Virus record (IMG/VR): IMGVR_UViG_3300005529_000051
Span: 1-48,870 of that record
Length of the DNA stretch: 48,870 nucleotides
Strand: one strand, 5' to 3'
DNA from: a virus
Numbering within the stretch: the stretch's first letter is position 1; every line of letters begins with the position of its first letter. The position numbers and the translations under genes are program-made. The notes beneath the pieces are model-generated. The model saw only the letters and a program-made list of their open reading frames with translations, was not told the DNA's origin and did not search any database. Positions 1 to 48,870 of this stretch are shown here, piece after piece.

Positions 1-120
1 GCAAGCTGGGGAGCCCATCGGCGAGGCGGCTTCGCTCGTCATATACAAGGACGCCAAGGGCCGGTTGTGGGCGCGCCCAGAAGTCGAATTTGATGATGGC
101 CGGTTCGAACCGCTCGCCGC
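1..120. repeat. Terminal direct repeat, copy 1 (circular contig overlap)
   Basis: Bases 1-120 are identical to 48751-48870. The reading frame of the gene entering from the right end continues unbroken through the join, so this is best read as the overlap of a circular or circularly permuted assembly and not as a biological terminal repeat. The unique genome is then 48750 bp. Confidence 0.95.
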
Positions 121-184
121 CTCTCCCACCGCCCAGGAAGCCCAAGCCGCGCCAGAGCCGGGTCCGTCGGAAGATCAGCAATGA
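1..184 (+). CDS. C-terminal part of the junction-spanning hypothetical protein
   Basis: This is the end of the gene that starts at 48026. The frame enters from the junction and stops at TGA 182-184. It overlaps the next start by ATGA (181-184), the same coupling used throughout this operon. The segment carries the conserved end of the small C-terminal domain (WARPEVEFDDGRFEPL) followed by a proline/alanine-rich tail. Read linearly it looks like a 5'-truncated gene, but on the circle it is complete. Confidence 0.75.
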   Translation, partial: QAGEPIGEAASLVIYKDAKGRLWARPEVEFDDGRFEPLAASPTAQEAQAAPEPGPSEDQQ

Positions 185-477
185 CGCCGAGGATCGAGAA
201 TCCGACCGCCTTTGAAGTCGAAATGAACCTCGCCGAGCGTGAGGTCATGCTCATGCTACAGGCGCGGTGCAAGGCGGCGCCAACGACCCAAATCCAGATG
301 GCCGCCGCCACCGGCGCGCTTCACGCCGCGGCCACCACGTTCATGTGCACCAAGCATCCGGACGTTCCGATCGGCCTGATGGCCGAGGCCTTCCTCAGCG
401 TGGCGCGCGACATCATCGCCCAGGTTTCCGAGGCGGCCGAGGCGATCGGCATGCAAGCCCGCGGTGGCCGCGCCTGA
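181..477 (+). CDS. Hypothetical phage protein, 98 aa
   Basis: The ATG at 181 overlaps the stop of the upstream gene, and its own TGA (475-477) overlaps the ATG of the excisionase-like gene. This places it firmly in the rightward operon that ends in the integrase. The product is a soluble-looking, mostly helical 98-residue protein with alanine- and methionine-rich segments and one Cys-containing stretch near residue 55. I recognise no domain. Its position directly before the recombination genes is typical of accessory early genes, but that does not assign a role. Confidence 0.7.
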   Translation: MTPRIENPTAFEVEMNLAEREVMLMLQARCKAAPTTQIQMAAATGALHAAATTFMCTKHPDVPIGLMAEAFLSVARDIIAQVSEAAEAIGMQARGGRA

Positions 478-737
478 TGACGGGCGTGACGCCACGCCTA
501 CTGACCGACGCCGAGGCGGCCGCCTATCTCAGCCTGCCGAAGGCCGCGCTGGCGCGCGTCCCGATCGGTCGGGTGAGCATCGCCGGCCGGATCCGCTGGG
601 ATCGGGTGGCGCTCGATGCTTGGCTTGACGGACTGCGCGGTGTGGTGAGCGTAGTGTCGCCAGCCAACAAGAGCGACGCCGATGCCGCCTTCGACCAATG
701 GGCCCAGGACGCGGGACGTGCTGCCCGGTCTGCATAA
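477..737 (+). CDS. Excisionase-like MerR/AlpA-type DNA-binding protein
   Basis: This small protein (86 aa, ATG at 477) has a helix-turn-helix of the excisionase/AlpA class: LLTDAEAAAYLSLPKAAL is followed by a basic wing (GRIRWDRVALDAWLD). Such proteins bend attachment-site DNA and set the direction of tyrosine integrases. The fold and the position immediately upstream of, and overlapping, the integrase support a role as recombination directionality factor. The start is fixed by the TGATG overlap with the previous gene. Alternatively it could be only a transcriptional regulator. Excision activity is inferred from context. Confidence 0.75.
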   Translation: MTGVTPRLLTDAEAAAYLSLPKAALARVPIGRVSIAGRIRWDRVALDAWLDGLRGVVSVVSPANKSDADAAFDQWAQDAGRAARSA

Positions 738-1770
738 AGTCCGCCCCAAGCTCGCCGGCGGCATGCTCGGCGAATACTGGTACGCATGGCGCGGCGGCCC
801 GCGGATCCTGGCCGCGCGAGGGGCTACCGAACGCGAGCTCGAGCGCGAGGTCGGGCGCCTCACCCAACAAGCGGTGCTGTCGTATCGGGCGGTCATGCAG
901 CCCAGCCACGCCGCCGACTTTCTCACCGGCCTGATCGGCCGATACCTCGAGAGCGGCGAGTTCAAGAAACTCGGGCCACGCCGGCAGTCGGACCTCACCA
1001 AAGCCCTTGACATCGCCAAGGTCGACGACATCGGCCTGATGCCCGTCAAGGCGCTGGAATCCCCCAAGGCTCGCAAGGCGCTGATCGACTGGCGCGACCG
1101 CTACAAGGCCACACCCTGCACCGCCGACGCGCGCCTGGGCGCGGTGGCCGCGGTCACCAAATGGGCGCTCGAGCGCGGCGAGATCAGCGTCAACCCCCTG
1201 GTCAGCTGGCCGCGGATCTACGCCAGCAATCGCGCCGACAAGATCTGGACGCCGGCGGAGCTGGCGCAGCTGCTGCCCAAATGCAAGCCCGACTTCGCCC
1301 TGGCGGTCCGCTTCGCCGCGCTGACCGCGCTGCGCGTGGGCGACCTGGTGAAGATCCCTGTCTCGGCGATCGGCGAGGACGCCATCGTCTGGCACACCGG
1401 CAAGAGCCGCGGCCGAAAGACCATCGTCATCCCGATCACCGACGAGCTGCGCACGCTGATCGCAGAGCTGCCCAAGCATGAGGTCGGCGCCGCCCTCACC
1501 CACAGCCGCGGGAGCCCGTGGACCGTGGCGGGGCTGCAGACGGCAATGCAGCGCGCTAAGCGCGACGCGGCCATTAAAGGGCTTACGTTCCACGATCTGC
1601 GCGGAACGGGCGCCACGCGGCTCGCGGTGGCCGGTATGCCGCTCGAGGACATCTCCTGGATCCTCGGGTGGAAGAAGGAGCGCGTCGAGCAGATCATCGT
1701 CCGCTACGTCACCGGCGAGGCGATCGGCCGCGGCATGGTCGCGCGCCTCGCCGGTCGGCGGAAGGGCTGA
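682..1770 (+). CDS. Phage integrase (tyrosine recombinase)
   Basis: This 362-residue site-specific recombinase would integrate and excise the phage at the host attachment site. The catalytic set is visible: Arg218 (ALRVGD), His304 and Arg307 in the HxxR box (HDLR), Trp330 in the place of the second His, and nucleophile Tyr342 (VRYVTG). An N-terminal SAM-like core-binding region (about 80-190) precedes the catalytic domain. Length is normal for the family. The ATG at 682 overlaps the upstream gene by 56 bp. An in-frame GTG at 718 is an alternative start. The attP-like region with repeated TGTAAAA sites lies directly downstream, the usual int-attP arrangement. Confidence 0.95.
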   Translation: MPPSTNGPRTRDVLPGLHKVRPKLAGGMLGEYWYAWRGGPRILAARGATERELEREVGRLTQQAVLSYRAVMQPSHAADFLTGLIGRYLESGEFKKLGPRRQSDLTKALDIAKVDDIGLMPVKALESPKARKALIDWRDRYKATPCTADARLGAVAAVTKWALERGEISVNPLVSWPRIYASNRADKIWTPAELAQLLPKCKPDFALAVRFAALTALRVGDLVKIPVSAIGEDAIVWHTGKSRGRKTIVIPITDELRTLIAELPKHEVGAALTHSRGSPWTVAGLQTAMQRAKRDAAIKGLTFHDLRGTGATRLAVAGMPLEDISWILGWKKERVEQIIVRYVTGEAIGRGMVARLAGRRKG

Positions 1771-1805
1771 TCGGCCCCGTTTGGGAGAACGAAACCGGCT
1801 CCAGT

Positions 1806-1999
1806 TGTAAAATGGCCTGTAAAATGGCTTCGAATCTGGAGCTCAAAAGGCTAGGAAACCCAAGCAGGCCCGGTAGCTCAGCAGGATAGAGCAGCGCTTT
1901 CCTAAAGCGGTGCTAATTCAATAAAATCAACGGTCTGGGTGTAAAATGAGCCGTGAACGTCCGCCGAACTGAACTCGAACAAACGGGCACAGTGTAAAA
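1806..1999. repeat. TGTAAAA arm-type repeats flanking the attP core
   Basis: TGTAAAATGGC occurs at 1806-1816 and again at 1818-1828. TGTAAAATGAGC is at 1940-1951 and TGTAAAAG at 1993-2000. All four are in the same orientation, two on each side of the tRNA-like core. Direct arm repeats on both sides of a core, next to int, are the organisation expected for integrase arm-binding sites. Assignment to integrase binding is inference. Confidence 0.65.
1867..1909 (+). other. attP core: 5' half of a tRNA-Arg(CCU) gene
   Basis: The segment folds as the first 42-43 positions of a tRNA: 5' acceptor strand, TA at positions 8-9, a GCTC/GAGC D stem (1876-1879 and 1889-1892), the anticodon stem GCGCT, and loop TTCCTAA with anticodon CCT at 1901-1903. 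After AGCG the match breaks: the base that should close the stem is G, and no T arm or acceptor 3' strand follows. It is therefore a tRNA fragment and not a tRNA gene. It lies between the integrase and hicA, flanked by TGTAAAA repeats, which marks it as the likely attachment core. Confidence 0.75.
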
Positions 2000-2041
2000 G
2001 ATTTTCGACCCAAATCAGCGCCCTGGGGCGTTCGAATTTTC

Positions 2042-2089
2042 CGGACACTTTTGTCCGTTTTTCGATTGAATATCGGACAAAAGTGTCCG
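2042..2089. promoter_or_regulatory. Paired 16-bp operator-like palindromes upstream of hicA
   Basis: Bases 2042-2057 (CGGACACTTTTGTCCG) and 2074-2089 (CGGACAAAAGTGTCCG) are exact reverse complements, and each is itself a near-palindrome with CGGACA/TGTCCG arms. The second ends 12 bp before the hicA ATG. HicB antitoxins with a C-terminal helix-turn-helix repress their own operon through such palindromes, so these are the likely HicB operators. The pair could also form a long RNA hairpin. Confidence 0.7.
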
Positions 2090-2101
2090 ATAATTTCTTT
2101 C

Positions 2102-2308
2102 ATGAACGGGAAAGAATTCATTCGGAAAGCCCGCAAGTGGGCCAAGGCCAATGACCGGGAATTCGCGGTCAACGCCAGCCGCGGCAAAGGCGGCCACAAG
2201 ATGGTCCAAGTCGGCGACCGCCGCACCACGGTGAAGACTGGCGAGATCGGGACAGGCCTTCTTGCCGCCATGCTGGAACAGCTGAACATACCGAAAGGGG
2301 AATTCTAA
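2102..2308 (+). CDS. hicA: HicA-family mRNA interferase toxin
   Basis: The 68-residue product matches the HicA fold (double-stranded-RNA-binding-like): NGKEFIRKARKWAK at the start, then GKGGHKMVQVGDRRTTVK, where the histidine is the expected catalytic residue, and a LEQLNI end. HicA toxins cleave mRNA and tmRNA and are held inactive by HicB. The ATG at 2102 is chosen over an upstream in-frame start at 2051 because the earlier start would place the operator palindromes inside the gene. The gene is followed 90 bp later by hicB. Between int/attP and the late genes, it may stabilise the prophage or defend it against other phages. That role is inferred. Confidence 0.85.
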   Translation: MNGKEFIRKARKWAKANDREFAVNASRGKGGHKMVQVGDRRTTVKTGEIGTGLLAAMLEQLNIPKGEF

Positions 2309-2309
2309 G

Positions 2310-2386
2310 GCGGGGTCAGGAGGGCCCCGCACCTGGCCGGAGGAGCCCCGGTCACGTAAGGAAGAAGGAGGCCGCCGAAGGCGGCC
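2310..2386 (+). promoter_or_regulatory. Two RNA hairpins in the hicA-hicB spacer
   Basis: GCGGGG (2310-2315) pairs with CCCCGC (2325-2330) across a 9-base loop, and GGCCGCC (2370-2376) pairs with GGCGGCC (2380-2386) across a GAA loop. The second hairpin overlaps the end of a strong AAGGAGG sequence at 2365-2371 and sits 12 bases before the hicB start. They could influence the toxin:antitoxin ratio by attenuation or by masking the ribosome site. Neither has a U-tract, so simple termination is unlikely. Confidence 0.5.
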
Positions 2387-2398
2387 GATGTAACAAGG

Positions 2399-2848
2399 AT
2401 GCTAACCTGGAGCTACCCGGCGGTTTTCGACCGCCACGACGATGGCGAGATCATCGTCCGATTCCCGGACCTCCCAGAGGTCCTGACCAGCGGCGCCACT
2501 GAGCAAGAGGCCCGCACCAACGCCGAGGACGCCCTCGAGGAGGCGGTCCTGGCCTACCTAGCCGACGATCGACCCGTGCCGGCGCCGCGCGAGCCAAGAG
2601 CGGGCGAAACGGCAGTCGATCTGCCGCTCTTAACCGCCGCCCGCGCGGCCGTGGCGGCCGCCATGGCCGCGCAGCACGTCAACAAGATGCGCCTCGCCAG
2701 TCTCATGCACCGCGACGAAAAGGTCGTGCGCCGAATCCTAGACGGCAAGGGCAACGTCAAAATCGACAATGTGTCGGCGGCCCTGCGCGTACTGGGAGTG
2801 GAAGCGCGCCTGGTCATCGAGCCCGCACACCGCGCGCCAGCCCAATAA
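2399..2848 (+). CDS. hicB: HicB-family antitoxin with C-terminal helix-turn-helix
   Basis: This 149-residue antitoxin has two parts. Residues 1-55 form the partial RNase H-like HicB fold (SYPAVFDRHDDGEIIVRFPDLPEVLTSG, then EEAxxNAEDALEEAVLAYL). Residues ~75-140 form a DNA-binding helix-turn-helix (RLASLMHRDEKVVRRILDGKGNVKIDNVSAALRVLG is the recognition region). It should bind and neutralise HicA and repress the operon at the palindromes 2042-2089. The gene is on the same strand and downstream of hicA, the common order. Its end abuts the minus-strand late terminator, so the two transcription units converge here. Confidence 0.9.
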   Translation: MLTWSYPAVFDRHDDGEIIVRFPDLPEVLTSGATEQEARTNAEDALEEAVLAYLADDRPVPAPREPRAGETAVDLPLLTAARAAVAAAMAAQHVNKMRLASLMHRDEKVVRRILDGKGNVKIDNVSAALRVLGVEARLVIEPAHRAPAQ

Positions 2849-2880
2849 AAAAACCCCCCCGCCGGGCGTGGCGAGGGGGC
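2847..2880 (-). terminator. Rho-independent terminator of the late leftward operon
   Basis: Read on the minus strand, a GC hairpin (CCCCCTCGCC pairing with GGCGGGGGG around a short loop, plus-strand 2854-2862 and 2870-2879) is followed directly by seven U residues (A-tract at 2847-2853). It lies just beyond the last leftward gene (stop at 2914) and at the end of hicB. On the plus strand no U-tract follows the hairpin, so it is primarily a terminator for the minus-strand transcript. Confidence 0.85.
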
Positions 2881-2913
2881 CAGGGTGCCGCGCAAGGGAG
2901 GAAAGCGCGGGGT

Positions 2914-3300
2914 TCAGGAAGGCGGCTTGCGCGTACGTGGCGGACGAACCTCGTAGATCTTGCCAGTTCGACCAGATGCCAGGTTGTTGATCTGGCCACC
3001 CATGTTGTCCAAGCAATCGCGAATATGGGTTAGGCGCTCATCGATACCGGCATAGCGACGGTCGCAGTCGCGAACATGGCTGCGATGCTCGCTTTCGGTG
3101 ATCAACGCTCGATCGTGCGTTTCGCCGGCGTCCTTCTCAAGACTGCCGATCCGCGCCTCGGCTCGCTTCACTTTGTCGGCGAGGCCCTCGTCAGTCGTCT
3201 CGCTTTTCCCCTCGCGCGTGCCGCGCAAGTAAAGGAACACCCCGATCGTGGTTGCGACCTGAACTATTGCGCAGCCAGCGCTTACCGCACCTGAATCCAT
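2914..3300 (-). CDS. Membrane-anchored coiled-coil phage protein (DUF2730-like)
   Basis: This 128-residue protein has one N-terminal membrane helix (about residues 8-27, GCAIVQVATTIGVFLYL). A long charged coiled coil follows (residues 35-100, with LADKVKRAEARIGSLEKD heptads) and then a basic tail. The layout resembles the DUF2730 / Mu gp25-type small membrane proteins. It is the last gene of the late operon, immediately downstream of the spanin genes, and ends just before the terminator. A part in lysis is possible but not shown. Confidence 0.6.
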   Translation of the reverse strand: MDSGAVSAGCAIVQVATTIGVFLYLRGTREGKSETTDEGLADKVKRAEARIGSLEKDAGETHDRALITESEHRSHVRDCDRRYAGIDERLTHIRDCLDNMGGQINNLASGRTGKIYEVRPPRTRKPPS

Positions 3301-3333
3301 ACTCCACGCCTCCGCGACGCGACTAAATGAAGG

Positions 3334-3714
3334 CTATTTGGCCGCCGACGGCGGCATGAAGTGGTGCAGCAGGCCATCATACCAGGGCGACGGGTCGAGG
3401 GCCTTGAGGATCGCCGCCTGGCGCTGCCCACAACTATCGGCGATCGCGATCAGGTCGGCGGTGCGTCCGTTGGCCTGGTCGAGCTGCGTGGTCTGCGCGT
3501 CGAGGGCGATCAGCGCCTCGCCGGCGGTGGCGTTAGTGGAAATCAGTGGCGCCGGCGGGACCGGGCTTCGGTACGACTGGGGGATCAGGCTCGCGCAGTC
3601 GAGCGCAGCCAGGATCGGCGGCGTAAGCCGCGTGCTTACACAACCCGAGGCGAGCGGTGCGCAGCAAAGTAGGATCAAGGGCGTCCGAAGCGCCCGGGGC
3701 GTGAGCGATCGCAT
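3334..3714 (-). CDS. Rz1-like outer-membrane spanin lipoprotein
   Basis: This 126-residue secreted lipoprotein has a basic N-terminus, a hydrophobic stretch and the lipobox LASGC with lipidated Cys25. The mature part is proline-containing near its start and short, as in outer-membrane spanins. Its first 182 bp overlap the end of the upstream Rz-like gene in another frame, the diagnostic nested Rz/Rz1 arrangement. Together with Rz it would fuse inner and outer membranes at the end of lysis. The start is the ATG at 3714, inside Rz. Mature length is somewhat greater than in lambda Rz1. Confidence 0.75.
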   Translation of the reverse strand: MRSLTPRALRTPLILLCCAPLASGCVSTRLTPPILAALDCASLIPQSYRSPVPPAPLISTNATAGEALIALDAQTTQLDQANGRTADLIAIADSCGQRQAAILKALDPSPWYDGLLHHFMPPSAAK

Positions 3715-3961
3715 TCGCGTTGTCCTGGTGCAGCTGAATGTCGAGATGGTCGCGAGCCTGCCCGGAGACGATGATCTGCTGCGCGGCCGTCTGCGCCTGT
3801 GCTTGCCCCTGTCCGACGGTCGCCGCGCCGGCTTTGGCCTGCTCGGTCACCGCCAGCTTTTTGGCGCTGTGGTCCATCCACCAAAGGCCGCCGGCGATCC
3901 CAATCAGCGCCGCGGCCACGATCATGGTGAGGATGGTGGCGATGGCCTTGAGCGCGCCCAT
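3533..3961 (-). CDS. Rz-like inner-membrane spanin
   Basis: Starting at the ATG at 3961, which overlaps the previous stop, the 142-residue product has a single N-terminal membrane helix (about residues 10-30, IVAAALIGIAGGLWW). A periplasmic helical region rich in Gln/Ala (AQAQTAAQQIIVSGQ) follows, and then a conserved-looking RTARLGLCKHAAYAADPGCA segment with two cysteines. The topology, length and nesting with the lipoprotein gene at 3334-3714 identify it as the i-spanin partner. A longer frame upstream (to 4033) is not used because it lacks coupling to the neighbour. Confidence 0.75.
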   Translation of the reverse strand: MGALKAIATILTMIVAAALIGIAGGLWWMDHSAKKLAVTEQAKAGAATVGQGQAQAQTAAQQIIVSGQARDHLDIQLHQDNANAIAHAPGASDALDPTLLRTARLGLCKHAAYAADPGCARLREPDPPVVPKPGPAGATDFH

Positions 3962-4158
3962 CAGTGCAGGCCATGAAAGGCGCCGCTGAACGTGATGGCG
4001 AGAACAACCCCCGCGCCCGCTAGGACAAGCCATGCGGCCCGTTCGAAGGCTGACATCTCCGGGATGATCCGCGGCTCTAACGGCGGAAGCGGCGGCGGGG
4101 GTGGCCGCCTCACAAAGCGTCCGGTCTTAGGATCCTGCGGCTGCACGGTAACCTCCAT
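3961..4158 (-). CDS. Small single-span membrane protein, 65 aa
   Basis: The product has a basic, proline-rich N-terminal part (VRRPPPPPLPPLEPR), one hydrophobic helix (about residues 42-60, AAWLVLAGAGVVLAITFSG) and a short end. Its stop overlaps the start of the Rz-like gene. It sits in the lysis region, so an accessory lysis role is possible. One short membrane span and a cytoplasmic proline run do not match a known holin class. I do not recognise the family. Confidence 0.6.
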   Translation of the reverse strand: MEVTVQPQDPKTGRFVRRPPPPPLPPLEPRIIPEMSAFERAAWLVLAGAGVVLAITFSGAFHGLH

Positions 4159-4169
4159 GGGGTCAGCTG

Positions 4170-4202
4170 CGCCGGCGGGGCGTCAGACACTCCCCGCCGG
4201 CG
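4170..4202. other. Perfect 11-bp inverted repeat in a lysis-region gap
   Basis: CGCCGGCGGGG (4170-4180) and CCCCGCCGGCG (4192-4202) form a perfect stem around an 11-base loop. It lies in the 89-bp gap between the genes at 3961-4158 and 4248-4457. No U-tract follows on either strand, so it may be a transcript-processing, pausing or stabilising hairpin in the late mRNA and not a terminator. Confidence 0.6.
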
Positions 4203-4247
4203 GCGAGTCCCGGCCGCGCCGGACAGCGGGCCGGGGCCAGGACGCGG

Positions 4248-4457
4248 TTATTCGGCCGGCGGCTCGGCAGCCGGGGCCGGTTGGGGCGCAGGGACTGCGC
4301 CGGCAAGGGTCGCGGTCACCGTGGAAACGCGGCTGGCCAGTGCGGCCAGCTGGGTTTCGTTGTCGCTGGATTGCAGGGTCTTGATTTCGGAAACGGCGGC
4401 GGTAGCGGCCGTCTCCAGGTTGCCGACCGCAGCGGTCAGGTCGTCGATAGCAGCCAT
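4248..4457 (-). CDS. Small coiled-coil phage protein, 69 aa
   Basis: The ATG at 4457 is chosen because GAGG precedes it by nine bases. An upstream extension to 4562 is basic and low in coding character. The protein begins with a heptad-like helix (AAIDDLTAAVGNLETAATAAVSEIK) and ends in a proline/alanine-rich tail (APQPAPAAEPPAE). This small coiled-coil type is common next to phage lysis genes, but I know no function for it. Confidence 0.6.
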   Translation of the reverse strand: MAAIDDLTAAVGNLETAATAAVSEIKTLQSSDNETQLAALASRVSTVTATLAGAVPAPQPAPAAEPPAE

Positions 4458-4570
4458 GATGGCGTCCTCTTGTCGTGCGCCGCGGGCGTGTCGTCGCAAT
4501 CTCCGCAGCGCGGCGCGGCTGCCGCGGAGATGCCGGTGGAAGTCCCGCTCGAGCGGGGTCATGGCCGCGG

Positions 4571-5023
4571 TCAGGCGGCCTTCTGCTCAGCCGCGGGCTG
4601 AGGCTGTTGATCGGACTGACCGCCGTTTGCAGCCGCCTTCACGGCCTGGACGGCCGCGATCGCAGCGTTGATGGCGTTGATCGCCGGGGCCGCGCCCGGG
4701 TCGGCGGCCGCGACGATCGGCGCGGCCGCAGCGAACGCCCAGCCGATGAAGTTGAACACGCTGACCAGGGCCGAGAGGATGCCCGCGATCTTCGGCCACT
4801 CAGCCGTGACCAGGTCCGCCAACGGCTTGTCGACCTGGGCCAGATCGGCCAGGAGCGCGTCCTTCACCAAGCCGAGCTTGTCGGCGCCCGACAGACCCCA
4901 GGCTTTGCCGACCTGTTCGGCGACCTGGATATAAGTCATCGCCTTTTGAGCGACGATCTCGACCTGGCCGGCGTCCTTGATGACGGCGGCCAAGAGCGGC
5001 GCCGGATTGATTTTGAGATTCAT
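4571..5023 (-). CDS. Hypothetical phage protein with a hydrophobic segment, 150 aa
   Basis: The 150-residue product has a helical N-terminal half (LLAAVIKDAGQVEIVAQKAMTYI) and a strongly hydrophobic middle (about 83-108, IAGILSALVSVFNFIGWAFA). An Ala-rich region with amphipathic repeats and a Gln/Pro/Ala tail follow. One clear membrane-capable segment in a gene between endolysin and spanins makes it a weak holin candidate. The gene is preceded by the first copy of the intergenic palindrome (5049-5063). No family name recognised. Confidence 0.65.
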   Translation of the reverse strand: MNLKINPAPLLAAVIKDAGQVEIVAQKAMTYIQVAEQVGKAWGLSGADKLGLVKDALLADLAQVDKPLADLVTAEWPKIAGILSALVSVFNFIGWAFAAAAPIVAAADPGAAPAINAINAAIAAVQAVKAAANGGQSDQQPQPAAEQKAA

Positions 5024-5048
5024 GGGTTTTGCTGTCCTTGGATCCGCG

Positions 5049-5063
5049 GCGCACGGCGTGCGC
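5049..5063. repeat. Intergenic 15-bp palindrome, copy 1
   Basis: GCGCACGGCGTGCGC lies in the 119-bp gap upstream of the gene starting at 5023. The same 15-mer or its exact complement occurs at 11181, 25618 and 26004, always between late genes. In RNA it would give a GCGCA/UGCGC stem with a five-base loop; here one extra G-C pair extends it. Confidence 0.85.
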
Positions 5064-5142
5064 CCGGCCCAAAGGGGCCGTGCTCCGCGGGAGGGGGATT
5101 TGGGCCGAGTGCGTGTCGCGGGACTTTCACCCGCTCAGCTGA

Positions 5143-5421
5143 TCAGTTGATCGTTTCGCGCAACTCGCGCATCTGTCCGAGGATGTATTCCGCGAGACCA
5201 GCTTCGTGAGTGCTTCGGATAATCGACCAGGGCAGTTCGATCGTAATGATCTTGTCGTCCATAACGATGGCTGCCTTGAACGCCTCTTTAGCCCGGGCAG
5301 CGGCGATCTTTTCGGCAAATCTCGCGTCAATTTTGTCGCCGCGCTCAGCCGCCTTAAGTATAGCCGCGATCTTGTCGGCCTGTGCTTTGAGCACGCGCCG
5401 GGGCGAATGCTTTGTGGTCAC
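5143..5421 (-). CDS. Hypothetical phage protein, 92 aa
   Basis: Translation likely starts at GTG 5421, which overlaps the stop of the upstream gene (GTGA). The longer frame to 5583 only runs antisense-like through that gene. The protein is charged and helical: a basic start, a KIAAILKAAERGDKIDARF helix, and a C-terminal segment (IELPWSIIRSTHEAGLAEYIL) suggesting a small folded domain. I do not recognise a family. It belongs to the block of accessory genes between endolysin and spanins. Confidence 0.6.
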   Translation of the reverse strand: MTTKHSPRRVLKAQADKIAAILKAAERGDKIDARFAEKIAAARAKEAFKAAIVMDDKIITIELPWSIIRSTHEAGLAEYILGQMRELRETIN

Positions 5422-5879
5422 GTCCCCACCTTTTCGTTTGGCGCGTCGGCCCAGGTGAATTCGCCGTCGTCGCCGACCGGGAAATGCGAGCCGCATCCAC
5501 AGCAGAAGGTTCCGCTGTAGAAATACGGGTCGCGCGCGTAGGTCTCGGCGATGGCCTGAGACATCGTGGTCAGCACACCGCACTTCGTGTGGATGTAGGA
5601 CCGGCGCACGGGGCGCACGAAGCCCTTGGCCCGCTCGGCCTCGCTGAGGACCACATAATCCTTCTGCTGGCCGTTTGGCTTGAGTTCGCGGTGATCTTTC
5701 GTGACAGGAGAGCCGTCCACAAGCGTTCGCGCAGATCGATCGACCGGGATTTTCGCCGCCTCGAGGCGCGCAACTTCTCGGTCCCGATCCCGTCGTGAAG
5801 CGGCATCCCTTCTAAGTTGCAGGGCGCGAGCCTCCAGTTCCGAAGCTTCGGCGTCGAGTTCAATGGCTGATTTGCTCAT
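5418..5879 (-). CDS. Hypothetical phage protein with a cysteine cluster, 153 aa
   Basis: The N-terminal 60 residues are a charged coiled coil (ASELEARALQLRRDAASRRD). Later residues contain a folded part with Cys in HTKCGVLT and then CCGCGSHFPV, a spacing compatible with a zinc-binding knuckle. The C-terminal GDDGEFTWAD..KVGT pattern is familiar from unnamed alphaproteobacterial phage proteins. Start ATG 5879; stop overlaps the next gene. Function unknown. Confidence 0.65.
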   Translation of the reverse strand: MSKSAIELDAEASELEARALQLRRDAASRRDRDREVARLEAAKIPVDRSARTLVDGSPVTKDHRELKPNGQQKDYVVLSEAERAKGFVRPVRRSYIHTKCGVLTTMSQAIAETYARDPYFYSGTFCCGCGSHFPVGDDGEFTWADAPNEKVGT

Positions 5880-5911
5880 CTCAGTCCCTTGTGGCGATGG
5901 CGGCCGGCCGG

Positions 5912-6376
5912 CTAGGCGCGGTAGAAGACGTGGTGGCCGATCACCCAGACTTGCTTGTCAGGCGTCGCCCACGGCGCATGCGCGATGGCGGGATTTAGGT
6001 AAAGGACCGTGTCGTCGGTCAGCCGGTCGAAGTCGGGACCGTGATAGGTCCTGGCTACCATGGCCCGCGTGATCCGCAGCGCCCGAGCCCAGGCATTCGG
6101 GTAACCGGCCGCGACCTGTTCTAGGTGCGCCGCCCGGGCTTCGATCTCGGTCAGCCCGTTGGCGACCCGCTGATAGCGATGATTGAACCAATCGAAGGCC
6201 GCCCAGGAGAAGGCGACGCCGTTGCCGTGGAAGATGGTCCCCTCAACCGTTCCGTCACTTTGAAACCGGAGACGCATCCGGTTTTGGATCACCTTTAGAA
6301 CGCCGGCGACGCCGTCGTCGGGCTCGAGGTTCGCCTCCTCGAAAGCGCAAAGAGCGGCGAGCTCGAGGCCGTCCAT
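5912..6376 (-). CDS. SleB-type cell wall hydrolase (endolysin)
   Basis: The 154-residue product matches the Hydrolase_2/SleB family of lytic transglycosylase-like peptidoglycan hydrolases. It has an early acidic pair (CAFEEANLEP, Glu13/Glu14), the VLKVIQNRM helix, a central SWAAFDWF region, and the ending VWVIGHHVFYRA. The family usually acts on the glycan strand. No signal peptide is present, so release would need a holin, and spanin genes lie downstream in the same operon. The start codon overlaps the stop of the small gene upstream (TGATG). This is the best endolysin candidate in the genome. Confidence 0.85.
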   Translation of the reverse strand: MDGLELAALCAFEEANLEPDDGVAGVLKVIQNRMRLRFQSDGTVEGTIFHGNGVAFSWAAFDWFNHRYQRVANGLTEIEARAAHLEQVAAGYPNAWARALRITRAMVARTYHGPDFDRLTDDTVLYLNPAIAHAPWATPDKQVWVIGHHVFYRA

Positions 6377-6639
6377 CAGCCCTTGCTCCCGCCGGGCTTG
6401 ATCGCCAGCAATGCCGCGCCGAACAAGCCCTGGATCAGGCCTTGGGTGAACTTGGCGTCGCTTTGGTGCACCGCCAGTTGGACCGAGTAGACGACATAAG
6501 CGTACGGAGCGAGCGTCACCGCGAAGTCGCGGAGGGCGGTCACGGCGTCCGCGAAGCTAATTTTTGGCGCGACTGCGACAGGCTGCGCAGCCAGGGCCGC
6601 TCCGGAGCCTGCTGCGCCGACGGGGGATTCGTCATTCAT
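6376..6639 (-). CDS. Small membrane-capable protein next to the endolysin (holin candidate)
   Basis: This 87-residue protein has a polar alanine-rich start and then two hydrophobic stretches (about residues 36-55, LRDFAVTLAPYAYVVYSVQLAV, and 66-81, LIQGLFGAALLAI) separated by a polar turn. It ends in a basic GSKG. Two short spans with a charged C-terminus, and direct coupling to the endolysin gene, are what a small class II-type holin would show. The hydrophobicity is modest and I recognise no named family, so holin is a context-based suggestion. Confidence 0.55.
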   Translation of the reverse strand: MNDESPVGAAGSGAALAAQPVAVAPKISFADAVTALRDFAVTLAPYAYVVYSVQLAVHQSDAKFTQGLIQGLFGAALLAIKPGGSKG

Positions 6640-6649
6640 GGGGGATCTC

Positions 6650-8941
6650 TCAGCTCGCGCGGCGGCCGCGCATGAAAAGGATGAAGCGCCGCACCTGTTG
6701 GGTGACCATCGCCAGGACCTGGTCCGCGGCCGCGCCGGCTTCCTCGAGGTCGGATAGGTAGATCGCCGTCGAACTTATGACCTCGGCGACCGCCCCAACT
6801 TCGGTCAGCGCGGCCAGGAGCGAGGCCGATGCGCTCACGACGTCCCCGGCGCCGGCCGACTCCGCAACCTGGGCCTCGATCGCCATGGCTGCGGAGATCA
6901 CGTCCGCTGCGGACGCGCCCTCCTGGAGTTGCAGGTTGAGACTGAGGGCCACGGCGACGGCGTCTGTGGCCGCCGCGCTTTCGCTCACGGGGCCAAGCAG
7001 CACCGCGATGCCAGTCACGGTCTCGGTCGCGGTCCCGGCCTCCGATATGACATCGGCGGAGCTGACTGCCCCGGCGACGGTGTCCGACGCTGCGGCGGCC
7101 TCGCTTATGTCGAGCGCGATAATCGAGCCAGTACTGGAAATCTGCTCGGAGGCCGCGCCGGTCTCGCCGACCGCCGAGGGCAACGTCGCCGTGGTGTCGG
7201 TCGCGTCGGTCGCCGAAAGCGTCTCGGCGAGCGCCCCTGCCAGCTGGGCGAGGCTCGCGACGATATCGGCGGCCGAGGCGCCTTCGCTGACCGCGACGAA
7301 CAGCGCCAGGCCGCCAGTCACCACGTCCGCCGCCGCGCCTGCTTCGGAGATCGAAGACGGCAGGATCGCCGTGCTCGAGACGATCTCCACAGCCCCGCCA
7401 GCTTCACTCTGCTGGTCGAGGGTGCTGGCCTGGGAGGCGGTTGCGTCCGTCGCCGATGCAACCTCGCTCACCGCGGCGCTAATCTGCAAGGATGCATCGG
7501 TCGCATCCGTCGCCGCCCCGCTCTCGGCGACGGCGTCCGCGGTGCTGACGTTCGTATCGGTCGCGTCGACGGCCGACCCGCTTTCGCTGAGGTCAACGTC
7601 GATCAGAAGGCCGCCCGTGACGGCGTCGGCGACCGAAGCAACCTCGGAGACGGCGGAGGGATAGACGGCGGTGCTCGCCGGCGTGTCGGCCGCCGCGCCA
7701 ACCTCAGCGACGGCGTCGGCGGTGCTGACCAGGGAGGCCGGCGCATCGACCGCAGAGGCGGCCTCGGCCATGCTATCGGCTGTGATGACCAGGCTGTCGG
7801 TCGAGTCGTGGGCGGCGCCGGATTCGGCGACGGTAAGAGGGACGGTAAGGGTCTCGCTGAGGGCGTCGGACGCACCGCCGCTTTCGCTCATGGCGCTGGG
7901 CAACGTCGCGGTCGAGGCAGGCGCATCCGAGGCCGCTCCAGCCTCGGCCATGGTGTCGGCCGTATCGACCAGGGAAGACGGCGTGTCGGCCGCTGCTCCG
8001 GCCTCCGAGACGGAGCCTACGGCAGTGAGGATCGCAGCGACCAAATCTGCCACCGACCCCGATTCCGCGATCGCATTCTTCGAATTGACCAGGGCGTCCA
8101 GGGCGTCGGCCGCCGAGCCGCTTTCGCTGATCGAAACATTGTAGGTCGTCCCGGTGGCTGCCGGGCGCAGCGCGATGGTGACGCCGCGCGTGACGGCTGC
8201 CGAGCCGAGCGTGCTGGTTATCGAACCCGTCGCGCCCGCGGTCGCCTGGTTCTTGTCGATAATGGTGACGCTGCCGGTGCTGACAGCCTGGTTCTTCTCG
8301 GTTGTGTAGCCGCTCGCCGGCGTGAAGGTCGCCGTGCCAATGCGGAAGATGGTGGCGACGATCTGCGCCCCGTTGGTCACCGTCGTAATCGACGGGGCGG
8401 TCGCGTTGGTCGATGAGGTGTTGGTCTGGGTGGTTGCGGTGGCGTCTTGCTGGGTGGTCGCGTCGCAGCCGGAATAGGCCACCGCCGCGTAGGCCCATCG
8501 CACCGTCGTGAAGGCCGCCGAGGACTTCAGCGCGACAGTCTGGGTGCTCCCTTCGGTGCCGTCGCATTTGCGGATCAGGCAAATGCTGCGCGTGTTGGTC
8601 GTGAAGACGTTGCTATCGACCAGGGTCCAGCCGGTCGGCGTGGTCACGGTTGGCGCACCGCAGCACGACTGGCTGCCGGTGATGGAGATAATCCAAACGT
8701 CTCCGGAAACCACGCCGGTCGGCTTGGTCACCGACACGTTGACGGTCGTGCCGGACGTGGTGACGCAGCTGCTTCCGTTGCTCCCCGTGGGGGTGCCTCG
8801 GATGCTGATTCCGGACGTGAGTGGAGAGCGTTCGCGATAGGGCCGAGGAAACCGGATGACCGGCGCGGGCGCACGATCATCATTGGCCGGTCGATCCCAC
8901 CAGGCCGGTTTGTGGATCGGCTTCAGGAGCGGGAGAGCCAT
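6650..8941 (-). CDS. Large repetitive virion protein (tail fibre/appendage candidate)
   Basis: The product is 763 residues. Residues ~1-45 are a basic, proline-rich start. Residues ~45-270 form a Thr/Ser/Gly-rich beta domain with scattered cysteines (GSQSCCGAP, YSGCD). Residues 273-753 consist of 24 tandem units of about 20 residues starting E-S/A-G-x-A-x-D, and a basic end (VRRFILFMRGRRAS) closes the protein. Length and composition suggest an elongated fibre, perhaps a beta-solenoid. It lies between the tail-fibre cluster and the lysis genes. The ATG at 8941 is followed closely after the upstream stop, with GGGGTGA as ribosome site. Fibre function is inferred from position and repetition. 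Confidence 0.75.
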   Translation of the reverse strand: MALPLLKPIHKPAWWDRPANDDRAPAPVIRFPRPYRERSPLTSGISIRGTPTGSNGSSCVTTSGTTVNVSVTKPTGVVSGDVWIISITGSQSCCGAPTVTTPTGWTLVDSNVFTTNTRSICLIRKCDGTEGSTQTVALKSSAAFTTVRWAYAAVAYSGCDATTQQDATATTQTNTSSTNATAPSITTVTNGAQIVATIFRIGTATFTPASGYTTEKNQAVSTGSVTIIDKNQATAGATGSITSTLGSAAVTRGVTIALRPAATGTTYNVSISESGSAADALDALVNSKNAIAESGSVADLVAAILTAVGSVSEAGAAADTPSSLVDTADTMAEAGAASDAPASTATLPSAMSESGGASDALSETLTVPLTVAESGAAHDSTDSLVITADSMAEAASAVDAPASLVSTADAVAEVGAAADTPASTAVYPSAVSEVASVADAVTGGLLIDVDLSESGSAVDATDTNVSTADAVAESGAATDATDASLQISAAVSEVASATDATASQASTLDQQSEAGGAVEIVSSTAILPSSISEAGAAADVVTGGLALFVAVSEGASAADIVASLAQLAGALAETLSATDATDTTATLPSAVGETGAASEQISSTGSIIALDISEAAAASDTVAGAVSSADVISEAGTATETVTGIAVLLGPVSESAAATDAVAVALSLNLQLQEGASAADVISAAMAIEAQVAESAGAGDVVSASASLLAALTEVGAVAEVISSTAIYLSDLEEAGAAADQVLAMVTQQVRRFILFMRGRRAS
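6683..8125 (-). repeat. 24 tandem 60-bp (20-residue) coding repeats
   Basis: The protein repeats begin at Glu273 (codon 8125-8123), and almost every unit is exactly 20 residues; one is 21. The consensus is E-[SAVG]-[GA]-[SA]-A-[AT]-D followed by a variable part with hydrophobic residues and a final A/S. The DNA copies have diverged, so the repeat is old and held by protein structure and not by recent duplication. The opposite strand is also open over much of this stretch as a side effect of the composition. Confidence 0.85.
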
Positions 8942-8942
8942 G

Positions 8943-9299
8943 TCAGGTCACCCCGTTCGGATCGACCTCCGGGTCGAATACATGGATCGCCAGCGCGCCG
9001 GCCGTCACCGCGGTGAACGAATGCTCGACCCCCGCCTCGAAGCGCAGGTAATCTGGCGCGGTCACAGTGCAGTCGCCCCGCTCGGCCTCGCCGGTCACCT
9101 TCAGGGTGCCCTTGATCAGGATGGTGTCATGGCACTTCTTGGGCTCGTGGGCGTGGCGCTGGATGCGCGAGCCGACGTTCGGGAAATGCCAGACCAGAAA
9201 GTGCCGGCCCCAGCGATCGAGGACGGGGTAGCTGACCGCTTCCTTGGTTTCCCATTCACCTGGAACGTCCGCGGTCGCGCCACCCCACCCGTCCAACAT
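8943..9299 (-). CDS. Cupin-like small beta-barrel protein
   Basis: The 118-residue protein reads as a single cupin barrel: HFPNVGSRIQRHAHEPKKCHDTILIKGTLKV, then YLRFEAGVEHSFTAVTAGALAIHVF, with His residues at the positions that usually bind a metal in cupin motifs 1 and 2. It may be a capping or accessory virion protein or an enzyme. Cupin folds occur in phage genomes beside fibre genes without a firm role. Start at 9299 overlaps the stop of the next gene upstream (TGATG). Confidence 0.65.
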   Translation of the reverse strand: MLDGWGGATADVPGEWETKEAVSYPVLDRWGRHFLVWHFPNVGSRIQRHAHEPKKCHDTILIKGTLKVTGEAERGDCTVTAPDYLRFEAGVEHSFTAVTAGALAIHVFDPEVDPNGVT

Positions 9300-9886
9300 C
9301 AGATGCTCATCGAGTAGGAGACGTTGACCGTGTCGCCGCTGAGCACCGAGCGATCGCCGCCGGTGAACAGACCAGCGGAGATCAGCGTGCCGGACGTGTT
9401 CCCGATGGTGGAGCTCACGCTCGCGCCGCCGGCGAGGAAGGCGCCCTTGAGCGTACCGGTGCCGGTGATCGAGAAGCTGGGATTGGACGAGAGCGCCTTC
9501 GATCCGCCGGACGCCGACGACCAGGAGCAGGACGCCCGGTTGCCGGAGAAGGTCGGCGCGTTACTCGAGCCCGCTTCTAGCCAGCCGGAGTGCGACGACA
9601 TGGTGTCGGCCGCGCTGATCGCCGAATAGGACGCCGAGCTAATCAAGCCCAAGTATTCGGCGGCCGTGTAGGACGACCCGGCGAGCGATTGGTCGAGGAT
9701 CAGGTTCTTGCCGACCGTGACGACCGTGTTTTCGATCGTGTCGGTCCACTTGAGTTTGCCGTCCTTGTCATAGCATTCGAAGACGTAGCGGCCGTGGATT
9801 TGGACTTGCTCGCAGACCGCCGCGCCCAGGAGCGCGGCGGCGGAGACGGTGGCGAGCGCAAGGCCCTTTTCGGTCAACCTTTTCAT
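9299..9886 (-). CDS. Phage virion-associated protein with secretion-like N-terminus
   Basis: The 195-residue product starts with a signal-like stretch (MKRLTEKGLALATVSAAALLGAAV). It continues with a region (RYVFECYDKDGKLKWTDTIENTVVTVGKNLILDQSLAGSS is its core, followed by AAEYLGLIS) also seen in many unnamed phage proteins near fibre genes, where it is usually annotated as a tail or hypothetical protein. The rest is Ser/Gly/Thr-rich beta structure. Being between fibre genes and a cupin, it is probably part of the tail tip or a fibre chaperone. Export is uncertain. Confidence 0.65.
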   Translation of the reverse strand: MKRLTEKGLALATVSAAALLGAAVCEQVQIHGRYVFECYDKDGKLKWTDTIENTVVTVGKNLILDQSLAGSSYTAAEYLGLISSASYSAISAADTMSSHSGWLEAGSSNAPTFSGNRASCSWSSASGGSKALSSNPSFSITGTGTLKGAFLAGGASVSSTIGNTSGTLISAGLFTGGDRSVLSGDTVNVSYSMSI

Positions 9887-9892
9887 GGACGA

Positions 9893-10294
9893 TTACTCCT
9901 GGTGGGCCGCGAGCGCTTCGCGGGCGTCGATGACCGCCTGCGCGGCGATGTCGATCTGACGGGTGAGCTCGGGATGGGCCGCGACGTGCGCGTCGTGCGC
10001 GGTCTTGGCCTCGGCGTGCGCCTGCGCCGCCGCCTCCAACGCGTCGGCTTCGTGCGGGCGTTGAAGCGCGGTCGCGTGGTCGAAGCGCGCGTTGTGATAG
10101 GCGATCACCGGGCCCTCCAGCTTCTCCAGCGCCGCCTTGGCGTCCTCATGCTCCTGATGGAGCTGCTCCGGCGTCTTCGGCGGCCCAGCCGCGGCTTTAG
10201 CCTCCGCCTCGGCCAGAGCCTTCTCGGCCGCAGCGTGCTGAGCCCGCAATTCGTCGAGCGTCGGCGCAGGCGCCGCGCTTTGTGCGTCGTCCAT
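9893..10294 (-). CDS. Alanine-rich coiled-coil phage protein, 133 aa
   Basis: Nearly the whole 133-residue sequence is alpha-helical with Ala/Glu/Lys heptads (TLDELRAQHAAAEKALAEAE, then EDAKAALEKLEG, then IDIAAQAVIDAREALAAHQE) and no hydrophobic core domain. It could be a fibre-assembly factor or a spacer protein. It is flanked by virion genes in the same orientation. I do not recognise a family. Confidence 0.6.
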   Translation of the reverse strand: MDDAQSAAPAPTLDELRAQHAAAEKALAEAEAKAAAGPPKTPEQLHQEHEDAKAALEKLEGPVIAYHNARFDHATALQRPHEADALEAAAQAHAEAKTAHDAHVAAHPELTRQIDIAAQAVIDAREALAAHQE

Positions 10295-10310
10295 GGAATG
10301 TCCTCTGAGG

Positions 10311-10778
10311 TTAGGCCGCGAAGGTGATCGCGAACTGGGTGAAGGCCCCGTCGAGCGGGTTAGGGATCCCGAAACCGGGAACGTCGCCGGCTGCGAATGG
10401 CGCGGCGAGATCGTTGAAGCTCAGAGCCCCGTCGTACTGACCGACCTCCCAAGTCGCCGTGCCGAAGGGTTGGCCATTGTCGAGCAGCTGGATCGTCACC
10501 GCCTGAGTGATCGGCGGAGTGCTGGTGAAGGCTCTGCTTTTTTCCGTGGTCGCCGGCATTGCGCTGGCCAGCTTGAATTTCATGGACACCGTCGCGCCAG
10601 GCGTGAGGCTCTCGAGGCCGAGCACCATGTCGATCTCGGCGGCCTGTCCTGGCGCGCCTTGAGGGCCTTCGTCGCCGAAGACGACGTCGATCGCGCCGCC
10701 CTCCATGAGGACCTCGAGACCGCCGGGCAGCGCATAGACGTTGATCGCCTCGTCGCGGATATAGACGTCGACGCTCAC
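10311..10778 (-). CDS. Hypothetical tail-region protein, 155 aa
   Basis: The N-terminal 35 residues (VDVYIRDEAINVYALPGGLEVLMEGGAI) are followed by a short collagen-like element (GDEGPQGAPGQA) and a beta-rich domain with a conserved-looking FGTATWEVGQYDGAL section. A collagen-like connector and a small beta domain fit a fibre or adhesin accessory. Its start overlaps the stop of the gene at 10775-11161. Family unknown to me. Confidence 0.6.
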   Translation of the reverse strand: MSVDVYIRDEAINVYALPGGLEVLMEGGAIDVVFGDEGPQGAPGQAAEIDMVLGLESLTPGATVSMKFKLASAMPATTEKSRAFTSTPPITQAVTIQLLDNGQPFGTATWEVGQYDGALSFNDLAAPFAAGDVPGFGIPNPLDGAFTQFAITFAA

Positions 10779-11161
10779 GCGAACACCTTGGCGCGGCTCG
10801 AGGCGGGATCTGACCGCAAGACGTAGCGGTCGACGTCCTTGGCGGGATCGATGATCCGCAGGCTGAAATCACAGTCGGTCGGGGTGTCGGCCTGGGCCCA
10901 GGTCGCCCAGGCCTCGAGCACGGTGCGAGACGCATCCACGGTCAACACGCCGCCAGAGATGGTGATCTGACCCGCGCCGCTGGTCAGGGTCAGGGGCGAC
11001 GCGCCGGCGACGTTGACAGGCGTAAGCGTGAGGCTCGCCGAGCAGCTGCTCAGGTCGTCGGCCGTCGGCGCATCCGGACTGCCGAGCCAGAAATTCCAGC
11101 TCTGGGACCAGCCCGAAGACGCGACGATCCGCAGCGGCTTGCGCAGGATGCCGATACCCAT
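10775..11161 (-). CDS. Hypothetical tail-region protein, 128 aa
   Basis: The product is a small, beta-rich protein: a short basic start, a Trp-containing stretch (GWSQSWNFWLGSP), a Thr/Ser-rich middle typical of a beta sandwich, and an end with KDVDRYVLRSDP. It is coupled by overlap to the next gene downstream. Copy 2 of the intergenic palindrome lies 20 bp upstream of the start. No family recognised; likely part of the fibre or depolymerase group because of its neighbours. Confidence 0.6.
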   Translation of the reverse strand: MGIGILRKPLRIVASSGWSQSWNFWLGSPDAPTADDLSSCSASLTLTPVNVAGASPLTLTSGAGQITISGGVLTVDASRTVLEAWATWAQADTPTDCDFSLRIIDPAKDVDRYVLRSDPASSRAKVFA

Positions 11162-11180
11162 GATCGCCTCGCCGGATGGG

Positions 11181-11195
11181 GCGCACGCCGTGCGC
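11181..11195. repeat. Intergenic 15-bp palindrome, copy 2
   Basis: GCGCACGCCGTGCGC, the exact complement of copy 1, lies in the 66-bp gap between the GH5 gene (stop 11228) and the gene starting at 11161. A GCGCA/UGCGC stem with a CGCCG loop is possible in the transcript. Confidence 0.85.
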
Positions 11196-11227
11196 GGCCA
11201 GATCGAGCCGCCGGCGGCCGCGCCGGA

Positions 11228-12499
11228 TCAGTATTGGAGCAGGTTGCGCTTGGGCCGGATGGCCCCCAGCAAGAGCGGATCGAACGCGCCAATATTGGCG
11301 TCGACGCCGAAGGTCAGCCCATAGTCGAGGGTGTCGAGGTGGTCCGGCGCGCAGCGGAATCCGTGGGCGAAGATGGCGCTCTTCATGTCCCGGTAGAAGT
11401 GGATCCGGTCGAGCCGCGTGCCGCCCTGGTAGCCGGGAACGTTGATGCCAGGAAAGCCGCCGTTGGTGCGGGTCATGCCGAATTCGCCGACGTAGATCGA
11501 CGCGGGCGGGATGTTGTGGGCGGCACACCAGGCGTCGACCGGATCGAACTGGGCGGAGAGCCACGCCTCGGTTTGCGGCGTCGAGAAATAGGCGTTCAGC
11601 TCGGTCGTTAGCTGCGAGATCATCGAGGTTTTTTGCGTCGGCGAGAGCGTCCCGTCGGCGTTGACCGCAGCGGTCATGGAGGCGATCGCAGCGCTCTGCT
11701 CGCTTGAAACCGGCGGATAGTGCAGGCCGGTGATGTATTTGTATTGATTGTAGATATAGCCCTGCAGGCTGGCGCAGGCCGGCAGGAACGGGTGAAAGGT
11801 CCAAAGGACGTTCTTGTCGTAGGCGCTGGGATCGATCGCCACCAGGGTCGAGATGGCCGACCACTGGGCGCCGGTGCACACCACGGTGTGGTTGGGCGCG
11901 ATCGTGCGCACGCCGGCGTAAAGCGCGGGCTGGATCACATCGGGCCAGTCGCCCGTGAACGACGTCGGATCCGGCGGCTCGTTGAACAGCTCGAAGGCCA
12001 CCATCGACGGGTCGCGGGTGACATAGCGCGAGACGAAGGCGTTCAGCATAGCCTGGAAATTGGTGAAGCCGCTCGAGCCCGTGCCGCCCAGCGGGCTCGG
12101 ATTGACCAGAGCCGACCCGGGTGTGTCGAGCACATAGCCGGTTAGGAAAGGATCCAACACCACGCCGATGCCCGCGGCGATGCAGCTATCGACGCAACTG
12201 TCGAACTGCTCGAACAGGGCGGTGTTGTAGACGGTGTCGCTGTTGCGGATCCCCTGCAGCCAGGGCCCCGGATTGAACTGGATGCGGAAGTGATCGAAGC
12301 CAGCGGCGAGCACCTGGTCGAACACCGCGGGGGTGACATGCGAGGACCAGGGACCGTTGGCGATTGGACCGAACACCACATCGGCGGTCTCATAGACCGC
12401 CGGACTGACTGCGGTATTCACAATCGGGCCGCCCCACGGCCAGAAAACGTTGACCCCAGCCTTGCCCTTGAAAGCAACCGTGTCGCGCGGCGCGGTCAT
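11228..12499 (-). CDS. Glycoside hydrolase family 5-like enzyme (putative tail depolymerase)
   Basis: The 423-residue protein has the features of a GH5 (beta/alpha)8 hydrolase: NVFWP near the N-terminus, FRIQFN on beta 2, the acid/base glutamate in ELFNEPP (Glu174), WTFHPF with a conserved His236, and the nucleophile glutamate in YVGEFG (Glu339). It contains no signal peptide. Family members cut beta-1,4-linked glucans, mannans and related polymers. Located in the fibre cluster directly after the glycine-rich fibre (ATGA overlap), it may be carried on the virion to cut a host exopolysaccharide. Substrate and virion location are inferred. Several cysteines (DSCVDSC) are unusual for a cytoplasmic protein. 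Confidence 0.85.
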   Translation of the reverse strand: MTAPRDTVAFKGKAGVNVFWPWGGPIVNTAVSPAVYETADVVFGPIANGPWSSHVTPAVFDQVLAAGFDHFRIQFNPGPWLQGIRNSDTVYNTALFEQFDSCVDSCIAAGIGVVLDPFLTGYVLDTPGSALVNPSPLGGTGSSGFTNFQAMLNAFVSRYVTRDPSMVAFELFNEPPDPTSFTGDWPDVIQPALYAGVRTIAPNHTVVCTGAQWSAISTLVAIDPSAYDKNVLWTFHPFLPACASLQGYIYNQYKYITGLHYPPVSSEQSAAIASMTAAVNADGTLSPTQKTSMISQLTTELNAYFSTPQTEAWLSAQFDPVDAWCAAHNIPPASIYVGEFGMTRTNGGFPGINVPGYQGGTRLDRIHFYRDMKSAIFAHGFRCAPDHLDTLDYGLTFGVDANIGAFDPLLLGAIRPKRNLLQY

Positions 12500-13953
12500 T
12501 GGAAGTAGGCCGTCACCGTGATCCGGCCCGACCCGCCGGCGCCGCCCGCGTTGCCAGCGCCGCCCAGCGCGCCGCCGGCGCCACCGGCTCCGACCGCCAG
12601 GGCGTAGGTCGCTGAAAGCGGACCCGGAATGAGGATCTCGAGCTCTTCGCCCTCGCCGCCGCCACCGCCGGAATCGCCGTCGGACCCCGCACCGCCGCCT
12701 CCGCCGCCGCAGCCCGAATTCGCCGGCGCGGCCTGACCGGCCGTACTCGCCATGGATTTGCCGCCGCGCGGGCCGCCGCCATCGCCGCCCTGGGTGTACG
12801 TGAAGCCGCTCGAGGACGCCGGCTGCGCGCCGTCCTGACCGGAGGTGCTGACCACGCCAGACGGGACCGACCCGGACGAACCGCCGGAGCCGTGGGTGGC
12901 ACCCGCGGCCGAGCCCGCCCCGTGGTGCGCCGTGAACGAACCAAAGGTGGAGTCCGCGCCATTGGCGCCGCCGGTCGCGGCCACACCCGAGCCGGCGCCG
13001 CCACCGCCGCCGGCCTTCATCTTCACCTTAAGATAGAGCGCGCCGGTCGGGACGGTGTAGGTCGCCGAGCCGCTGGTGTAATCGGTGACCTGGGGCGGGG
13101 CGAGGGAAGCCAGCGCCGAGACACCGTCGACCACGAGCAGCGAGGCGAATTGGAACTGCTGATTGCCGGCCGGCCCTGAGGCCGCATAGTTGTAATACAC
13201 GTGCGGCCGATACCAGGCCTTATAGCCGGTCATCGGGATGGTGTATTCGTAAGTCGAAACCTGCCAGCCAGCGCTCGTGTTTAGGTTGTCGTAAGCGACG
13301 GTGCTGGAGAGATAAACCGGCGTTCCATAGGCCTCGTCGAGGCCGACGAAGCTTGCGCCCACGTAGCTGTCGCCGCCGGCGGTATTGTTGCTCAGCGCCC
13401 GGGTCATCACCTGGATGGAGATGATCTTGCCCGGCACACCCTTGATCAGGCCGACCGCGCCGAAGCTGTTGGCGCCCGTAGGGCTGGCCTCGGTCTGGTA
13501 GACCTGGCCCATGCCGGACACCGTCACGAAGGTCCCGGGAAGGGTCTGCGCCAGGGCGCTGGTCGGGCTTTCGGTTTCGCCGGTCTGGTTGGTGAAAAAG
13601 GTCGAGCCGTTGATGAAGCTCGAGGGAAACGTCTGCGCCACGTCCAGGATGGCGGTTTGCAGCACGCTGGCGGCCGCCGTTTCCGACGCCGCAGCCGCCG
13701 TCGCGCTGTCGGCCGCAGCGGCCGCATCGGCCGAAGTCCCCTCGAGCGCAGACACCGAGCTCTCGAGGCTGTTGACCTCGGCGACCAGCGCTTCGGCGTA
13801 GACGCCAGCGACCAGCGTGCCGGCCGGCGCGCCGGCCGACAGGGCGGCGATATCGCTGACCTTGAAGTTCAAGGTTCCCGCGCCGTCCCAGCCGAACACG
13901 TACTGGGATCCATCGAACGGCGGGGTGAACACCGGATAGGCGTTGACGTCCAT
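12496..13953 (-). CDS. Tail fibre with glycine-rich C-terminal domain
   Basis: The 485-residue protein has three zones. Residues 1-50 form an attachment-like start (YVFGWDGAGTLNFKVSDIAAL). Residues 50-100 form a coiled coil rich in Ala/Ser (LVAEVNSLESSVSALEGTSADAAA). After a beta domain, residues ~300-485 consist mostly of Gly-rich runs (KAGGGGGAGSG, GCGGGGGGAGSDGDSGGGGG) ending in RITVTAYFQ. Gly-rich ends packed as polyglycine sandwiches are known for receptor-binding adhesins of T-even-like phages and for other fibres. It is likely a host-recognition protein, coupled to the GH5 gene downstream. Confidence 0.75.
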   Translation of the reverse strand: MDVNAYPVFTPPFDGSQYVFGWDGAGTLNFKVSDIAALSAGAPAGTLVAGVYAEALVAEVNSLESSVSALEGTSADAAAAADSATAAAASETAAASVLQTAILDVAQTFPSSFINGSTFFTNQTGETESPTSALAQTLPGTFVTVSGMGQVYQTEASPTGANSFGAVGLIKGVPGKIISIQVMTRALSNNTAGGDSYVGASFVGLDEAYGTPVYLSSTVAYDNLNTSAGWQVSTYEYTIPMTGYKAWYRPHVYYNYAASGPAGNQQFQFASLLVVDGVSALASLAPPQVTDYTSGSATYTVPTGALYLKVKMKAGGGGGAGSGVAATGGANGADSTFGSFTAHHGAGSAAGATHGSGGSSGSVPSGVVSTSGQDGAQPASSSGFTYTQGGDGGGPRGGKSMASTAGQAAPANSGCGGGGGGAGSDGDSGGGGGEGEELEILIPGPLSATYALAVGAGGAGGALGGAGNAGGAGGSGRITVTAYFQ

Positions 13954-14006
13954 CAGGTCATCCTCTGCGGGTAGTCACCTGGAAAGCCGAGACTCAGGCG
14001 CGCCGA

Positions 14007-15038
14007 TTAGTTGTATTCGCCACCGGTCGATGTCGCGCCGGCGATGCTGCCCGGAAGGACGTTGGGGCCCATGCCGTACACGCTGATGACCCCGTTCGAT
14101 GAGACGAAGTAACGCTGCCCCGTCATGGAACCGGTGAAGTTCTGGCTCCCGTTTCGAAGATCCAGGCCCGTTCCGCGAGAGATCCAGGCGAAGGCTCCCG
14201 AGAAGGATGGCGATCCTGTGATCGTGATCGTCAGGCCAGACTCGACGATAATATTGCCGTTGTTGCCGCCCCAGTAATGTGAGCCTGCCGCTCCGGCGAT
14301 CTGGTAATTGGCGATGATGTCGATAATGCCGCCGATATCGACATTGAAGTGCTGCCCATTGGGCGAATTCGCGCCCATGACGAAGCCGGTTCCGATCTCG
14401 ATGATCGCGGCTTCCTGGGAGGAAACACATGAGGTCGCGCCGGTTCCGTCGGTCGATGCGACCTTGAGATTCTGCAGCCGAAACGCGGCATGGGCGCGGG
14501 CGCTGATCGTCGTCGTCGAACTCGAGATCAGCACGTTCGACGGGGCGCCGGCGTTCCCGTTGATGATCACCTGGGCCGCAGCTTGACTTTGGCCCAGGAA
14601 CTTCCCCCAAACCTGGAATGAGCCGTAGGTGCCATCCGCCAGCTGGATCGTGACCGTCTGGCCGTTGAGGTCATAGTCCGTCGCCAGCACGTTGATTGCA
14701 TGCTGGATCGTCTGCCACGCGTGCCCGGAATCAAGGCCGGTATTGCTGTCGCTGCCGGTGCTGGCGTTGACATAGAACGTCGTCGCCGCCGTCAGCTTGA
14801 CCCGGCCAAGGGTCTGGATTGCAGTAAGCAGCTGGTTGAGCGCCGTTTTCGACGGCGACAAGCCGGCCGCCAAAACGACTGCGATCAGCTCTTCCTGCAC
14901 CGCGTTCGCCCAGTCGGCGTCCAGGATGGTGCCGCCGACGCCCGTGGTCGGATCCCCTTGGGTGAAATATCCCGCCGACCCCGGCGCGGCCGGAGTCGGA
15001 CGCGAACCGACGTTCGTCGAATTATCGATGCGATACAT
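14007..15038 (-). CDS. Tail fibre / beta-helix protein
   Basis: The 343-residue product starts with a conserved fibre N-terminus (MYRIDNSTNVGSRP, then YFTQGDPTTGVGGTILDADW and QEELIAVVLAAGLSPS) that is found in many phage fibres and links them to the baseplate. It continues with YVNASTGSDSNTG...AWQTIQHAINVL, an entry typical of right-handed beta-helix fibres, and then repeated short strands rich in Ile/Gly/Asn. It follows the Mu gp48-like gene, exactly where the first fibre gene is expected. Likely a receptor-binding or saccharide-binding fibre. No catalytic residues can be claimed. Confidence 0.8.
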   Translation of the reverse strand: MYRIDNSTNVGSRPTPAAPGSAGYFTQGDPTTGVGGTILDADWANAVQEELIAVVLAAGLSPSKTALNQLLTAIQTLGRVKLTAATTFYVNASTGSDSNTGLDSGHAWQTIQHAINVLATDYDLNGQTVTIQLADGTYGSFQVWGKFLGQSQAAAQVIINGNAGAPSNVLISSSTTTISARAHAAFRLQNLKVASTDGTGATSCVSSQEAAIIEIGTGFVMGANSPNGQHFNVDIGGIIDIIANYQIAGAAGSHYWGGNNGNIIVESGLTITITGSPSFSGAFAWISRGTGLDLRNGSQNFTGSMTGQRYFVSSNGVISVYGMGPNVLPGSIAGATSTGGEYN

Positions 15039-15060
15039 GGAATAGACCTTGCTGAGCGGA

Positions 15061-15741
15061 TCAGGAGGTGGTGACGACGCCGCCGCCGGTGTCGAAAACG
15101 ATGCCGCCGACCGTGTCCTCGAGGATTCCGCTGCCGTCGCCCGTGGTGTAGCTGAACAGCAGCGTGGTATGGGCCGGTTTGATCTCTTGCAGCGCGCACT
15201 CGAGGATCGAGTGGTTGAAGCTGAGCAGCGGCTCGCCGACCGCCGAGCGGCCGGTGCGGAAATAGGTCAGCGCCCCCTCGAGCGGCAGTGTGACGCGCCA
15301 GGCGTAGGCCCAGGCCGCGCCAAGCAGTGGCTGGCCGGTGCGGCCCATGCCGCAGCGAAACGGCGCGTACTGGGCGATGCTGATCGGATAGCCGAGGTTC
15401 GCGGCGTACTGAACGTAGTAGGCGACCGACTGGCCGCCGGTGCCGGCGAAACGCGCCACGACCAGGCCCTGCCGCTGCTGCAGGGTCGCGCTCGGGCCCG
15501 CACAGGGATCGGGAAGCCCGAGGCTCTGCTCCCATTCCGGGAGCAGATTGACCGCCGTAGCGGGGAAGGCGTCGACCAGTAGGCCGAGGGCCGCCACGTC
15601 GACGCGTCGGAAGCTGGCGGCGATCGCCGTCGCCAGCCGCGGAAACAGCGCGTTCGGATCCCGCGGCCACACGCGGCCGCGGGGAAACAGGGAGAGGACC
15701 GCGGCTGTGTAGTCCTCCAGCGAATTCGGCTGGCGGCCCAT
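15061..15741 (-). CDS. Mu gp48-like baseplate protein (YmfQ / DUF2313 family)
   Basis: The 226-residue protein shows the YmfQ pattern: DYTAAVLSLFPRGRVWP near the start, LLPEWEQSLGLPDPCAG in the middle, and LECALQEIKPAHTTLLFSY near the end. In Mu-like and P2-like tails this protein lies between the baseplate wedge protein and the fibres and probably connects them. Its position after the gp47 homologue (TGATG overlap) and before the first fibre conserves the Mu gene order. Normal length for the family. Confidence 0.85.
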   Translation of the reverse strand: MGRQPNSLEDYTAAVLSLFPRGRVWPRDPNALFPRLATAIAASFRRVDVAALGLLVDAFPATAVNLLPEWEQSLGLPDPCAGPSATLQQRQGLVVARFAGTGGQSVAYYVQYAANLGYPISIAQYAPFRCGMGRTGQPLLGAAWAYAWRVTLPLEGALTYFRTGRSAVGEPLLSFNHSILECALQEIKPAHTTLLFSYTTGDGSGILEDTVGGIVFDTGGGVVTTS

Positions 15742-16883
15742 TAAACGAAGCTCACCGTCCCGAGGGTGGCCAGGAATCCGGCCGTGCTGGTGATGTTGCC
15801 GGTCGGACCGGGCGCGACGGACCCGTTGGAGCAGCTGACGGCGGTCATGACGAAGCCGCTGGCGCCAGGGATGGCGCCGATCGCCGACTCGATGAACGAC
15901 AGGTCGACCACGCCGCCGGGCGAGGCCTCGTTGATGAACACCTGGGCGATCGCAGCCTGCACAGCCGACTTGACGCTCGACGACACGCTGGCGATGCCGG
16001 CGATGGTGAAGTTGACCGTGTTGGCCTGCGGCGCGCTGGCGTAGACCAGGGCGGTGACCGGCTGCAGGCCATAGACATAGTTGGCGACCGCCAGCTGATC
16101 ACCCGTGGCCGTGTAGGGCGAGCGGGTTTCAGACGTGGCGACCCCGTTGGTCCCTTGCGGGAAGCCGCCATGCGCGGCCTCGGCCTGGTCCATCATGAAG
16201 AACAGCTGCACCGTGCCGGCGCCCATGCCCTCCGGGTCAACCCAGGCCCGCGTGACGCCGGCGACGGCGAGGGCCCAGGTCTCATAGTCGTTGGCCGCGC
16301 CGCCCTGGGGCGGCCGCTGGTACGCGACCAGCATGCGGCTGCGCAGGCTGTCGTCGAGCTCGACGTCCGCCCCGCCGGTGAGGTTGCTCGAGGCGGCCCC
16401 CGTCGACTGCACGTTGGCGATCGCCGAGCCCAAGGTCATGGACACGCCGGAATCGGCGTTGCCGTTCGCACCCGGCGTAACGGCCTGCAGCGGGACCGTC
16501 ACCACGCTGCCCGAACCCGTAGCGTCGGCGGTCGAAATATATGCCACGCCGTCGCCGCGCACGACGTTCGTCCCGGCCGGGACGGTGGGAGCGCCGGTCA
16601 CCACGAACTGGGCCGAGCCCGTCGCCGGCGTCGCCGCTTTGCGGAACACCTGGCGTAGGGCCGCCCAAGCCTCGAGGAACACATCGGTGGCGGTGAACGG
16701 GCTCGCCTGCTTGGCGATGTAGTCGAGGTAGCCGAACAGCAGATTGACGCCCAGGGCGACGACCTTGCCGATGACGCCCAGGTTGGTGAACCGCAACAGC
16801 CCGTCCGCACCGGCGAGGTTGGTGGTGATGTCCGACGCGGTGTCGTCCTGCAACACGCTGAGCGATGGGCGCGGCCAAGGCAT
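15741..16883 (-). CDS. Baseplate J-like wedge protein (Mu gp47 family)
   Basis: The 380-residue protein is a baseplate J homologue. PWPRPSLSVLQDDTASDI opens the gene, and the sequence continues with EAWAALRQVFRKAATPATGSAQFVV, the GTNVVRGDGVAYISTADA beta region and the central DDSLRSRML..PPQGGAANDYETWAL motif that identifies the family. Baseplate J forms the wedges that hold the sheath and change shape when the tail contracts. It stands between gp46- and gp48-like genes as in Mu. Confidence 0.95.
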   Translation of the reverse strand: MPWPRPSLSVLQDDTASDITTNLAGADGLLRFTNLGVIGKVVALGVNLLFGYLDYIAKQASPFTATDVFLEAWAALRQVFRKAATPATGSAQFVVTGAPTVPAGTNVVRGDGVAYISTADATGSGSVVTVPLQAVTPGANGNADSGVSMTLGSAIANVQSTGAASSNLTGGADVELDDSLRSRMLVAYQRPPQGGAANDYETWALAVAGVTRAWVDPEGMGAGTVQLFFMMDQAEAAHGGFPQGTNGVATSETRSPYTATGDQLAVANYVYGLQPVTALVYASAPQANTVNFTIAGIASVSSSVKSAVQAAIAQVFINEASPGGVVDLSFIESAIGAIPGASGFVMTAVSCSNGSVAPGPTGNITSTAGFLATLGTVSFV

Positions 16884-17324
16884 TCAGAGCACTCCTGCCC
16901 AAGCCCAGCTGAAATTCCGGGTCAGCTTGACGCCGTTCGGCTGGTGAAAGGTGATCTGGGCGGCCAGGAACCCGAGGCCGTCCCATTCGGTGAGGATATC
17001 GAGACCGGCGATGACGCCGTCGTCGATCATCCATTGCAGCGCCGCGGCAATGTAGTCCTTGGCCTTGGCCAGGGTCTCCGGGGTTTTCTTCGACCGCTCG
17101 AGCAGCCACAGCTTGGAGCCGATCGGATAGGTCTCGCCCTGGTCTCCCCACCAGCCGCGCGCGTCGTCTGTGCCGTCGGGGATCTCGTCGTCGGGACCTG
17201 CCTCGGCGTCGGTGAAGAGGCTGATCAGCGCTGCCGTCTCGAGGTCGTTTCCGGCCAAGAGCGCGGCGCCGGCCATCTGCCAGTCGCCGAAAGCGCCCTG
17301 CCAGACCGTCGTGATGTCGGGCAT
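16884..17324 (-). CDS. Mu gp46-like baseplate protein (GPW/gp25 type)
   Basis: The 146-residue product matches phage gp46: DLETAALISLFTDAEAG near the start, DARGWWGDQGETYPIGSKLWLLERSK in the middle and IDDGVIAGLDILTEWD near the end. In Mu it is a baseplate wedge component and functions in the T4 gp25 manner as the site where sheath assembly is initiated. The gene touches the gp47 homologue and follows gp45, an exact copy of Mu order. Confidence 0.9.
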   Translation of the reverse strand: MPDITTVWQGAFGDWQMAGAALLAGNDLETAALISLFTDAEAGPDDEIPDGTDDARGWWGDQGETYPIGSKLWLLERSKKTPETLAKAKDYIAAALQWMIDDGVIAGLDILTEWDGLGFLAAQITFHQPNGVKLTRNFSWAWAGVL

Positions 17325-17332
17325 GGAGGCTC

Positions 17333-17839
17333 CTAGCCGGTCGGGGCCTCGGTATCACCCGAGCCCGTCTGAACGCCGGGGTGGACGTGGTTCATGAGGC
17401 TGATGCCGCCGGCCTTGACGTCGCCGGTGGCGTCGAGCTCGCCGTCGATGAACACCTTGCCGCCGGCGCATGGCGTCAGCGTGATGCCGGCGGCCGAGAG
17501 GACGATGGTGTTGCCGCGATTGTCGTAGAGGGCGACGTCGCCCGGGTTGAGATTTTTCAGCCGCGAGGCCTGGTGATTGGTGGCGACCACGACCGCATTT
17601 GACAGGTCGCCGTCGTGACAGGTGACGACGACATCGGAGCCCGCCGGCGGCGAGCTCGCGAGCCCATATTCGACCAGGCGCGGCAAGCGGTCCCTGATGC
17701 CGAGCGATTTCCCGCTCGCGTCGATCGGCCCAAAGTCGGCCTGCAGCCGCTGCACCGGCCCAGTGTCGTCGGTCAGCAGCAACCGGCCGAACCGCATGGC
17801 ATGTTTGAAGCGTGTGGCGAGGCGGTCGAGGCCGTTCAT
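17333..17839 (-). CDS. Mu gp45-like spike / baseplate assembly protein V
   Basis: Starting at ATG 17839 (which overlaps the previous stop), the 168-residue protein has an OB-fold-like N-terminal half (GPVQRLQADFGPIDASGKSLGIRDRLPRLVEYGLASSPPAGSDVVV) followed by short beta repeats (NPGDVALYDNRGNTIVLSAAGITLTPCAG) and ends with MNHVHPGVQTGSGDT, an HxH-type end that binds iron at the tip of the Mu spike. It is the membrane-piercing spike. A longer frame to 18028 reads antisense to the neighbour and is not used. Confidence 0.9.
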   Translation of the reverse strand: MNGLDRLATRFKHAMRFGRLLLTDDTGPVQRLQADFGPIDASGKSLGIRDRLPRLVEYGLASSPPAGSDVVVTCHDGDLSNAVVVATNHQASRLKNLNPGDVALYDNRGNTIVLSAAGITLTPCAGGKVFIDGELDATGDVKAGGISLMNHVHPGVQTGSGDTEAPTG

Positions 17840-18906
17840 TGCACCCCCGCGATGACCGGCAACAGCAGGATCGGCTCTGGCATGAAGGCCGCCGGCGGCA
17901 TCAAAGTGAGCTCTGCGCGTGTGCCGAGCGGGCCATCTCGCAGATAGGTGACCTCGCCAAGCGTCCAGGTTTCGTTGGTCACCTTGAGCGCCGGAAGGTT
18001 CACCGGGACCAGGGTGTTGGGCGTCCACAACACGCCGGCGCTATCACGCCAGGAGTCGACGGTGACCTGAACCCGGTTGCCGCGCCCAGCGCGCCGGGCG
18101 GCTTCCCAGGTGGCGCGCTTTTGGGCCACGTCCTGGCCGCCGGCGGGCGCCTCGGCGATGATGTATTTCAGGCGATGACGCGGGACGTTGGGATCCTTGG
18201 CGCTGCCGATCAGATTTCCGCCATAGCCGACGTCTCCGGTCACCTCGGCGCTCATTAGGAAGGCGTCGTACTCGGAATAACGCTCGCGCATCGAGCGCGG
18301 GGCGACCGCGCTTTGGACGTTCTGACCCTCCTCCGCGCCGCTGGCCGCCTTGGTGGCGCCAACCGCGCCCAGCACCAGGTTCCCGTCCGCCCCCTCATAG
18401 GCCAGCAGACCGGCGTAGCGGCAGATCCGCTCGATGATCTCATAGGCCGTCTGGCCCAGCGACAGGTTGAACTGCGGAATCGCCGGCCCCGGGTCGGGCG
18501 CGGTCACCGTCAGGTTCAGGTAGGCCGAGGCCAGCTTTTGCGCGATGGCAAGCGCGCTGGCGCCGGAGATCTGGCCCGTGGGCCATTCCGCTGAGCAGTC
18601 GACCAGGTCCTGGCATTTGCCACGGCCGCGGATGCGGATGGTGTGGCCCTGCGCGTCGTAACCCGGCTCATAGTCGTCGACGTAGCCGGTCAACACCAGG
18701 TCGCCACCGATGGTCACTGTGCAGGAATCGCCCGGATTGATCACCGCCGGCTGCGCCTGGCCCGGATAGCGCTCGGTCAAGGCGACCTCGAAATCCGACG
18801 GGCAGCGCTCGATGCCGCGGGTGACGCGCATTTCAGTCCAGCCGCTGATCGCCTTTGCGTTCACAGTCAGCACCAGGTCGCCGTCGGCGTGGGGCGATCC
18901 GGTCAT
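17836..18906 (-). CDS. Mu gp44-like baseplate hub protein (gpP family)
   Basis: The 356-residue protein corresponds to the Mu gpP hub, a relative of T4 gp27 and P2 gpD. Its parts include LTVNAKAISGWTEMRVTRGIERCPSDFEVALTERYP, a beta-barrel GGDLVLTGYVDDYEPGYD region, and the LGQTAYEIIERICRYAGLLAYEGADG helix typical of this group. It forms the trimeric ring between the tail tube and spike. The start overlaps the DNA circulation gene by one base, and the stop overlaps the spike gene. Confidence 0.9.
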   Translation of the reverse strand: MTGSPHADGDLVLTVNAKAISGWTEMRVTRGIERCPSDFEVALTERYPGQAQPAVINPGDSCTVTIGGDLVLTGYVDDYEPGYDAQGHTIRIRGRGKCQDLVDCSAEWPTGQISGASALAIAQKLASAYLNLTVTAPDPGPAIPQFNLSLGQTAYEIIERICRYAGLLAYEGADGNLVLGAVGATKAASGAEEGQNVQSAVAPRSMRERYSEYDAFLMSAEVTGDVGYGGNLIGSAKDPNVPRHRLKYIIAEAPAGGQDVAQKRATWEAARRAGRGNRVQVTVDSWRDSAGVLWTPNTLVPVNLPALKVTNETWTLGEVTYLRDGPLGTRAELTLMPPAAFMPEPILLLPVIAGVQ

Positions 18907-20252
18907 CAGCTGGCCAGGGCCGCAAAACTGGCCGGACAGAACAGCGGATTGGGGACGTCGCCCATCTGGGTCAGCAGCCCGTCGGAGCGGGACGGGTCGC
19001 GATAGATCCGCTGGGCGAGCACAGTCACCGGCAGGTTGGTCCCGAAGCTGAAGGTCTCGATCGCCGCCAGGCTGGCGCCGCGGACGGTCAGGTCCTGCAC
19101 CACGGCGACGCGCAGGGCGCGCAACGCGCCGAAGCTGGCGTCCTGGGCCTGGTCGCCGGCGACCTGGATCTCGTCGTCGATCACGGCGGTAACCGCCGCG
19201 CGCACGGCGTTCGCGTCGTCATAGCTGGTGGGCTGATAGGCGGCCGAGGCGCGGGCCAGGGCGGCGACGGCGGAGCGGCGCATCAGGTCGCCGACCGCAG
19301 AGCCGATGGGCGTCGAGACCGGCACGGGCGAGGCCTGGGCCAGGCCGGTGAGGATGCGCATGCCCTGCGCGGGATCTGCGGCGGTCGAGGCCAGCTGAGC
19401 GACCAGGGCCTGCGCTCCGGCAGACAATTGATCCGGCGTGGCGCTCGAGCCGCCCTGGCCTAGGTTTCCGGCCAGGTCGACCAGGTCGGTGATCGCAGAG
19501 GCGAGGCCGCCGCGTACATTGGCCGCGGCCTCGGCCAGGTCGTCGATGGTGACGGCGCCCGAAAGCACCGACAGGAAGGCCGAGCCCAAGCCGCCCAGGT
19601 TGCCGCCGTTGAAAAACCGGCCGAACGGCCCGTTCATCTGGCTGGCTAGCTGGAAAAGATTGGTGGCGTCGCCCGCCAGGGACGAGATCTCGCCGGTCCA
19701 GCCGCCCAGCGCGGTCTGCGCCAGCTGGGCGGCGAAGCCGCCGATCCCCAGTTGCGGGGTCACCGCATCATTGAAATCCGAGGCCGCGCTCTTTTCCGCG
19801 TCGTCCGCGGTGGATTTGGTCTGATCGGCGGTCGAGGCGGCGCTGGAGGGAAACTGGCGCGTCCCCGCCTCGGTCACCGTCAAGGTGAATTCGATGCGGT
19901 TGGCGGTCTCGTCGTCGCTGGTGACCAGCACTGGCAGATCGACCGTGAGCTCGCCCAGCGTGGGGTGCACCAGCTTGAACGGCCCCGCGGCCTCGGCGGC
20001 GGCGATCAGCTGCTTTTCCTGGTCGAACACCGACCCGCCGCCATAGACGGCGGAGTCGGCGATCAGGAAGCCGCGGATGGTGATGCGCCGCGCGCGCCGG
20101 CCGAGGCCCTCCAGCCATGGCGTGTCGCGGAACGGGTATTCGTGGGCGACGCCGCGGCGGCCGAATTCTTTCTCGGTCCCGTGCACCGCGAACGGCACGC
20201 CAGCGAAAGATGCCGGCGAGAGCCCGTCAAGCCAGTCCTGGTAGGTCGCCAT
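18906..20252 (-). CDS. Mu gp43-like tail/DNA circulation protein (gpN family)
   Basis: The 448-residue protein begins with the DNA circulation N-terminal domain: WLDGLSPASFAGVPFAVHGTEKEFGRR, then PWLEGLGRRARRITIRGFLIAD and the KLVHPTLGELTV region. A long Ala-rich helical middle (200-340) and a conserved TRGASLAAIETFSFGTNLPVTVLAQRIYRDPSR-type C-terminal part follow. Residue runs are given only as markers. In Mu the homologue is a tail component adjoining the hub, and the name circulation comes from early genetics. It starts one base after the tape-measure stop. Confidence 0.88.
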   Translation of the reverse strand: MATYQDWLDGLSPASFAGVPFAVHGTEKEFGRRGVAHEYPFRDTPWLEGLGRRARRITIRGFLIADSAVYGGGSVFDQEKQLIAAAEAAGPFKLVHPTLGELTVDLPVLVTSDDETANRIEFTLTVTEAGTRQFPSSAASTADQTKSTADDAEKSAASDFNDAVTPQLGIGGFAAQLAQTALGGWTGEISSLAGDATNLFQLASQMNGPFGRFFNGGNLGGLGSAFLSVLSGAVTIDDLAEAAANVRGGLASAITDLVDLAGNLGQGGSSATPDQLSAGAQALVAQLASTAADPAQGMRILTGLAQASPVPVSTPIGSAVGDLMRRSAVAALARASAAYQPTSYDDANAVRAAVTAVIDDEIQVAGDQAQDASFGALRALRVAVVQDLTVRGASLAAIETFSFGTNLPVTVLAQRIYRDPSRSDGLLTQMGDVPNPLFCPASFAALAS

Positions 20253-22046
20253 TTACGCCACGCTCGAAAGACTGTGTTCCACGCCGGCGGTCGCGCGCAC
20301 CGCCCCAGAGGCGCGGGTCAAGACGGCGGCCGGCTGATCGGTACGGATGCGCACATTGACGTCGACCTTGCCCGCCGAGCCTCCGGCGCCCAGAGAGTTG
20401 AGGGCGTCCTCGGCGCGGCGCCCACGGGCGGCCGCCTCAGGCGCGCCGGCCGCCGGGACCTCGTAGAATTGCGAGATCAGGGCGGCAGCCTGGGCGGCGG
20501 TTTGGGCGGCGCTGAGCTTCTGGCCAACGCCGGCGTACTTGCCCTGGGTGAGCTCGAATTCGATGAAGCGAAGCTGTTCGTCGAGCGAGCTGCCGACGAT
20601 CGAATGACCAGCCCAGCGCGCGAAGTCCTGCTGGCGAGGGCCGTGCCACTGGGCCGCGCCGTAAGCCCGGCCGCCATCGTTGGATCCGGCGGGGTTGGGA
20701 CTCACGCCGCTTTCGTCGACCAGGTTCTGCGCGATGCCGGCGGCCTGCGCCTGGCTCCAGCCCTGTTCACGGAAAAATCCGTAGGCCTTGCGAAAGCCCG
20801 CGCCGGCGACCGCCGGGCCGCGATCGGCGATGATCCCGCCGCCGCGCGAGTAGGAGGCGGGGGTGATGTTTCCGCCGAAGCCGCCGCCCTTCATCCACCA
20901 GGCGTTGGCGAAGGCGTCCTGGTGCTGGTCAAACCAGTCGGTGATCGCCTTGCCGATCCCGAGCTCGGCGTCGCGGGTGGCGTTGAGCATTCCGCCGCCG
21001 CCGCCCAAAACGCCGCCTAGCAGCCCGGCGCCAGGCCCAAAGAACGGCAACGCCGCGGCCAGCGCCTGCTTGTGCTTGGCGGCCTGCTCGACGACCACCT
21101 GCGACGGCTTTTTCTTGCCGTTGACCATCTGGTCGAGCAGATCCAGCGCCTTGCCGAGATCTGCGATCAGCGGCTGCGTCCAGGGGATCACGACCTTTTC
21201 AGCCAGGTCGTGCTTGAGGCCCTGCCATTGGTTGTGCAGCTGGGTCAAAGAGCGACTGAACTGGGTCGATTGGTTGATCTGGGCGTCGGTAAATTCCGCG
21301 CCGCTAGCAGCGTACTGCGCCATGTCGCCCTGTACGGCTCGAGCGCCTCGCCGCAGCATCGACAGAGCGGCGTCCGCGCCAAACACCTTGGCGATCATCT
21401 CCTGGGTCTGCGGATTGGTGTTCCGCTGCAGGGCGTTGGCGATGTCGAGCATCGCGCGCTTGGTGTCGATCAGGCCGTCCTTGGTGTAGTGGGTCCGGAT
21501 CCCCAGCTGGTTCATCAGCTGGAGGGCCTGATTGTTGCGGCCCCAGCGTGCGTCGTTGAGGGTGTTGCCGACATTCTGCAGGGCGCCGGTCATGGCCTCG
21601 GCCGAGACGCCATTGAGCTCGGCGGCCCCGCGGAATTCCTGCAGGTCGCGGGTGGAGATCCCCAAGAGCTTGCTGGTGCGGCCGATCTCGGTGGCGGCGC
21701 CGGCGATGTTGCCGGCGAACTTCACCGATCCGACCGCCGCCGCGCCCAGCGCCACGCCGAGGATGCCGACGCCGGTTGCGGCCGCTGCGGTGGCGCCGCC
21801 CAGCACGCCGGCGGCCTCGGCCGCGTCGCCCATGCCTCCAAAGGCGTCCAGGACCGACTTGCGCAGGCCGCCCATGCCCTGCACCAGGTCGCCGAGGCCG
21901 GAGCCCTTGGCGAATTTTCCGGTGGCCTGCTCGAGGATGCCGACCGGCTTGGTCAGCCCCTCGAATTCCTTTTTGGCTGCGCGCACGCCCTCGGCGGTCT
22001 TGTTCTTCGCCGTGATATCGACGTTGAACTTGGAGTTGCCAGCCAT
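20253..22046 (-). CDS. Tail tape measure protein with embedded tail lysozyme
   Basis: The 597-residue tape measure has a charged helical start, a hydrophobic segment (about 80-112, AATGVGILGVALGAAAVGSVKFAGN) and helical repeats. Residues 418-540 then form a phage-tail lysozyme domain (AYGFFREQGWSQAQAAGIAQ, then NLVDESGVSP with a candidate catalytic Glu445, GRAYGAAQWHGPRQ). This domain would open the cell wall locally as the tail tube passes. The length implies a rather short tail of about 90 nm, by the usual rule of 1.5 angstrom per residue. Start codon overlaps the stop of the frameshifted chaperone (TGATG). Confidence 0.9.
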   Translation of the reverse strand: MAGNSKFNVDITAKNKTAEGVRAAKKEFEGLTKPVGILEQATGKFAKGSGLGDLVQGMGGLRKSVLDAFGGMGDAAEAAGVLGGATAAAATGVGILGVALGAAAVGSVKFAGNIAGAATEIGRTSKLLGISTRDLQEFRGAAELNGVSAEAMTGALQNVGNTLNDARWGRNNQALQLMNQLGIRTHYTKDGLIDTKRAMLDIANALQRNTNPQTQEMIAKVFGADAALSMLRRGARAVQGDMAQYAASGAEFTDAQINQSTQFSRSLTQLHNQWQGLKHDLAEKVVIPWTQPLIADLGKALDLLDQMVNGKKKPSQVVVEQAAKHKQALAAALPFFGPGAGLLGGVLGGGGGMLNATRDAELGIGKAITDWFDQHQDAFANAWWMKGGGFGGNITPASYSRGGGIIADRGPAVAGAGFRKAYGFFREQGWSQAQAAGIAQNLVDESGVSPNPAGSNDGGRAYGAAQWHGPRQQDFARWAGHSIVGSSLDEQLRFIEFELTQGKYAGVGQKLSAAQTAAQAAALISQFYEVPAAGAPEAAARGRRAEDALNSLGAGGSAGKVDVNVRIRTDQPAAVLTRASGAVRATAGVEHSLSSVA

Positions 22047-22470
22047 CAGATCGGCACTCCCTGACCGCGAGACTTCATGACCACCTCAGCCCGGCGCGCC
22101 CACATCCGGACCTCAGTGCCCGTCATCGGATCCCAGTCTTTCGGGCTCCAGCCGAAGGCCAAGGTAAGCTTGAAGTAGGCTAGGTCGCTTGCGGCTGGGC
22201 GCGCCGCGTAAAACCCTCGAGGAATCCGGCCGCACGCGTGAGGATCCGTACGCTGAGCTTTTCGGCCTCGCTTTGGGGGACGCCGGCCATCAGGGCGATG
22301 GCGAAATAATCGGAGTCGAGACCGGATCTTGCGCTGATCTGCTTCATCTCGGCGCCAGTCGGCTCGCGAAGGCAAAGCACCGAGACCTGTTCGCCTCGGT
22401 TGTCGATGATCGGCGCTTTCAGGGGGATGTTTAGCGTGTCTGGGAGCGCGTCGATTTCGTCCTGGGTCAA
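22046..22470 (-). CDS. Tail assembly chaperone, -1 frameshift fusion product (gp41/E + E')
   Basis: Ribosomes that slip -1 at 22210-22216 read 87 residues of the zero frame and then 54 residues of the -1 frame to the stop at 22046-22048, making a 141-residue fusion. The added part begins YAARPAASDLAYFKLTLAFGW and continues with SPKDWDPMTGTEVRMWARRAEVV, the pattern of the E' half in P2/Mu-type tails. Such short/long chaperone pairs coat the tape measure during tail assembly at a fixed ratio. The fusion end overlaps the tape measure ATG. A separate gene for the second part would lack a good start. Confidence 0.85.
22180..22470 (-). CDS. Tail assembly chaperone, short form (Mu gp41-like)
   Basis: The 96-residue zero-frame protein fits the phage tail assembly chaperone E/41/14 family: NIPLKAPIIDNRGEQVSVLCLREPTGAEM, later SGLDSDYFAIALMAGVP and the SEAEKLSVRILTRAAGFLEGF helix. 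It lies between the tube and the tape measure as in other contractile tails. It ends at a TAG 26 bases past the slippery site; the -1 frame supplies the long form. Start ATG at 22470, three bases after the tube gene's stop. Confidence 0.85.
   Translation of the reverse strand: MTQDEIDALPDTLNIPLKAPIIDNRGEQVSVLCLREPTGAEMKQISARSGLDSDYFAIALMAGVPQSEAEKLSVRILTRAAGFLEGFTRRAQPQAT
22210..22216 (-). promoter_or_regulatory. Slippery heptamer G GGT TTT for -1 frameshifting
   Basis: On the minus strand the zero frame reads GAG GGT TTT ACG. The heptamer GGGTTTT fits X XXY YYZ exactly, so the P- and A-site tRNAs can re-pair after a one-base backward slip (GGG TTT). The heptamer lies near the end of the chaperone's zero frame, where programmed slippage is found in many tailed phages. 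Confidence 0.85.
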
Positions 22471-22473
22471 GGA

Positions 22474-22842
22474 TCAGTTCTCCGAAACGTCGAAGCCGTT
22501 GAACTTGGCCTCGAGCTTGGCCTCCTCGGTGTCGACCTCCTGGGTGTCGACGGCGAACATGTTGCGGCCAATGACGGTCTTGCCGTTGGCCAAGCCGAGC
22601 ACGATGGTGCTGTTGGTGATGGCGTTGATCGACGCCACCGACAGGCCGCCGGTGTCGCGCAGGGAGACGGCGATGTACGGCATAACCGGCATCTCTTTGT
22701 ACCCATGGGGACCGTCCTGACCGACCATGGGCTCGCGGGTGACCGTCGAGGGACTGTAGCGGACCTGGCCCGCCACGGCGTAGCTCTGGCCGTCGATCGC
22801 CATGGTGGCGATACCGGCAACGCGGTTGGTAGTGTCGCCCAT
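22474..22842 (-). CDS. Tail tube protein (Mu gpM family)
   Basis: This 122-residue inner tube protein of the contractile tail contains NRVAGIATMAIDGQSYAVAGQVRYSPSTVTREPMVGQDGPHGYKEMP-type sequence at the start (markers IDGQSYAVAG and VGQDGPHGYKE). A beta-rich middle with SLRDTGGLSVASINAITNSTI and the FAVDTQEVDTEEAKLEAKFNG end are typical of the family. Tube hexamers stack inside the sheath and conduct DNA. The gene is directly downstream of the sheath gene and followed by the frameshifted chaperone. Confidence 0.9.
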   Translation of the reverse strand: MGDTTNRVAGIATMAIDGQSYAVAGQVRYSPSTVTREPMVGQDGPHGYKEMPVMPYIAVSLRDTGGLSVASINAITNSTIVLGLANGKTVIGRNMFAVDTQEVDTEEAKLEAKFNGFDVSEN

Positions 22843-22882
22843 CGGCGGCGCTCCTTATTGGGTCACAGACCCGCTAGAGGTT

Positions 22883-24367
22883 TCAGGACAGGCGGAACTG
22901 TAGGAGCGCCGCGAAGGTGCGCAGCTGCTCGATCAGCACAGCCGGATAGAGCACGTCCACCCGGCTGGGGTTCTGGGCGTTGATCTGCACGACCAAGTTG
23001 GCGGCGAACACGTCGGCCTGCTGGACATAGCCTTCGAATTCGAGCTGCCGGTACTGGGCGATGATATCGGCCCGGATGATCGACGGAGTGACGATGTTCG
23101 ATCCCGGCGCGAACCGGGTGCCGTCGGCCGCAAGCTTGACCCGCGAGTACTTGGTGTTGACCACGCCCGCCAACGCTCGCAGCACGAACATCAGCAGCAT
23201 CATGGTCTCGATCTCGAGATAGCTGGTGTCGGCCTGGCCAAGCCCGTTGACCTGATACGTGGTGATCAGGTTCTGGATCGAAATCGTGCCGTCCGGAGCG
23301 ACGTTGAACGTCGATACGCCGTCGTAGAGCAGCGCATTCTGCTGGCTCAGGCTGAAGCGCGAGGCCACGGGCGGGGCGAGCAGACCGCCGAGCTTGACGG
23401 TCTGCATCGGCAGGCCCGGGTCGGCGCGGGCGGAAACGGCCGCGGCGCCGGCCAGGGACGCGGCCCAATTCCAGCACGGGCTGGGGCTGTCATAGAAGCC
23501 CATGGCCGAGCCGTGCTGGTCGTTGAGCGTGACGCCCCAGGTTCCCAGCGCCGAGGACGTGCCCCGGTAGGCCACGAAGTAGTGGCCATAGAGTTGCGTC
23601 TCCCACGACCAGCGACCGGCGGTGTCGTTGAGGAAGGCCGCCAAGGCCGTCATGGAGGTGGCGTCGGTGTAGGCGCAGGCGATGAAGTCGAACGGCAAGT
23701 TGCCGAGGTAGGCCAGCGCCGTGGTGAGAGTGGGATTGGTCGCGCCGCCCGTCATGGCGGTGACCGTCGCCCCGATGCCGGAAGGCAATGCCTCGCCGCC
23801 GGCGGAGCCGCGATAGTTCAGCCGGATGTCGATGTCGTTGGACGCCAGGCTCGCGCTCTTGGCGGTTATGTCCACCTTGGCGGTGTTGGATCCGTCCACG
23901 GTCGCGGTGACCGGAAGATCGGTCAGGGCGGTGATCGCGGCGGCCACGGCGGTGGCCAGCTGAGCCGCGGTCATGGCGCTGGTGACCGGGACCGAGACCA
24001 GCTGACCGGCGATATAGAGCGACACCGCCCCGCCGGCGGTGGCCGGCCCGGTGAAGACGATGGAGCCGGCGCCGGCAGTCCCTGAGTCGGTCAGCGGCAG
24101 GCCCCAAACCTCGCCGAACGGGTCGCTCTGGCGGTAGGCCCAGGCCATGTTGGCCAGGATGGAGCCCGGCCCGAACTGGGTCTTGGCATCGGTGATGCTG
24201 GCGATTTGGCTGGGGACGTTAGCCGCGGCCGCGCCGCTCGAGGTCTTGGAGCCAATCAGCAGGGCGCGCTGATTGACCTGGCCGGTGTTGGCCTGGGAGT
24301 TATCGACCTCGCCGTAGAACAGCGGGACGCGCAGATTGTTGGGGATCTGCTTGAACGGAACAGTCAT
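22883..24367 (-). CDS. Tail sheath protein (Mu gpL family)
   Basis: The 494-residue sheath subunit is recognised by its start (FKQIPNNLRVPLFYGEVDNSQANTG), the ALLIGSKTSSG region, the QFGPGSILANMAWAYRQSDPFGEVW motif, and a C-terminal domain with ITTYQVNGLGQADTSYLEIETM and RVKLAADGTRFAPGSNIVT. Sheath proteins contract to drive the tube through the envelope, so this gene defines the phage as a myovirus. Normal length for Mu-type sheaths. The gene is followed by the tube gene, preserving Mu order. Confidence 0.93.
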   Translation of the reverse strand: MTVPFKQIPNNLRVPLFYGEVDNSQANTGQVNQRALLIGSKTSSGAAAANVPSQIASITDAKTQFGPGSILANMAWAYRQSDPFGEVWGLPLTDSGTAGAGSIVFTGPATAGGAVSLYIAGQLVSVPVTSAMTAAQLATAVAAAITALTDLPVTATVDGSNTAKVDITAKSASLASNDIDIRLNYRGSAGGEALPSGIGATVTAMTGGATNPTLTTALAYLGNLPFDFIACAYTDATSMTALAAFLNDTAGRWSWETQLYGHYFVAYRGTSSALGTWGVTLNDQHGSAMGFYDSPSPCWNWAASLAGAAAVSARADPGLPMQTVKLGGLLAPPVASRFSLSQQNALLYDGVSTFNVAPDGTISIQNLITTYQVNGLGQADTSYLEIETMMLLMFVLRALAGVVNTKYSRVKLAADGTRFAPGSNIVTPSIIRADIIAQYRQLEFEGYVQQADVFAANLVVQINAQNPSRVDVLYPAVLIEQLRTFAALLQFRLS

Positions 24368-24370
24368 GGG

Positions 24371-24661
24371 TTAGGCCTCGCTGCCGGAGGGTTTCGCCGC
24401 CTTCGCGGCCGGAGCCGCCGCCGCCTTGGGGGCGTCAGCAGCGGCTTGGTCTTTGGCGTCCGCGTCGGCGGCGCGCGCTTCGGCATCGGCCTGCTCGGCC
24501 GCCGCCTTCGCCTCTTCCGGCGAGCATTCGACCAGGTCGCCGCAGGCGATCAGGCGGTGCCAGTCAAGGTCGGTTTCGTCGACCTGTTCGCCAACGCCGA
24601 CCAGGCGGGCCACGTTGTGGGGGTCGCGCACCCGAAGGTCGGGCGCGGGCTGGACGAGCAT
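24371..24661 (-). CDS. DUF2635-like phage protein (Mu gp38-like)
   Basis: The 96-residue product has the short DUF2635 core in its first 50 residues (VQPAPDLRVRDPHNVARLVGVGEQVDETDLDWHRLIACGDLVE; key elements VRDP and W-x-R-x-x-x-x-GDL). The rest is an Ala/Lys/Glu-rich low-complexity tail. In Mu-like phages this small protein stands just upstream of the sheath gene, as here. Role not known; the core probably binds sheath or tail terminator. Confidence 0.8.
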   Translation of the reverse strand: MLVQPAPDLRVRDPHNVARLVGVGEQVDETDLDWHRLIACGDLVECSPEEAKAAAEQADAEARAADADAKDQAAADAPKAAAAPAAKAAKPSGSEA

Positions 24662-24680
24662 GGTGGGATCTCCGGAGGGA

Positions 24681-25241
24681 TCAGACGAAGGAAATGTCGA
24701 AGCCGGGACGCGTGGTGTGGTCAGGCATGACCACCTGGGCGGTGATCTCGTCGAGCGGCGCGGTGGGAACCGGATAGAACGCCTCTGGGCCCTGGTAGTA
24801 TTCCATCTCGATTTCCATCAGCAGCTCGCCAACCTGGACCTGACCTTCGGAATTCATGGCCAGCTGCGAGCGGACGCTGGGGTACTGGGACAGCCGCTGG
24901 GCCGAGCCGATACGCCAATCGGCGTTGATCACCGCGCACTCGATTTGGCGCTGCAGGCGCCACAGCTTTTCCTCGGCGTCCTCGCCGCCCTGGTCGTCCG
25001 GCGCGCCCGGCGCGCTGGTGCGGGCGGTGATGCGGATGGTCGATACGACCGTGAATTCAATGGTGCCGCGACCGATGCTTTCCTTCTGCTCGCGGATGCC
25101 CTGCACCAGCAGCACCGGGAAGGTTCCGGTCTTGGTCGGCCAGTCGCCGGGCGTATAGATCCGCTCGCCGGCATCGGTGTCGGCCGCCAGCAGCGCCTGC
25201 ACGGTCAGGTCGACCAGGATAGCGGTCGTGGTCAGGGTCAC
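24681..25241 (-). CDS. Mu gp37-like / tail terminator-type protein
   Basis: The 186-residue protein has the alpha-beta pattern of tail terminator or gp37-like proteins. ILVDLTVQALLAADTDAGERIYTPGDWPT leads into a strand, PVLLVQGIREQKE, then TEFTV-like strands and an Arg-rich helix (EEKLWRLQRQIECAVINADW). Later EMEYYQGPEAFYPVP is characteristic. It occupies the slot between head-joining genes and DUF2635/sheath, as expected for the protein that caps the tail tube. Family assignment by context and pattern is moderate. Confidence 0.65.
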   Translation of the reverse strand: MTLTTTAILVDLTVQALLAADTDAGERIYTPGDWPTKTGTFPVLLVQGIREQKESIGRGTIEFTVVSTIRITARTSAPGAPDDQGGEDAEEKLWRLQRQIECAVINADWRIGSAQRLSQYPSVRSQLAMNSEGQVQVGELLMEIEMEYYQGPEAFYPVPTAPLDEITAQVVMPDHTTRPGFDISFV

Positions 25242-25600
25242 GGCTGAGCCACCAGCAGCAGGTCCAGGAGCGCCCAGCCGCGACCATCTACGCGCACGTT
25301 GCGCACCAGGTAGGTCGCGCCCATGCGCGGGATCTTGACCTTGTCGTCGGCCGCGGGCGCTACGCCGGTTGGGAAATCGGCCAGGCGCACGCCGAGCACC
25401 GGGTCGACGGTGGAAATGTCCGAGGTGGTGTCATTGAGGTCGATCGCGCGATAGGCCTCGTCGAACACGCCGTTTAGGTCGAACGGCGCGCCGACGACCG
25501 GGTAATAGGTCGGGGTGGTGGTCTCCGGCGAGGACGCGTCCTCCTCGCCGAAGATCGTCATCACCGGGGCGATGACGAGCTTGTCCCAGTCGACCGCCAT
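25238..25600 (-). CDS. Head-tail joining protein (lambda FII-like)
   Basis: This 120-residue beta-rich protein begins AVDWDKLVIAPVMTIFGEE, includes YYPVVGAPFDLNGVFDEAYR and ends with ARMG-like and VRDVRVDGRGWALLDL-type strands (observed: RNVRVDGRGWALLDLLL). It fits the FII/head-tail connector group that joins the finished head to the tail. The neighbours (decoration, capsid, terminator-like) match that position. Palindrome copy 3 lies 18 bp upstream of the start, and the stop overlaps the next gene. Confidence 0.7.
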   Translation of the reverse strand: MAVDWDKLVIAPVMTIFGEEDASSPETTTPTYYPVVGAPFDLNGVFDEAYRAIDLNDTTSDISTVDPVLGVRLADFPTGVAPAADDKVKIPRMGATYLVRNVRVDGRGWALLDLLLVAQP

Positions 25601-25617
25601 GACGCGCCTCCGCTCAA

Positions 25618-25632
25618 GCGCACGGCGTGCGC
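25618..25632. repeat. Intergenic 15-bp palindrome, copy 3
   Basis: GCGCACGGCGTGCGC lies in the 44-bp gap between the genes starting at 25600 and ending at 25645. Identical to copy 1 at 5049-5063. Confidence 0.85.
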
Positions 25633-25644
25633 GTCAGCCGCCGG

Positions 25645-25959
25645 TTACTCGGCGTCTTCGCCCGTGGTCTCGATGGTCACCTTGGGCGCGTTTTCGCCCT
25701 CCTGGAGCACCTTCGGACCCTCGGTCACGGCCTTCGGCAACTCCGGATTGACCTCGAGCTTGACGAAGCCGGCGTCGATCAGCGGCTGCATGTCCTTCGC
25801 CGGAAGGGTGATGCGCTCGCCGGGCATGGCGACCTTGTGGTCGCTTTCGGCGACGGCGATTTGGCGGGCCTTGTCGCCGCGGCCGACGGTGATGGTGCCT
25901 TCATGCATCCAGACCGACCGGCCACGTTGCACAACGGCGGTGATGTCGCTTCCTGCCAT
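25645..25959 (-). CDS. Hypothetical head-region protein, 104 aa
   Basis: The product has a beta-like core (AVVQRGRSVWMHEGTITVGRGDKARQIAV), a segment with GERITLPAKDMQPLIDAGFVKLEV and an acidic end (TGEDAE). In lambda-like phages the gene between capsid and the head-completion proteins often encodes a small connector or FI-like protein. The position agrees, but I do not recognise the family. It is flanked by two palindrome copies, 25618-25632 downstream and 25999-26023 upstream. Confidence 0.6.
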   Translation of the reverse strand: MAGSDITAVVQRGRSVWMHEGTITVGRGDKARQIAVAESDHKVAMPGERITLPAKDMQPLIDAGFVKLEVNPELPKAVTEGPKVLQEGENAPKVTIETTGEDAE

Positions 25960-25998
25960 GGGAATGCTCTCTCGCTTGGTTTTTCTGAAGGGGTAGGA

Positions 25999-26023
25999 CG
26001 GCCGCGCACGCCGTGCGCGGCCG
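25999..26023. repeat. Intergenic palindrome, copy 4, extended to 25 bp
   Basis: The 15-mer GCGCACGCCGTGCGC (26004-26018) is here part of a longer perfect palindrome, with 12-bp arms around a central C. It lies in the gap between the capsid gene (stop 26039) and the gene starting at 25959. In RNA the stem would be ten pairs with a CGCCG loop. No U-tract follows, so it is not a simple terminator. Confidence 0.88.
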
Positions 26024-26038
26024 ATGGCGCCGCGGTCG

Positions 26039-27097
26039 CTAGGCGACCTTGGCGGCGAGCATGGCGTTGACGCGGCCAGGGATCAGCAGCGGCGCCGACT
26101 GCATCATGATCAGCCGTTGCGACGGGTCCGGAACGACCCAGGTCTTGGGCGCATAGGCCATCGGCCCATAGCCGATGTCCTCGTCGAGGATCACGCCGAA
26201 GGACTGGGTGCCCATCAGGTCCGGGCCGCACATGATCACATAGCCGTCCGGAATCATCGGCTGTTCGACGTCATTCGGGTCGACATACCAGTCGTTATAG
26301 AGCCAGAGGCGGTATTGGCCCCAGACGCCCTTGGAGACCGCGCCGCGCTGAATCTGGGCGCCAGGATTGATCACGTTGCCCGAGGGGTTGAGCGACGGAT
26401 ATTGAATGGCTGCGAGAATCCCGCTGCCGTTCTTGAACAGGTTCCACGACTTGTTGGTGAAGATGATGTCGGTCATCACCGCGCCGGACTTCTTCAACAC
26501 CAGGGCCTGCCAGGTCTCGAGGTTGGCGGCCGGCAGCGGGTCATGACCCTGGGCGTCCAGGTTGCTCGAGTAGCCCCACACGTTCGAGCCGGTCAGCGCT
26601 AGAGTCAGGGAGGGGTCGCGGCCGAAGTCGATGATGGTGGTGGGGAAGCCCTCGCCGGCGATGGTGATGGTCGCGCCCTGCAGCACGGTGCTCGCCATCC
26701 ATTCCAGACGGCGATCGATCATGTCGATCTGATCCTCCATCTCGAATTGGAGGTTGGCCAGTGCGCGCTGACGCGGGGTGAGCTCGCCGCCGATGCGCTC
26801 GCCGATCATGCGGCGAACGGGGCGGCGCAGGTCCGGCGCCCGCTTGTCCTTGATGTAGGCCGGCTTGAATTTGTCGGTCTGGACGCGCCGCGCCTCGACC
26901 ATGCGGCCCGCCTGCAGGGGGCTGACGAACGGCGCCATGCGGCGCTTACCGACGTCGGTGTCGATCGCCACCTCTTCGGTGTCGAATTCGATCATGCCGT
27001 TGAAGAAGGTGTTGGCCAGCCACTTCTGGGCCTTCTTCAAGTTGGGAACCACGGCGATGAGCTTCGCCGTATCGTAGGAAATGGAGTCGGCCGCCAT
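26039..27097 (-). CDS. Major capsid protein (lambda gpE family)
   Basis: This 352-residue major head protein of the HK97 fold, gpE type, has characteristic stretches: FFNGMIEFDTEEVAIDTDVGKRRMAPFVSP early, then PVRRMIGERIGGELTPRQRALANLQFEMEDQIDMIDRRLEWMA, and LTGSNVWGYSSNLDAQGHDPL. These place it firmly in the family. Hundreds of copies form the shell. It follows the decoration and scaffold-like genes, as in lambda. The start is the ATG at 27097, and the length is normal. Confidence 0.95.
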   Translation of the reverse strand: MAADSISYDTAKLIAVVPNLKKAQKWLANTFFNGMIEFDTEEVAIDTDVGKRRMAPFVSPLQAGRMVEARRVQTDKFKPAYIKDKRAPDLRRPVRRMIGERIGGELTPRQRALANLQFEMEDQIDMIDRRLEWMASTVLQGATITIAGEGFPTTIIDFGRDPSLTLALTGSNVWGYSSNLDAQGHDPLPAANLETWQALVLKKSGAVMTDIIFTNKSWNLFKNGSGILAAIQYPSLNPSGNVINPGAQIQRGAVSKGVWGQYRLWLYNDWYVDPNDVEQPMIPDGYVIMCGPDLMGTQSFGVILDEDIGYGPMAYAPKTWVVPDPSQRLIMMQSAPLLIPGRVNAMLAAKVA

Positions 27098-27162
27098 GGC
27101 GGTTGGTCCTCTTCAATCTGTGAGTGAGAACGGGTCCGCCACGACGGGCCCAGGGGGAAGGA

Positions 27163-27843
27163 TCAGCTCGGGTCGCTGGCCGAGACGGTGTCCTTGACGA
27201 AGATGCCGTATGGCCGCAGGGCGGCGCGCAGGGTGGCTACGGTCCAGGAGGCGTCGTAGATCAGCTTCCGGGCGTTGAAGTCGCCGGTCAGGTAGGCCCC
27301 GGCGGTGACCGGGCCGGCGGAGGCGTCGGCGTCATCGGCGAGGATGGCGACCGGAGTCTGGGAACCGTCGGAGGCTCCGGCGACCGACTCGATGTACTGG
27401 CCGGTGGCGTCGAAGGACTCCAGCGTGAAGGTGTCGCCCGCGACAAAGGCGGTGCCGCCGGCGGTGATCGTCAGGCCCAGGCCCGATTGCGAATAGGCCG
27501 AGCCGACGGTCAGGTTCGGCAGGGCGTTGCCCTCCGGGTCGGTGACGCTGAAGTGGGTGGCGTCGACCGCGGTCAGCAGATAGTTGCCCTGCAGCGAGCC
27601 GGCGCCACGGGTGAGGCTCCCGACGGTGCCGTTGCCGGTATTGCTGGCGCCGGCGACGGCGACGATGCCCTGGGGGCTCTTGGCCCCCAGCACGGTGCCG
27701 CGCTTCAAGGCGCCAGCCGCCAGGATGATCGGCTGGGTCTCGATCGGCTGGTTGCCGGCGATCAGCTGATCCGGCTGGTAGCTGTCTTGGACGACGCCCG
27801 GCTGAAACGGGTTGTCGCCGTAGTTGTTGGTCGACAGGGTCAT
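27163..27843 (-). CDS. Head decoration protein D-like, with an inserted domain
   Basis: The ATG at 27843 is preferred over one six bases upstream because the AGGAGG ribosome site then has an eight-base spacing. The 226-residue protein has the decoration pattern at both ends: NPFQPGVVQDSYQPDQLIAGNQPIETQP, KRGTVLGAK, and AILADDADASAGPVTAGAYLTGDFNARKLIYDASWTVATLRAALRPYGI. Between them lies a beta insert (about residues 60-140, GNYLLTAVDATHFSVTDPEGN..GLGLTITAGGTAFVAGD) that is absent from lambda gpD, giving twice its length. It would trimerise on the capsid and the insert would project. Confidence 0.9.
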   Translation of the reverse strand: MTLSTNNYGDNPFQPGVVQDSYQPDQLIAGNQPIETQPIILAAGALKRGTVLGAKSPQGIVAVAGASNTGNGTVGSLTRGAGSLQGNYLLTAVDATHFSVTDPEGNALPNLTVGSAYSQSGLGLTITAGGTAFVAGDTFTLESFDATGQYIESVAGASDGSQTPVAILADDADASAGPVTAGAYLTGDFNARKLIYDASWTVATLRAALRPYGIFVKDTVSASDPS

Positions 27844-27901
27844 CTGCATGACCTCCTAGAATGGGTTGAGAGAGAGCCCGGCCGAGCCGGGAGCGTCGGT
27901 G

Positions 27902-28522
27902 TTAGCCGCCGCGGGCGAGGTTGCTGGCGGCGGCCATTTCCGCGGCGAAGCTGTCGGCCTCACCGGCTGGCTTGCCGCCGTCACCGCCGACCTGAGGCTG
28001 CTTCACGCCGCCCATGCGGGCCTGCAGGCCGCCGACGGCGGCCGGCGCAACCGGCAGGGCGCTTAAGGTGCGGATGATGGCCTTCGAGGACATGTCGGTC
28101 GTGGCCAGCATTTCGCAGGCCGCAGCCAGGCGACCGTCGCCGGCAGCCGGCGATTTCAGCACCGAAGACCAGCGCGCGCGCTCGGCCTTCTTGCCTTCCT
28201 CGTGGTCGTCGTCGCCGTCGTCCTCGTCGTCCGCCTTGGCCTTTTTGGCCTTCTTGGACTTTTTGTCGTCGTCCTCGTCGTCGTCGGACTCGGCCTTTTT
28301 GTCGCCGTCGTCGTCCTCGGCCTTTTTGGCCTTTTTGGACTTTTTGTCGTCGTCCTCGTCGTCGTGGCCGTCGTCGTCGGACTCGGCCTTCTTGTCGTCG
28401 TCCTCGTCTTCCGGGCGCTCGTCGTCGGCCGCCGCAGCGGCCTTCGAACGACCGCCGGTAAGGCCGGACAACAGGTGCGCGAACGGCGAGGCGCCAGCGC
28501 CCGCCCGAGCGGAATAATTCAT
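27902..28522 (-). CDS. Scaffold-like protein with alternating acidic/lysine tracts
   Basis: The ATG at 28522 has GGAGGG eight bases upstream, which excludes the upstream TTG. The 206-residue protein starts with a small Gly/Ala segment and then has a ~90-residue stretch alternating Asp/Glu runs with KKSKKAKK blocks, partly duplicated. The end (RARWSSVLKSPAAGDGRLAAACEMLATTDMSS, then KAIIRTLSALP) resembles what is normally the C-terminal tail of S49 phage proteases. In lambda the scaffold Nu3 is the in-frame end of gpC. Here the equivalent seems to be a separate gene right after the protease. A scaffolding role is inferred. Confidence 0.7.
   Translation of the reverse strand: MNYSARAGAGASPFAHLLSGLTGGRSKAAAAADDERPEDEDDDKKAESDDDGHDDEDDDKKSKKAKKAEDDDGDKKAESDDDEDDDKKSKKAKKAKADDEDDGDDDHEEGKKAERARWSSVLKSPAAGDGRLAAACEMLATTDMSSKAIIRTLSALPVAPAAVGGLQARMGGVKQPQVGGDGGKPAGEADSFAAEMAAASNLARGG
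28238..28397 (-). repeat. Duplicated ~80-bp coding repeat in the scaffold-like gene
   Basis: Two near-identical copies (starting at about 28238 and 28319) encode KKAESDDD...DEDDDKKSKKAKKA. The second copy has a short insertion. The local DNA is dominated by GTC and CTTTTT runs and stands out from the surrounding sequence, which makes it a likely place for repeat-number change. Confidence 0.75.
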
Positions 28523-28549
28523 GGGTTCGCCCTCCAAAGGCGGGTTGGA

Positions 28550-29431
28550 TCAGCCGAGCTCGTTGAGCAGGGCGCGGAAGGCGTCGGACGGCGCCATGAC
28601 GGCGTCGGCGAGGCCGGCTCGGACGCCTTCAGCGCCGAGGTAGGTGGCCGCCTGCATGGCGCGGACGGCTTTGACGGACAGCCCGCGGTTGCGGGCGACG
28701 GTCTCGACGAACATCACGCCGAGGGTGTCTATGTCGGACTGCAGGTCGGCCAGGGCGCTGTCCGAAAGCGGGATCTCGGAGCGGCCGTCGGCCTTCTTGT
28801 CGCCGTAGGTGATCAAGGTGGGCTTGAGGCCGGCCTTGGCGATGGCCTCGCTCCAATCGACGTGCATGGCGATGACGCCAATCGACCCGGTGCCGCCGGT
28901 GCGCGGCACGTAGATCCGGCCAGGATCCACGGCGCTGGCGATGGCGTAGGCCGCCGAAAAGGCGAATTCGTTGAGCACCGCCGCGATGGGCTTTTGGCCG
29001 CGGGCTTCATAGATGGTGTCGACCAGGTCGAAACATCCCGACACCTCGCCGCCAGGGCTGTCGATATCGAACACGACCATCTGCACCGCCGGATCCACCA
29101 TGGCGGTCAGGAAGGCCTGGCGCAGGCCGTCGTAGCCGGTCATCCCGCTCCAGGGCCGCACGGATCCCGACTTCTGCACCAAGGTGCCGACGACCTTGAT
29201 CAAGGCGGCGCCGCCGAGCACGTCGTAACCCGGATCCGCGTCACCATCGCGCGAGCGCCCACGCCGCGGGCTGGTGAAGTCGAAATCCTCGTCGTCGGCG
29301 CGCGCGGTGTGAATCACGGCGATGTTGAGCCGGTCGGCCACGGCGGCGGCGATGATTTCCGCTTTGCGCGGATGGATCGCCAGCGGCACGTTGGCCAGCC
29401 GCTGGGCTAGGAATCCGAAGCGCTGGTTCAC
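28550..29431 (-). CDS. S49-family prohead protease (lambda gpC-like)
   Basis: Translation probably begins at GTG 29431, which overlaps the previous stop (GAGTGA), giving 293 residues. The longer frame to 29527 is antisense-like. Features of SppA/gpC serine proteases are FDIDSPGGEVSGCFDLVDTI, the nucleophile Ser159 in NEFAFSAAY, GSIGVIAMHVD, and Lys212/213 in YGDKKADGR, which makes the Ser-Lys pair. It processes portal and scaffold during head maturation. Unlike lambda gpC there is no fused scaffold tail; that part is in the next gene. It follows the portal gene as expected. Confidence 0.9.
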   Translation of the reverse strand: MNQRFGFLAQRLANVPLAIHPRKAEIIAAAVADRLNIAVIHTARADDEDFDFTSPRRGRSRDGDADPGYDVLGGAALIKVVGTLVQKSGSVRPWSGMTGYDGLRQAFLTAMVDPAVQMVVFDIDSPGGEVSGCFDLVDTIYEARGQKPIAAVLNEFAFSAAYAIASAVDPGRIYVPRTGGTGSIGVIAMHVDWSEAIAKAGLKPTLITYGDKKADGRSEIPLSDSALADLQSDIDTLGVMFVETVARNRGLSVKAVRAMQAATYLGAEGVRAGLADAVMAPSDAFRALLNELG

Positions 29432-29655
29432 TCCGCGTCCCCCTCTTTCGGGATCCGCGCGGCCGGCCAGGTCAGGAGCTCGCTGCTCAACACCGCGCGC
29501 TGCAGCTCGCCGCCGTCGGACATCCAAGCCACGCGCACGTCGATGGTGTTACCGGGCGGACTAGCCTCAGGCCCGAGTCCGGTCACCGTCATCTTCGGCG
29601 AACCGCTCACCAGGCGAACCACGGCCCCACGGTAAAGATCGCTGACCGGGATCAT
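29428..29655 (-). CDS. DUF2158-family small protein (YodC-like)
   Basis: The 75-residue product fits the YodC/DUF2158 pattern: LYRGAVVRLVSGSPKMTVTG near the start, a middle VRVAWMSDGGELQRAVLSSELL, and a short charged end. The small SH3-like barrels of this family have no settled function. It is inserted between portal and protease and coupled to both by overlaps, so it is translated with head genes. Confidence 0.8.
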   Translation of the reverse strand: MIPVSDLYRGAVVRLVSGSPKMTVTGLGPEASPPGNTIDVRVAWMSDGGELQRAVLSSELLTWPAARIPKEGDAE

Positions 29656-31319
29656 CAGGTCGCCTCCGGCTTGCGAATGGTGCTCTCGGCCGGCTGGGTG
29701 ACCTGCATATTCGCCCAGGTCGGCGGCTGAAGGCCGCGACGGCGGAAGCCCGCAATTTCGATCGCGCGCTGGTCCAGGATGTCCTCCCAGTCCTCGCCGG
29801 CGTTCTCGCTGGCTTCGCGCTCGAGGGTCCCGAGGCCGGCGTCCATGCCGAGCACAGCGCCCTGCTTTTCAGCGACGGGGTCCACCCAACCCTTGCCCGG
29901 GCCCATCCACTTGCAGCGACTGTAGGCCGCGCGGCATTCGTAGAACTCGGGCGCGTAGCGCGGCAGCGGGAGGTCGTCGACCTCCATGCACTCCTCCAGC
30001 CACGCGGCGCGGATCGGGCTGGCGAAGCCGGCGCCGAAGTTGTGGCGCCGGCGATGGATGGTCTTCCAGACTTCGTTGATCTCGGCGCGCAGGCTCGAGA
30101 AATTCACGTCGGAATAGTCGCCGCTGACCATGCTGGCGCCCGAGCCGATGCCCATGGCCATGTTCCGCAGCACCGCCTTTTCGAAAAATGGAAAGTTGGC
30201 GTTGGGCCGCTCGGACCGCACGGCCTGAAACTTTTCGCCCGGATAGAGCGAGATGACCCGCGAGCCGCCGACGTTGAGCCGGCGCTCATCGTGGAACGCC
30301 GCGCGCTCGTCCTGGTAGGCGGAGAGGCGGCCGGTGTCGCCCTCGCCCAGCGCCTCGCCCAGGAGCTCGTGATCGAACGGGCTTTCCGCGATGGCGGCGA
30401 AGATGGCGTTGAGGATGGCGCCGTCGAGCTCGGCGGTGTCGTACTTGAACAGCATCTTGGCCCGCTGAATCACGGGGGTGAAGATGCCGTCCCCGCCGCG
30501 GTGGCGGCTAGCGCGGTCCGGCTCGCAGTAGTGGGCGACCATCGGCCGGCCCCAATCGGTCTCGCGCGGCACGCGCTCCCAGGTGACGGTGTCGGCGCCC
30601 ATGAACCAGTCGGTCATGTGGGCGCGGCGAATGTGGTAGGCGACCGGCGCGCCGTCCTGGTCGATCTCGACGCCGCCGCGCAGGTTGCGGAGATCCATGC
30701 GCATCTGCGGGTTGGACAGGCGGTCCGGATCGATCAGGCGCACGCACGTTGCGTAACGCGCCCGCCCCGGCGTCACCCGCTCGGGCTTCCATTCGATGAT
30801 GGCCAGGGCGTCGTTGTCGATCAGCATGTGGCGGAAAGCCACGCCGAACAGCAGGCCCATCCACTTCATGCGCTCGGCGTCGCAGTAACGGCCGGTCTCG
30901 TCATTGGCCCAATCGCGCCAGGCGGCGTCGACCGCGCGGCCGTACTCCTCGGCCCACACCGCATCAAAAGCGCGGTTGCCGGTGTATTGCGCCAGGGCAC
31001 GATGGTCGGGCTTTGAGATCGGCCGGAAGCTGGAGCCGATGGTGCTGTCCAGGAGCCGGGTGACGGCTCCGGCCGCCCAGCCATCGTTGCGCGCCAGGTC
31101 GCGGGCTCGCGCGACCAGCAGATCGCGGTTGGTGTTGAGCTCGGTGTCGGCGCTCAGCAGCCAGGGGTTCCAGGCCTCGGTGTGCTCGTTGAACCGGCTG
31201 GCGGCGTCATAGGGGATGTTGTCGGGCGAGCCGCCGAGCATGCGAGCACGCACCCGACCTGGCGCAATTTGGCGCCGCATCGGTTGGCCATCGGGCCCCA
31301 GGAAGGCTGGCGCGGTCAT
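29655..31319 (-). CDS. Portal protein (lambda gpB family)
   Basis: The ATG at 31319 overlaps the gpW-like stop (TGATG). The open frame upstream (to 31796) is antisense-like and ignored. The 554-residue portal has the gpB-type markers: RDLARNDGWAAGAVTRLLDSTIGSSFRP, the DALAIIEWKPERVTPGRARYATCVRLIDPDRLSNP region, RASRHRGGDGIFTPVIQRAKML and a C-terminal WLEECMEVDDLPLP section. The dodecameric portal is the DNA entry channel and the head-tail vertex. Order after terminase and W is that of lambda. Confidence 0.95.
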   Translation of the reverse strand: MTAPAFLGPDGQPMRRQIAPGRVRARMLGGSPDNIPYDAASRFNEHTEAWNPWLLSADTELNTNRDLLVARARDLARNDGWAAGAVTRLLDSTIGSSFRPISKPDHRALAQYTGNRAFDAVWAEEYGRAVDAAWRDWANDETGRYCDAERMKWMGLLFGVAFRHMLIDNDALAIIEWKPERVTPGRARYATCVRLIDPDRLSNPQMRMDLRNLRGGVEIDQDGAPVAYHIRRAHMTDWFMGADTVTWERVPRETDWGRPMVAHYCEPDRASRHRGGDGIFTPVIQRAKMLFKYDTAELDGAILNAIFAAIAESPFDHELLGEALGEGDTGRLSAYQDERAAFHDERRLNVGGSRVISLYPGEKFQAVRSERPNANFPFFEKAVLRNMAMGIGSGASMVSGDYSDVNFSSLRAEINEVWKTIHRRRHNFGAGFASPIRAAWLEECMEVDDLPLPRYAPEFYECRAAYSRCKWMGPGKGWVDPVAEKQGAVLGMDAGLGTLEREASENAGEDWEDILDQRAIEIAGFRRRGLQPPTWANMQVTQPAESTIRKPEAT

Positions 31320-31597
31320 CAGCGGTACAGCGGCCGAGCCGGACGGCGGCGGCCGTAGCCTTGGCCGGGGTAAACCAGGTTGGCCAGCATCTGGACGCGC
31401 TGCTGCAGGGCGGCGAGGTCCGCGCGGGTGTAGGTGACGCTCTTGGAGCCGTCGGCCTGGGTATAGGCGGCGGTCTCCACCTTGCCGCCGGTCGTGAGGT
31501 CCGCGAGCGCCTGCTGGGTTTGCGCCAGCATGGTTTGCAGCTGGGTCGAGTTCAGCCCGACGAACTCGGCGGGCACCCGCGGGGAAAAGCAGACCAT
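31319..31597 (-). CDS. gpW-family head-tail joining protein
   Basis: The 92-residue protein matches gpW in its middle (TQLQTMLAQTQQALADLTTGGKVETAAY, then SKSVTYTRADLAALQQRVQMLANL). In lambda, gpW closes the portal channel and provides the platform for tail attachment. An AAGGGAG ribosome site precedes the ATG at 31597. It sits between terminase and portal as in lambda. Here it is a little longer than lambda gpW because of a basic end (GYGRRRPARPLYR). Confidence 0.85.
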   Translation of the reverse strand: MVCFSPRVPAEFVGLNSTQLQTMLAQTQQALADLTTGGKVETAAYTQADGSKSVTYTRADLAALQQRVQMLANLVYPGQGYGRRRPARPLYR

Positions 31598-31612
31598 GTC
31601 GGGCTCCCTTGC

Positions 31613-33586
31613 CTACGCCAGACGGCGGGCGCGCGCTCGCGCAGGGTCTTTCGCGGGTGCGACCGTGGCCACGGCCGCCGGTTTCAGATCGGGCGAGGCG
31701 AACGGCGTGCGCATCGCCGGGAGGTCCTCGAGATCCAGCTGGCCTTGGGTGGCGGTCGCCGGCGGGGTGTAGCGTTCGGCCTCGAGACGGTCCCATTGGC
31801 CGTCGAGCATGCCGCGAACGCCCAGTTTGATCGCGGCGGCCTCGGCCTGCAGGTGGGTGTCAAGGCCCTCGTTGGCCTGGTTGGGGTCTTTAACCCACTG
31901 GTAAACGGCGAAACCGCGCTGCAGCTTGCCGCGCTGCTCCTTGGCGACCCGCCGCTCGGCGGTCAGCTGACGGAAAAATTCGTCGTCGAGGCCGCTGGGC
32001 AGACCGACGAAGCCGCGCTCGAGCGGGTCCAGTTTCGCCAGATTGCGGTAGAGCGCCATCTTCAGGACCGAAGTGGCGAAATTGAAGAAACGGCGGCTGT
32101 ATTTCAGCAGCTTGCCGCCACGGCCGCGCTCTTTTTTGACCCGGGCCAGCAGCGGCGCGGTGTCCGCCCCCACGCCCCGCACCATCATCACCTGATTGGC
32201 CGAGTGACGGCGTGCGAAGCCCCACACTTCCTCGGTCCAGGCGTTCCCGTCGATGGCCAGCATGTCCGAGGCGAAGCGATTGCCGACGGCGTTCGGCCAG
32301 GTCTGTTTCAGGAGCGCGTCCAGGCCGTCTTGGCACTTTGGCTCGGAGATGTGGCCGGGGATCACGCCGCTGTCGACGATCCAGCGTTGACCTTCGCGTC
32401 CCCAGGCGACGGCCTGCCATTGCACGTAGTCGATCTGGCAGTCGACGCCGATGGTCAGCAGCAAGCCGCCAGCGGGGATCTCGCCGCGGCGGTAGTGCGA
32501 CTCCGCCGCCCGGTCGCGCAGCTTTTCCCAATCCGGCGCCTCGCCGAGCGCCTCGTAAGCCAGGCCGACAGTGTCGTTGTAGAACACCCGCTCCTTGGCC
32601 GGGTCGCCCTTGGCGTCGAGCCATTCGCGGGCGATCCGCGCCCAGCTTTGCAGCACCGAGTAGGCGCTCCAGATCCAAAACGAGCGATGGTAGGGCTGGG
32701 CCTTGGGGTTGTCCGCGCGCCACTCGATCCGGCGCTTCATCTCGCGCAGCTGGTGCTCGCGGATCTCGCAGCCGCAGTGGATGCAAGTGAAGTGCGGATC
32801 CTCGGCGTCCTGTTCGATGGTGGCCAGCATATTGGCCCACTCGAGCACCTGATGTTCGCCGCACTCCAGGCAGGGCAGATAGGGCCGCTCCTGGCTCCCC
32901 TCGCGAAAGCTGCGGGTGATCCGGCATCCGGGCCACAGCAGCGGGGTGGAGATCTTGAGCAGCTTGGCGAACTCGGAGGCGCGCGAGCGGCTGTCGGCCT
33001 GTTTTTCCGGGTCGCCGGCCGGGTTCATCTCCCACTTGGACAGGTCGTCCTGCACCTGGCGCGCGACGGACACCTGCGAGAGGCTGGCCGGCGAATTGGC
33101 GCCGGAGATCAGGATGGCCCCGCGGCCGTCGACGCGCTCCTTGAACAGAATGGAGTCCGAACCGTCGCGCGCCTTTTGCGGAAAGATTTTCGTCATCGCC
33201 GTGGTGTTTTTCAACATCGGCGCAAGCTTCATCTTCGACCAGCGCACGGCGTTGTCGGTCGTCGGATGGACCACCATGAAGTCGCCGGCGGCGAGGTCCA
33301 TGGTGCCGAGGACGAAGATGTTGGCCACGACGGTTCCGCCCATCTGGGCGGATTTGGCGAGGGTGACAGTGCGGCAGGGATCGTCGGGCCCCAGCGCGGC
33401 GAGGATCTCGTTAAACTCGCAAAAAAGAACGTCGTTGTAGGGCCCCGGGTGGGCCGGGCTTTCCCGCTCGCTAAACGCGATGTTGTTCTTGGCCCACGCC
33501 CGATAATCGACCGGAGGCGGCGGCTCCAGTGCGCGGGCCATCGCCTGCATGGCCAGGCGCTCGGCGTTCGCCAGGTGAATGGTCAT
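31613..33586 (-). CDS. Terminase large subunit (lambda gpA family)
   Basis: This 657-residue packaging motor and nuclease has the gpA-type start (DYRAWAKNNIAFSERESPAHPGPY), an adenine/ATP-binding region (VTLAKSAQMGGTVVANI as a deviant Walker A, QVQDDLSKW as Walker B) and a zinc-ribbon-like pair (CLECGEH and CIHCGCEI). The nuclease part includes TIGVDCQIDYVQWQAVAWGREGQ with the first catalytic Asp and GNAWTEEVWGF later. gpA terminases cut at cos sites, which suggests cohesive ends. It adjoins the Nu1-like gene. Confidence 0.95.
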   Translation of the reverse strand: MTIHLANAERLAMQAMARALEPPPPVDYRAWAKNNIAFSERESPAHPGPYNDVLFCEFNEILAALGPDDPCRTVTLAKSAQMGGTVVANIFVLGTMDLAAGDFMVVHPTTDNAVRWSKMKLAPMLKNTTAMTKIFPQKARDGSDSILFKERVDGRGAILISGANSPASLSQVSVARQVQDDLSKWEMNPAGDPEKQADSRSRASEFAKLLKISTPLLWPGCRITRSFREGSQERPYLPCLECGEHQVLEWANMLATIEQDAEDPHFTCIHCGCEIREHQLREMKRRIEWRADNPKAQPYHRSFWIWSAYSVLQSWARIAREWLDAKGDPAKERVFYNDTVGLAYEALGEAPDWEKLRDRAAESHYRRGEIPAGGLLLTIGVDCQIDYVQWQAVAWGREGQRWIVDSGVIPGHISEPKCQDGLDALLKQTWPNAVGNRFASDMLAIDGNAWTEEVWGFARRHSANQVMMVRGVGADTAPLLARVKKERGRGGKLLKYSRRFFNFATSVLKMALYRNLAKLDPLERGFVGLPSGLDDEFFRQLTAERRVAKEQRGKLQRGFAVYQWVKDPNQANEGLDTHLQAEAAAIKLGVRGMLDGQWDRLEAERYTPPATATQGQLDLEDLPAMRTPFASPDLKPAAVATVAPAKDPARARARRLA

Positions 33587-33599
33587 CTGCGCTCAGAGC

Positions 33600-34277
33600 T
33601 CAGTCGGCCTCGGGCTCGGGCCGCTTGGGCGCGCCCTCCACCCCGTGTTCGAATTCGACCAGGCTGGGCAGGCGCGCCTGGCCAGCGCGCAGGGCGTTGG
33701 CCGCCGAGCTCCGGACGGTGCGGAATTCCGTGCGCAACAGGTGCAGAACGTCGCGCGCGGGGATCTGGAACTTGCTGCTGACCGCCGCGGCGAAGTCCGA
33801 CAGCGCGCCCTCGAAAATCGAGACCATGTCGGCCGAGACTTTGGACAGGGCGGCCTGCACGTCGGCGGTGGCGGTGAATTCGCCCCGGCGCTCAAGTTCC
33901 TCCTCGGTGGCCCGGCGGTTGGCCAGGCGCAGACCCTTCAGGCGTTCGGCGCGGATCGCGTCTTCGAACAGATCGGAGCGTTCGCTGCGCGCGCTCGGCG
34001 GCGCGAAGCTGGAAAACTCCGAGGCGGGCCCGGGCGGGGCGTCGGGCGTCAGCCGGGTGGTGAGGCCGTTTCCCATCCGCTGGCCGATGTCGAGGCGGCG
34101 GCGCAGCTGCGCCTTGGCGGTCTCGACCCGGATCTTGGCGCGCTGGCCTGTCCCCTCGAGCGCCTCCGGGCCGATCTGGCCGGCGGCGATCATTTGCGAG
34201 ATCCGGCCATTGGTCACGCCGATCATTTGGGCGAACTCGCCCTTGCTGACGATTGGCTCGGCCGACACCGACGTCAC
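33600..34277 (-). CDS. Terminase small subunit (Nu1-like)
   Basis: This 225-residue protein has an N-terminal winged helix (IVSKGEFAQMIGVTNGRISQMIAAGQIGP), as in the Nu1 family, that would recognise the packaging site. A helical region (ETAKAQLRRRLDIGQRMG) and a C-terminal part that should contact gpA follow. The gene stands directly upstream of the large subunit. Starts at ATG 34277. The assignment is supported by both HTH pattern and location. Confidence 0.85.
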   Translation of the reverse strand: MTSVSAEPIVSKGEFAQMIGVTNGRISQMIAAGQIGPEALEGTGQRAKIRVETAKAQLRRRLDIGQRMGNGLTTRLTPDAPPGPASEFSSFAPPSARSERSDLFEDAIRAERLKGLRLANRRATEEELERRGEFTATADVQAALSKVSADMVSIFEGALSDFAAAVSSKFQIPARDVLHLLRTEFRTVRSSAANALRAGQARLPSLVEFEHGVEGAPKRPEPEAD

Positions 34278-34285
34278 CTCTCAAG

Positions 34286-35612
34286 CTAGGCCGCTTCGCG
34301 CTCGCCCAGCCGATCGGCGGCGACCTCCCGGAAGCTCTGGCCGGTGGCCTCCAGCTTGGCGTCGCGGCCGGTGAAGTCCTGCCAGCGGCGCACGGCGACG
34401 TCGATATAGGCCGGATTGAGCTCCAGGGCGTGACAGCAGCGGCCGGTCATTTCGGCGGCGATGAGGGTGGTGCCGGAGCCGCTGAAGGGCTCATAGACGG
34501 CCTGCCATGGATCGGAGTTGTTCTCGATCGGCCGCTTCATGCAGTCGACCGGCTTTTGGGTCGAATGGCCGGTCTCGGAGCGGACGTGGTCGATGAACCA
34601 CACCGTCGACTGCTTGCGGCCGCCATGCCAGGAGGCCGGTTTGCCCTCCTTGACGGCGTAGACGGCGACCTCGTGCTCGGGGACGAAGCGCCAGTGATCG
34701 TCGGTCTCGTCCTCGCGCACCGCGTAGTAGGCGGTCTCGTGCTGGTAGTGGTAGTGCGCCCGCGACAGGACGTGACGGCTCTTCACCCACACGATCTGGG
34801 ACCGAGCCCCAAATTTGACCGCCTTGAGGCTGGCCAGCACCGCGTCGGCGTGCAGCGAGGCATGCCAGATGTAGGCGACGGTCCCGGGGAATAGAGCCCA
34901 GGCCTCGCGCCAGTCGGCGCGATCGTCGTTCAGCACCTTGCCGACCGCGGCGTTCTCGCTGCCGAATCCGGCCTTGCCGCGCCAGCTGGCGTCGTACTCC
35001 ACGCCATAGGGCGGATCGGTGACCATCAGGTGCGGCTTGACGCCATCGAGCGCCTTGGCGACGGCCTCGGCGTCGGTGCAGTCGCCGCAGACGAGGCGGT
35101 GGCGGCCGAGCACCCAAACGTCGCCCAGCCGGGCGGTCGGATTTTCGGGCGCTGGCGGCGCATCGTCGGGATCGGTCAGGCCAGCGGTGCGCTCGGCCAG
35201 GAGGGAGTCGATCTGGCTATCGCTGAGCGCGACCAGGCCAAGGTCGAAGTCCTCGGCGGACAGGGCGGCGATCTCCGCGCGCAGTAGCTCCTCATCCCAC
35301 TCGCTGAGCAGCCCCACGGCGTTGTCGCTCACGCGCAGCGCGCGGATCTGGGCGGCGGAGAGGCCGGCGACGCGCACACACGGGACATGGGTCATGCCCA
35401 GCCGCGTGGCGGCTAGGCGGCGCCCATGGCCGGCGATGATCTGATTTTTCTCGTCGATCACCAGCGGATTGGTGAAGCCGCTATCGCGGATGATCTTCAC
35501 CAGGGTTTCGATTTGGCTTTCCGGATGGGTCCGTGGGTTGCCACGCGTAGGCCGTCAGATCGTCGATCGCCACCATCTCGATTTTGGAGGCGTGGACGAT
35601 CGGCTCAGACAT
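34286..35612 (-). CDS. ParB-like/DNA methyltransferase fusion, broken by a frameshift
   Basis: From 35500 down to 34286 an intact frame encodes the end of a ParB-like nuclease fold (NPLVIDEKNQIIAGHGRRLAATRLG) fused to an N4/N6-type DNA methyltransferase with catalytic DPPY (Asp162-Tyr165 of that frame) and the SAM site FSGSGTT. The proper start seems to be ATG 35612 (MSEPIVHASKIEMVAIDDLTAYAW). About 35540-35542 the frame must change by one base to continue NPRTHPESQIETLV into the rest. The plus-strand spelling there is GGGTTGCCACGCG. Either a base has been gained or there is a sequencing error. If real, an internal GTG at 35500 could still yield the methyltransferase part. It may protect phage DNA from restriction. 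Confidence 0.8.
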
Positions 35613-35751
35613 CAGGACCCCCAGTTTTCGTTCGGGTTTTAGTTTGAGTTTGAAGTTTTAGGCTTCGAAAAACCCGTCAGACTGGCGAAGGACAGCGGCG
35701 CGAAATGCCCGCTGCGATCGGAGGGCCCGGAAGGACCCTACGGAGGGGGGA
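35613..35751. other. Non-coding gap with a CGGGTTTT/AAAACCCG inverted repeat (possible cos region)
   Basis: No credible gene lies in this 139-bp stretch. On the minus strand CGGGTTTT and AAAACCCG are separated by about 27 bases containing short AAACT-type repeats, an AT-rich island in a GC-rich genome. The gap is near the terminase genes, so it is one candidate for the packaging site, but I cannot identify a nick site. Confidence 0.4.
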
Positions 35752-36420
35752 TCACCTGGCCGAGGCGAGGGCAGCGGCGAGGGCCCGATCCCAGTTGGGT
35801 CGCAGGCTCCGGTCGACCACGGCTGCCGCGCGCGACTGATAGCCGAGCTCATGAGTGACCTGGGCCGGCTTGGTGAACTGCACTAGCAGCTTCAATCGAC
35901 CAGCGACTGGATGGTACGCGCGGCCCTGATGCTTGCCGCGCTTCACGCCGCCGGTACGGGTGACATTCACCCGCTGCCACACCCCGCCGACTATGCCGGC
36001 CTTGGTCTTGACCTCGCCAATGAAGATATCGGGCCGACCCTTGAGCGACTGCAGCTTGCCGCGTGGAATGTTCCCGTACTGGTTGGTCGCCAGGTCGCGC
36101 GGGGTGAGGATGGCGCGCTTGCCGTTCAGCACCTGCAGGCCGCCGCCCTCGTACGGGTCGAGGTAGGCGGCCTGGATATCCTTGGCGAACACTCGCGCGG
36201 TCAGGTTGGACTTGCGCGCACCCACGACGCCGAAGGCGCGCAGGGTGAAGGGGGTTGGATTTTTGAAGGTGGTCGAAAGGGCCTTGGTCTCGGCCGCGGC
36301 GACGTCGCGAGCCGTCGCCGTGAGCATCTGCGCAGCGGCGAACGGGATCTGGCTGCGTTCGAACGCGGCGAGGTCACGGGTCAGGCCGCCCATCGCCTTG
36401 CGAACGTCCAGCGTGAACAT
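35752..36420 (-). CDS. Phage structural-type protein, 222 aa (GPZ/minor tail-like)
   Basis: ATG 36420 is used since GGAGGGGG lies nine bases upstream. A longer frame to 36723 is not supported. The 222-residue protein begins FTLDVRKAMGGLTRDLAAFERSQIPFAAAQMLTATARDVAA and contains LRAFGVVGARKSNLTARVFAK and HPVAGRLKLLVQFTKPAQVTHELG (markers only). Basic, with a helical start and beta-rich remainder, this is the general pattern of minor tail protein Z and of related unnamed prophage proteins. Oddly it lies upstream of the terminase and far from the tail genes. Confidence 0.6.
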   Translation of the reverse strand: MFTLDVRKAMGGLTRDLAAFERSQIPFAAAQMLTATARDVAAAETKALSTTFKNPTPFTLRAFGVVGARKSNLTARVFAKDIQAAYLDPYEGGGLQVLNGKRAILTPRDLATNQYGNIPRGKLQSLKGRPDIFIGEVKTKAGIVGGVWQRVNVTRTGGVKRGKHQGRAYHPVAGRLKLLVQFTKPAQVTHELGYQSRAAAVVDRSLRPNWDRALAAALASAR

Positions 36421-36564
36421 CGCTGCATCGCCCCCTCCAGCGGTCCGATATCCGTCTGACGAGTTGACCACGCATCCGCACTTGAACTCGAAGCGGTCGC
36501 TATCGCGGAGGCTTCGGTTCCCGGTTGACCCGCGCTCAGCACCGACGGTCAGTGGCGAAGCTTC

Positions 36565-36594
36565 GGGATAGGCCGCATCGCTGATTCGCGTCAA
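36565..36594 (-). promoter_or_regulatory. Candidate leftward promoter after the NusG-like gene
   Basis: On the minus strand TTGACG (36594-36589) is followed after 18 bases by TATCCC (36570-36565), within the 170-bp gap before the gene at 36420. The first hexamer agrees with alphaproteobacterial housekeeping promoters; the second is weak. A GATTC sequence (36583-36587) lies in the spacer. Confidence 0.3.
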
Positions 36595-37145
36595 GCCCCC
36601 GCTCCCGCTTCGATGTGGGCGAGCTCGGCCTCGGCGACGCGCTGGCCGCCCAGGAGACTGAGCAGCACCAGACCGCGACGAGAGTCGACCAGGTCGACAA
36701 ACACCGCCTCGAGCTCGGCCCAAGGGCCTTTCTTGAACCGGACGGTCTGGCCCGGCGTCAGCCCGCGACAGGCTGGGGCGGACATCTCCATGCGCCGAAA
36801 GGCCTCGAGCTCACGCCGGCGGATCTCCTCCAGGCCGGGCGTGAAGATCGCCTGCGGGCGGCCGCCGGTGCCGAGCACGGTCGACACACCGCGGGCGCAA
36901 AACACCTTGTGCCAATCCTGCCGCTCGCCGCCGATCTGGACGAACAGGAAGCTAGGAAACAGCGGCGTGGCGAACAGCTCGCCCTTGCGGTTGGTCTTGG
37001 GCAGCATCGGCAGATAGGCGACGATGCCCTCCGCCGAGAGCGATGACCGCGCCAGCCGCTCCTGTTTGAAATTCGACCGCACCACATACCAGCGCGGCCC
37101 ATCGGGCTCGCTTTGCTCTGACTTGGAAACAACCCCGTTTTTCAT
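36591..37145 (-). CDS. NusG-family transcription elongation factor (candidate late antiterminator)
   Basis: The ATG at 37145 follows AGGGAGAAGG; an upstream extension to 37235 is basic low-complexity sequence. The 184-residue protein has the NGN domain (RWYVVRSNFKQERLARSSL, then GIVAYLPMLPKTNRKG and PLFPSFLFVQIG) and a KOW-type end (LTPGQTVRFKKGPWAELEAVFVD, then RRGLVLLSLLGGQRV). NusG paralogues such as RfaH and LoaP bind RNA polymerase and suppress pausing and termination in selected operons. It opens the long late block, so it may help polymerase cross ~34 kb. This role is inferred; it is the only NusG-like gene here. Confidence 0.85.
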   Translation of the reverse strand: MKNGVVSKSEQSEPDGPRWYVVRSNFKQERLARSSLSAEGIVAYLPMLPKTNRKGELFATPLFPSFLFVQIGGERQDWHKVFCARGVSTVLGTGGRPQAIFTPGLEEIRRRELEAFRRMEMSAPACRGLTPGQTVRFKKGPWAELEAVFVDLVDSRRGLVLLSLLGGQRVAEAELAHIEAGAGA

Positions 37146-37417
37146 CCTTCTCCCTTTCCGATCCTGAACCCATCCACACCGACCACCCCACATCGGACGG
37201 ACACACACGCCCACGCATCGACGCCCCGCGCGCACCCGTGTTCAATCCGAACCAGGATAACCGTCCGCACCCTCCGGACTGTCTGTTTCATCAAACCATT
37301 CAGATGGTTGAGAACGGACAGTGGCCGCCAGCACGGACAGTTGAGCGCTCGGATTCGGCCGCGGCGGTATGGACCACGCCGGCAACTGTCCGGACTGTCC
37401 GTAACTGTCTGTTCTCA
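37146..37417. promoter_or_regulatory. Non-coding region with six ACTGTCYG repeats and an inverted repeat
   Basis: This 272-bp gap between the helicase stop and the NusG-like gene has no credible gene. ACTGTCCG/ACTGTCTG occurs at 37278, 37385, 37394 and 37404 on the plus strand and as CGGACAGT at 37315 and 37334. AACCAT/ATGGTT (37294-37299 and 37304-37309) forms a short stem among them. The cluster may be iterons of a replication origin, given the adjoining primase-helicase genes, or activator/repressor sites of a late promoter. Confidence 0.75.
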
Positions 37418-38986
37418 TTACGAGCCCTCCCACTCGCCAACGTCCGGCAACGCCTGCGCCGCGGAGGCGTTGGGCGTCGAAGGCCCGCTGGGGCCGAAAG
37501 CATCGTCGACGGGCGGTGGCGCGCCATCCGTCTCCCACTTGGCGCGGAGACGCGCGCCCTTGCGGCGCAGGCGGCCAGCGGAATCCTTACCCGAGCGGAT
37601 GACCTGCAGATCCCCCAGCGCACGCCCGAAGGTGGTCTGGGTCATGGGCCGTTCATGGCCCTGGTCTTCGCACCACTGCTTGTAGTGGCCGTACAGCGCG
37701 CTCGCGAGCTCGACCGCCTCCGGCTCCATGGAGACGCATTCGTCGACCCATTCAGCGAACGGATTAGCGCCCTTGCGATAGTCCTCAATCGCCTCGAGCA
37801 CCTCGGGCGGCGTCACCAGGCCGTGCTCCATCCAGCCCACGACGCCGGCGACGATCCAATTCAGGATCCCTGCCCGCTCCAGGTCCAGCTTGGCCGGCAG
37901 ATCTCGGTCGATCTCCTCGTCGCGCAGCTGGCGCTTGAACTGCACGATACGAAGACGACGCCAGATCCCCCGATCGGTGTCGTTGATGGTCGGCCGGCGG
38001 TTACACTCCAGCACCACCTTGCCGATCGGCTGGAATTCAAACAGGCCCTGGCGCAGCTCGCGGGCAACAATGGTCCCGCCGCCGGTGAACGACTTGATCG
38101 CGGCCGAAGCGAGCTTCGCGCCTCCGGGCGGCTCCGCCGTGCAAATCAGGCGCGAATCGCCGGCCAGACGCGCGATGTCGGGACTTGCCTCGCTCGAGCG
38201 CCGCGCACCGCTGTCGAGGAAAGTTTCAACGGCGGCGGCCAACGCATAGGTCCCCCCCGTCGCCTTAAGCGCGTTGACCAGGGTGGACTTACCGTCGCCG
38301 CCCTTGCCCTGCAGGATTACGAACAGCTGCTCCTTGGTGGAGCCGGTGAAGACGTAGCCGAACAGGTCGCGGAGATAATCGCGCACCCGCGCAACCGGCT
38401 GCGAAAACTCCAAGAGGGAATCGAAATGCGGGCATGCGGCCTTCGGGTCGTAGTCGACGGCGGCGATGCGGGTGACGCGGTCGGCCGGATCATGACGCTT
38501 CGCAAAGGCGACCTTCGCCTTTCCGTCGACCATGGTGAACTTAAGCGTGCCGTTGCGAACGTTGATGGTGAGAGGCTGTCGATCGAAGGCGTCCAGGTCG
38601 ACGGTCAGATAGGATGCCGCCTGGGCGAGCATCGCCGACGACGATCCGCTGGAGCCGGACCTGGTCACAAATTCGAACCACGGCTTGCCGGTCACCGGCG
38701 CGTGCGGGCCCTGCGCAATGAGGCCCTGAGCGACTTGGTGAGCGCGGCGGCGCGCCAGGTCCTCGCCCGCGTCCAGATCCCAGTACTTGCCGTTGAACGC
38801 GATCCAACCCCGTCGCCGGAGGTAGAGCAAGGTCGCCTGGCTGTGGTCGACCTCGCCGTCATCCTGGAAGCGCCCGCCGACTAGGCGGATCAGCCGCATT
38901 GCGTTGCCGAGATCGTTCAACGGGAATTTGGCCAGCTCCTCGGGAGAGGGTGCGCCGGCGAACGCATAGCCACCATCCGCACTCAT
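37418..38986 (-). CDS. P4/D5-type primase-helicase (SF3 helicase)
   Basis: The 522-residue replication protein has a D5_N-like region (about 30-200) and an SF3 ATPase: Walker A GKGGDGKST at residues 227-235, an AEPPGGAKLASAAIKSFTGGG section and the sensor LECNRRPTINDTDRGIWRRLRIVQF typical of P4 alpha and D5. A C-terminal wing (NPFAEWVDECVS and TTFGRALGDLQVIRSGKDSAGRLR) follows. It should load at the phage origin and unwind DNA. The zinc-finger/Toprim primase gene lies two genes upstream, so priming and unwinding are split here. Starts with ATGA overlap. Confidence 0.93.
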   Translation of the reverse strand: MSADGGYAFAGAPSPEELAKFPLNDLGNAMRLIRLVGGRFQDDGEVDHSQATLLYLRRRGWIAFNGKYWDLDAGEDLARRRAHQVAQGLIAQGPHAPVTGKPWFEFVTRSGSSGSSSAMLAQAASYLTVDLDAFDRQPLTINVRNGTLKFTMVDGKAKVAFAKRHDPADRVTRIAAVDYDPKAACPHFDSLLEFSQPVARVRDYLRDLFGYVFTGSTKEQLFVILQGKGGDGKSTLVNALKATGGTYALAAAVETFLDSGARRSSEASPDIARLAGDSRLICTAEPPGGAKLASAAIKSFTGGGTIVARELRQGLFEFQPIGKVVLECNRRPTINDTDRGIWRRLRIVQFKRQLRDEEIDRDLPAKLDLERAGILNWIVAGVVGWMEHGLVTPPEVLEAIEDYRKGANPFAEWVDECVSMEPEAVELASALYGHYKQWCEDQGHERPMTQTTFGRALGDLQVIRSGKDSAGRLRRKGARLRAKWETDGAPPPVDDAFGPSGPSTPNASAAQALPDVGEWEGS

Positions 38987-39222
38987 TTTGCTGGCCGAAC
39001 CCCTGAGCGGCCGAAAGGCGGCGGACCCAGATCAGGACGCTCGTCGAACGCCTTGGTGACGTGCGCGAGCCAAGCGGTGTTCAGCGGTTGGTGACCGCAA
39101 CCGACGCGCTCGACGCGGCGCCGTCCCGTGCAATCGTTTTGGAAGTAGGCCCAGACCCCGGTATTGGCCACCAGGCGCCAACTGAGGGCTTCGCATAGCC
39201 ATTCGCGGAAAAATCTGATCAT
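38983..39222 (-). CDS. Hypothetical protein between primase and helicase, 79 aa
   Basis: The 79-residue product is coupled by ATGA overlaps to the primase gene before it and the helicase gene after it. It has an aromatic-rich start (RFFREWLCEALSWRLVANTGVWAYFQN), two cysteines (CTGRRRVERVGCG) and a basic end. I do not recognise it. Its exact placement suggests that it is expressed with the replication proteins. Confidence 0.6.
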   Translation of the reverse strand: MIRFFREWLCEALSWRLVANTGVWAYFQNDCTGRRRVERVGCGHQPLNTAWLAHVTKAFDERPDLGPPPFGRSGVRPAK

Positions 39223-40373
39223 GCCGCTCCCCCCACGGTCCTCGCCCTAAGCTCATCGTTGAAATCTCGGCCCGGGCCGGGCGCGATGCTGCGCACTGCG
39301 TTCGCCCCGGCCTTTCGCCAGGCCTGCTCGGCCAGGCCGGCGCAGATCCGCGCCCGCTCTTCCGCCGACAGCCAGCGGTCGTAGGACCCGCCACCGGCGC
39401 GCCGGCACTTGACCTTGATCGGCTTCATGTCGCGGTCGACCGCGATGAGCACTTCGCCCCAAGGCGCGTCTGAGGGTTCGGGCCACGTCAGCGGCGGCCG
39501 CGCGTCGTCAAGGGCGACGCAATCCGGGTCAATCCGACCCCATTTGTCCGGAAGCCAGACGCCCTGGAGAGCCCCGAGCGAGAGCGTCGCCAACATGCGA
39601 AACGGCTGGCCCATCAGCTGCGCGGCCGAGAGCGTCGACTCGATCCCTTCGCCGACCAGGAGCGGCCGCTTGGACGTCGGATCGCTCAGCCAGACGCCGC
39701 CGGCGCAACCGTCACGACGCTGCGCGCCGAGCATTCGCTTCGCCGGCGACCGCGTAGTCTTCCCGGCGCCGCCGGGCGCGAGATAGGTCAAATGAACACC
39801 GCCGGTCGGACCCTCGGGTGCGCGGACCATGGCCACCATCGCCGGCAGCCAAATCCTCTGGCCGCGCTCGTCCTCACCCCAATAGGCGTTCGGATGAAAC
39901 CGGAGCCGCTGCAGAGCTGCGGCGGCCACCGCCCCAACGATGCCGCGGCTGGCGAGGTAATTTGCAACGAGCGTCCCGCGGGCCGGCTGGGACTGACGCC
40001 AGGTCCGCGCCGCAGCTTCGGCGTTCGGCGCAGTCGGCGCGACAGTCTCCGGCGCGGACCTGGCTGGAAGTGACCGGGCAACCGCCGCCGGCGCAGCACC
40101 AACCAGGCGCTCGGCCGCTTCCCGGGCCGTGCCGCCGTTAAGCAGCTGCTCGAGGTCGATGACGTCGCCGCCCTTCAGGCAAGCGAAGCATTTGAATAGG
40201 CGCGCGTGGGGATCGACCGAAAAGGCCCCATCGGCCCGCTTTTTTTCCGATGCACCGCACAGGGGGCATGGCCCTCGCATCCGGCGCCCCGATCGGTACA
40301 GCTTCACGCCCGCCACGGCCTTGATGTCGGCCTCGCGCGCTCGTTCGAAAAGGGCGGCGACGTCCGCGCTCAT
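39219..40373 (-). CDS. DNA primase with CHC2-like zinc finger and Toprim domain
   Basis: This 384-residue protein has Cys36-x2-Cys39 and Cys62-x2-Cys65 (CPLCGASEKKRADGA..FKCFACLKGGD) as the DNA-binding zinc finger. A linker and a Toprim-type core follow (LLVGEGIESTLSAAQLMG with the catalytic Glu, EVLIAVDRDM with the metal Asp residues), and then a DFNDELR end. It would make RNA primers for phage DNA replication. The family is that of phage/plasmid Toprim_3 primases. Overlaps both neighbours by four bases. Confidence 0.9.
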   Translation of the reverse strand: MSADVAALFERAREADIKAVAGVKLYRSGRRMRGPCPLCGASEKKRADGAFSVDPHARLFKCFACLKGGDVIDLEQLLNGGTAREAAERLVGAAPAAVARSLPARSAPETVAPTAPNAEAAARTWRQSQPARGTLVANYLASRGIVGAVAAAALQRLRFHPNAYWGEDERGQRIWLPAMVAMVRAPEGPTGGVHLTYLAPGGAGKTTRSPAKRMLGAQRRDGCAGGVWLSDPTSKRPLLVGEGIESTLSAAQLMGQPFRMLATLSLGALQGVWLPDKWGRIDPDCVALDDARPPLTWPEPSDAPWGEVLIAVDRDMKPIKVKCRRAGGGSYDRWLSAEERARICAGLAEQAWRKAGANAVRSIAPGPGRDFNDELRARTVGGAA

Positions 40374-40780
40374 TCGCCGAGCTCCGAAAGCAAGCGGCCC
40401 CGAAGGTCGGGCGCGAGGCGAAAGCCGCGCCCCCTGACAGTCTGGATCAGATCCGGAAAGCCCTGGTCAGAGAGCGTGGCCCGCAGCTTGCAGAGCTGGG
40501 CGTCGATGACCTTAAGGTCGATATCCTCTTTGGTGTGATCGTGACCCGCGTTGAACAGCGCCTGCCGGGAGACCACGCTTGGCCCGTGCAACAAACGCGC
40601 AAGCAGGATCGATTGTCCGTGGGAAACCCCAAATCGCGCCTCGACGGCGAGCGCACGGCGTTCGCCTAGGTCATCGAGACGGCCCAAGAGCCGCCAGGCC
40701 TCGAGCTCCTCGGCCATCTGAGCGTGCTCCCGCTGCAGCTTTTCGAGGTCGGCACGCTGGATGACGACAAACGCGCTCAT
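40370..40780 (-). CDS. CtrA/OmpR-like winged-helix protein without a receiver domain
   Basis: The 136-residue protein has an N-terminal coiled coil (residues 8-32, ADLEKLQREHAQMAEELEAW) and a winged helix (about 45-123) of the OmpR/PhoB kind. VVSRQALFNAGHD, then DLKVIDAQLCKLRATL and IQTVRGRGFRL closely follow the pattern of the DNA-binding half of CtrA (ELKIIDVFICKLRKKL and IETVWGRGYVL, from memory). The receiver is replaced by the coiled coil, so it should act without phosphorylation. It is coupled to the primase and methyltransferase genes. It may regulate phage or host cell-cycle promoters. Confidence 0.8.
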   Translation of the reverse strand: MSAFVVIQRADLEKLQREHAQMAEELEAWRLLGRLDDLGERRALAVEARFGVSHGQSILLARLLHGPSVVSRQALFNAGHDHTKEDIDLKVIDAQLCKLRATLSDQGFPDLIQTVRGRGFRLAPDLRGRLLSELGE

Positions 40781-41418
40781 GCCTCACGGCTCAGTTCAGG
40801 ACAAAAACGGGCGACGTCGGATGGATCGTGCAGGCGCGCCTTCGCCCCCGGTCTGATCGGCAGAATGCGAGGTCGGGCGCGCCCTTGGCGCTCGCCCGGG
40901 TGCAGCCAGACAAACCAGGCATAGGCCGTGGCGGTTGAAGCGCGAGGATCCCAGCGACCCTTCGTCATCGCCACGCGCTCGGCGAATGGCGCGAGCACCG
41001 AGAGCGGGCAATCCTCGTATAGGAGCTGGTGCCGCTCGAGGCCCTCAAGCCATTGCAGTCGGCAGAGCAGAGCAATTCCGCGCCGGGCTAGCGGCCACGC
41101 CGCACGCAAGAATTCAGCGGCCTTCCCGAACGGCGGGTTAGTGACGATCCAATCGAAGTGGAGGTAGTCCTCGGGCTCGCAGCTTAGGAAGTCGCAAACC
41201 GCGCCGTAGCCGTAGGGAAAGATGTCGCTGGCGAAAACACCGGCTTCGAAAAAGTCGAGCAGCCCGTGCGCCATATGGCCGCCGCCGCACGCCGGCTCCC
41301 AACAGTTCCAAAAGCCCGGATCCAGCCGCTGGATCAGCTCACCGCCGGCACGCGCCGCCCAGGGTGGCGTTGGAAAATATTCGAGGTCAGCAGGGGGGGC
41401 GACCTGACGATTCGCCAT
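40777..41418 (-). CDS. Small DNA adenine methyltransferase-like protein
   Basis: The ATG at 41418 (MANRQVAPPADLEYFPTPPWAARAG) is chosen. A GTG directly overlapping the previous stop at 41459 would add 14 residues. The 213-residue protein shows WEPACGGGHMAHGL as SAM-binding motif I, a later DWIVTNPPFGKAAEFL as catalytic motif IV (NPPF) and a WLEGLERHQLLYED section frequent in unnamed phage methylase-like proteins. N6-adenine methylation of phage DNA is likely, with an unknown target. No endonuclease partner is nearby. Confidence 0.8.
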   Translation of the reverse strand: MANRQVAPPADLEYFPTPPWAARAGGELIQRLDPGFWNCWEPACGGGHMAHGLLDFFEAGVFASDIFPYGYGAVCDFLSCEPEDYLHFDWIVTNPPFGKAAEFLRAAWPLARRGIALLCRLQWLEGLERHQLLYEDCPLSVLAPFAERVAMTKGRWDPRASTATAYAWFVWLHPGERQGRARPRILPIRPGAKARLHDPSDVARFCPELSREA

Positions 41419-41456
41419 GACCGCTCCGTGCCCGTTGGGGCGCTTGGCGGAGCCGG

Positions 41457-41783
41457 TCACACTCGGCCTCCGTACCGGAATGCGTCGATCGCTAATCGGG
41501 CCGTCGTCAAGCTGGTGAATACGCGGCCGCGCAGGGAAAGATAGGTGGTCGCGGCGAGGTCGCTGGCCCGCGCGACGTAGCAGTCGCGACGCTTGCTGAC
41601 GCACTCGAGAGCGGTATCGCGACCATCGCGGTAGACGTAGAGGATGCGGCCGTGACGATCGGTGCCAGTGACGCGGAAAACCGCCCAGAGATCATTCGGA
41701 CCGTCGATGCACAGCACAACCAGGTCGCCCTGACGGGCAGGCTTGAACTGCCGCTCGGCAGGGAAGGAAATCACGTCGCCCAT
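41457..41783 (-). CDS. Hypothetical early phage protein, 108 aa
   Basis: The protein is a compact beta-rich 108-residue product: VVLCIDGPNDLWAVFRVTGTDRHGRILYVYRDG and later CYVARASDLAATTYLSLRGRVF. No membrane span or signal. It starts at ATG 41783, overlapping the stop of the cupin-like gene (TGATG), so the two are co-translated. I do not recognise a family. Confidence 0.6.
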   Translation of the reverse strand: MGDVISFPAERQFKPARQGDLVVLCIDGPNDLWAVFRVTGTDRHGRILYVYRDGRDTALECVSKRRDCYVARASDLAATTYLSLRGRVFTSLTTARLAIDAFRYGGRV

Positions 41784-42265
41784 CAGGCCTCACCGCAGCC
41801 CTGATCGACAGTGCGCCCGTCCGCGCTGGTGAAGTCTCGCCAATGCACCCAGCCCTTAGGGCAGTGGAATCCCCATTCTCGGATGCGGGGGCCGGTCAGA
41901 AACAAGGTGACCACTTCGCCCGGCCCGGCGAGCGTCGGATCGATTTCGATGCGATGGGCCGCCTGGGGGCCGCGAAAGATGACGTCGCCCGGCCGGCGAA
42001 TCCGGCGGCGGTGGATCCCGCCGGCCGCAATCGTGTGTTCGACGTAGCCGCCGCGAAGGACGATGGACACGCTGGGCCAAGGATGGTCGTGGAGCGCCTG
42101 ATCGTCGTCCGATCGCCAGAACCGGTGCAGATAGGCGTTGCCGGCCGGGTTCCGAGGGACGACAAACCAGCGCTCCATGTAGCGACGTGGCGCGCCGATT
42201 ACGAAATCCGCCGCCCGCTGCATGCGGAGTTCGGCATAGCGCGCGAGCGGCTCTGTCCAAGCCAT
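41783..42265 (-). CDS. Cupin-like early phage protein
   Basis: The ATG at 42265 (MAWTEPLARYAEL) with GGTGA five bases upstream is preferred; ATG 42277 is an alternative. The 160-residue protein contains RRYMERWFVVPRNPAGNAYLHRFWRSDDDQALHDHPWPSVSIVLRGGYVEH as a cupin-like barrel entrance with two clustered His residues (LHDHPW) and a later RRPGDVIFRGPQAAHRIE, the second cupin motif. It is common in alphaproteobacterial phages with no assigned role. A metal-binding pocket is probable. Confidence 0.65.
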   Translation of the reverse strand: MAWTEPLARYAELRMQRAADFVIGAPRRYMERWFVVPRNPAGNAYLHRFWRSDDDQALHDHPWPSVSIVLRGGYVEHTIAAGGIHRRRIRRPGDVIFRGPQAAHRIEIDPTLAGPGEVVTLFLTGPRIREWGFHCPKGWVHWRDFTSADGRTVDQGCGEA

Positions 42266-42269
42266 CAGG

Positions 42270-42632
42270 TCACCCATCAATGTCGGCGCGGTAGGGCCGG
42301 GACGGTGTAAGGTCTTCGCTGTGCGAGGTCGGGGACCGCTCCAGGATGGACATCGCGTGCGCCGCCAGCTCGCGAAGCGCCCCGGCCATAGCCGCCCGGT
42401 CGCCCACTCGCCGCTGATGTGCGAACGCCCGAGCTATTTCACCGAAAGCGCCAATGGCGCGGCCGTCCCCGGGATCCGCGTTGGGCGACAGCCAGGCGTC
42501 GTGCCGAGAGGCCGTGGCCTCCCGGAGCAGGTCGCCCAGGTCGCGGTGCAAATCGCCCGCGCACGCCAGGGCCTCCTGGGCCAAGGCGCGCCAGGCCAGT
42601 CGGTAGCGATCACGGTGCGACTGTGGCGTCAC
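42270..42632 (-). CDS. Hypothetical early phage protein, 120 aa
   Basis: The start is GTG 42632, overlapping the stop of the Cro-like gene (GTGA). The longer frame to 42836 reads in the wrong phase through that gene. The product is helical and rich in Arg/Ala (RLAWRALAQEALACAGDLHRDLGDLLREA, later AIGAFGEIARAFAHQRRVGD) without a recognised domain. It is the second gene of the leftward early operon. Confidence 0.6.
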   Translation of the reverse strand: MTPQSHRDRYRLAWRALAQEALACAGDLHRDLGDLLREATASRHDAWLSPNADPGDGRAIGAFGEIARAFAHQRRVGDRAAMAGALRELAAHAMSILERSPTSHSEDLTPSRPYRADIDG

Positions 42633-42934
42633 GCGGACACCGGCTCCGGGTGATCTCGGCCATCCTCGACGCCGGCGGCGTCGGTGGCGAAAGACATGTG
42701 CGCCGGGTAGAAATCGCCAGGGGCGATCTCCCCGTCGGTGTAAGCGAAAATGCGCTCCATGAGCTCTTTGCCCGGCACGCGGCGATCGGGGTCGGCGAAG
42801 GGCAGGCAAACCCGCCGTACCGTCTCGTAACTGCATCCGAGGGCCTTGGCGGCTTCGCGCAGCTCGACCTCGCGATCGAAAAGGAAGTGGGCGAATTTCG
42901 GTCTGACGACCCGCGGGGGGGCTTTTGCGGTCAT
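42629..42934 (-). CDS. Cro-like helix-turn-helix regulator
   Basis: ATG 42934 has AGGTG seven bases upstream. The 101-residue protein carries a helix-turn-helix (REAAKALGCSYETVRRVCLPFADPDRRVP) and a following GKELMERIFAYTDGEIAPGDFY, the pattern of YdaS/Cro-type phage regulators. Its divergence from the CI-like gene across a 131-bp control region gives the standard cI-cro arrangement, so it probably represses the repressor gene and starts the lytic programme. It is the first gene of the leftward early operon. Confidence 0.8.
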   Translation of the reverse strand: MTAKAPPRVVRPKFAHFLFDREVELREAAKALGCSYETVRRVCLPFADPDRRVPGKELMERIFAYTDGEIAPGDFYPAHMSFATDAAGVEDGRDHPEPVSA

Positions 42935-43065
42935 TAGCGACACCTGATTCGGGTTCGCTGTTGATTTCGTGGTTGATTCGTTGTTTATGTCAACAGCCGC
43001 GCGGCCAGGACATACAACGGGTGAATGCTCTTCCGATCAACGTGCCGTGGGGCCAGCATCGGCGC
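42935..43065. promoter_or_regulatory. Divergent cI-cro control region
   Basis: This AT-rich gap has TTGACA on the minus strand (42993-42988) as a likely -35 for the Cro-like gene. It also has CTGTTGA (42959-42965) and TCAACAG (42990-42996) as a 7-bp inverted repeat and GGTTGATTCG (42971-42980) between them. Two GATTC sequences (42946-42950 and 42975-42979) lie within it. The GTTGATT half-sites recur upstream of the rightward operon at 44477. No convincing -10 hexamer can be chosen by eye. Confidence 0.6.
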
Positions 43066-43734
43066 ATGGCGTTGACCGAATCCCCTAAGCGAGCCGAACA
43101 AAAGCTCATCGGCGCAGCTATTCGCAACCTTCGCGACCGTGCGGGACTGCGGCAGGCGGACCTCGCGGAGGCCTTGGGCATCACCACACAGGCTTGGCAG
43201 AAATACGAAGCAGGCGAGCGCAGCTTCTCTGACGACAAAATTTCCACAGTTCTTAAGACGCTGCGCACATCGAAAGACGAATTGCTCACAGAGCGCGCCC
43301 GGCTATTGGGCCTTCCAATTCCCTCCAGGGTTGACGTCCACCAGGACCGCGACCGAGACTTGATCTTTGACGTTTACGGCCGCGCGCGAGCAGGCGACCG
43401 GGGCGTTCAAGTCTACGACGTGGGGGAACCAGTGCGAACTATTGACTTGCGGCAAATACTTGGCCGCAACACCGACGCTCTTGAAGTCGCCGGTGATAGT
43501 ATGGTGCCGTGGGCTGAGCCTGGTGAAGTCGTTTTATTTGACCGTGAGCGCTGCCCTAAGCGGGGTTCCGGATGCGTTATTGAGACGAAGACCGGAGAAT
43601 ATTACGTCAAATTGTATGAGAAGTCGGACGGCTCGACACTTTTTGCAAAAGAACTGTATCCTGAGGAACGGATTATACTGTTCTCAGTGAAAGACCTAAA
43701 GGGCGTCTACGCCATTAGGTTGCGCGGGGACTGA
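43066..43734 (+). CDS. CI/LexA-like phage repressor (S24 self-cleaving)
   Basis: From ATG 43066, the 222-residue repressor has an XRE helix-turn-helix (residues 15-72; RQADLAEALGITTQAWQKYE) and an S24 peptidase domain. Ser145 is in EVAGDSMVP, Lys182 in YYVKLYE, and the Ala109-Gly110 bond (GRARAGDRG) lies 35-36 residues before Ser145, the same spacings as in LexA. RecA-stimulated self-cleavage and hence SOS induction are therefore expected. Codon use is less GC-rich in the second half than in neighbours. An in-frame GTG at 43021 is an alternative start. It converges with, and overlaps by 39 bp, the lipoprotein gene. Confidence 0.93.
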   Translation: MALTESPKRAEQKLIGAAIRNLRDRAGLRQADLAEALGITTQAWQKYEAGERSFSDDKISTVLKTLRTSKDELLTERARLLGLPIPSRVDVHQDRDRDLIFDVYGRARAGDRGVQVYDVGEPVRTIDLRQILGRNTDALEVAGDSMVPWAEPGEVVLFDRERCPKRGSGCVIETKTGEYYVKLYEKSDGSTLFAKELYPEERIILFSVKDLKGVYAIRLRGD

Positions 43735-44388
43735 CGCGGGCGCACCGCTGGCGGCCGGCGGCGACGCGTACATTCCATAAGCGATCGATGGAATTTTCCC
43801 TGTGGGAACCGGGATCCCCATCCGTTTCGCGTCCAGGCCGGCGACATTGAGCCGAAGCGGTTTGGTGCCCGCCGCGTCCCGGAACGGCGCTGCAATCACC
43901 AGCGCCTTTGCGCTGAGCAGGCGGGGTACAACGCCGTCGGGGACGTAGGCCACAAGCTGTTTGGGCGCATCGATCGGCCGCATGACCCAAAGCGGCTGCG
44001 GGCCTTGGTCGTCGAAGCGCACGGTGATCGTGCAGCCGGTCAGGCCTTCGCAATCGAAGGCGCCGCCGTCCGTTTCGATCGTCACCAGCGTCCTCCCGTC
44101 AGCGCGACGCTTGATGCACAGGGATAGATTGACCCGCGTCAAGCCGCCGGCGAGGTCCGGCACGTCGGCCGAATTAGCCGACATCACGCACGCCAGATGG
44201 GCCGGCCGCGAAAGGCTGCTATCGGGCACGTCGTTATAGCTCCAGCGCGTGAGGTCCAGCTGGGGCGTTGGATCGGTGTTCGTCGCCGCGCTCGAGGCCA
44301 CTGCAGTCAAATCTGCATTCGGGCCGCACCCGGCCAGCAGACTGACCATCGCCGCTCCGGCAAACACGCATGACTGGCGATGGATCAT
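43696..44388 (-). CDS. Lipoprotein next to the repressor (lysogenic conversion candidate)
   Basis: The 230-residue protein has a lipoprotein signal (HRQSCVFAGAAMVSLLAGC, lipidated Cys21 followed by Gly-Pro). The mature domain begins LTRWSYNDVPDSSLSRPAHLACVMSANSAD and continues with LVTIETDGGAFDCEGLTGCTITVRFDDQ and later PRLLSAKALVIAAPFRDAAGTKPLRLNVAGLD (markers). This W-S-Y start, C-x5-C-x-V-x-V-R-F-D middle and K-x-x-x-I-x-A end is a widespread unnamed lipoprotein family. Its position beside cI and opposite to the lytic operons suggests expression in the lysogen. Superinfection exclusion is one possibility; nothing proves it. Confidence 0.75.
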   Translation of the reverse strand: MIHRQSCVFAGAAMVSLLAGCGPNADLTAVASSAATNTDPTPQLDLTRWSYNDVPDSSLSRPAHLACVMSANSADVPDLAGGLTRVNLSLCIKRRADGRTLVTIETDGGAFDCEGLTGCTITVRFDDQGPQPLWVMRPIDAPKQLVAYVPDGVVPRLLSAKALVIAAPFRDAAGTKPLRLNVAGLDAKRMGIPVPTGKIPSIAYGMYASPPAASGAPASVPAQPNGVDAL

Positions 44389-44616
44389 CGGCCGCTCTCC
44401 ATACGGGAAAAGCTAGGCCATTCAAATGCTTCCGGCAAGCCCTGGGAGCCTGCAACGATTTGCAACACCTTTCTGCGGTTGATTTTGGTTGACCGATTCA
44501 ACGCAAACCGTTGTATTCCACTTGTCCCGCGTCGGGATCGGCCGGATCGTCCGGCCTCCTGGACTGTCTGAGCCGTGGTTTCAGGACCGGCGCGGGCTCC
44601 TCTCGAAGGAGGCTGC
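44389..44616. promoter_or_regulatory. Non-coding control region of the rightward operon
   Basis: The 228-bp gap separates the lipoprotein start from the first rightward gene. It contains the operator/promoter group at 44477-44517, one further ACTGTCTG copy at 44563-44570, and an AAGGAGG ribosome site at 44607-44613. I see no gene in it. Confidence 0.6.
44477..44517 (+). promoter_or_regulatory. Putative rightward early promoter with operator repeats
   Basis: GGTTGATTTTGGTTGACC (44477-44494) holds two GGTTGA half-sites. TTGACC (44489-44494) and TGTATT (44512-44517) are separated by exactly 17 bases as -35 and -10. The repeats resemble GTTGATTTCGTGGTTGATT in the cI-cro region, so the same regulator likely binds both. 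A GATTC lies in the spacer at 44495-44499. Confidence 0.6.
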
Positions 44617-44865
44617 ATGCCTGATCCAATACTCCTCCGTGCCGCTCGCAGTCCGCGCGACAGGCTGAGCGTTCAGCCCGCCGAAGCGCCGCTGCAGTGG
44701 GTGGTGTTCGCCAAGGGCGAGGCGCAGGCCGCCTGCGCAACCCTGGGCGAGGCGCGAGCGAAGGCTCGGGACTTCGCCATCGAGAATCCCGGCGCCGCCG
44801 CGCAGGTTCTCCACCTGGTGGCGACCTTCCACGCCGCGACGATCATCCGGGAGAGCAAGCCTTGA
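44617..44865 (+). CDS. Hypothetical first gene of the rightward operon, 82 aa
   Basis: An excellent AAGGAGG ribosome site, four bases before the ATG at 44617, fixes the start. The product has a basic N-terminus, then LQWVVFAKGEAQAACATLGEARAKARDFAIENPGAAAQVLHLVATFHA (markers), a small alpha-beta domain of unknown family, and ends RESKP. As the first gene after the putative early promoter it should be made early in infection. It overlaps the next small gene by TTGA. Confidence 0.7.
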   Translation: MPDPILLRAARSPRDRLSVQPAEAPLQWVVFAKGEAQAACATLGEARAKARDFAIENPGAAAQVLHLVATFHAATIIRESKP

Positions 44866-44951
44866 TCCGGCTGTTGCGCGAGAGCGCGGGCCTGCTGGTG
44901 ATCGCCGCGCTGGTCACCGAGGTCGTCATAGCCCTGGGAGGTCGCTGGTGA
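44862..44951 (+). CDS. 29-aa single-span membrane microprotein
   Basis: TTG at 44862 overlaps the previous stop (TTGA), and the TGA at 44949-44951 overlaps the GTG of the next gene. The 29-residue product is LIRLLRESAGLLVIAALVTEVVIALGGRW, given here only as its elements: a basic start, a 17-residue hydrophobic helix and an Arg-Trp end. Coupling on both sides, as in every other joint of this operon, argues that it is translated. Function unknown. Confidence 0.5.
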   Translation: MIRLLRESAGLLVIAALVTEVVIALGGRW

Positions 44952-45298
44952 CCGCGGCCACTCTTTTCCTGGATGCGCCGCCCGACCAAGGTCAGCGCCG
45001 AGGGCCGTCGCAACCGACCCTCCTTCCCCCGCTCCCGGCCGGCCCGATCGCCTTTGCCGACCTGCCGGCGCTGTGCGCGAAGATCCATCGGCTGCGACGC
45101 CACCGGCCGATCCAGCTCTCCATCGGCGTCGCCAGTTATCAGGGATCAGAAACCTTCCCAATCTTCAAGCTGTGGGCGCTCAACGGCGAGGATCAGGAAT
45201 ACCTCGGGACGCTCGCAGTCCAGGGCATCGGTATCGAGGCGCTCACTGCCGCAATCACCGCCGCCGACCGCCCCACAGCGGCCTGGAGCGCCGCCTGA
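44948..45298 (+). CDS. Hypothetical rightward early protein, 116 aa
   Basis: GTG 44948 overlaps the stop of the microprotein and the TGA overlaps the next ATG (TGATG). The protein has a proline-rich start (PPLPAGPIAF) and then a folded part: ADLPALCAKIHRLRRHRPIQLSIGVASYQGSETFPIFKLWALNGED, a helix plus strands, followed by a GIEALTAAITAA helix. Not recognised. Likely a small DNA-interacting or host-takeover protein by position only. Confidence 0.6.
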   Translation: MTAATLFLDAPPDQGQRRGPSQPTLLPPLPAGPIAFADLPALCAKIHRLRRHRPIQLSIGVASYQGSETFPIFKLWALNGEDQEYLGTLAVQGIGIEALTAAITAADRPTAAWSAA

Positions 45299-45639
45299 TG
45301 GTCGATCTCGCCACGCACGGCGTTCGCTTCGTCCTGATCCATCTGACCGAATTCGCCCCGGACTGCCGGGGCCTTCCCCTCTCCCACGACCGCCGCTGGC
45401 TGCGACGCTTCGCCCGCGGCCCGATCGGCCCGATGACCGCCCTGCTCGAGCGGCTCGAGCGACCGGCGAACACCGTCGGCGCCCGAGCGCTGCAGATGGG
45501 CGACGTCGGCGTCTTCGCCCTCGACAACAAACCGACCGGCTACCCCTTGGCGCTGATCGTCGAGGGCCTCAGCGCCGAGCAGGCCGCCAACGCCCTCATG
45601 CGCATCGCCGCCGGCGACGCCCGCGGGGTGGCGGCGTGA
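45298..45639 (+). CDS. Hypothetical rightward early protein, 113 aa
   Basis: ATG 45298 overlaps the upstream stop, and the longer frame to 45073 is out of step with the operon. The product contains HGVRFVLIHLTEFAPDCRGLPLSHDRRWLRRFARGP and a second part, ALDNKPTGYPLALIVEGLSAEQAANALMRIAAG (markers). Both halves look like alpha-beta pairs. Family unknown. Stop overlaps the GTG of the next gene. Confidence 0.6.
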   Translation: MVDLATHGVRFVLIHLTEFAPDCRGLPLSHDRRWLRRFARGPIGPMTALLERLERPANTVGARALQMGDVGVFALDNKPTGYPLALIVEGLSAEQAANALMRIAAGDARGVAA

Positions 45640-45839
45640 GCGACACGGTCACCCTCACCCTCTCCGCGATCGAGGCCGAGGGCCTCGCCGCCCTGGCGCG
45701 CGAAGGCCACGCGGTGCTCGATCTGCCAGGGGCCGGACTGCTCAAGGGGCTGACCACGCCGAGCCGCCGGCGGGCGGCGGTCAGCGCCTTTCGACGACTT
45801 CAAGACGCACTCACGCCAACCAAGGAGGCCTGTGCATGA
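45636..45839 (+). CDS. Hypothetical small protein before the ParB-like gene, 67 aa
   Basis: GTG 45636 overlaps the previous stop and the TGA at 45837-45839 overlaps the ParB-like ATG. The 67-residue product (VSDTVTLTLSAIEAEGLAALA start, LKGLTTPSRRRAAVSAFRRLQDAL end) has a strand and two helices with a basic second helix. It may be a partner or regulator of the ParB-like protein, an inference only from coupling. No family recognised. Confidence 0.55.
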   Translation: MSDTVTLTLSAIEAEGLAALAREGHAVLDLPGAGLLKGLTTPSRRRAAVSAFRRLQDALTPTKEACA

Positions 45840-47449
45840 CGACCCTAACCTCGTTCACGATCGCCTACGCGCCGCTGTTGCGCCATCTGACGAGCCACGC
45901 TTATCCCGAGGGCGAAAGCTTCGCCCAGGACCTCAACGCGGTCGCCAAGGCCGTCGGCAAGGTGCCGTCGAACCTGCGCCGCGACCTCCCCAGGCTGCGC
46001 GAGGCCGGGCTGCTGGAGGCCAAGGGCCTGATCCTCACCGCCGCCGGCAGCGCCGCCCTGACCGCCATCGATGGTGCCCCCCCCCAAACCGCCGCCGGTG
46101 CCGAACCGGGATTGTTGCACGCCCAAATCGCGCCGGATCCCCACAATCCCCGCACCGTGTTCGACGAAGACGCGATCGAGGAACTGGCGGCGTCAATCCA
46201 TGAGCATGGCCTGATCCAGGGCCTGACGGTGCGACCGGCCGACGCCAGCGGCTTCCACCGACTGGTCGCCGGCGAGCGCCGCTGGCGCGCGATCGGCCTT
46301 CTGATCGCCCGCGGCGACTGGCCGGCCGATCAACCGATCCGGACCTCGATCGTCGACGTCGACGACGGTCAGGCCGCCCTGCTGGCGCTGATTGAGAACC
46401 TGCAGCGCGAGGACCTCAACCCGATGGAGGAAGCGCGCGCCTTCAACGTGCTGCGCACCGACCACGCCCTATCCACGGCCGACATCGCCGCGAAGATCGG
46501 CAAGAGCCAGCGCCACGTCCAGGACAGGCTGAGCTTCCTGAAGCTGGATGAGCAGGATCAGCAGAACGTGGCCGAAGGCCGCTACAACATCGAGCAGGCC
46601 CGGAATCTCGCCTCCCGCGCCACTATTGCGGCCGCAGAGGAGGTCGAGCTCAGCGACGACGTGCTGTTCGTGATGGCCGAGCTCGCCCACCGCTGGAAAT
46701 ACCTGCCCAAGCGCAAGGACTCATATTGGCAGGAAACCGAGATCCGGCATGGCGTGAAGGACCCGATCCTACTCCAGCTGCGCAGCCTGGGATTTGTCGA
46801 CGTGTTCACCGAAGCCTTTAACAGCGAGCGCACCTATGCGCGGCGCGGCCACAAATGGCCACACAAACGGGAACTGCCGCAGATCCCAGAAGGAACCGCG
46901 ATCTACCGCACGGCCTGGCTCAACGGACCGTTCCCGATCCCGAAAGAGGGCCTCAAACGGCTCGAGGACAAGAAACGACGGTCGGCCGAGACGCGTGACG
47001 CCAACAAGACCGCCAAGGCCAAAGCCGAGCAGCTGGCGGCGGAGGTTGACGCGCTGGTGGCCAAACCGATCGGGGCGGCCACGGCGGAGGAATTCGCGCA
47101 ACTCATGAAGCGCGCGGGTAGCGGCTGGCCTTGGAACCTCACCAAAGACGGCGCCCAGGCCCAGGGCCTCGACTATGGGGTGGGGGTGAACCTCTACGGG
47201 CTCAACCGCTCGCTGGTGCGCCTGCTGGTGTTCGCGGTCAACGCCGCCGGCGCGACGCCCGGCGACCAGGTCGCTCTAAGGTCGGCCAAGGTCGACGATG
47301 ATCTGGAAGTCGCCGAGCCGGATGCACTCGACGCCTGGGCTGCTCGAGCCCCGAACAATCCAGAACAGACCGAGCTCGAGGACGCGATCGCCCACGCGCC
47401 GGCCAGCTTCGCCGACCAGGTCCGCCAGTCGGCTGAGGAGCTCACCTAA
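45836..47449 (+). CDS. Orphan ParB/RepB-like protein
   Basis: The 537-residue protein has an N-terminal winged-helix-like segment (1-80, FAQDLNAVAKAVGKVPSNLRRDLPRLREAGLL) and a linker containing a nine-C run. A ParB N-terminal domain follows, with the CTP-binding motif GERRWRA (146-152) and ENLQREDLNPMEEA (187-200), then a KorB-type helix-turn-helix (212-236, LSTADIAAKIGKSQRHVQDRL), and finally a long C-terminal extension (250-537) unlike chromosomal ParB. No ParA gene is present in the genome. It may regulate transcription or bind parS-like sites. Partition is not implied without ParA. Confidence 0.85.
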   Translation: MTTLTSFTIAYAPLLRHLTSHAYPEGESFAQDLNAVAKAVGKVPSNLRRDLPRLREAGLLEAKGLILTAAGSAALTAIDGAPPQTAAGAEPGLLHAQIAPDPHNPRTVFDEDAIEELAASIHEHGLIQGLTVRPADASGFHRLVAGERRWRAIGLLIARGDWPADQPIRTSIVDVDDGQAALLALIENLQREDLNPMEEARAFNVLRTDHALSTADIAAKIGKSQRHVQDRLSFLKLDEQDQQNVAEGRYNIEQARNLASRATIAAAEEVELSDDVLFVMAELAHRWKYLPKRKDSYWQETEIRHGVKDPILLQLRSLGFVDVFTEAFNSERTYARRGHKWPHKRELPQIPEGTAIYRTAWLNGPFPIPKEGLKRLEDKKRRSAETRDANKTAKAKAEQLAAEVDALVAKPIGAATAEEFAQLMKRAGSGWPWNLTKDGAQAQGLDYGVGVNLYGLNRSLVRLLVFAVNAAGATPGDQVALRSAKVDDDLEVAEPDALDAWAARAPNNPEQTELEDAIAHAPASFADQVRQSAEELT

Positions 47450-47922
47450 TGGGAGCCGCCTTCACCTATGACCGGCGGACTGGCCGCATCCTCGATCACC
47501 GCGGACGCCCTACGGAGAACATCAAACAGCGTCGCCGCGGCCTCCGACTCATACAGCGCTGGCAGCGGGCGAAGGCCAAGCTGAACTGGCCCCTCGTCGA
47601 GTTCTATGAGCGCGTCCTGGTCGACCTGACCGTGGCGACGGGAGCCTGGTCCAACGCCAGGGCCGAGCGCCGGCTCCTATGCGTGGCCGACTATGTGCGA
47701 GCCACTCCGCCGGTGCTGCTGCTTCACGGCAAGCTGAGGATGGGGTCCTACATAATCTCGCGCGCCGAGGCCGAGATCCTGCGCGACGTCCACGAGGAGG
47801 CGATCACCGGCGCGGTGTACGCCGGCCGACCTGAATCGGCTGCGGTCGACCTGGTGCAATTCGATCGCCTTGAACGCGCGCTCGCTGAGCAGGAACAGGA
47901 CCAGGAGGCGCAGCCGCTATGA
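47449..47922 (+). CDS. Hypothetical rightward early protein, 157 aa
   Basis: ATG 47449 overlaps the ParB-like stop. The 157-residue product is strongly basic at its start (RRGLRLIQRWQRAKAKLNWPLVEFYERVLVDLTVATGAW, markers), has a central VADYVRATPPVLLLHGKLRMGSYI section and an acidic helical end (LERALAEQEQDQEAQ). It has no recognised domain. Charge distribution suggests nucleic-acid or protein binding. Its end overlaps the next small gene. Confidence 0.6.
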   Translation: MGAAFTYDRRTGRILDHRGRPTENIKQRRRGLRLIQRWQRAKAKLNWPLVEFYERVLVDLTVATGAWSNARAERRLLCVADYVRATPPVLLLHGKLRMGSYIISRAEAEILRDVHEEAITGAVYAGRPESAAVDLVQFDRLERALAEQEQDQEAQPL

Positions 47923-48029
47923 TCGCGAACCTTGAGGCCTCGACGGCCTTTGAGGCCGAGGCGCTGGGCGACAGCAACCCGCCCGGTATGGCTGAAGTCA
48001 TCGGTATTTGCCTTCAGGAGGCCGCATGA
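47919..48029 (+). CDS. 36-aa microprotein in the coupled early operon
   Basis: ATG 47919 overlaps the stop of the previous gene and the TGA 48027-48029 overlaps the ATG at 48026. The product (IANLEASTAFEAEALGDSN start, VIGICLQEAA end) is acidic and soluble. Its 3' end carries the AGGAGG ribosome site of the junction-spanning gene, so it may serve mainly as a translational coupler. Too short for family recognition. Confidence 0.45.
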   Translation: MIANLEASTAFEAEALGDSNPPGMAEVIGICLQEAA

Positions 48030-48870
48030 CCACTGATCCCACCGACCAAGAGCTGATCGCAACCATCCGCAAGGTTCTGATCGACCCCGGCCACGCCGAT
48101 GAACATATCAGGGCGCTCCATGCGCTTACACGCCTCGCCGACCGCTTAGAGGCCCGCCTTCCACAGCCCGATCTGGAGGGGCTGATCAAGGAACTTGAGG
48201 CGGAAGGTTCAGCCTATAGAGCGCGATTGGCCACTTGGGAAAACCGTGTCGAAAGGGCCGAGGAGCGCGCACGGCAAAGTCATCAAAAGATGCGTGAGTA
48301 TATGGAGGCGTCTTGGCACCTCCGATATCCGGTGACACCAGAACTTCTGGAGGCTGCGGCCGAGCGAATAGATTGCGGCGGGGAGTGCGAAAGCGCTTGG
48401 CGTGAGTGGGATACCAACGCGACGGGCTGCACTCAGTCCGAAACGAAAGAGGGCTGTCCGTTTGAGATGGCCGCCGAGCTAAGAGATTTCGCAAAAGCAC
48501 TCCGAACCCAAGCCGCCCTCCCTGCCCAGGAGCTGCCGGCGAAGACTGTCCTGCAAATCTGTGAGGAATGCGGGATCACAGGCGAACAGGCGGCTCGCCT
48601 AGCCGGCGCGCTCTGCCCTGATGGTGAAACCCTACTCGCCAGCCTCACGACACCGCTACGCCCCACCCAGGAGAGCCGGGAGGGGTGGAAGCCGACGCAC
48701 CGGCATGTGAAGCGAGGGACCGACTATCAGGTGATCGGGACGGCGAGCCTGCAAGCTGGGGAGCCCATCGGCGAGGCGGCTTCGCTCGTCATATACAAGG
48801 ACGCCAAGGGCCGGTTGTGGGCGCGCCCAGAAGTCGAATTTGATGATGGCCGGTTCGAACCGCTCGCCGC
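48026..48870 (+). CDS. Hypothetical phage protein, N-terminal part (gene crosses the contig junction)
   Basis: The ATG at 48026 overlaps the previous stop (ATGA) and has an AGGAGG ribosome site a few bases upstream. The frame stays open to the end of the window. Continued on the circle it ends at the TGA at 182-184, giving 302 residues. The middle is charged and probably helical, with several cysteines around residues 115-155. The last ~70 residues (HVKRGTDYQVIG..., then LWARPEVEFDDGRFEPL) resemble a small domain often found at the end of unnamed alphaproteobacterial phage proteins, loosely like DUF1653. I do not know its function. It is the last gene but three before the integrase in the rightward operon. 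Confidence 0.75.
   Translation, partial: MTTDPTDQELIATIRKVLIDPGHADEHIRALHALTRLADRLEARLPQPDLEGLIKELEAEGSAYRARLATWENRVERAEERARQSHQKMREYMEASWHLRYPVTPELLEAAAERIDCGGECESAWREWDTNATGCTQSETKEGCPFEMAAELRDFAKALRTQAALPAQELPAKTVLQICEECGITGEQAARLAGALCPDGETLLASLTTPLRPTQESREGWKPTHRHVKRGTDYQVIGTASLQAGEPIGEAASLVIYKDAKGRLWARPEVEFDDGRFEPLA
48751..48870. repeat. Terminal direct repeat, copy 2 (circular contig overlap)
   Basis: Exact copy of bases 1-120. It lies inside a coding sequence, which argues against an evolved terminal repeat and for an assembly overlap of a circular molecule. Confidence 0.95.

What the first reader, a model, noticed from the sequence alone, without database searches (positions are those of the whole stretch)
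1806..1999. attP carries the 5' half of a tRNA-Arg(CCU), flanked by TGTAAAA repeats
Most tRNA-targeting phages carry the 3' end of the tRNA so that the host gene is repaired with its own promoter. Here the fragment runs from the acceptor 5' strand to the anticodon stem. After integration the complete tRNA would consist of the phage 5' half and the host 3' half, lying next to int, and would need a phage-supplied promoter. The four arm-like repeats (two per side) support an attP.
Basis: partly seen in the sequence, partly recalled or inferred. Interest (0 to 1): 0.6.

Follow-up and report, generated by a model that had tools for sequence, protein, structure and literature searches.

The report
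Phage attP carrying a tRNA's 5' half
This phage's integration site carries the front half of a host tRNA-Arg gene instead of the usual back half; lysogens of relatives show that the host tRNA is then rebuilt from a phage front half and a host back half, cut off from its own promoter, a rare known arrangement that this integrase family has switched into more than once.

Summary
Confirmed. Window 1867-1909 is identical to the first 43 nt of tRNA-Arg(CCT) of Caulobacterales. The window (120-bp terminal repeats, so probably complete) holds exactly four TGTAAAA, at 1806, 1818, 1940 and 1993, around this fragment and just downstream of a tyrosine integrase gene (682-1770). No 3' tRNA half lies elsewhere in it.

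No lysogen of this phage was found, but relatives show the predicted junctions. In two Caulobacteraceae genomes, int is followed by a complete hybrid tRNA-Thr(TGT), and the host's promoter-bearing 5' half sits at the other junction. A third genome does this at tRNA-Gly(CCC) with an inverted att cassette. Other family members capture the normal 3' half. In both kinds the P' arm sites mostly lie +38 and +91 nt from the anticodon-loop centre: same recombination site, tRNA flipped. The tree needs at least four 5'/3' switches, two of them forced by well-supported branches.

5'-half capture in itself is known but rare (159 of 3,919 islands in Islander). The phage-supplied promoter is only suggestive: its score collapses when cognate tRNA-Arg promoters are left out of the model. 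Verdict: real, mechanism well supported, moderate novelty.

The parts
477..737 (+). small helix-turn-helix protein, possible excisionase
   Evidence: weak matches to phrog_66 (excisionase and regulator, E 2.7e-4) and HTH_17 (below cut-off)
682..1770 (+). tyrosine integrase (362 aa)
   Evidence: Pfam PF00589 E 1.9e-15, phrog_1 integrase E 7e-35
1806..1812 (+). P arm site 1, TGTAAAA
   Evidence: one of only four copies in the window; tandem pair at the same side in relatives
1818..1824 (+). P arm site 2, TGTAAAA
1828..1857 (+). candidate promoter CTTCGAAT-N14-GCTAGGAA for the rebuilt tRNA
   Evidence: score 11.8 with a model of 83 host tRNA promoters, but 6.07 and p 0.054 when cognate tRNA-Arg(CCT) promoters are left out: suggestive only
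1867..1909 (+). 5' half of tRNA-Arg(CCT), nt 1-43
   Evidence: 100% identity to host genes
1899..1905 (+). anticodon loop TTCCTAA, inferred strand-exchange overlap
   Evidence: minimum identity shared by 5'-half and 3'-half members of the family
1925..1937 (+). IHF-like sequence AATCAACGGTCTG
   Evidence: 8 of 9 consensus positions at +23, a position shared with relatives
1940..1946 (+). P' arm site 1, TGTAAAA (+38 from loop centre)
1993..1999 (+). P' arm site 2, TGTAAAA (+91 from loop centre)
2034..2097 (.). two inverted copies of a GGACA-TGTCC palindrome, terminator-like; bounds the attP and may be an operator

Best explanation
The region is the attP of a temperate phage of a Caulobacter-like host. 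A lambda-type tyrosine integrase binds two arm repeats on each side and exchanges strands in the anticodon loop of tRNA-Arg(CCT). [quoted passage not shown] Integration therefore joins the phage 5' half to the host 3' half, restoring a complete tRNA just downstream of int, and leaves the host promoter plus host 5' half at the other junction, followed by phage DNA. The tRNA must then be transcribed from the phage side (a promoter between the P arms and the tRNA, or read-through from int). The 5' polarity arose by flipping the tRNA relative to a fixed attP architecture, which the near-palindromic anticodon stem-loop permits. Shown: the fragment, the arm repeats, the junctions in relatives, the conserved geometry. 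Inferred: the exact crossover, the host of this phage, the transcription step, and the flip as the cause.
For: Exact 43-nt match; four arm repeats confined to the site; both junctions read in L003, L154 and, with an inverted cassette, L051; hybrid reads as a tRNA; P' arms at +38/+91 in both 5'-half and 3'-half members; identity limits meet at the anticodon loop; host-type promoters remain at the displaced ends.
Against: No lysogen of this phage itself was found, so the window's own junctions are inferred from relatives with integrases about 50% identical. L003 is a MAG, and the two L154 junctions are 355 kb apart on opposite strands, which needs a rearrangement or misassembly. Promoter evidence is weak.
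Confidence: 0.88

Rival explanations
1. The junction works as described, but the rebuilt tRNA has no promoter of its own: it is transcribed by read-through from int.
For: int ends 96 bp upstream on the same strand with no terminator-like site between; L003, L005-L007, L017, L018 and L178 lack a promoter match; the archaeal pTN3 tRNA is said to be expressed from the integrase promoter (PMC8371274).
Against: In L051 and L020-L022 the att cassette is inverted, so int cannot read into the tRNA; a promoter-like pair with host spacing is present in the window.
Confidence: 0.35
2. tRNA-dependent lysogeny: the host tRNA is disrupted and not rebuilt, and a phage-encoded tRNA makes up for it.
For: Such phages exist among actinobacteriophages (PMC10865867).
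Against: The window encodes no tRNA, the shared core is 43 nt rather than about 10 bp, and relatives do rebuild the tRNA.
Confidence: 0.02
3. The tRNA piece is a decayed remnant (for example from a past imprecise excision) and the working attP lies elsewhere.
For: tRNA fragments are common in mobile elements (general knowledge).
Against: Perfect 43-nt identity, symmetric arm repeats found nowhere else in the window, and the same layout at the same distances in many relatives.
Confidence: 0.03

Closest known systems
Genomic islands with 5' tDNA fragments in the Islander database (PMC4383910)
   Same: The element carries the tRNA 5' part and the displaced host fragment is the 5' one; 159 such islands against 3,760 with 3' fragments
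   Different: Listed there only as counts, as far as I read; here one phage integrase family is shown to use both polarities with the same arm geometry
Archaeal pTN3-like integrases (PMC8371274, PMC5495485)
   Same: attB in the tRNA 5' half; rebuilt tRNA separated from its own promoter
   Different: pTN3 attP lies inside the integrase gene, which integration disrupts; here attP lies downstream of an intact int
RHph_Y1_20-type Rhizobium phage integrases and convergent Caulobacterales prophages
   Same: Related integrase (about 34% identity), tandem TGTAAAA arms after int, tRNA target
   Different: They carry the 3' half, with the tRNA convergent with int
Lambda-type attP
   Same: Arm sites on both sides of a core with IHF-like sites between
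   Different: Core is a tRNA anticodon loop with long one-sided homology; arm sequence and spacing differ
tRNA-dependent lysogeny phages (PMC10865867)
   Same: The lysogen depends on phage DNA for a host tRNA function
   Different: There a whole phage tRNA is supplied and the host gene stays broken; here half a gene is supplied and the gene is rebuilt

Membership tests
tRNA-targeting tyrosine-integrase attP (lambda type) | tyrosine integrase gene next to the site | tested here: met
   PF00589 and phrog_1
tRNA-targeting tyrosine-integrase attP (lambda type) | arm repeats on both sides of the core | tested here: met
   four TGTAAAA, two per side, none elsewhere; conserved positions
tRNA-targeting tyrosine-integrase attP (lambda type) | core identical to a host tRNA gene | tested here: met
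   43 nt, 100%
tRNA-targeting tyrosine-integrase attP (lambda type) | IHF-type bending sites between core and arms | tested here: inconclusive
   positions recur, but only some are better than shuffles
tRNA-targeting tyrosine-integrase attP (lambda type) | recombination activity of Int on this site | not testable with these tools
   needs a bench assay
5'-fragment tRNA islands | displaced host fragment is the 5' part; complete tRNA at the other end | tested here: met
   in relatives L003, L154, L051; not read for this phage, since no lysogen was found
Usual 3'-half tRNA attP | phage carries the tRNA 3' half | tested here: not met
   no 3' half in the window
pTN3-like integrases | attP inside the integrase gene, int split on integration | tested here: not met
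   attP starts after the int stop codon
tRNA-dependent lysogeny | phage-encoded complete tRNA and a short core | tested here: not met
   no tRNA gene, 43-nt core

The most novel reading that the evidence does not exclude
The integrase complex is indifferent to tRNA polarity: with one fixed arm geometry it can capture either half of a tRNA by using the near-palindromic anticodon stem-loop in either orientation. Phages that flip it put a host tRNA under phage transcriptional control, so the lysogen depends on the prophage for that tRNA, while the displaced host tRNA promoter now points into the phage genome.
Probability: 0.3. Interest if true: 0.65.

Novelty: new variant of a known kind. Interest (0 to 1): 0.48.

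Why it matters
tRNA-integrating elements are usually said to carry the 3' half so that the host promoter keeps driving the tRNA. This family breaks that rule repeatedly while keeping the same recombination architecture, which is a natural experiment on why 3' capture is usual (promoter retention rather than recombination chemistry). It makes the question of who transcribes a tRNA rebuilt from a phage 5' half directly testable. It also warns prophage-boundary tools that look only for 3' fragments.

Tried and rejected
DNA-level search of phage records with window 1-4000: no match. Search for a lysogen of this phage itself: none among 398 Caulobacterales and 390 Caulobacteraceae genomes (the sets overlap); the closest integrases are about 50% identical. 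Phage promoter: an initially strong score did not survive leaving out cognate tRNA-Arg(CCT) promoters, so it was downgraded. IHF sites tested against shuffles: better than chance for some attPs only. Read-through of the displaced host promoter into the hicAB-like genes is not claimed, because a terminator-like palindrome lies between. Literature: Williams 2002 (PMC100330) is not held and is cited only through the review PMC8371274; the paper search does not take the prime sign, so searches for 5'-half cases were poor.

Full report
Observation. Window 1867-1909 is identical over 43 nt to the 5' end of tRNA-Arg(CCT) genes of Caulobacterales genomes and diverges at nt 44. The window is an IMG/VR virus record with 120-bp direct terminal repeats, so it is probably a complete genome; the repeats are not at the att site. 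TGTAAAA occurs four times in the window (1806, 1818, 1940, 1993), all on the + strand and all around the fragment; 0 of 100 shuffles reach four. int (682-1770) is a Phage_integrase protein. There is no tRNA gene in the phage and no credible 3' tRNA half elsewhere.

Junctions in relatives. Viral relatives carry the same layout: int, two arm repeats, a tRNA 5' half on the same strand, two more arm repeats. The targets are tRNA-Arg(CCT) (L005, L007) or tRNA-Thr(TGT) (L004, L006, L017, L018, L178). Their integrases are 48-53% identical to the window's over most of its length (L178 is a partial match, 46% over 158 residues). In the MAG CAULO1 (L003/G001) the prophage is integrated. On the int side lies a complete tRNA-Thr(TGT); 40 kb away lies the host flank (a folD-like gene, named by eye), the host tRNA promoter and a tRNA 5' half running into phage DNA with an arm repeat. 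The two copies share an uninterrupted stretch of about 39 tRNA nt. G612 (L154) is a second case: the shared tRNA identity stops exactly at nt 38, the last base of the anticodon loop. Its two junctions lie 355 kb apart on opposite strands, so a rearrangement or misassembly is implied. G171 (L051) is a third, at tRNA-Gly(CCC): int sits next to the displaced host 5' half, and the complete hybrid tRNA with the tandem arms is at the other end, because the att cassette is inverted relative to int. The viral contigs L020-L022 have a 5' half in the same direction relative to int, which I read by eye as tRNA-Ser(GCT); the inverted arm repeats are seen in L021 and L022.

The rest of the family mostly does the usual thing. 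In most Caulobacterales lysogens with a tRNA next to int, the complete tRNA is convergent with int, and where the far end was read in nine of them it holds a 3' fragment starting in or just before the anticodon loop. The viral contig L019 carries the 3' half of tRNA-Gln and the named Rhizobium phage RHph_Y1_20 the 3' half of what I read by eye as a tRNA-Gly. tRNA-Thr(TGT) is used in the 3' way by L028 and L036 and in the 5' way by L003, L154 and others.

Geometry. Centred on the anticodon loop and read in the direction of the arm repeats, the P' arms lie at +37 to +39 and +90/+91 in 5'-half members (window, L004-L007, L017, L021, L022, L178, attL of L154 and L051; in L003 attL only the +90 arm matches the motif) and in the 3'-half members L019 and L037. 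RHph_Y1_20 departs (one P' arm found, at +102), and in L028 and L036 my motif finds no P' arm. IHF-like sequences recur at +22 to +24 and +67 to +69. So, where it could be read, the recombination site is built the same way and only the tRNA's direction differs. The identity of the 5'-half members never ends before the last loop base (exactly there in L005, L017, L154), and that of the 3'-half members checked never begins after the first loop base (exactly there in L024, L028, L052). The shared minimum is the 7-nt anticodon loop, the inferred strand-exchange overlap (window 1899-1905). The flanking anticodon stem supplies the inverted repeats that a tyrosine integrase binds, which would let the site work in either direction (inference; the general match of anticodon stem-loop and lambda core is described in PMC8371274).

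Evolution. On a 33-row integrase tree the 8 codirectional 5'-half members form one side of a branch (support 83/80). With 44 rows the Arg pair L005/L007 moves beside the 3'-half tRNA-Gln clade, and the 5'/3' label needs four changes, of which well-supported branches force two. The polarity has switched more than once; the exact number and direction are open.

Transcription. After 5'-half integration the host promoter stays with the displaced half: these upstream regions score 11.35, 9.5 and 7.57 with a matrix built from host tRNA promoters. The rebuilt tRNA must be transcribed from phage DNA. The window has CTTCGAAT-N14-GCTAGGAA nine bases before the tRNA (score 11.8, 0 of 1500 null stretches), with the spacing of host tRNA promoters. 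But the score depends on the cognate tRNA-Arg(CCT) promoters in the training set; without them it is 6.07 with p = 0.054. Most relatives show no good match. Read-through from int is possible in the window type (no terminator-like site between) but not in the inverted type. I treat the promoter as a candidate only. In CAULO1 no second tRNA-Thr(TGT) gene was found, so that hybrid is probably functional, with the caveat of MAG completeness.

Relation to known systems. 5' fragments are a known minority: 159 islands against 3,760 with 3' fragments in Islander (PMC4383910). The archaeal review states that pTN3-like integrases use the tRNA 5' half, with the tRNA then expressed from the integrase promoter, and that this is seldom met in bacteria, citing Williams 2002 (PMC8371274), a paper I could not read. 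Cossu 2017 notes that the rebuilt pTN3 tRNA is separated from its original promoter (PMC5495485). The 5' capture is thus not new in itself. What I did not find described, in a limited literature search, is one integrase family that switches polarity at fixed arm geometry. I therefore file it as a new variant of a known kind.

Noticed in passing
window 2034-2848: Next to attP: two inverted copies of a GGACA-TGTCC palindrome (2034-2097), then a small HicA-like toxin ORF (2102-2308, weak phrog_353 match) and a HicB-like antitoxin with a repressor-like C-terminus (2399-2848).
   Followed up: partly
G612:C1, L154 and L187: The two att junctions of one prophage type lie 355 kb apart on opposite strands, suggesting a chromosomal inversion through the prophage or a misassembly. 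Integrase-driven inversions between tRNA genes are described for archaeal pTN3 (PMC5495485).
   Followed up: partly
L021, L022, L025, L051: The whole att cassette is inverted relative to int, so int sits beside the displaced tRNA fragment instead of the rebuilt tRNA.
   Followed up: partly
L005, L007, L028, L040, L047, L048 downstream of int: Arm repeats diverge in parallel within each phage: TGCGAAAA, TTGCAAAC or CTCCCAACT in place of TGTAAAA, as if the arm-binding domain and its sites change together.
   Followed up: no
window 45836-47449: A 537-aa ParB-like protein in a phage that also has an integrase.
   Followed up: no
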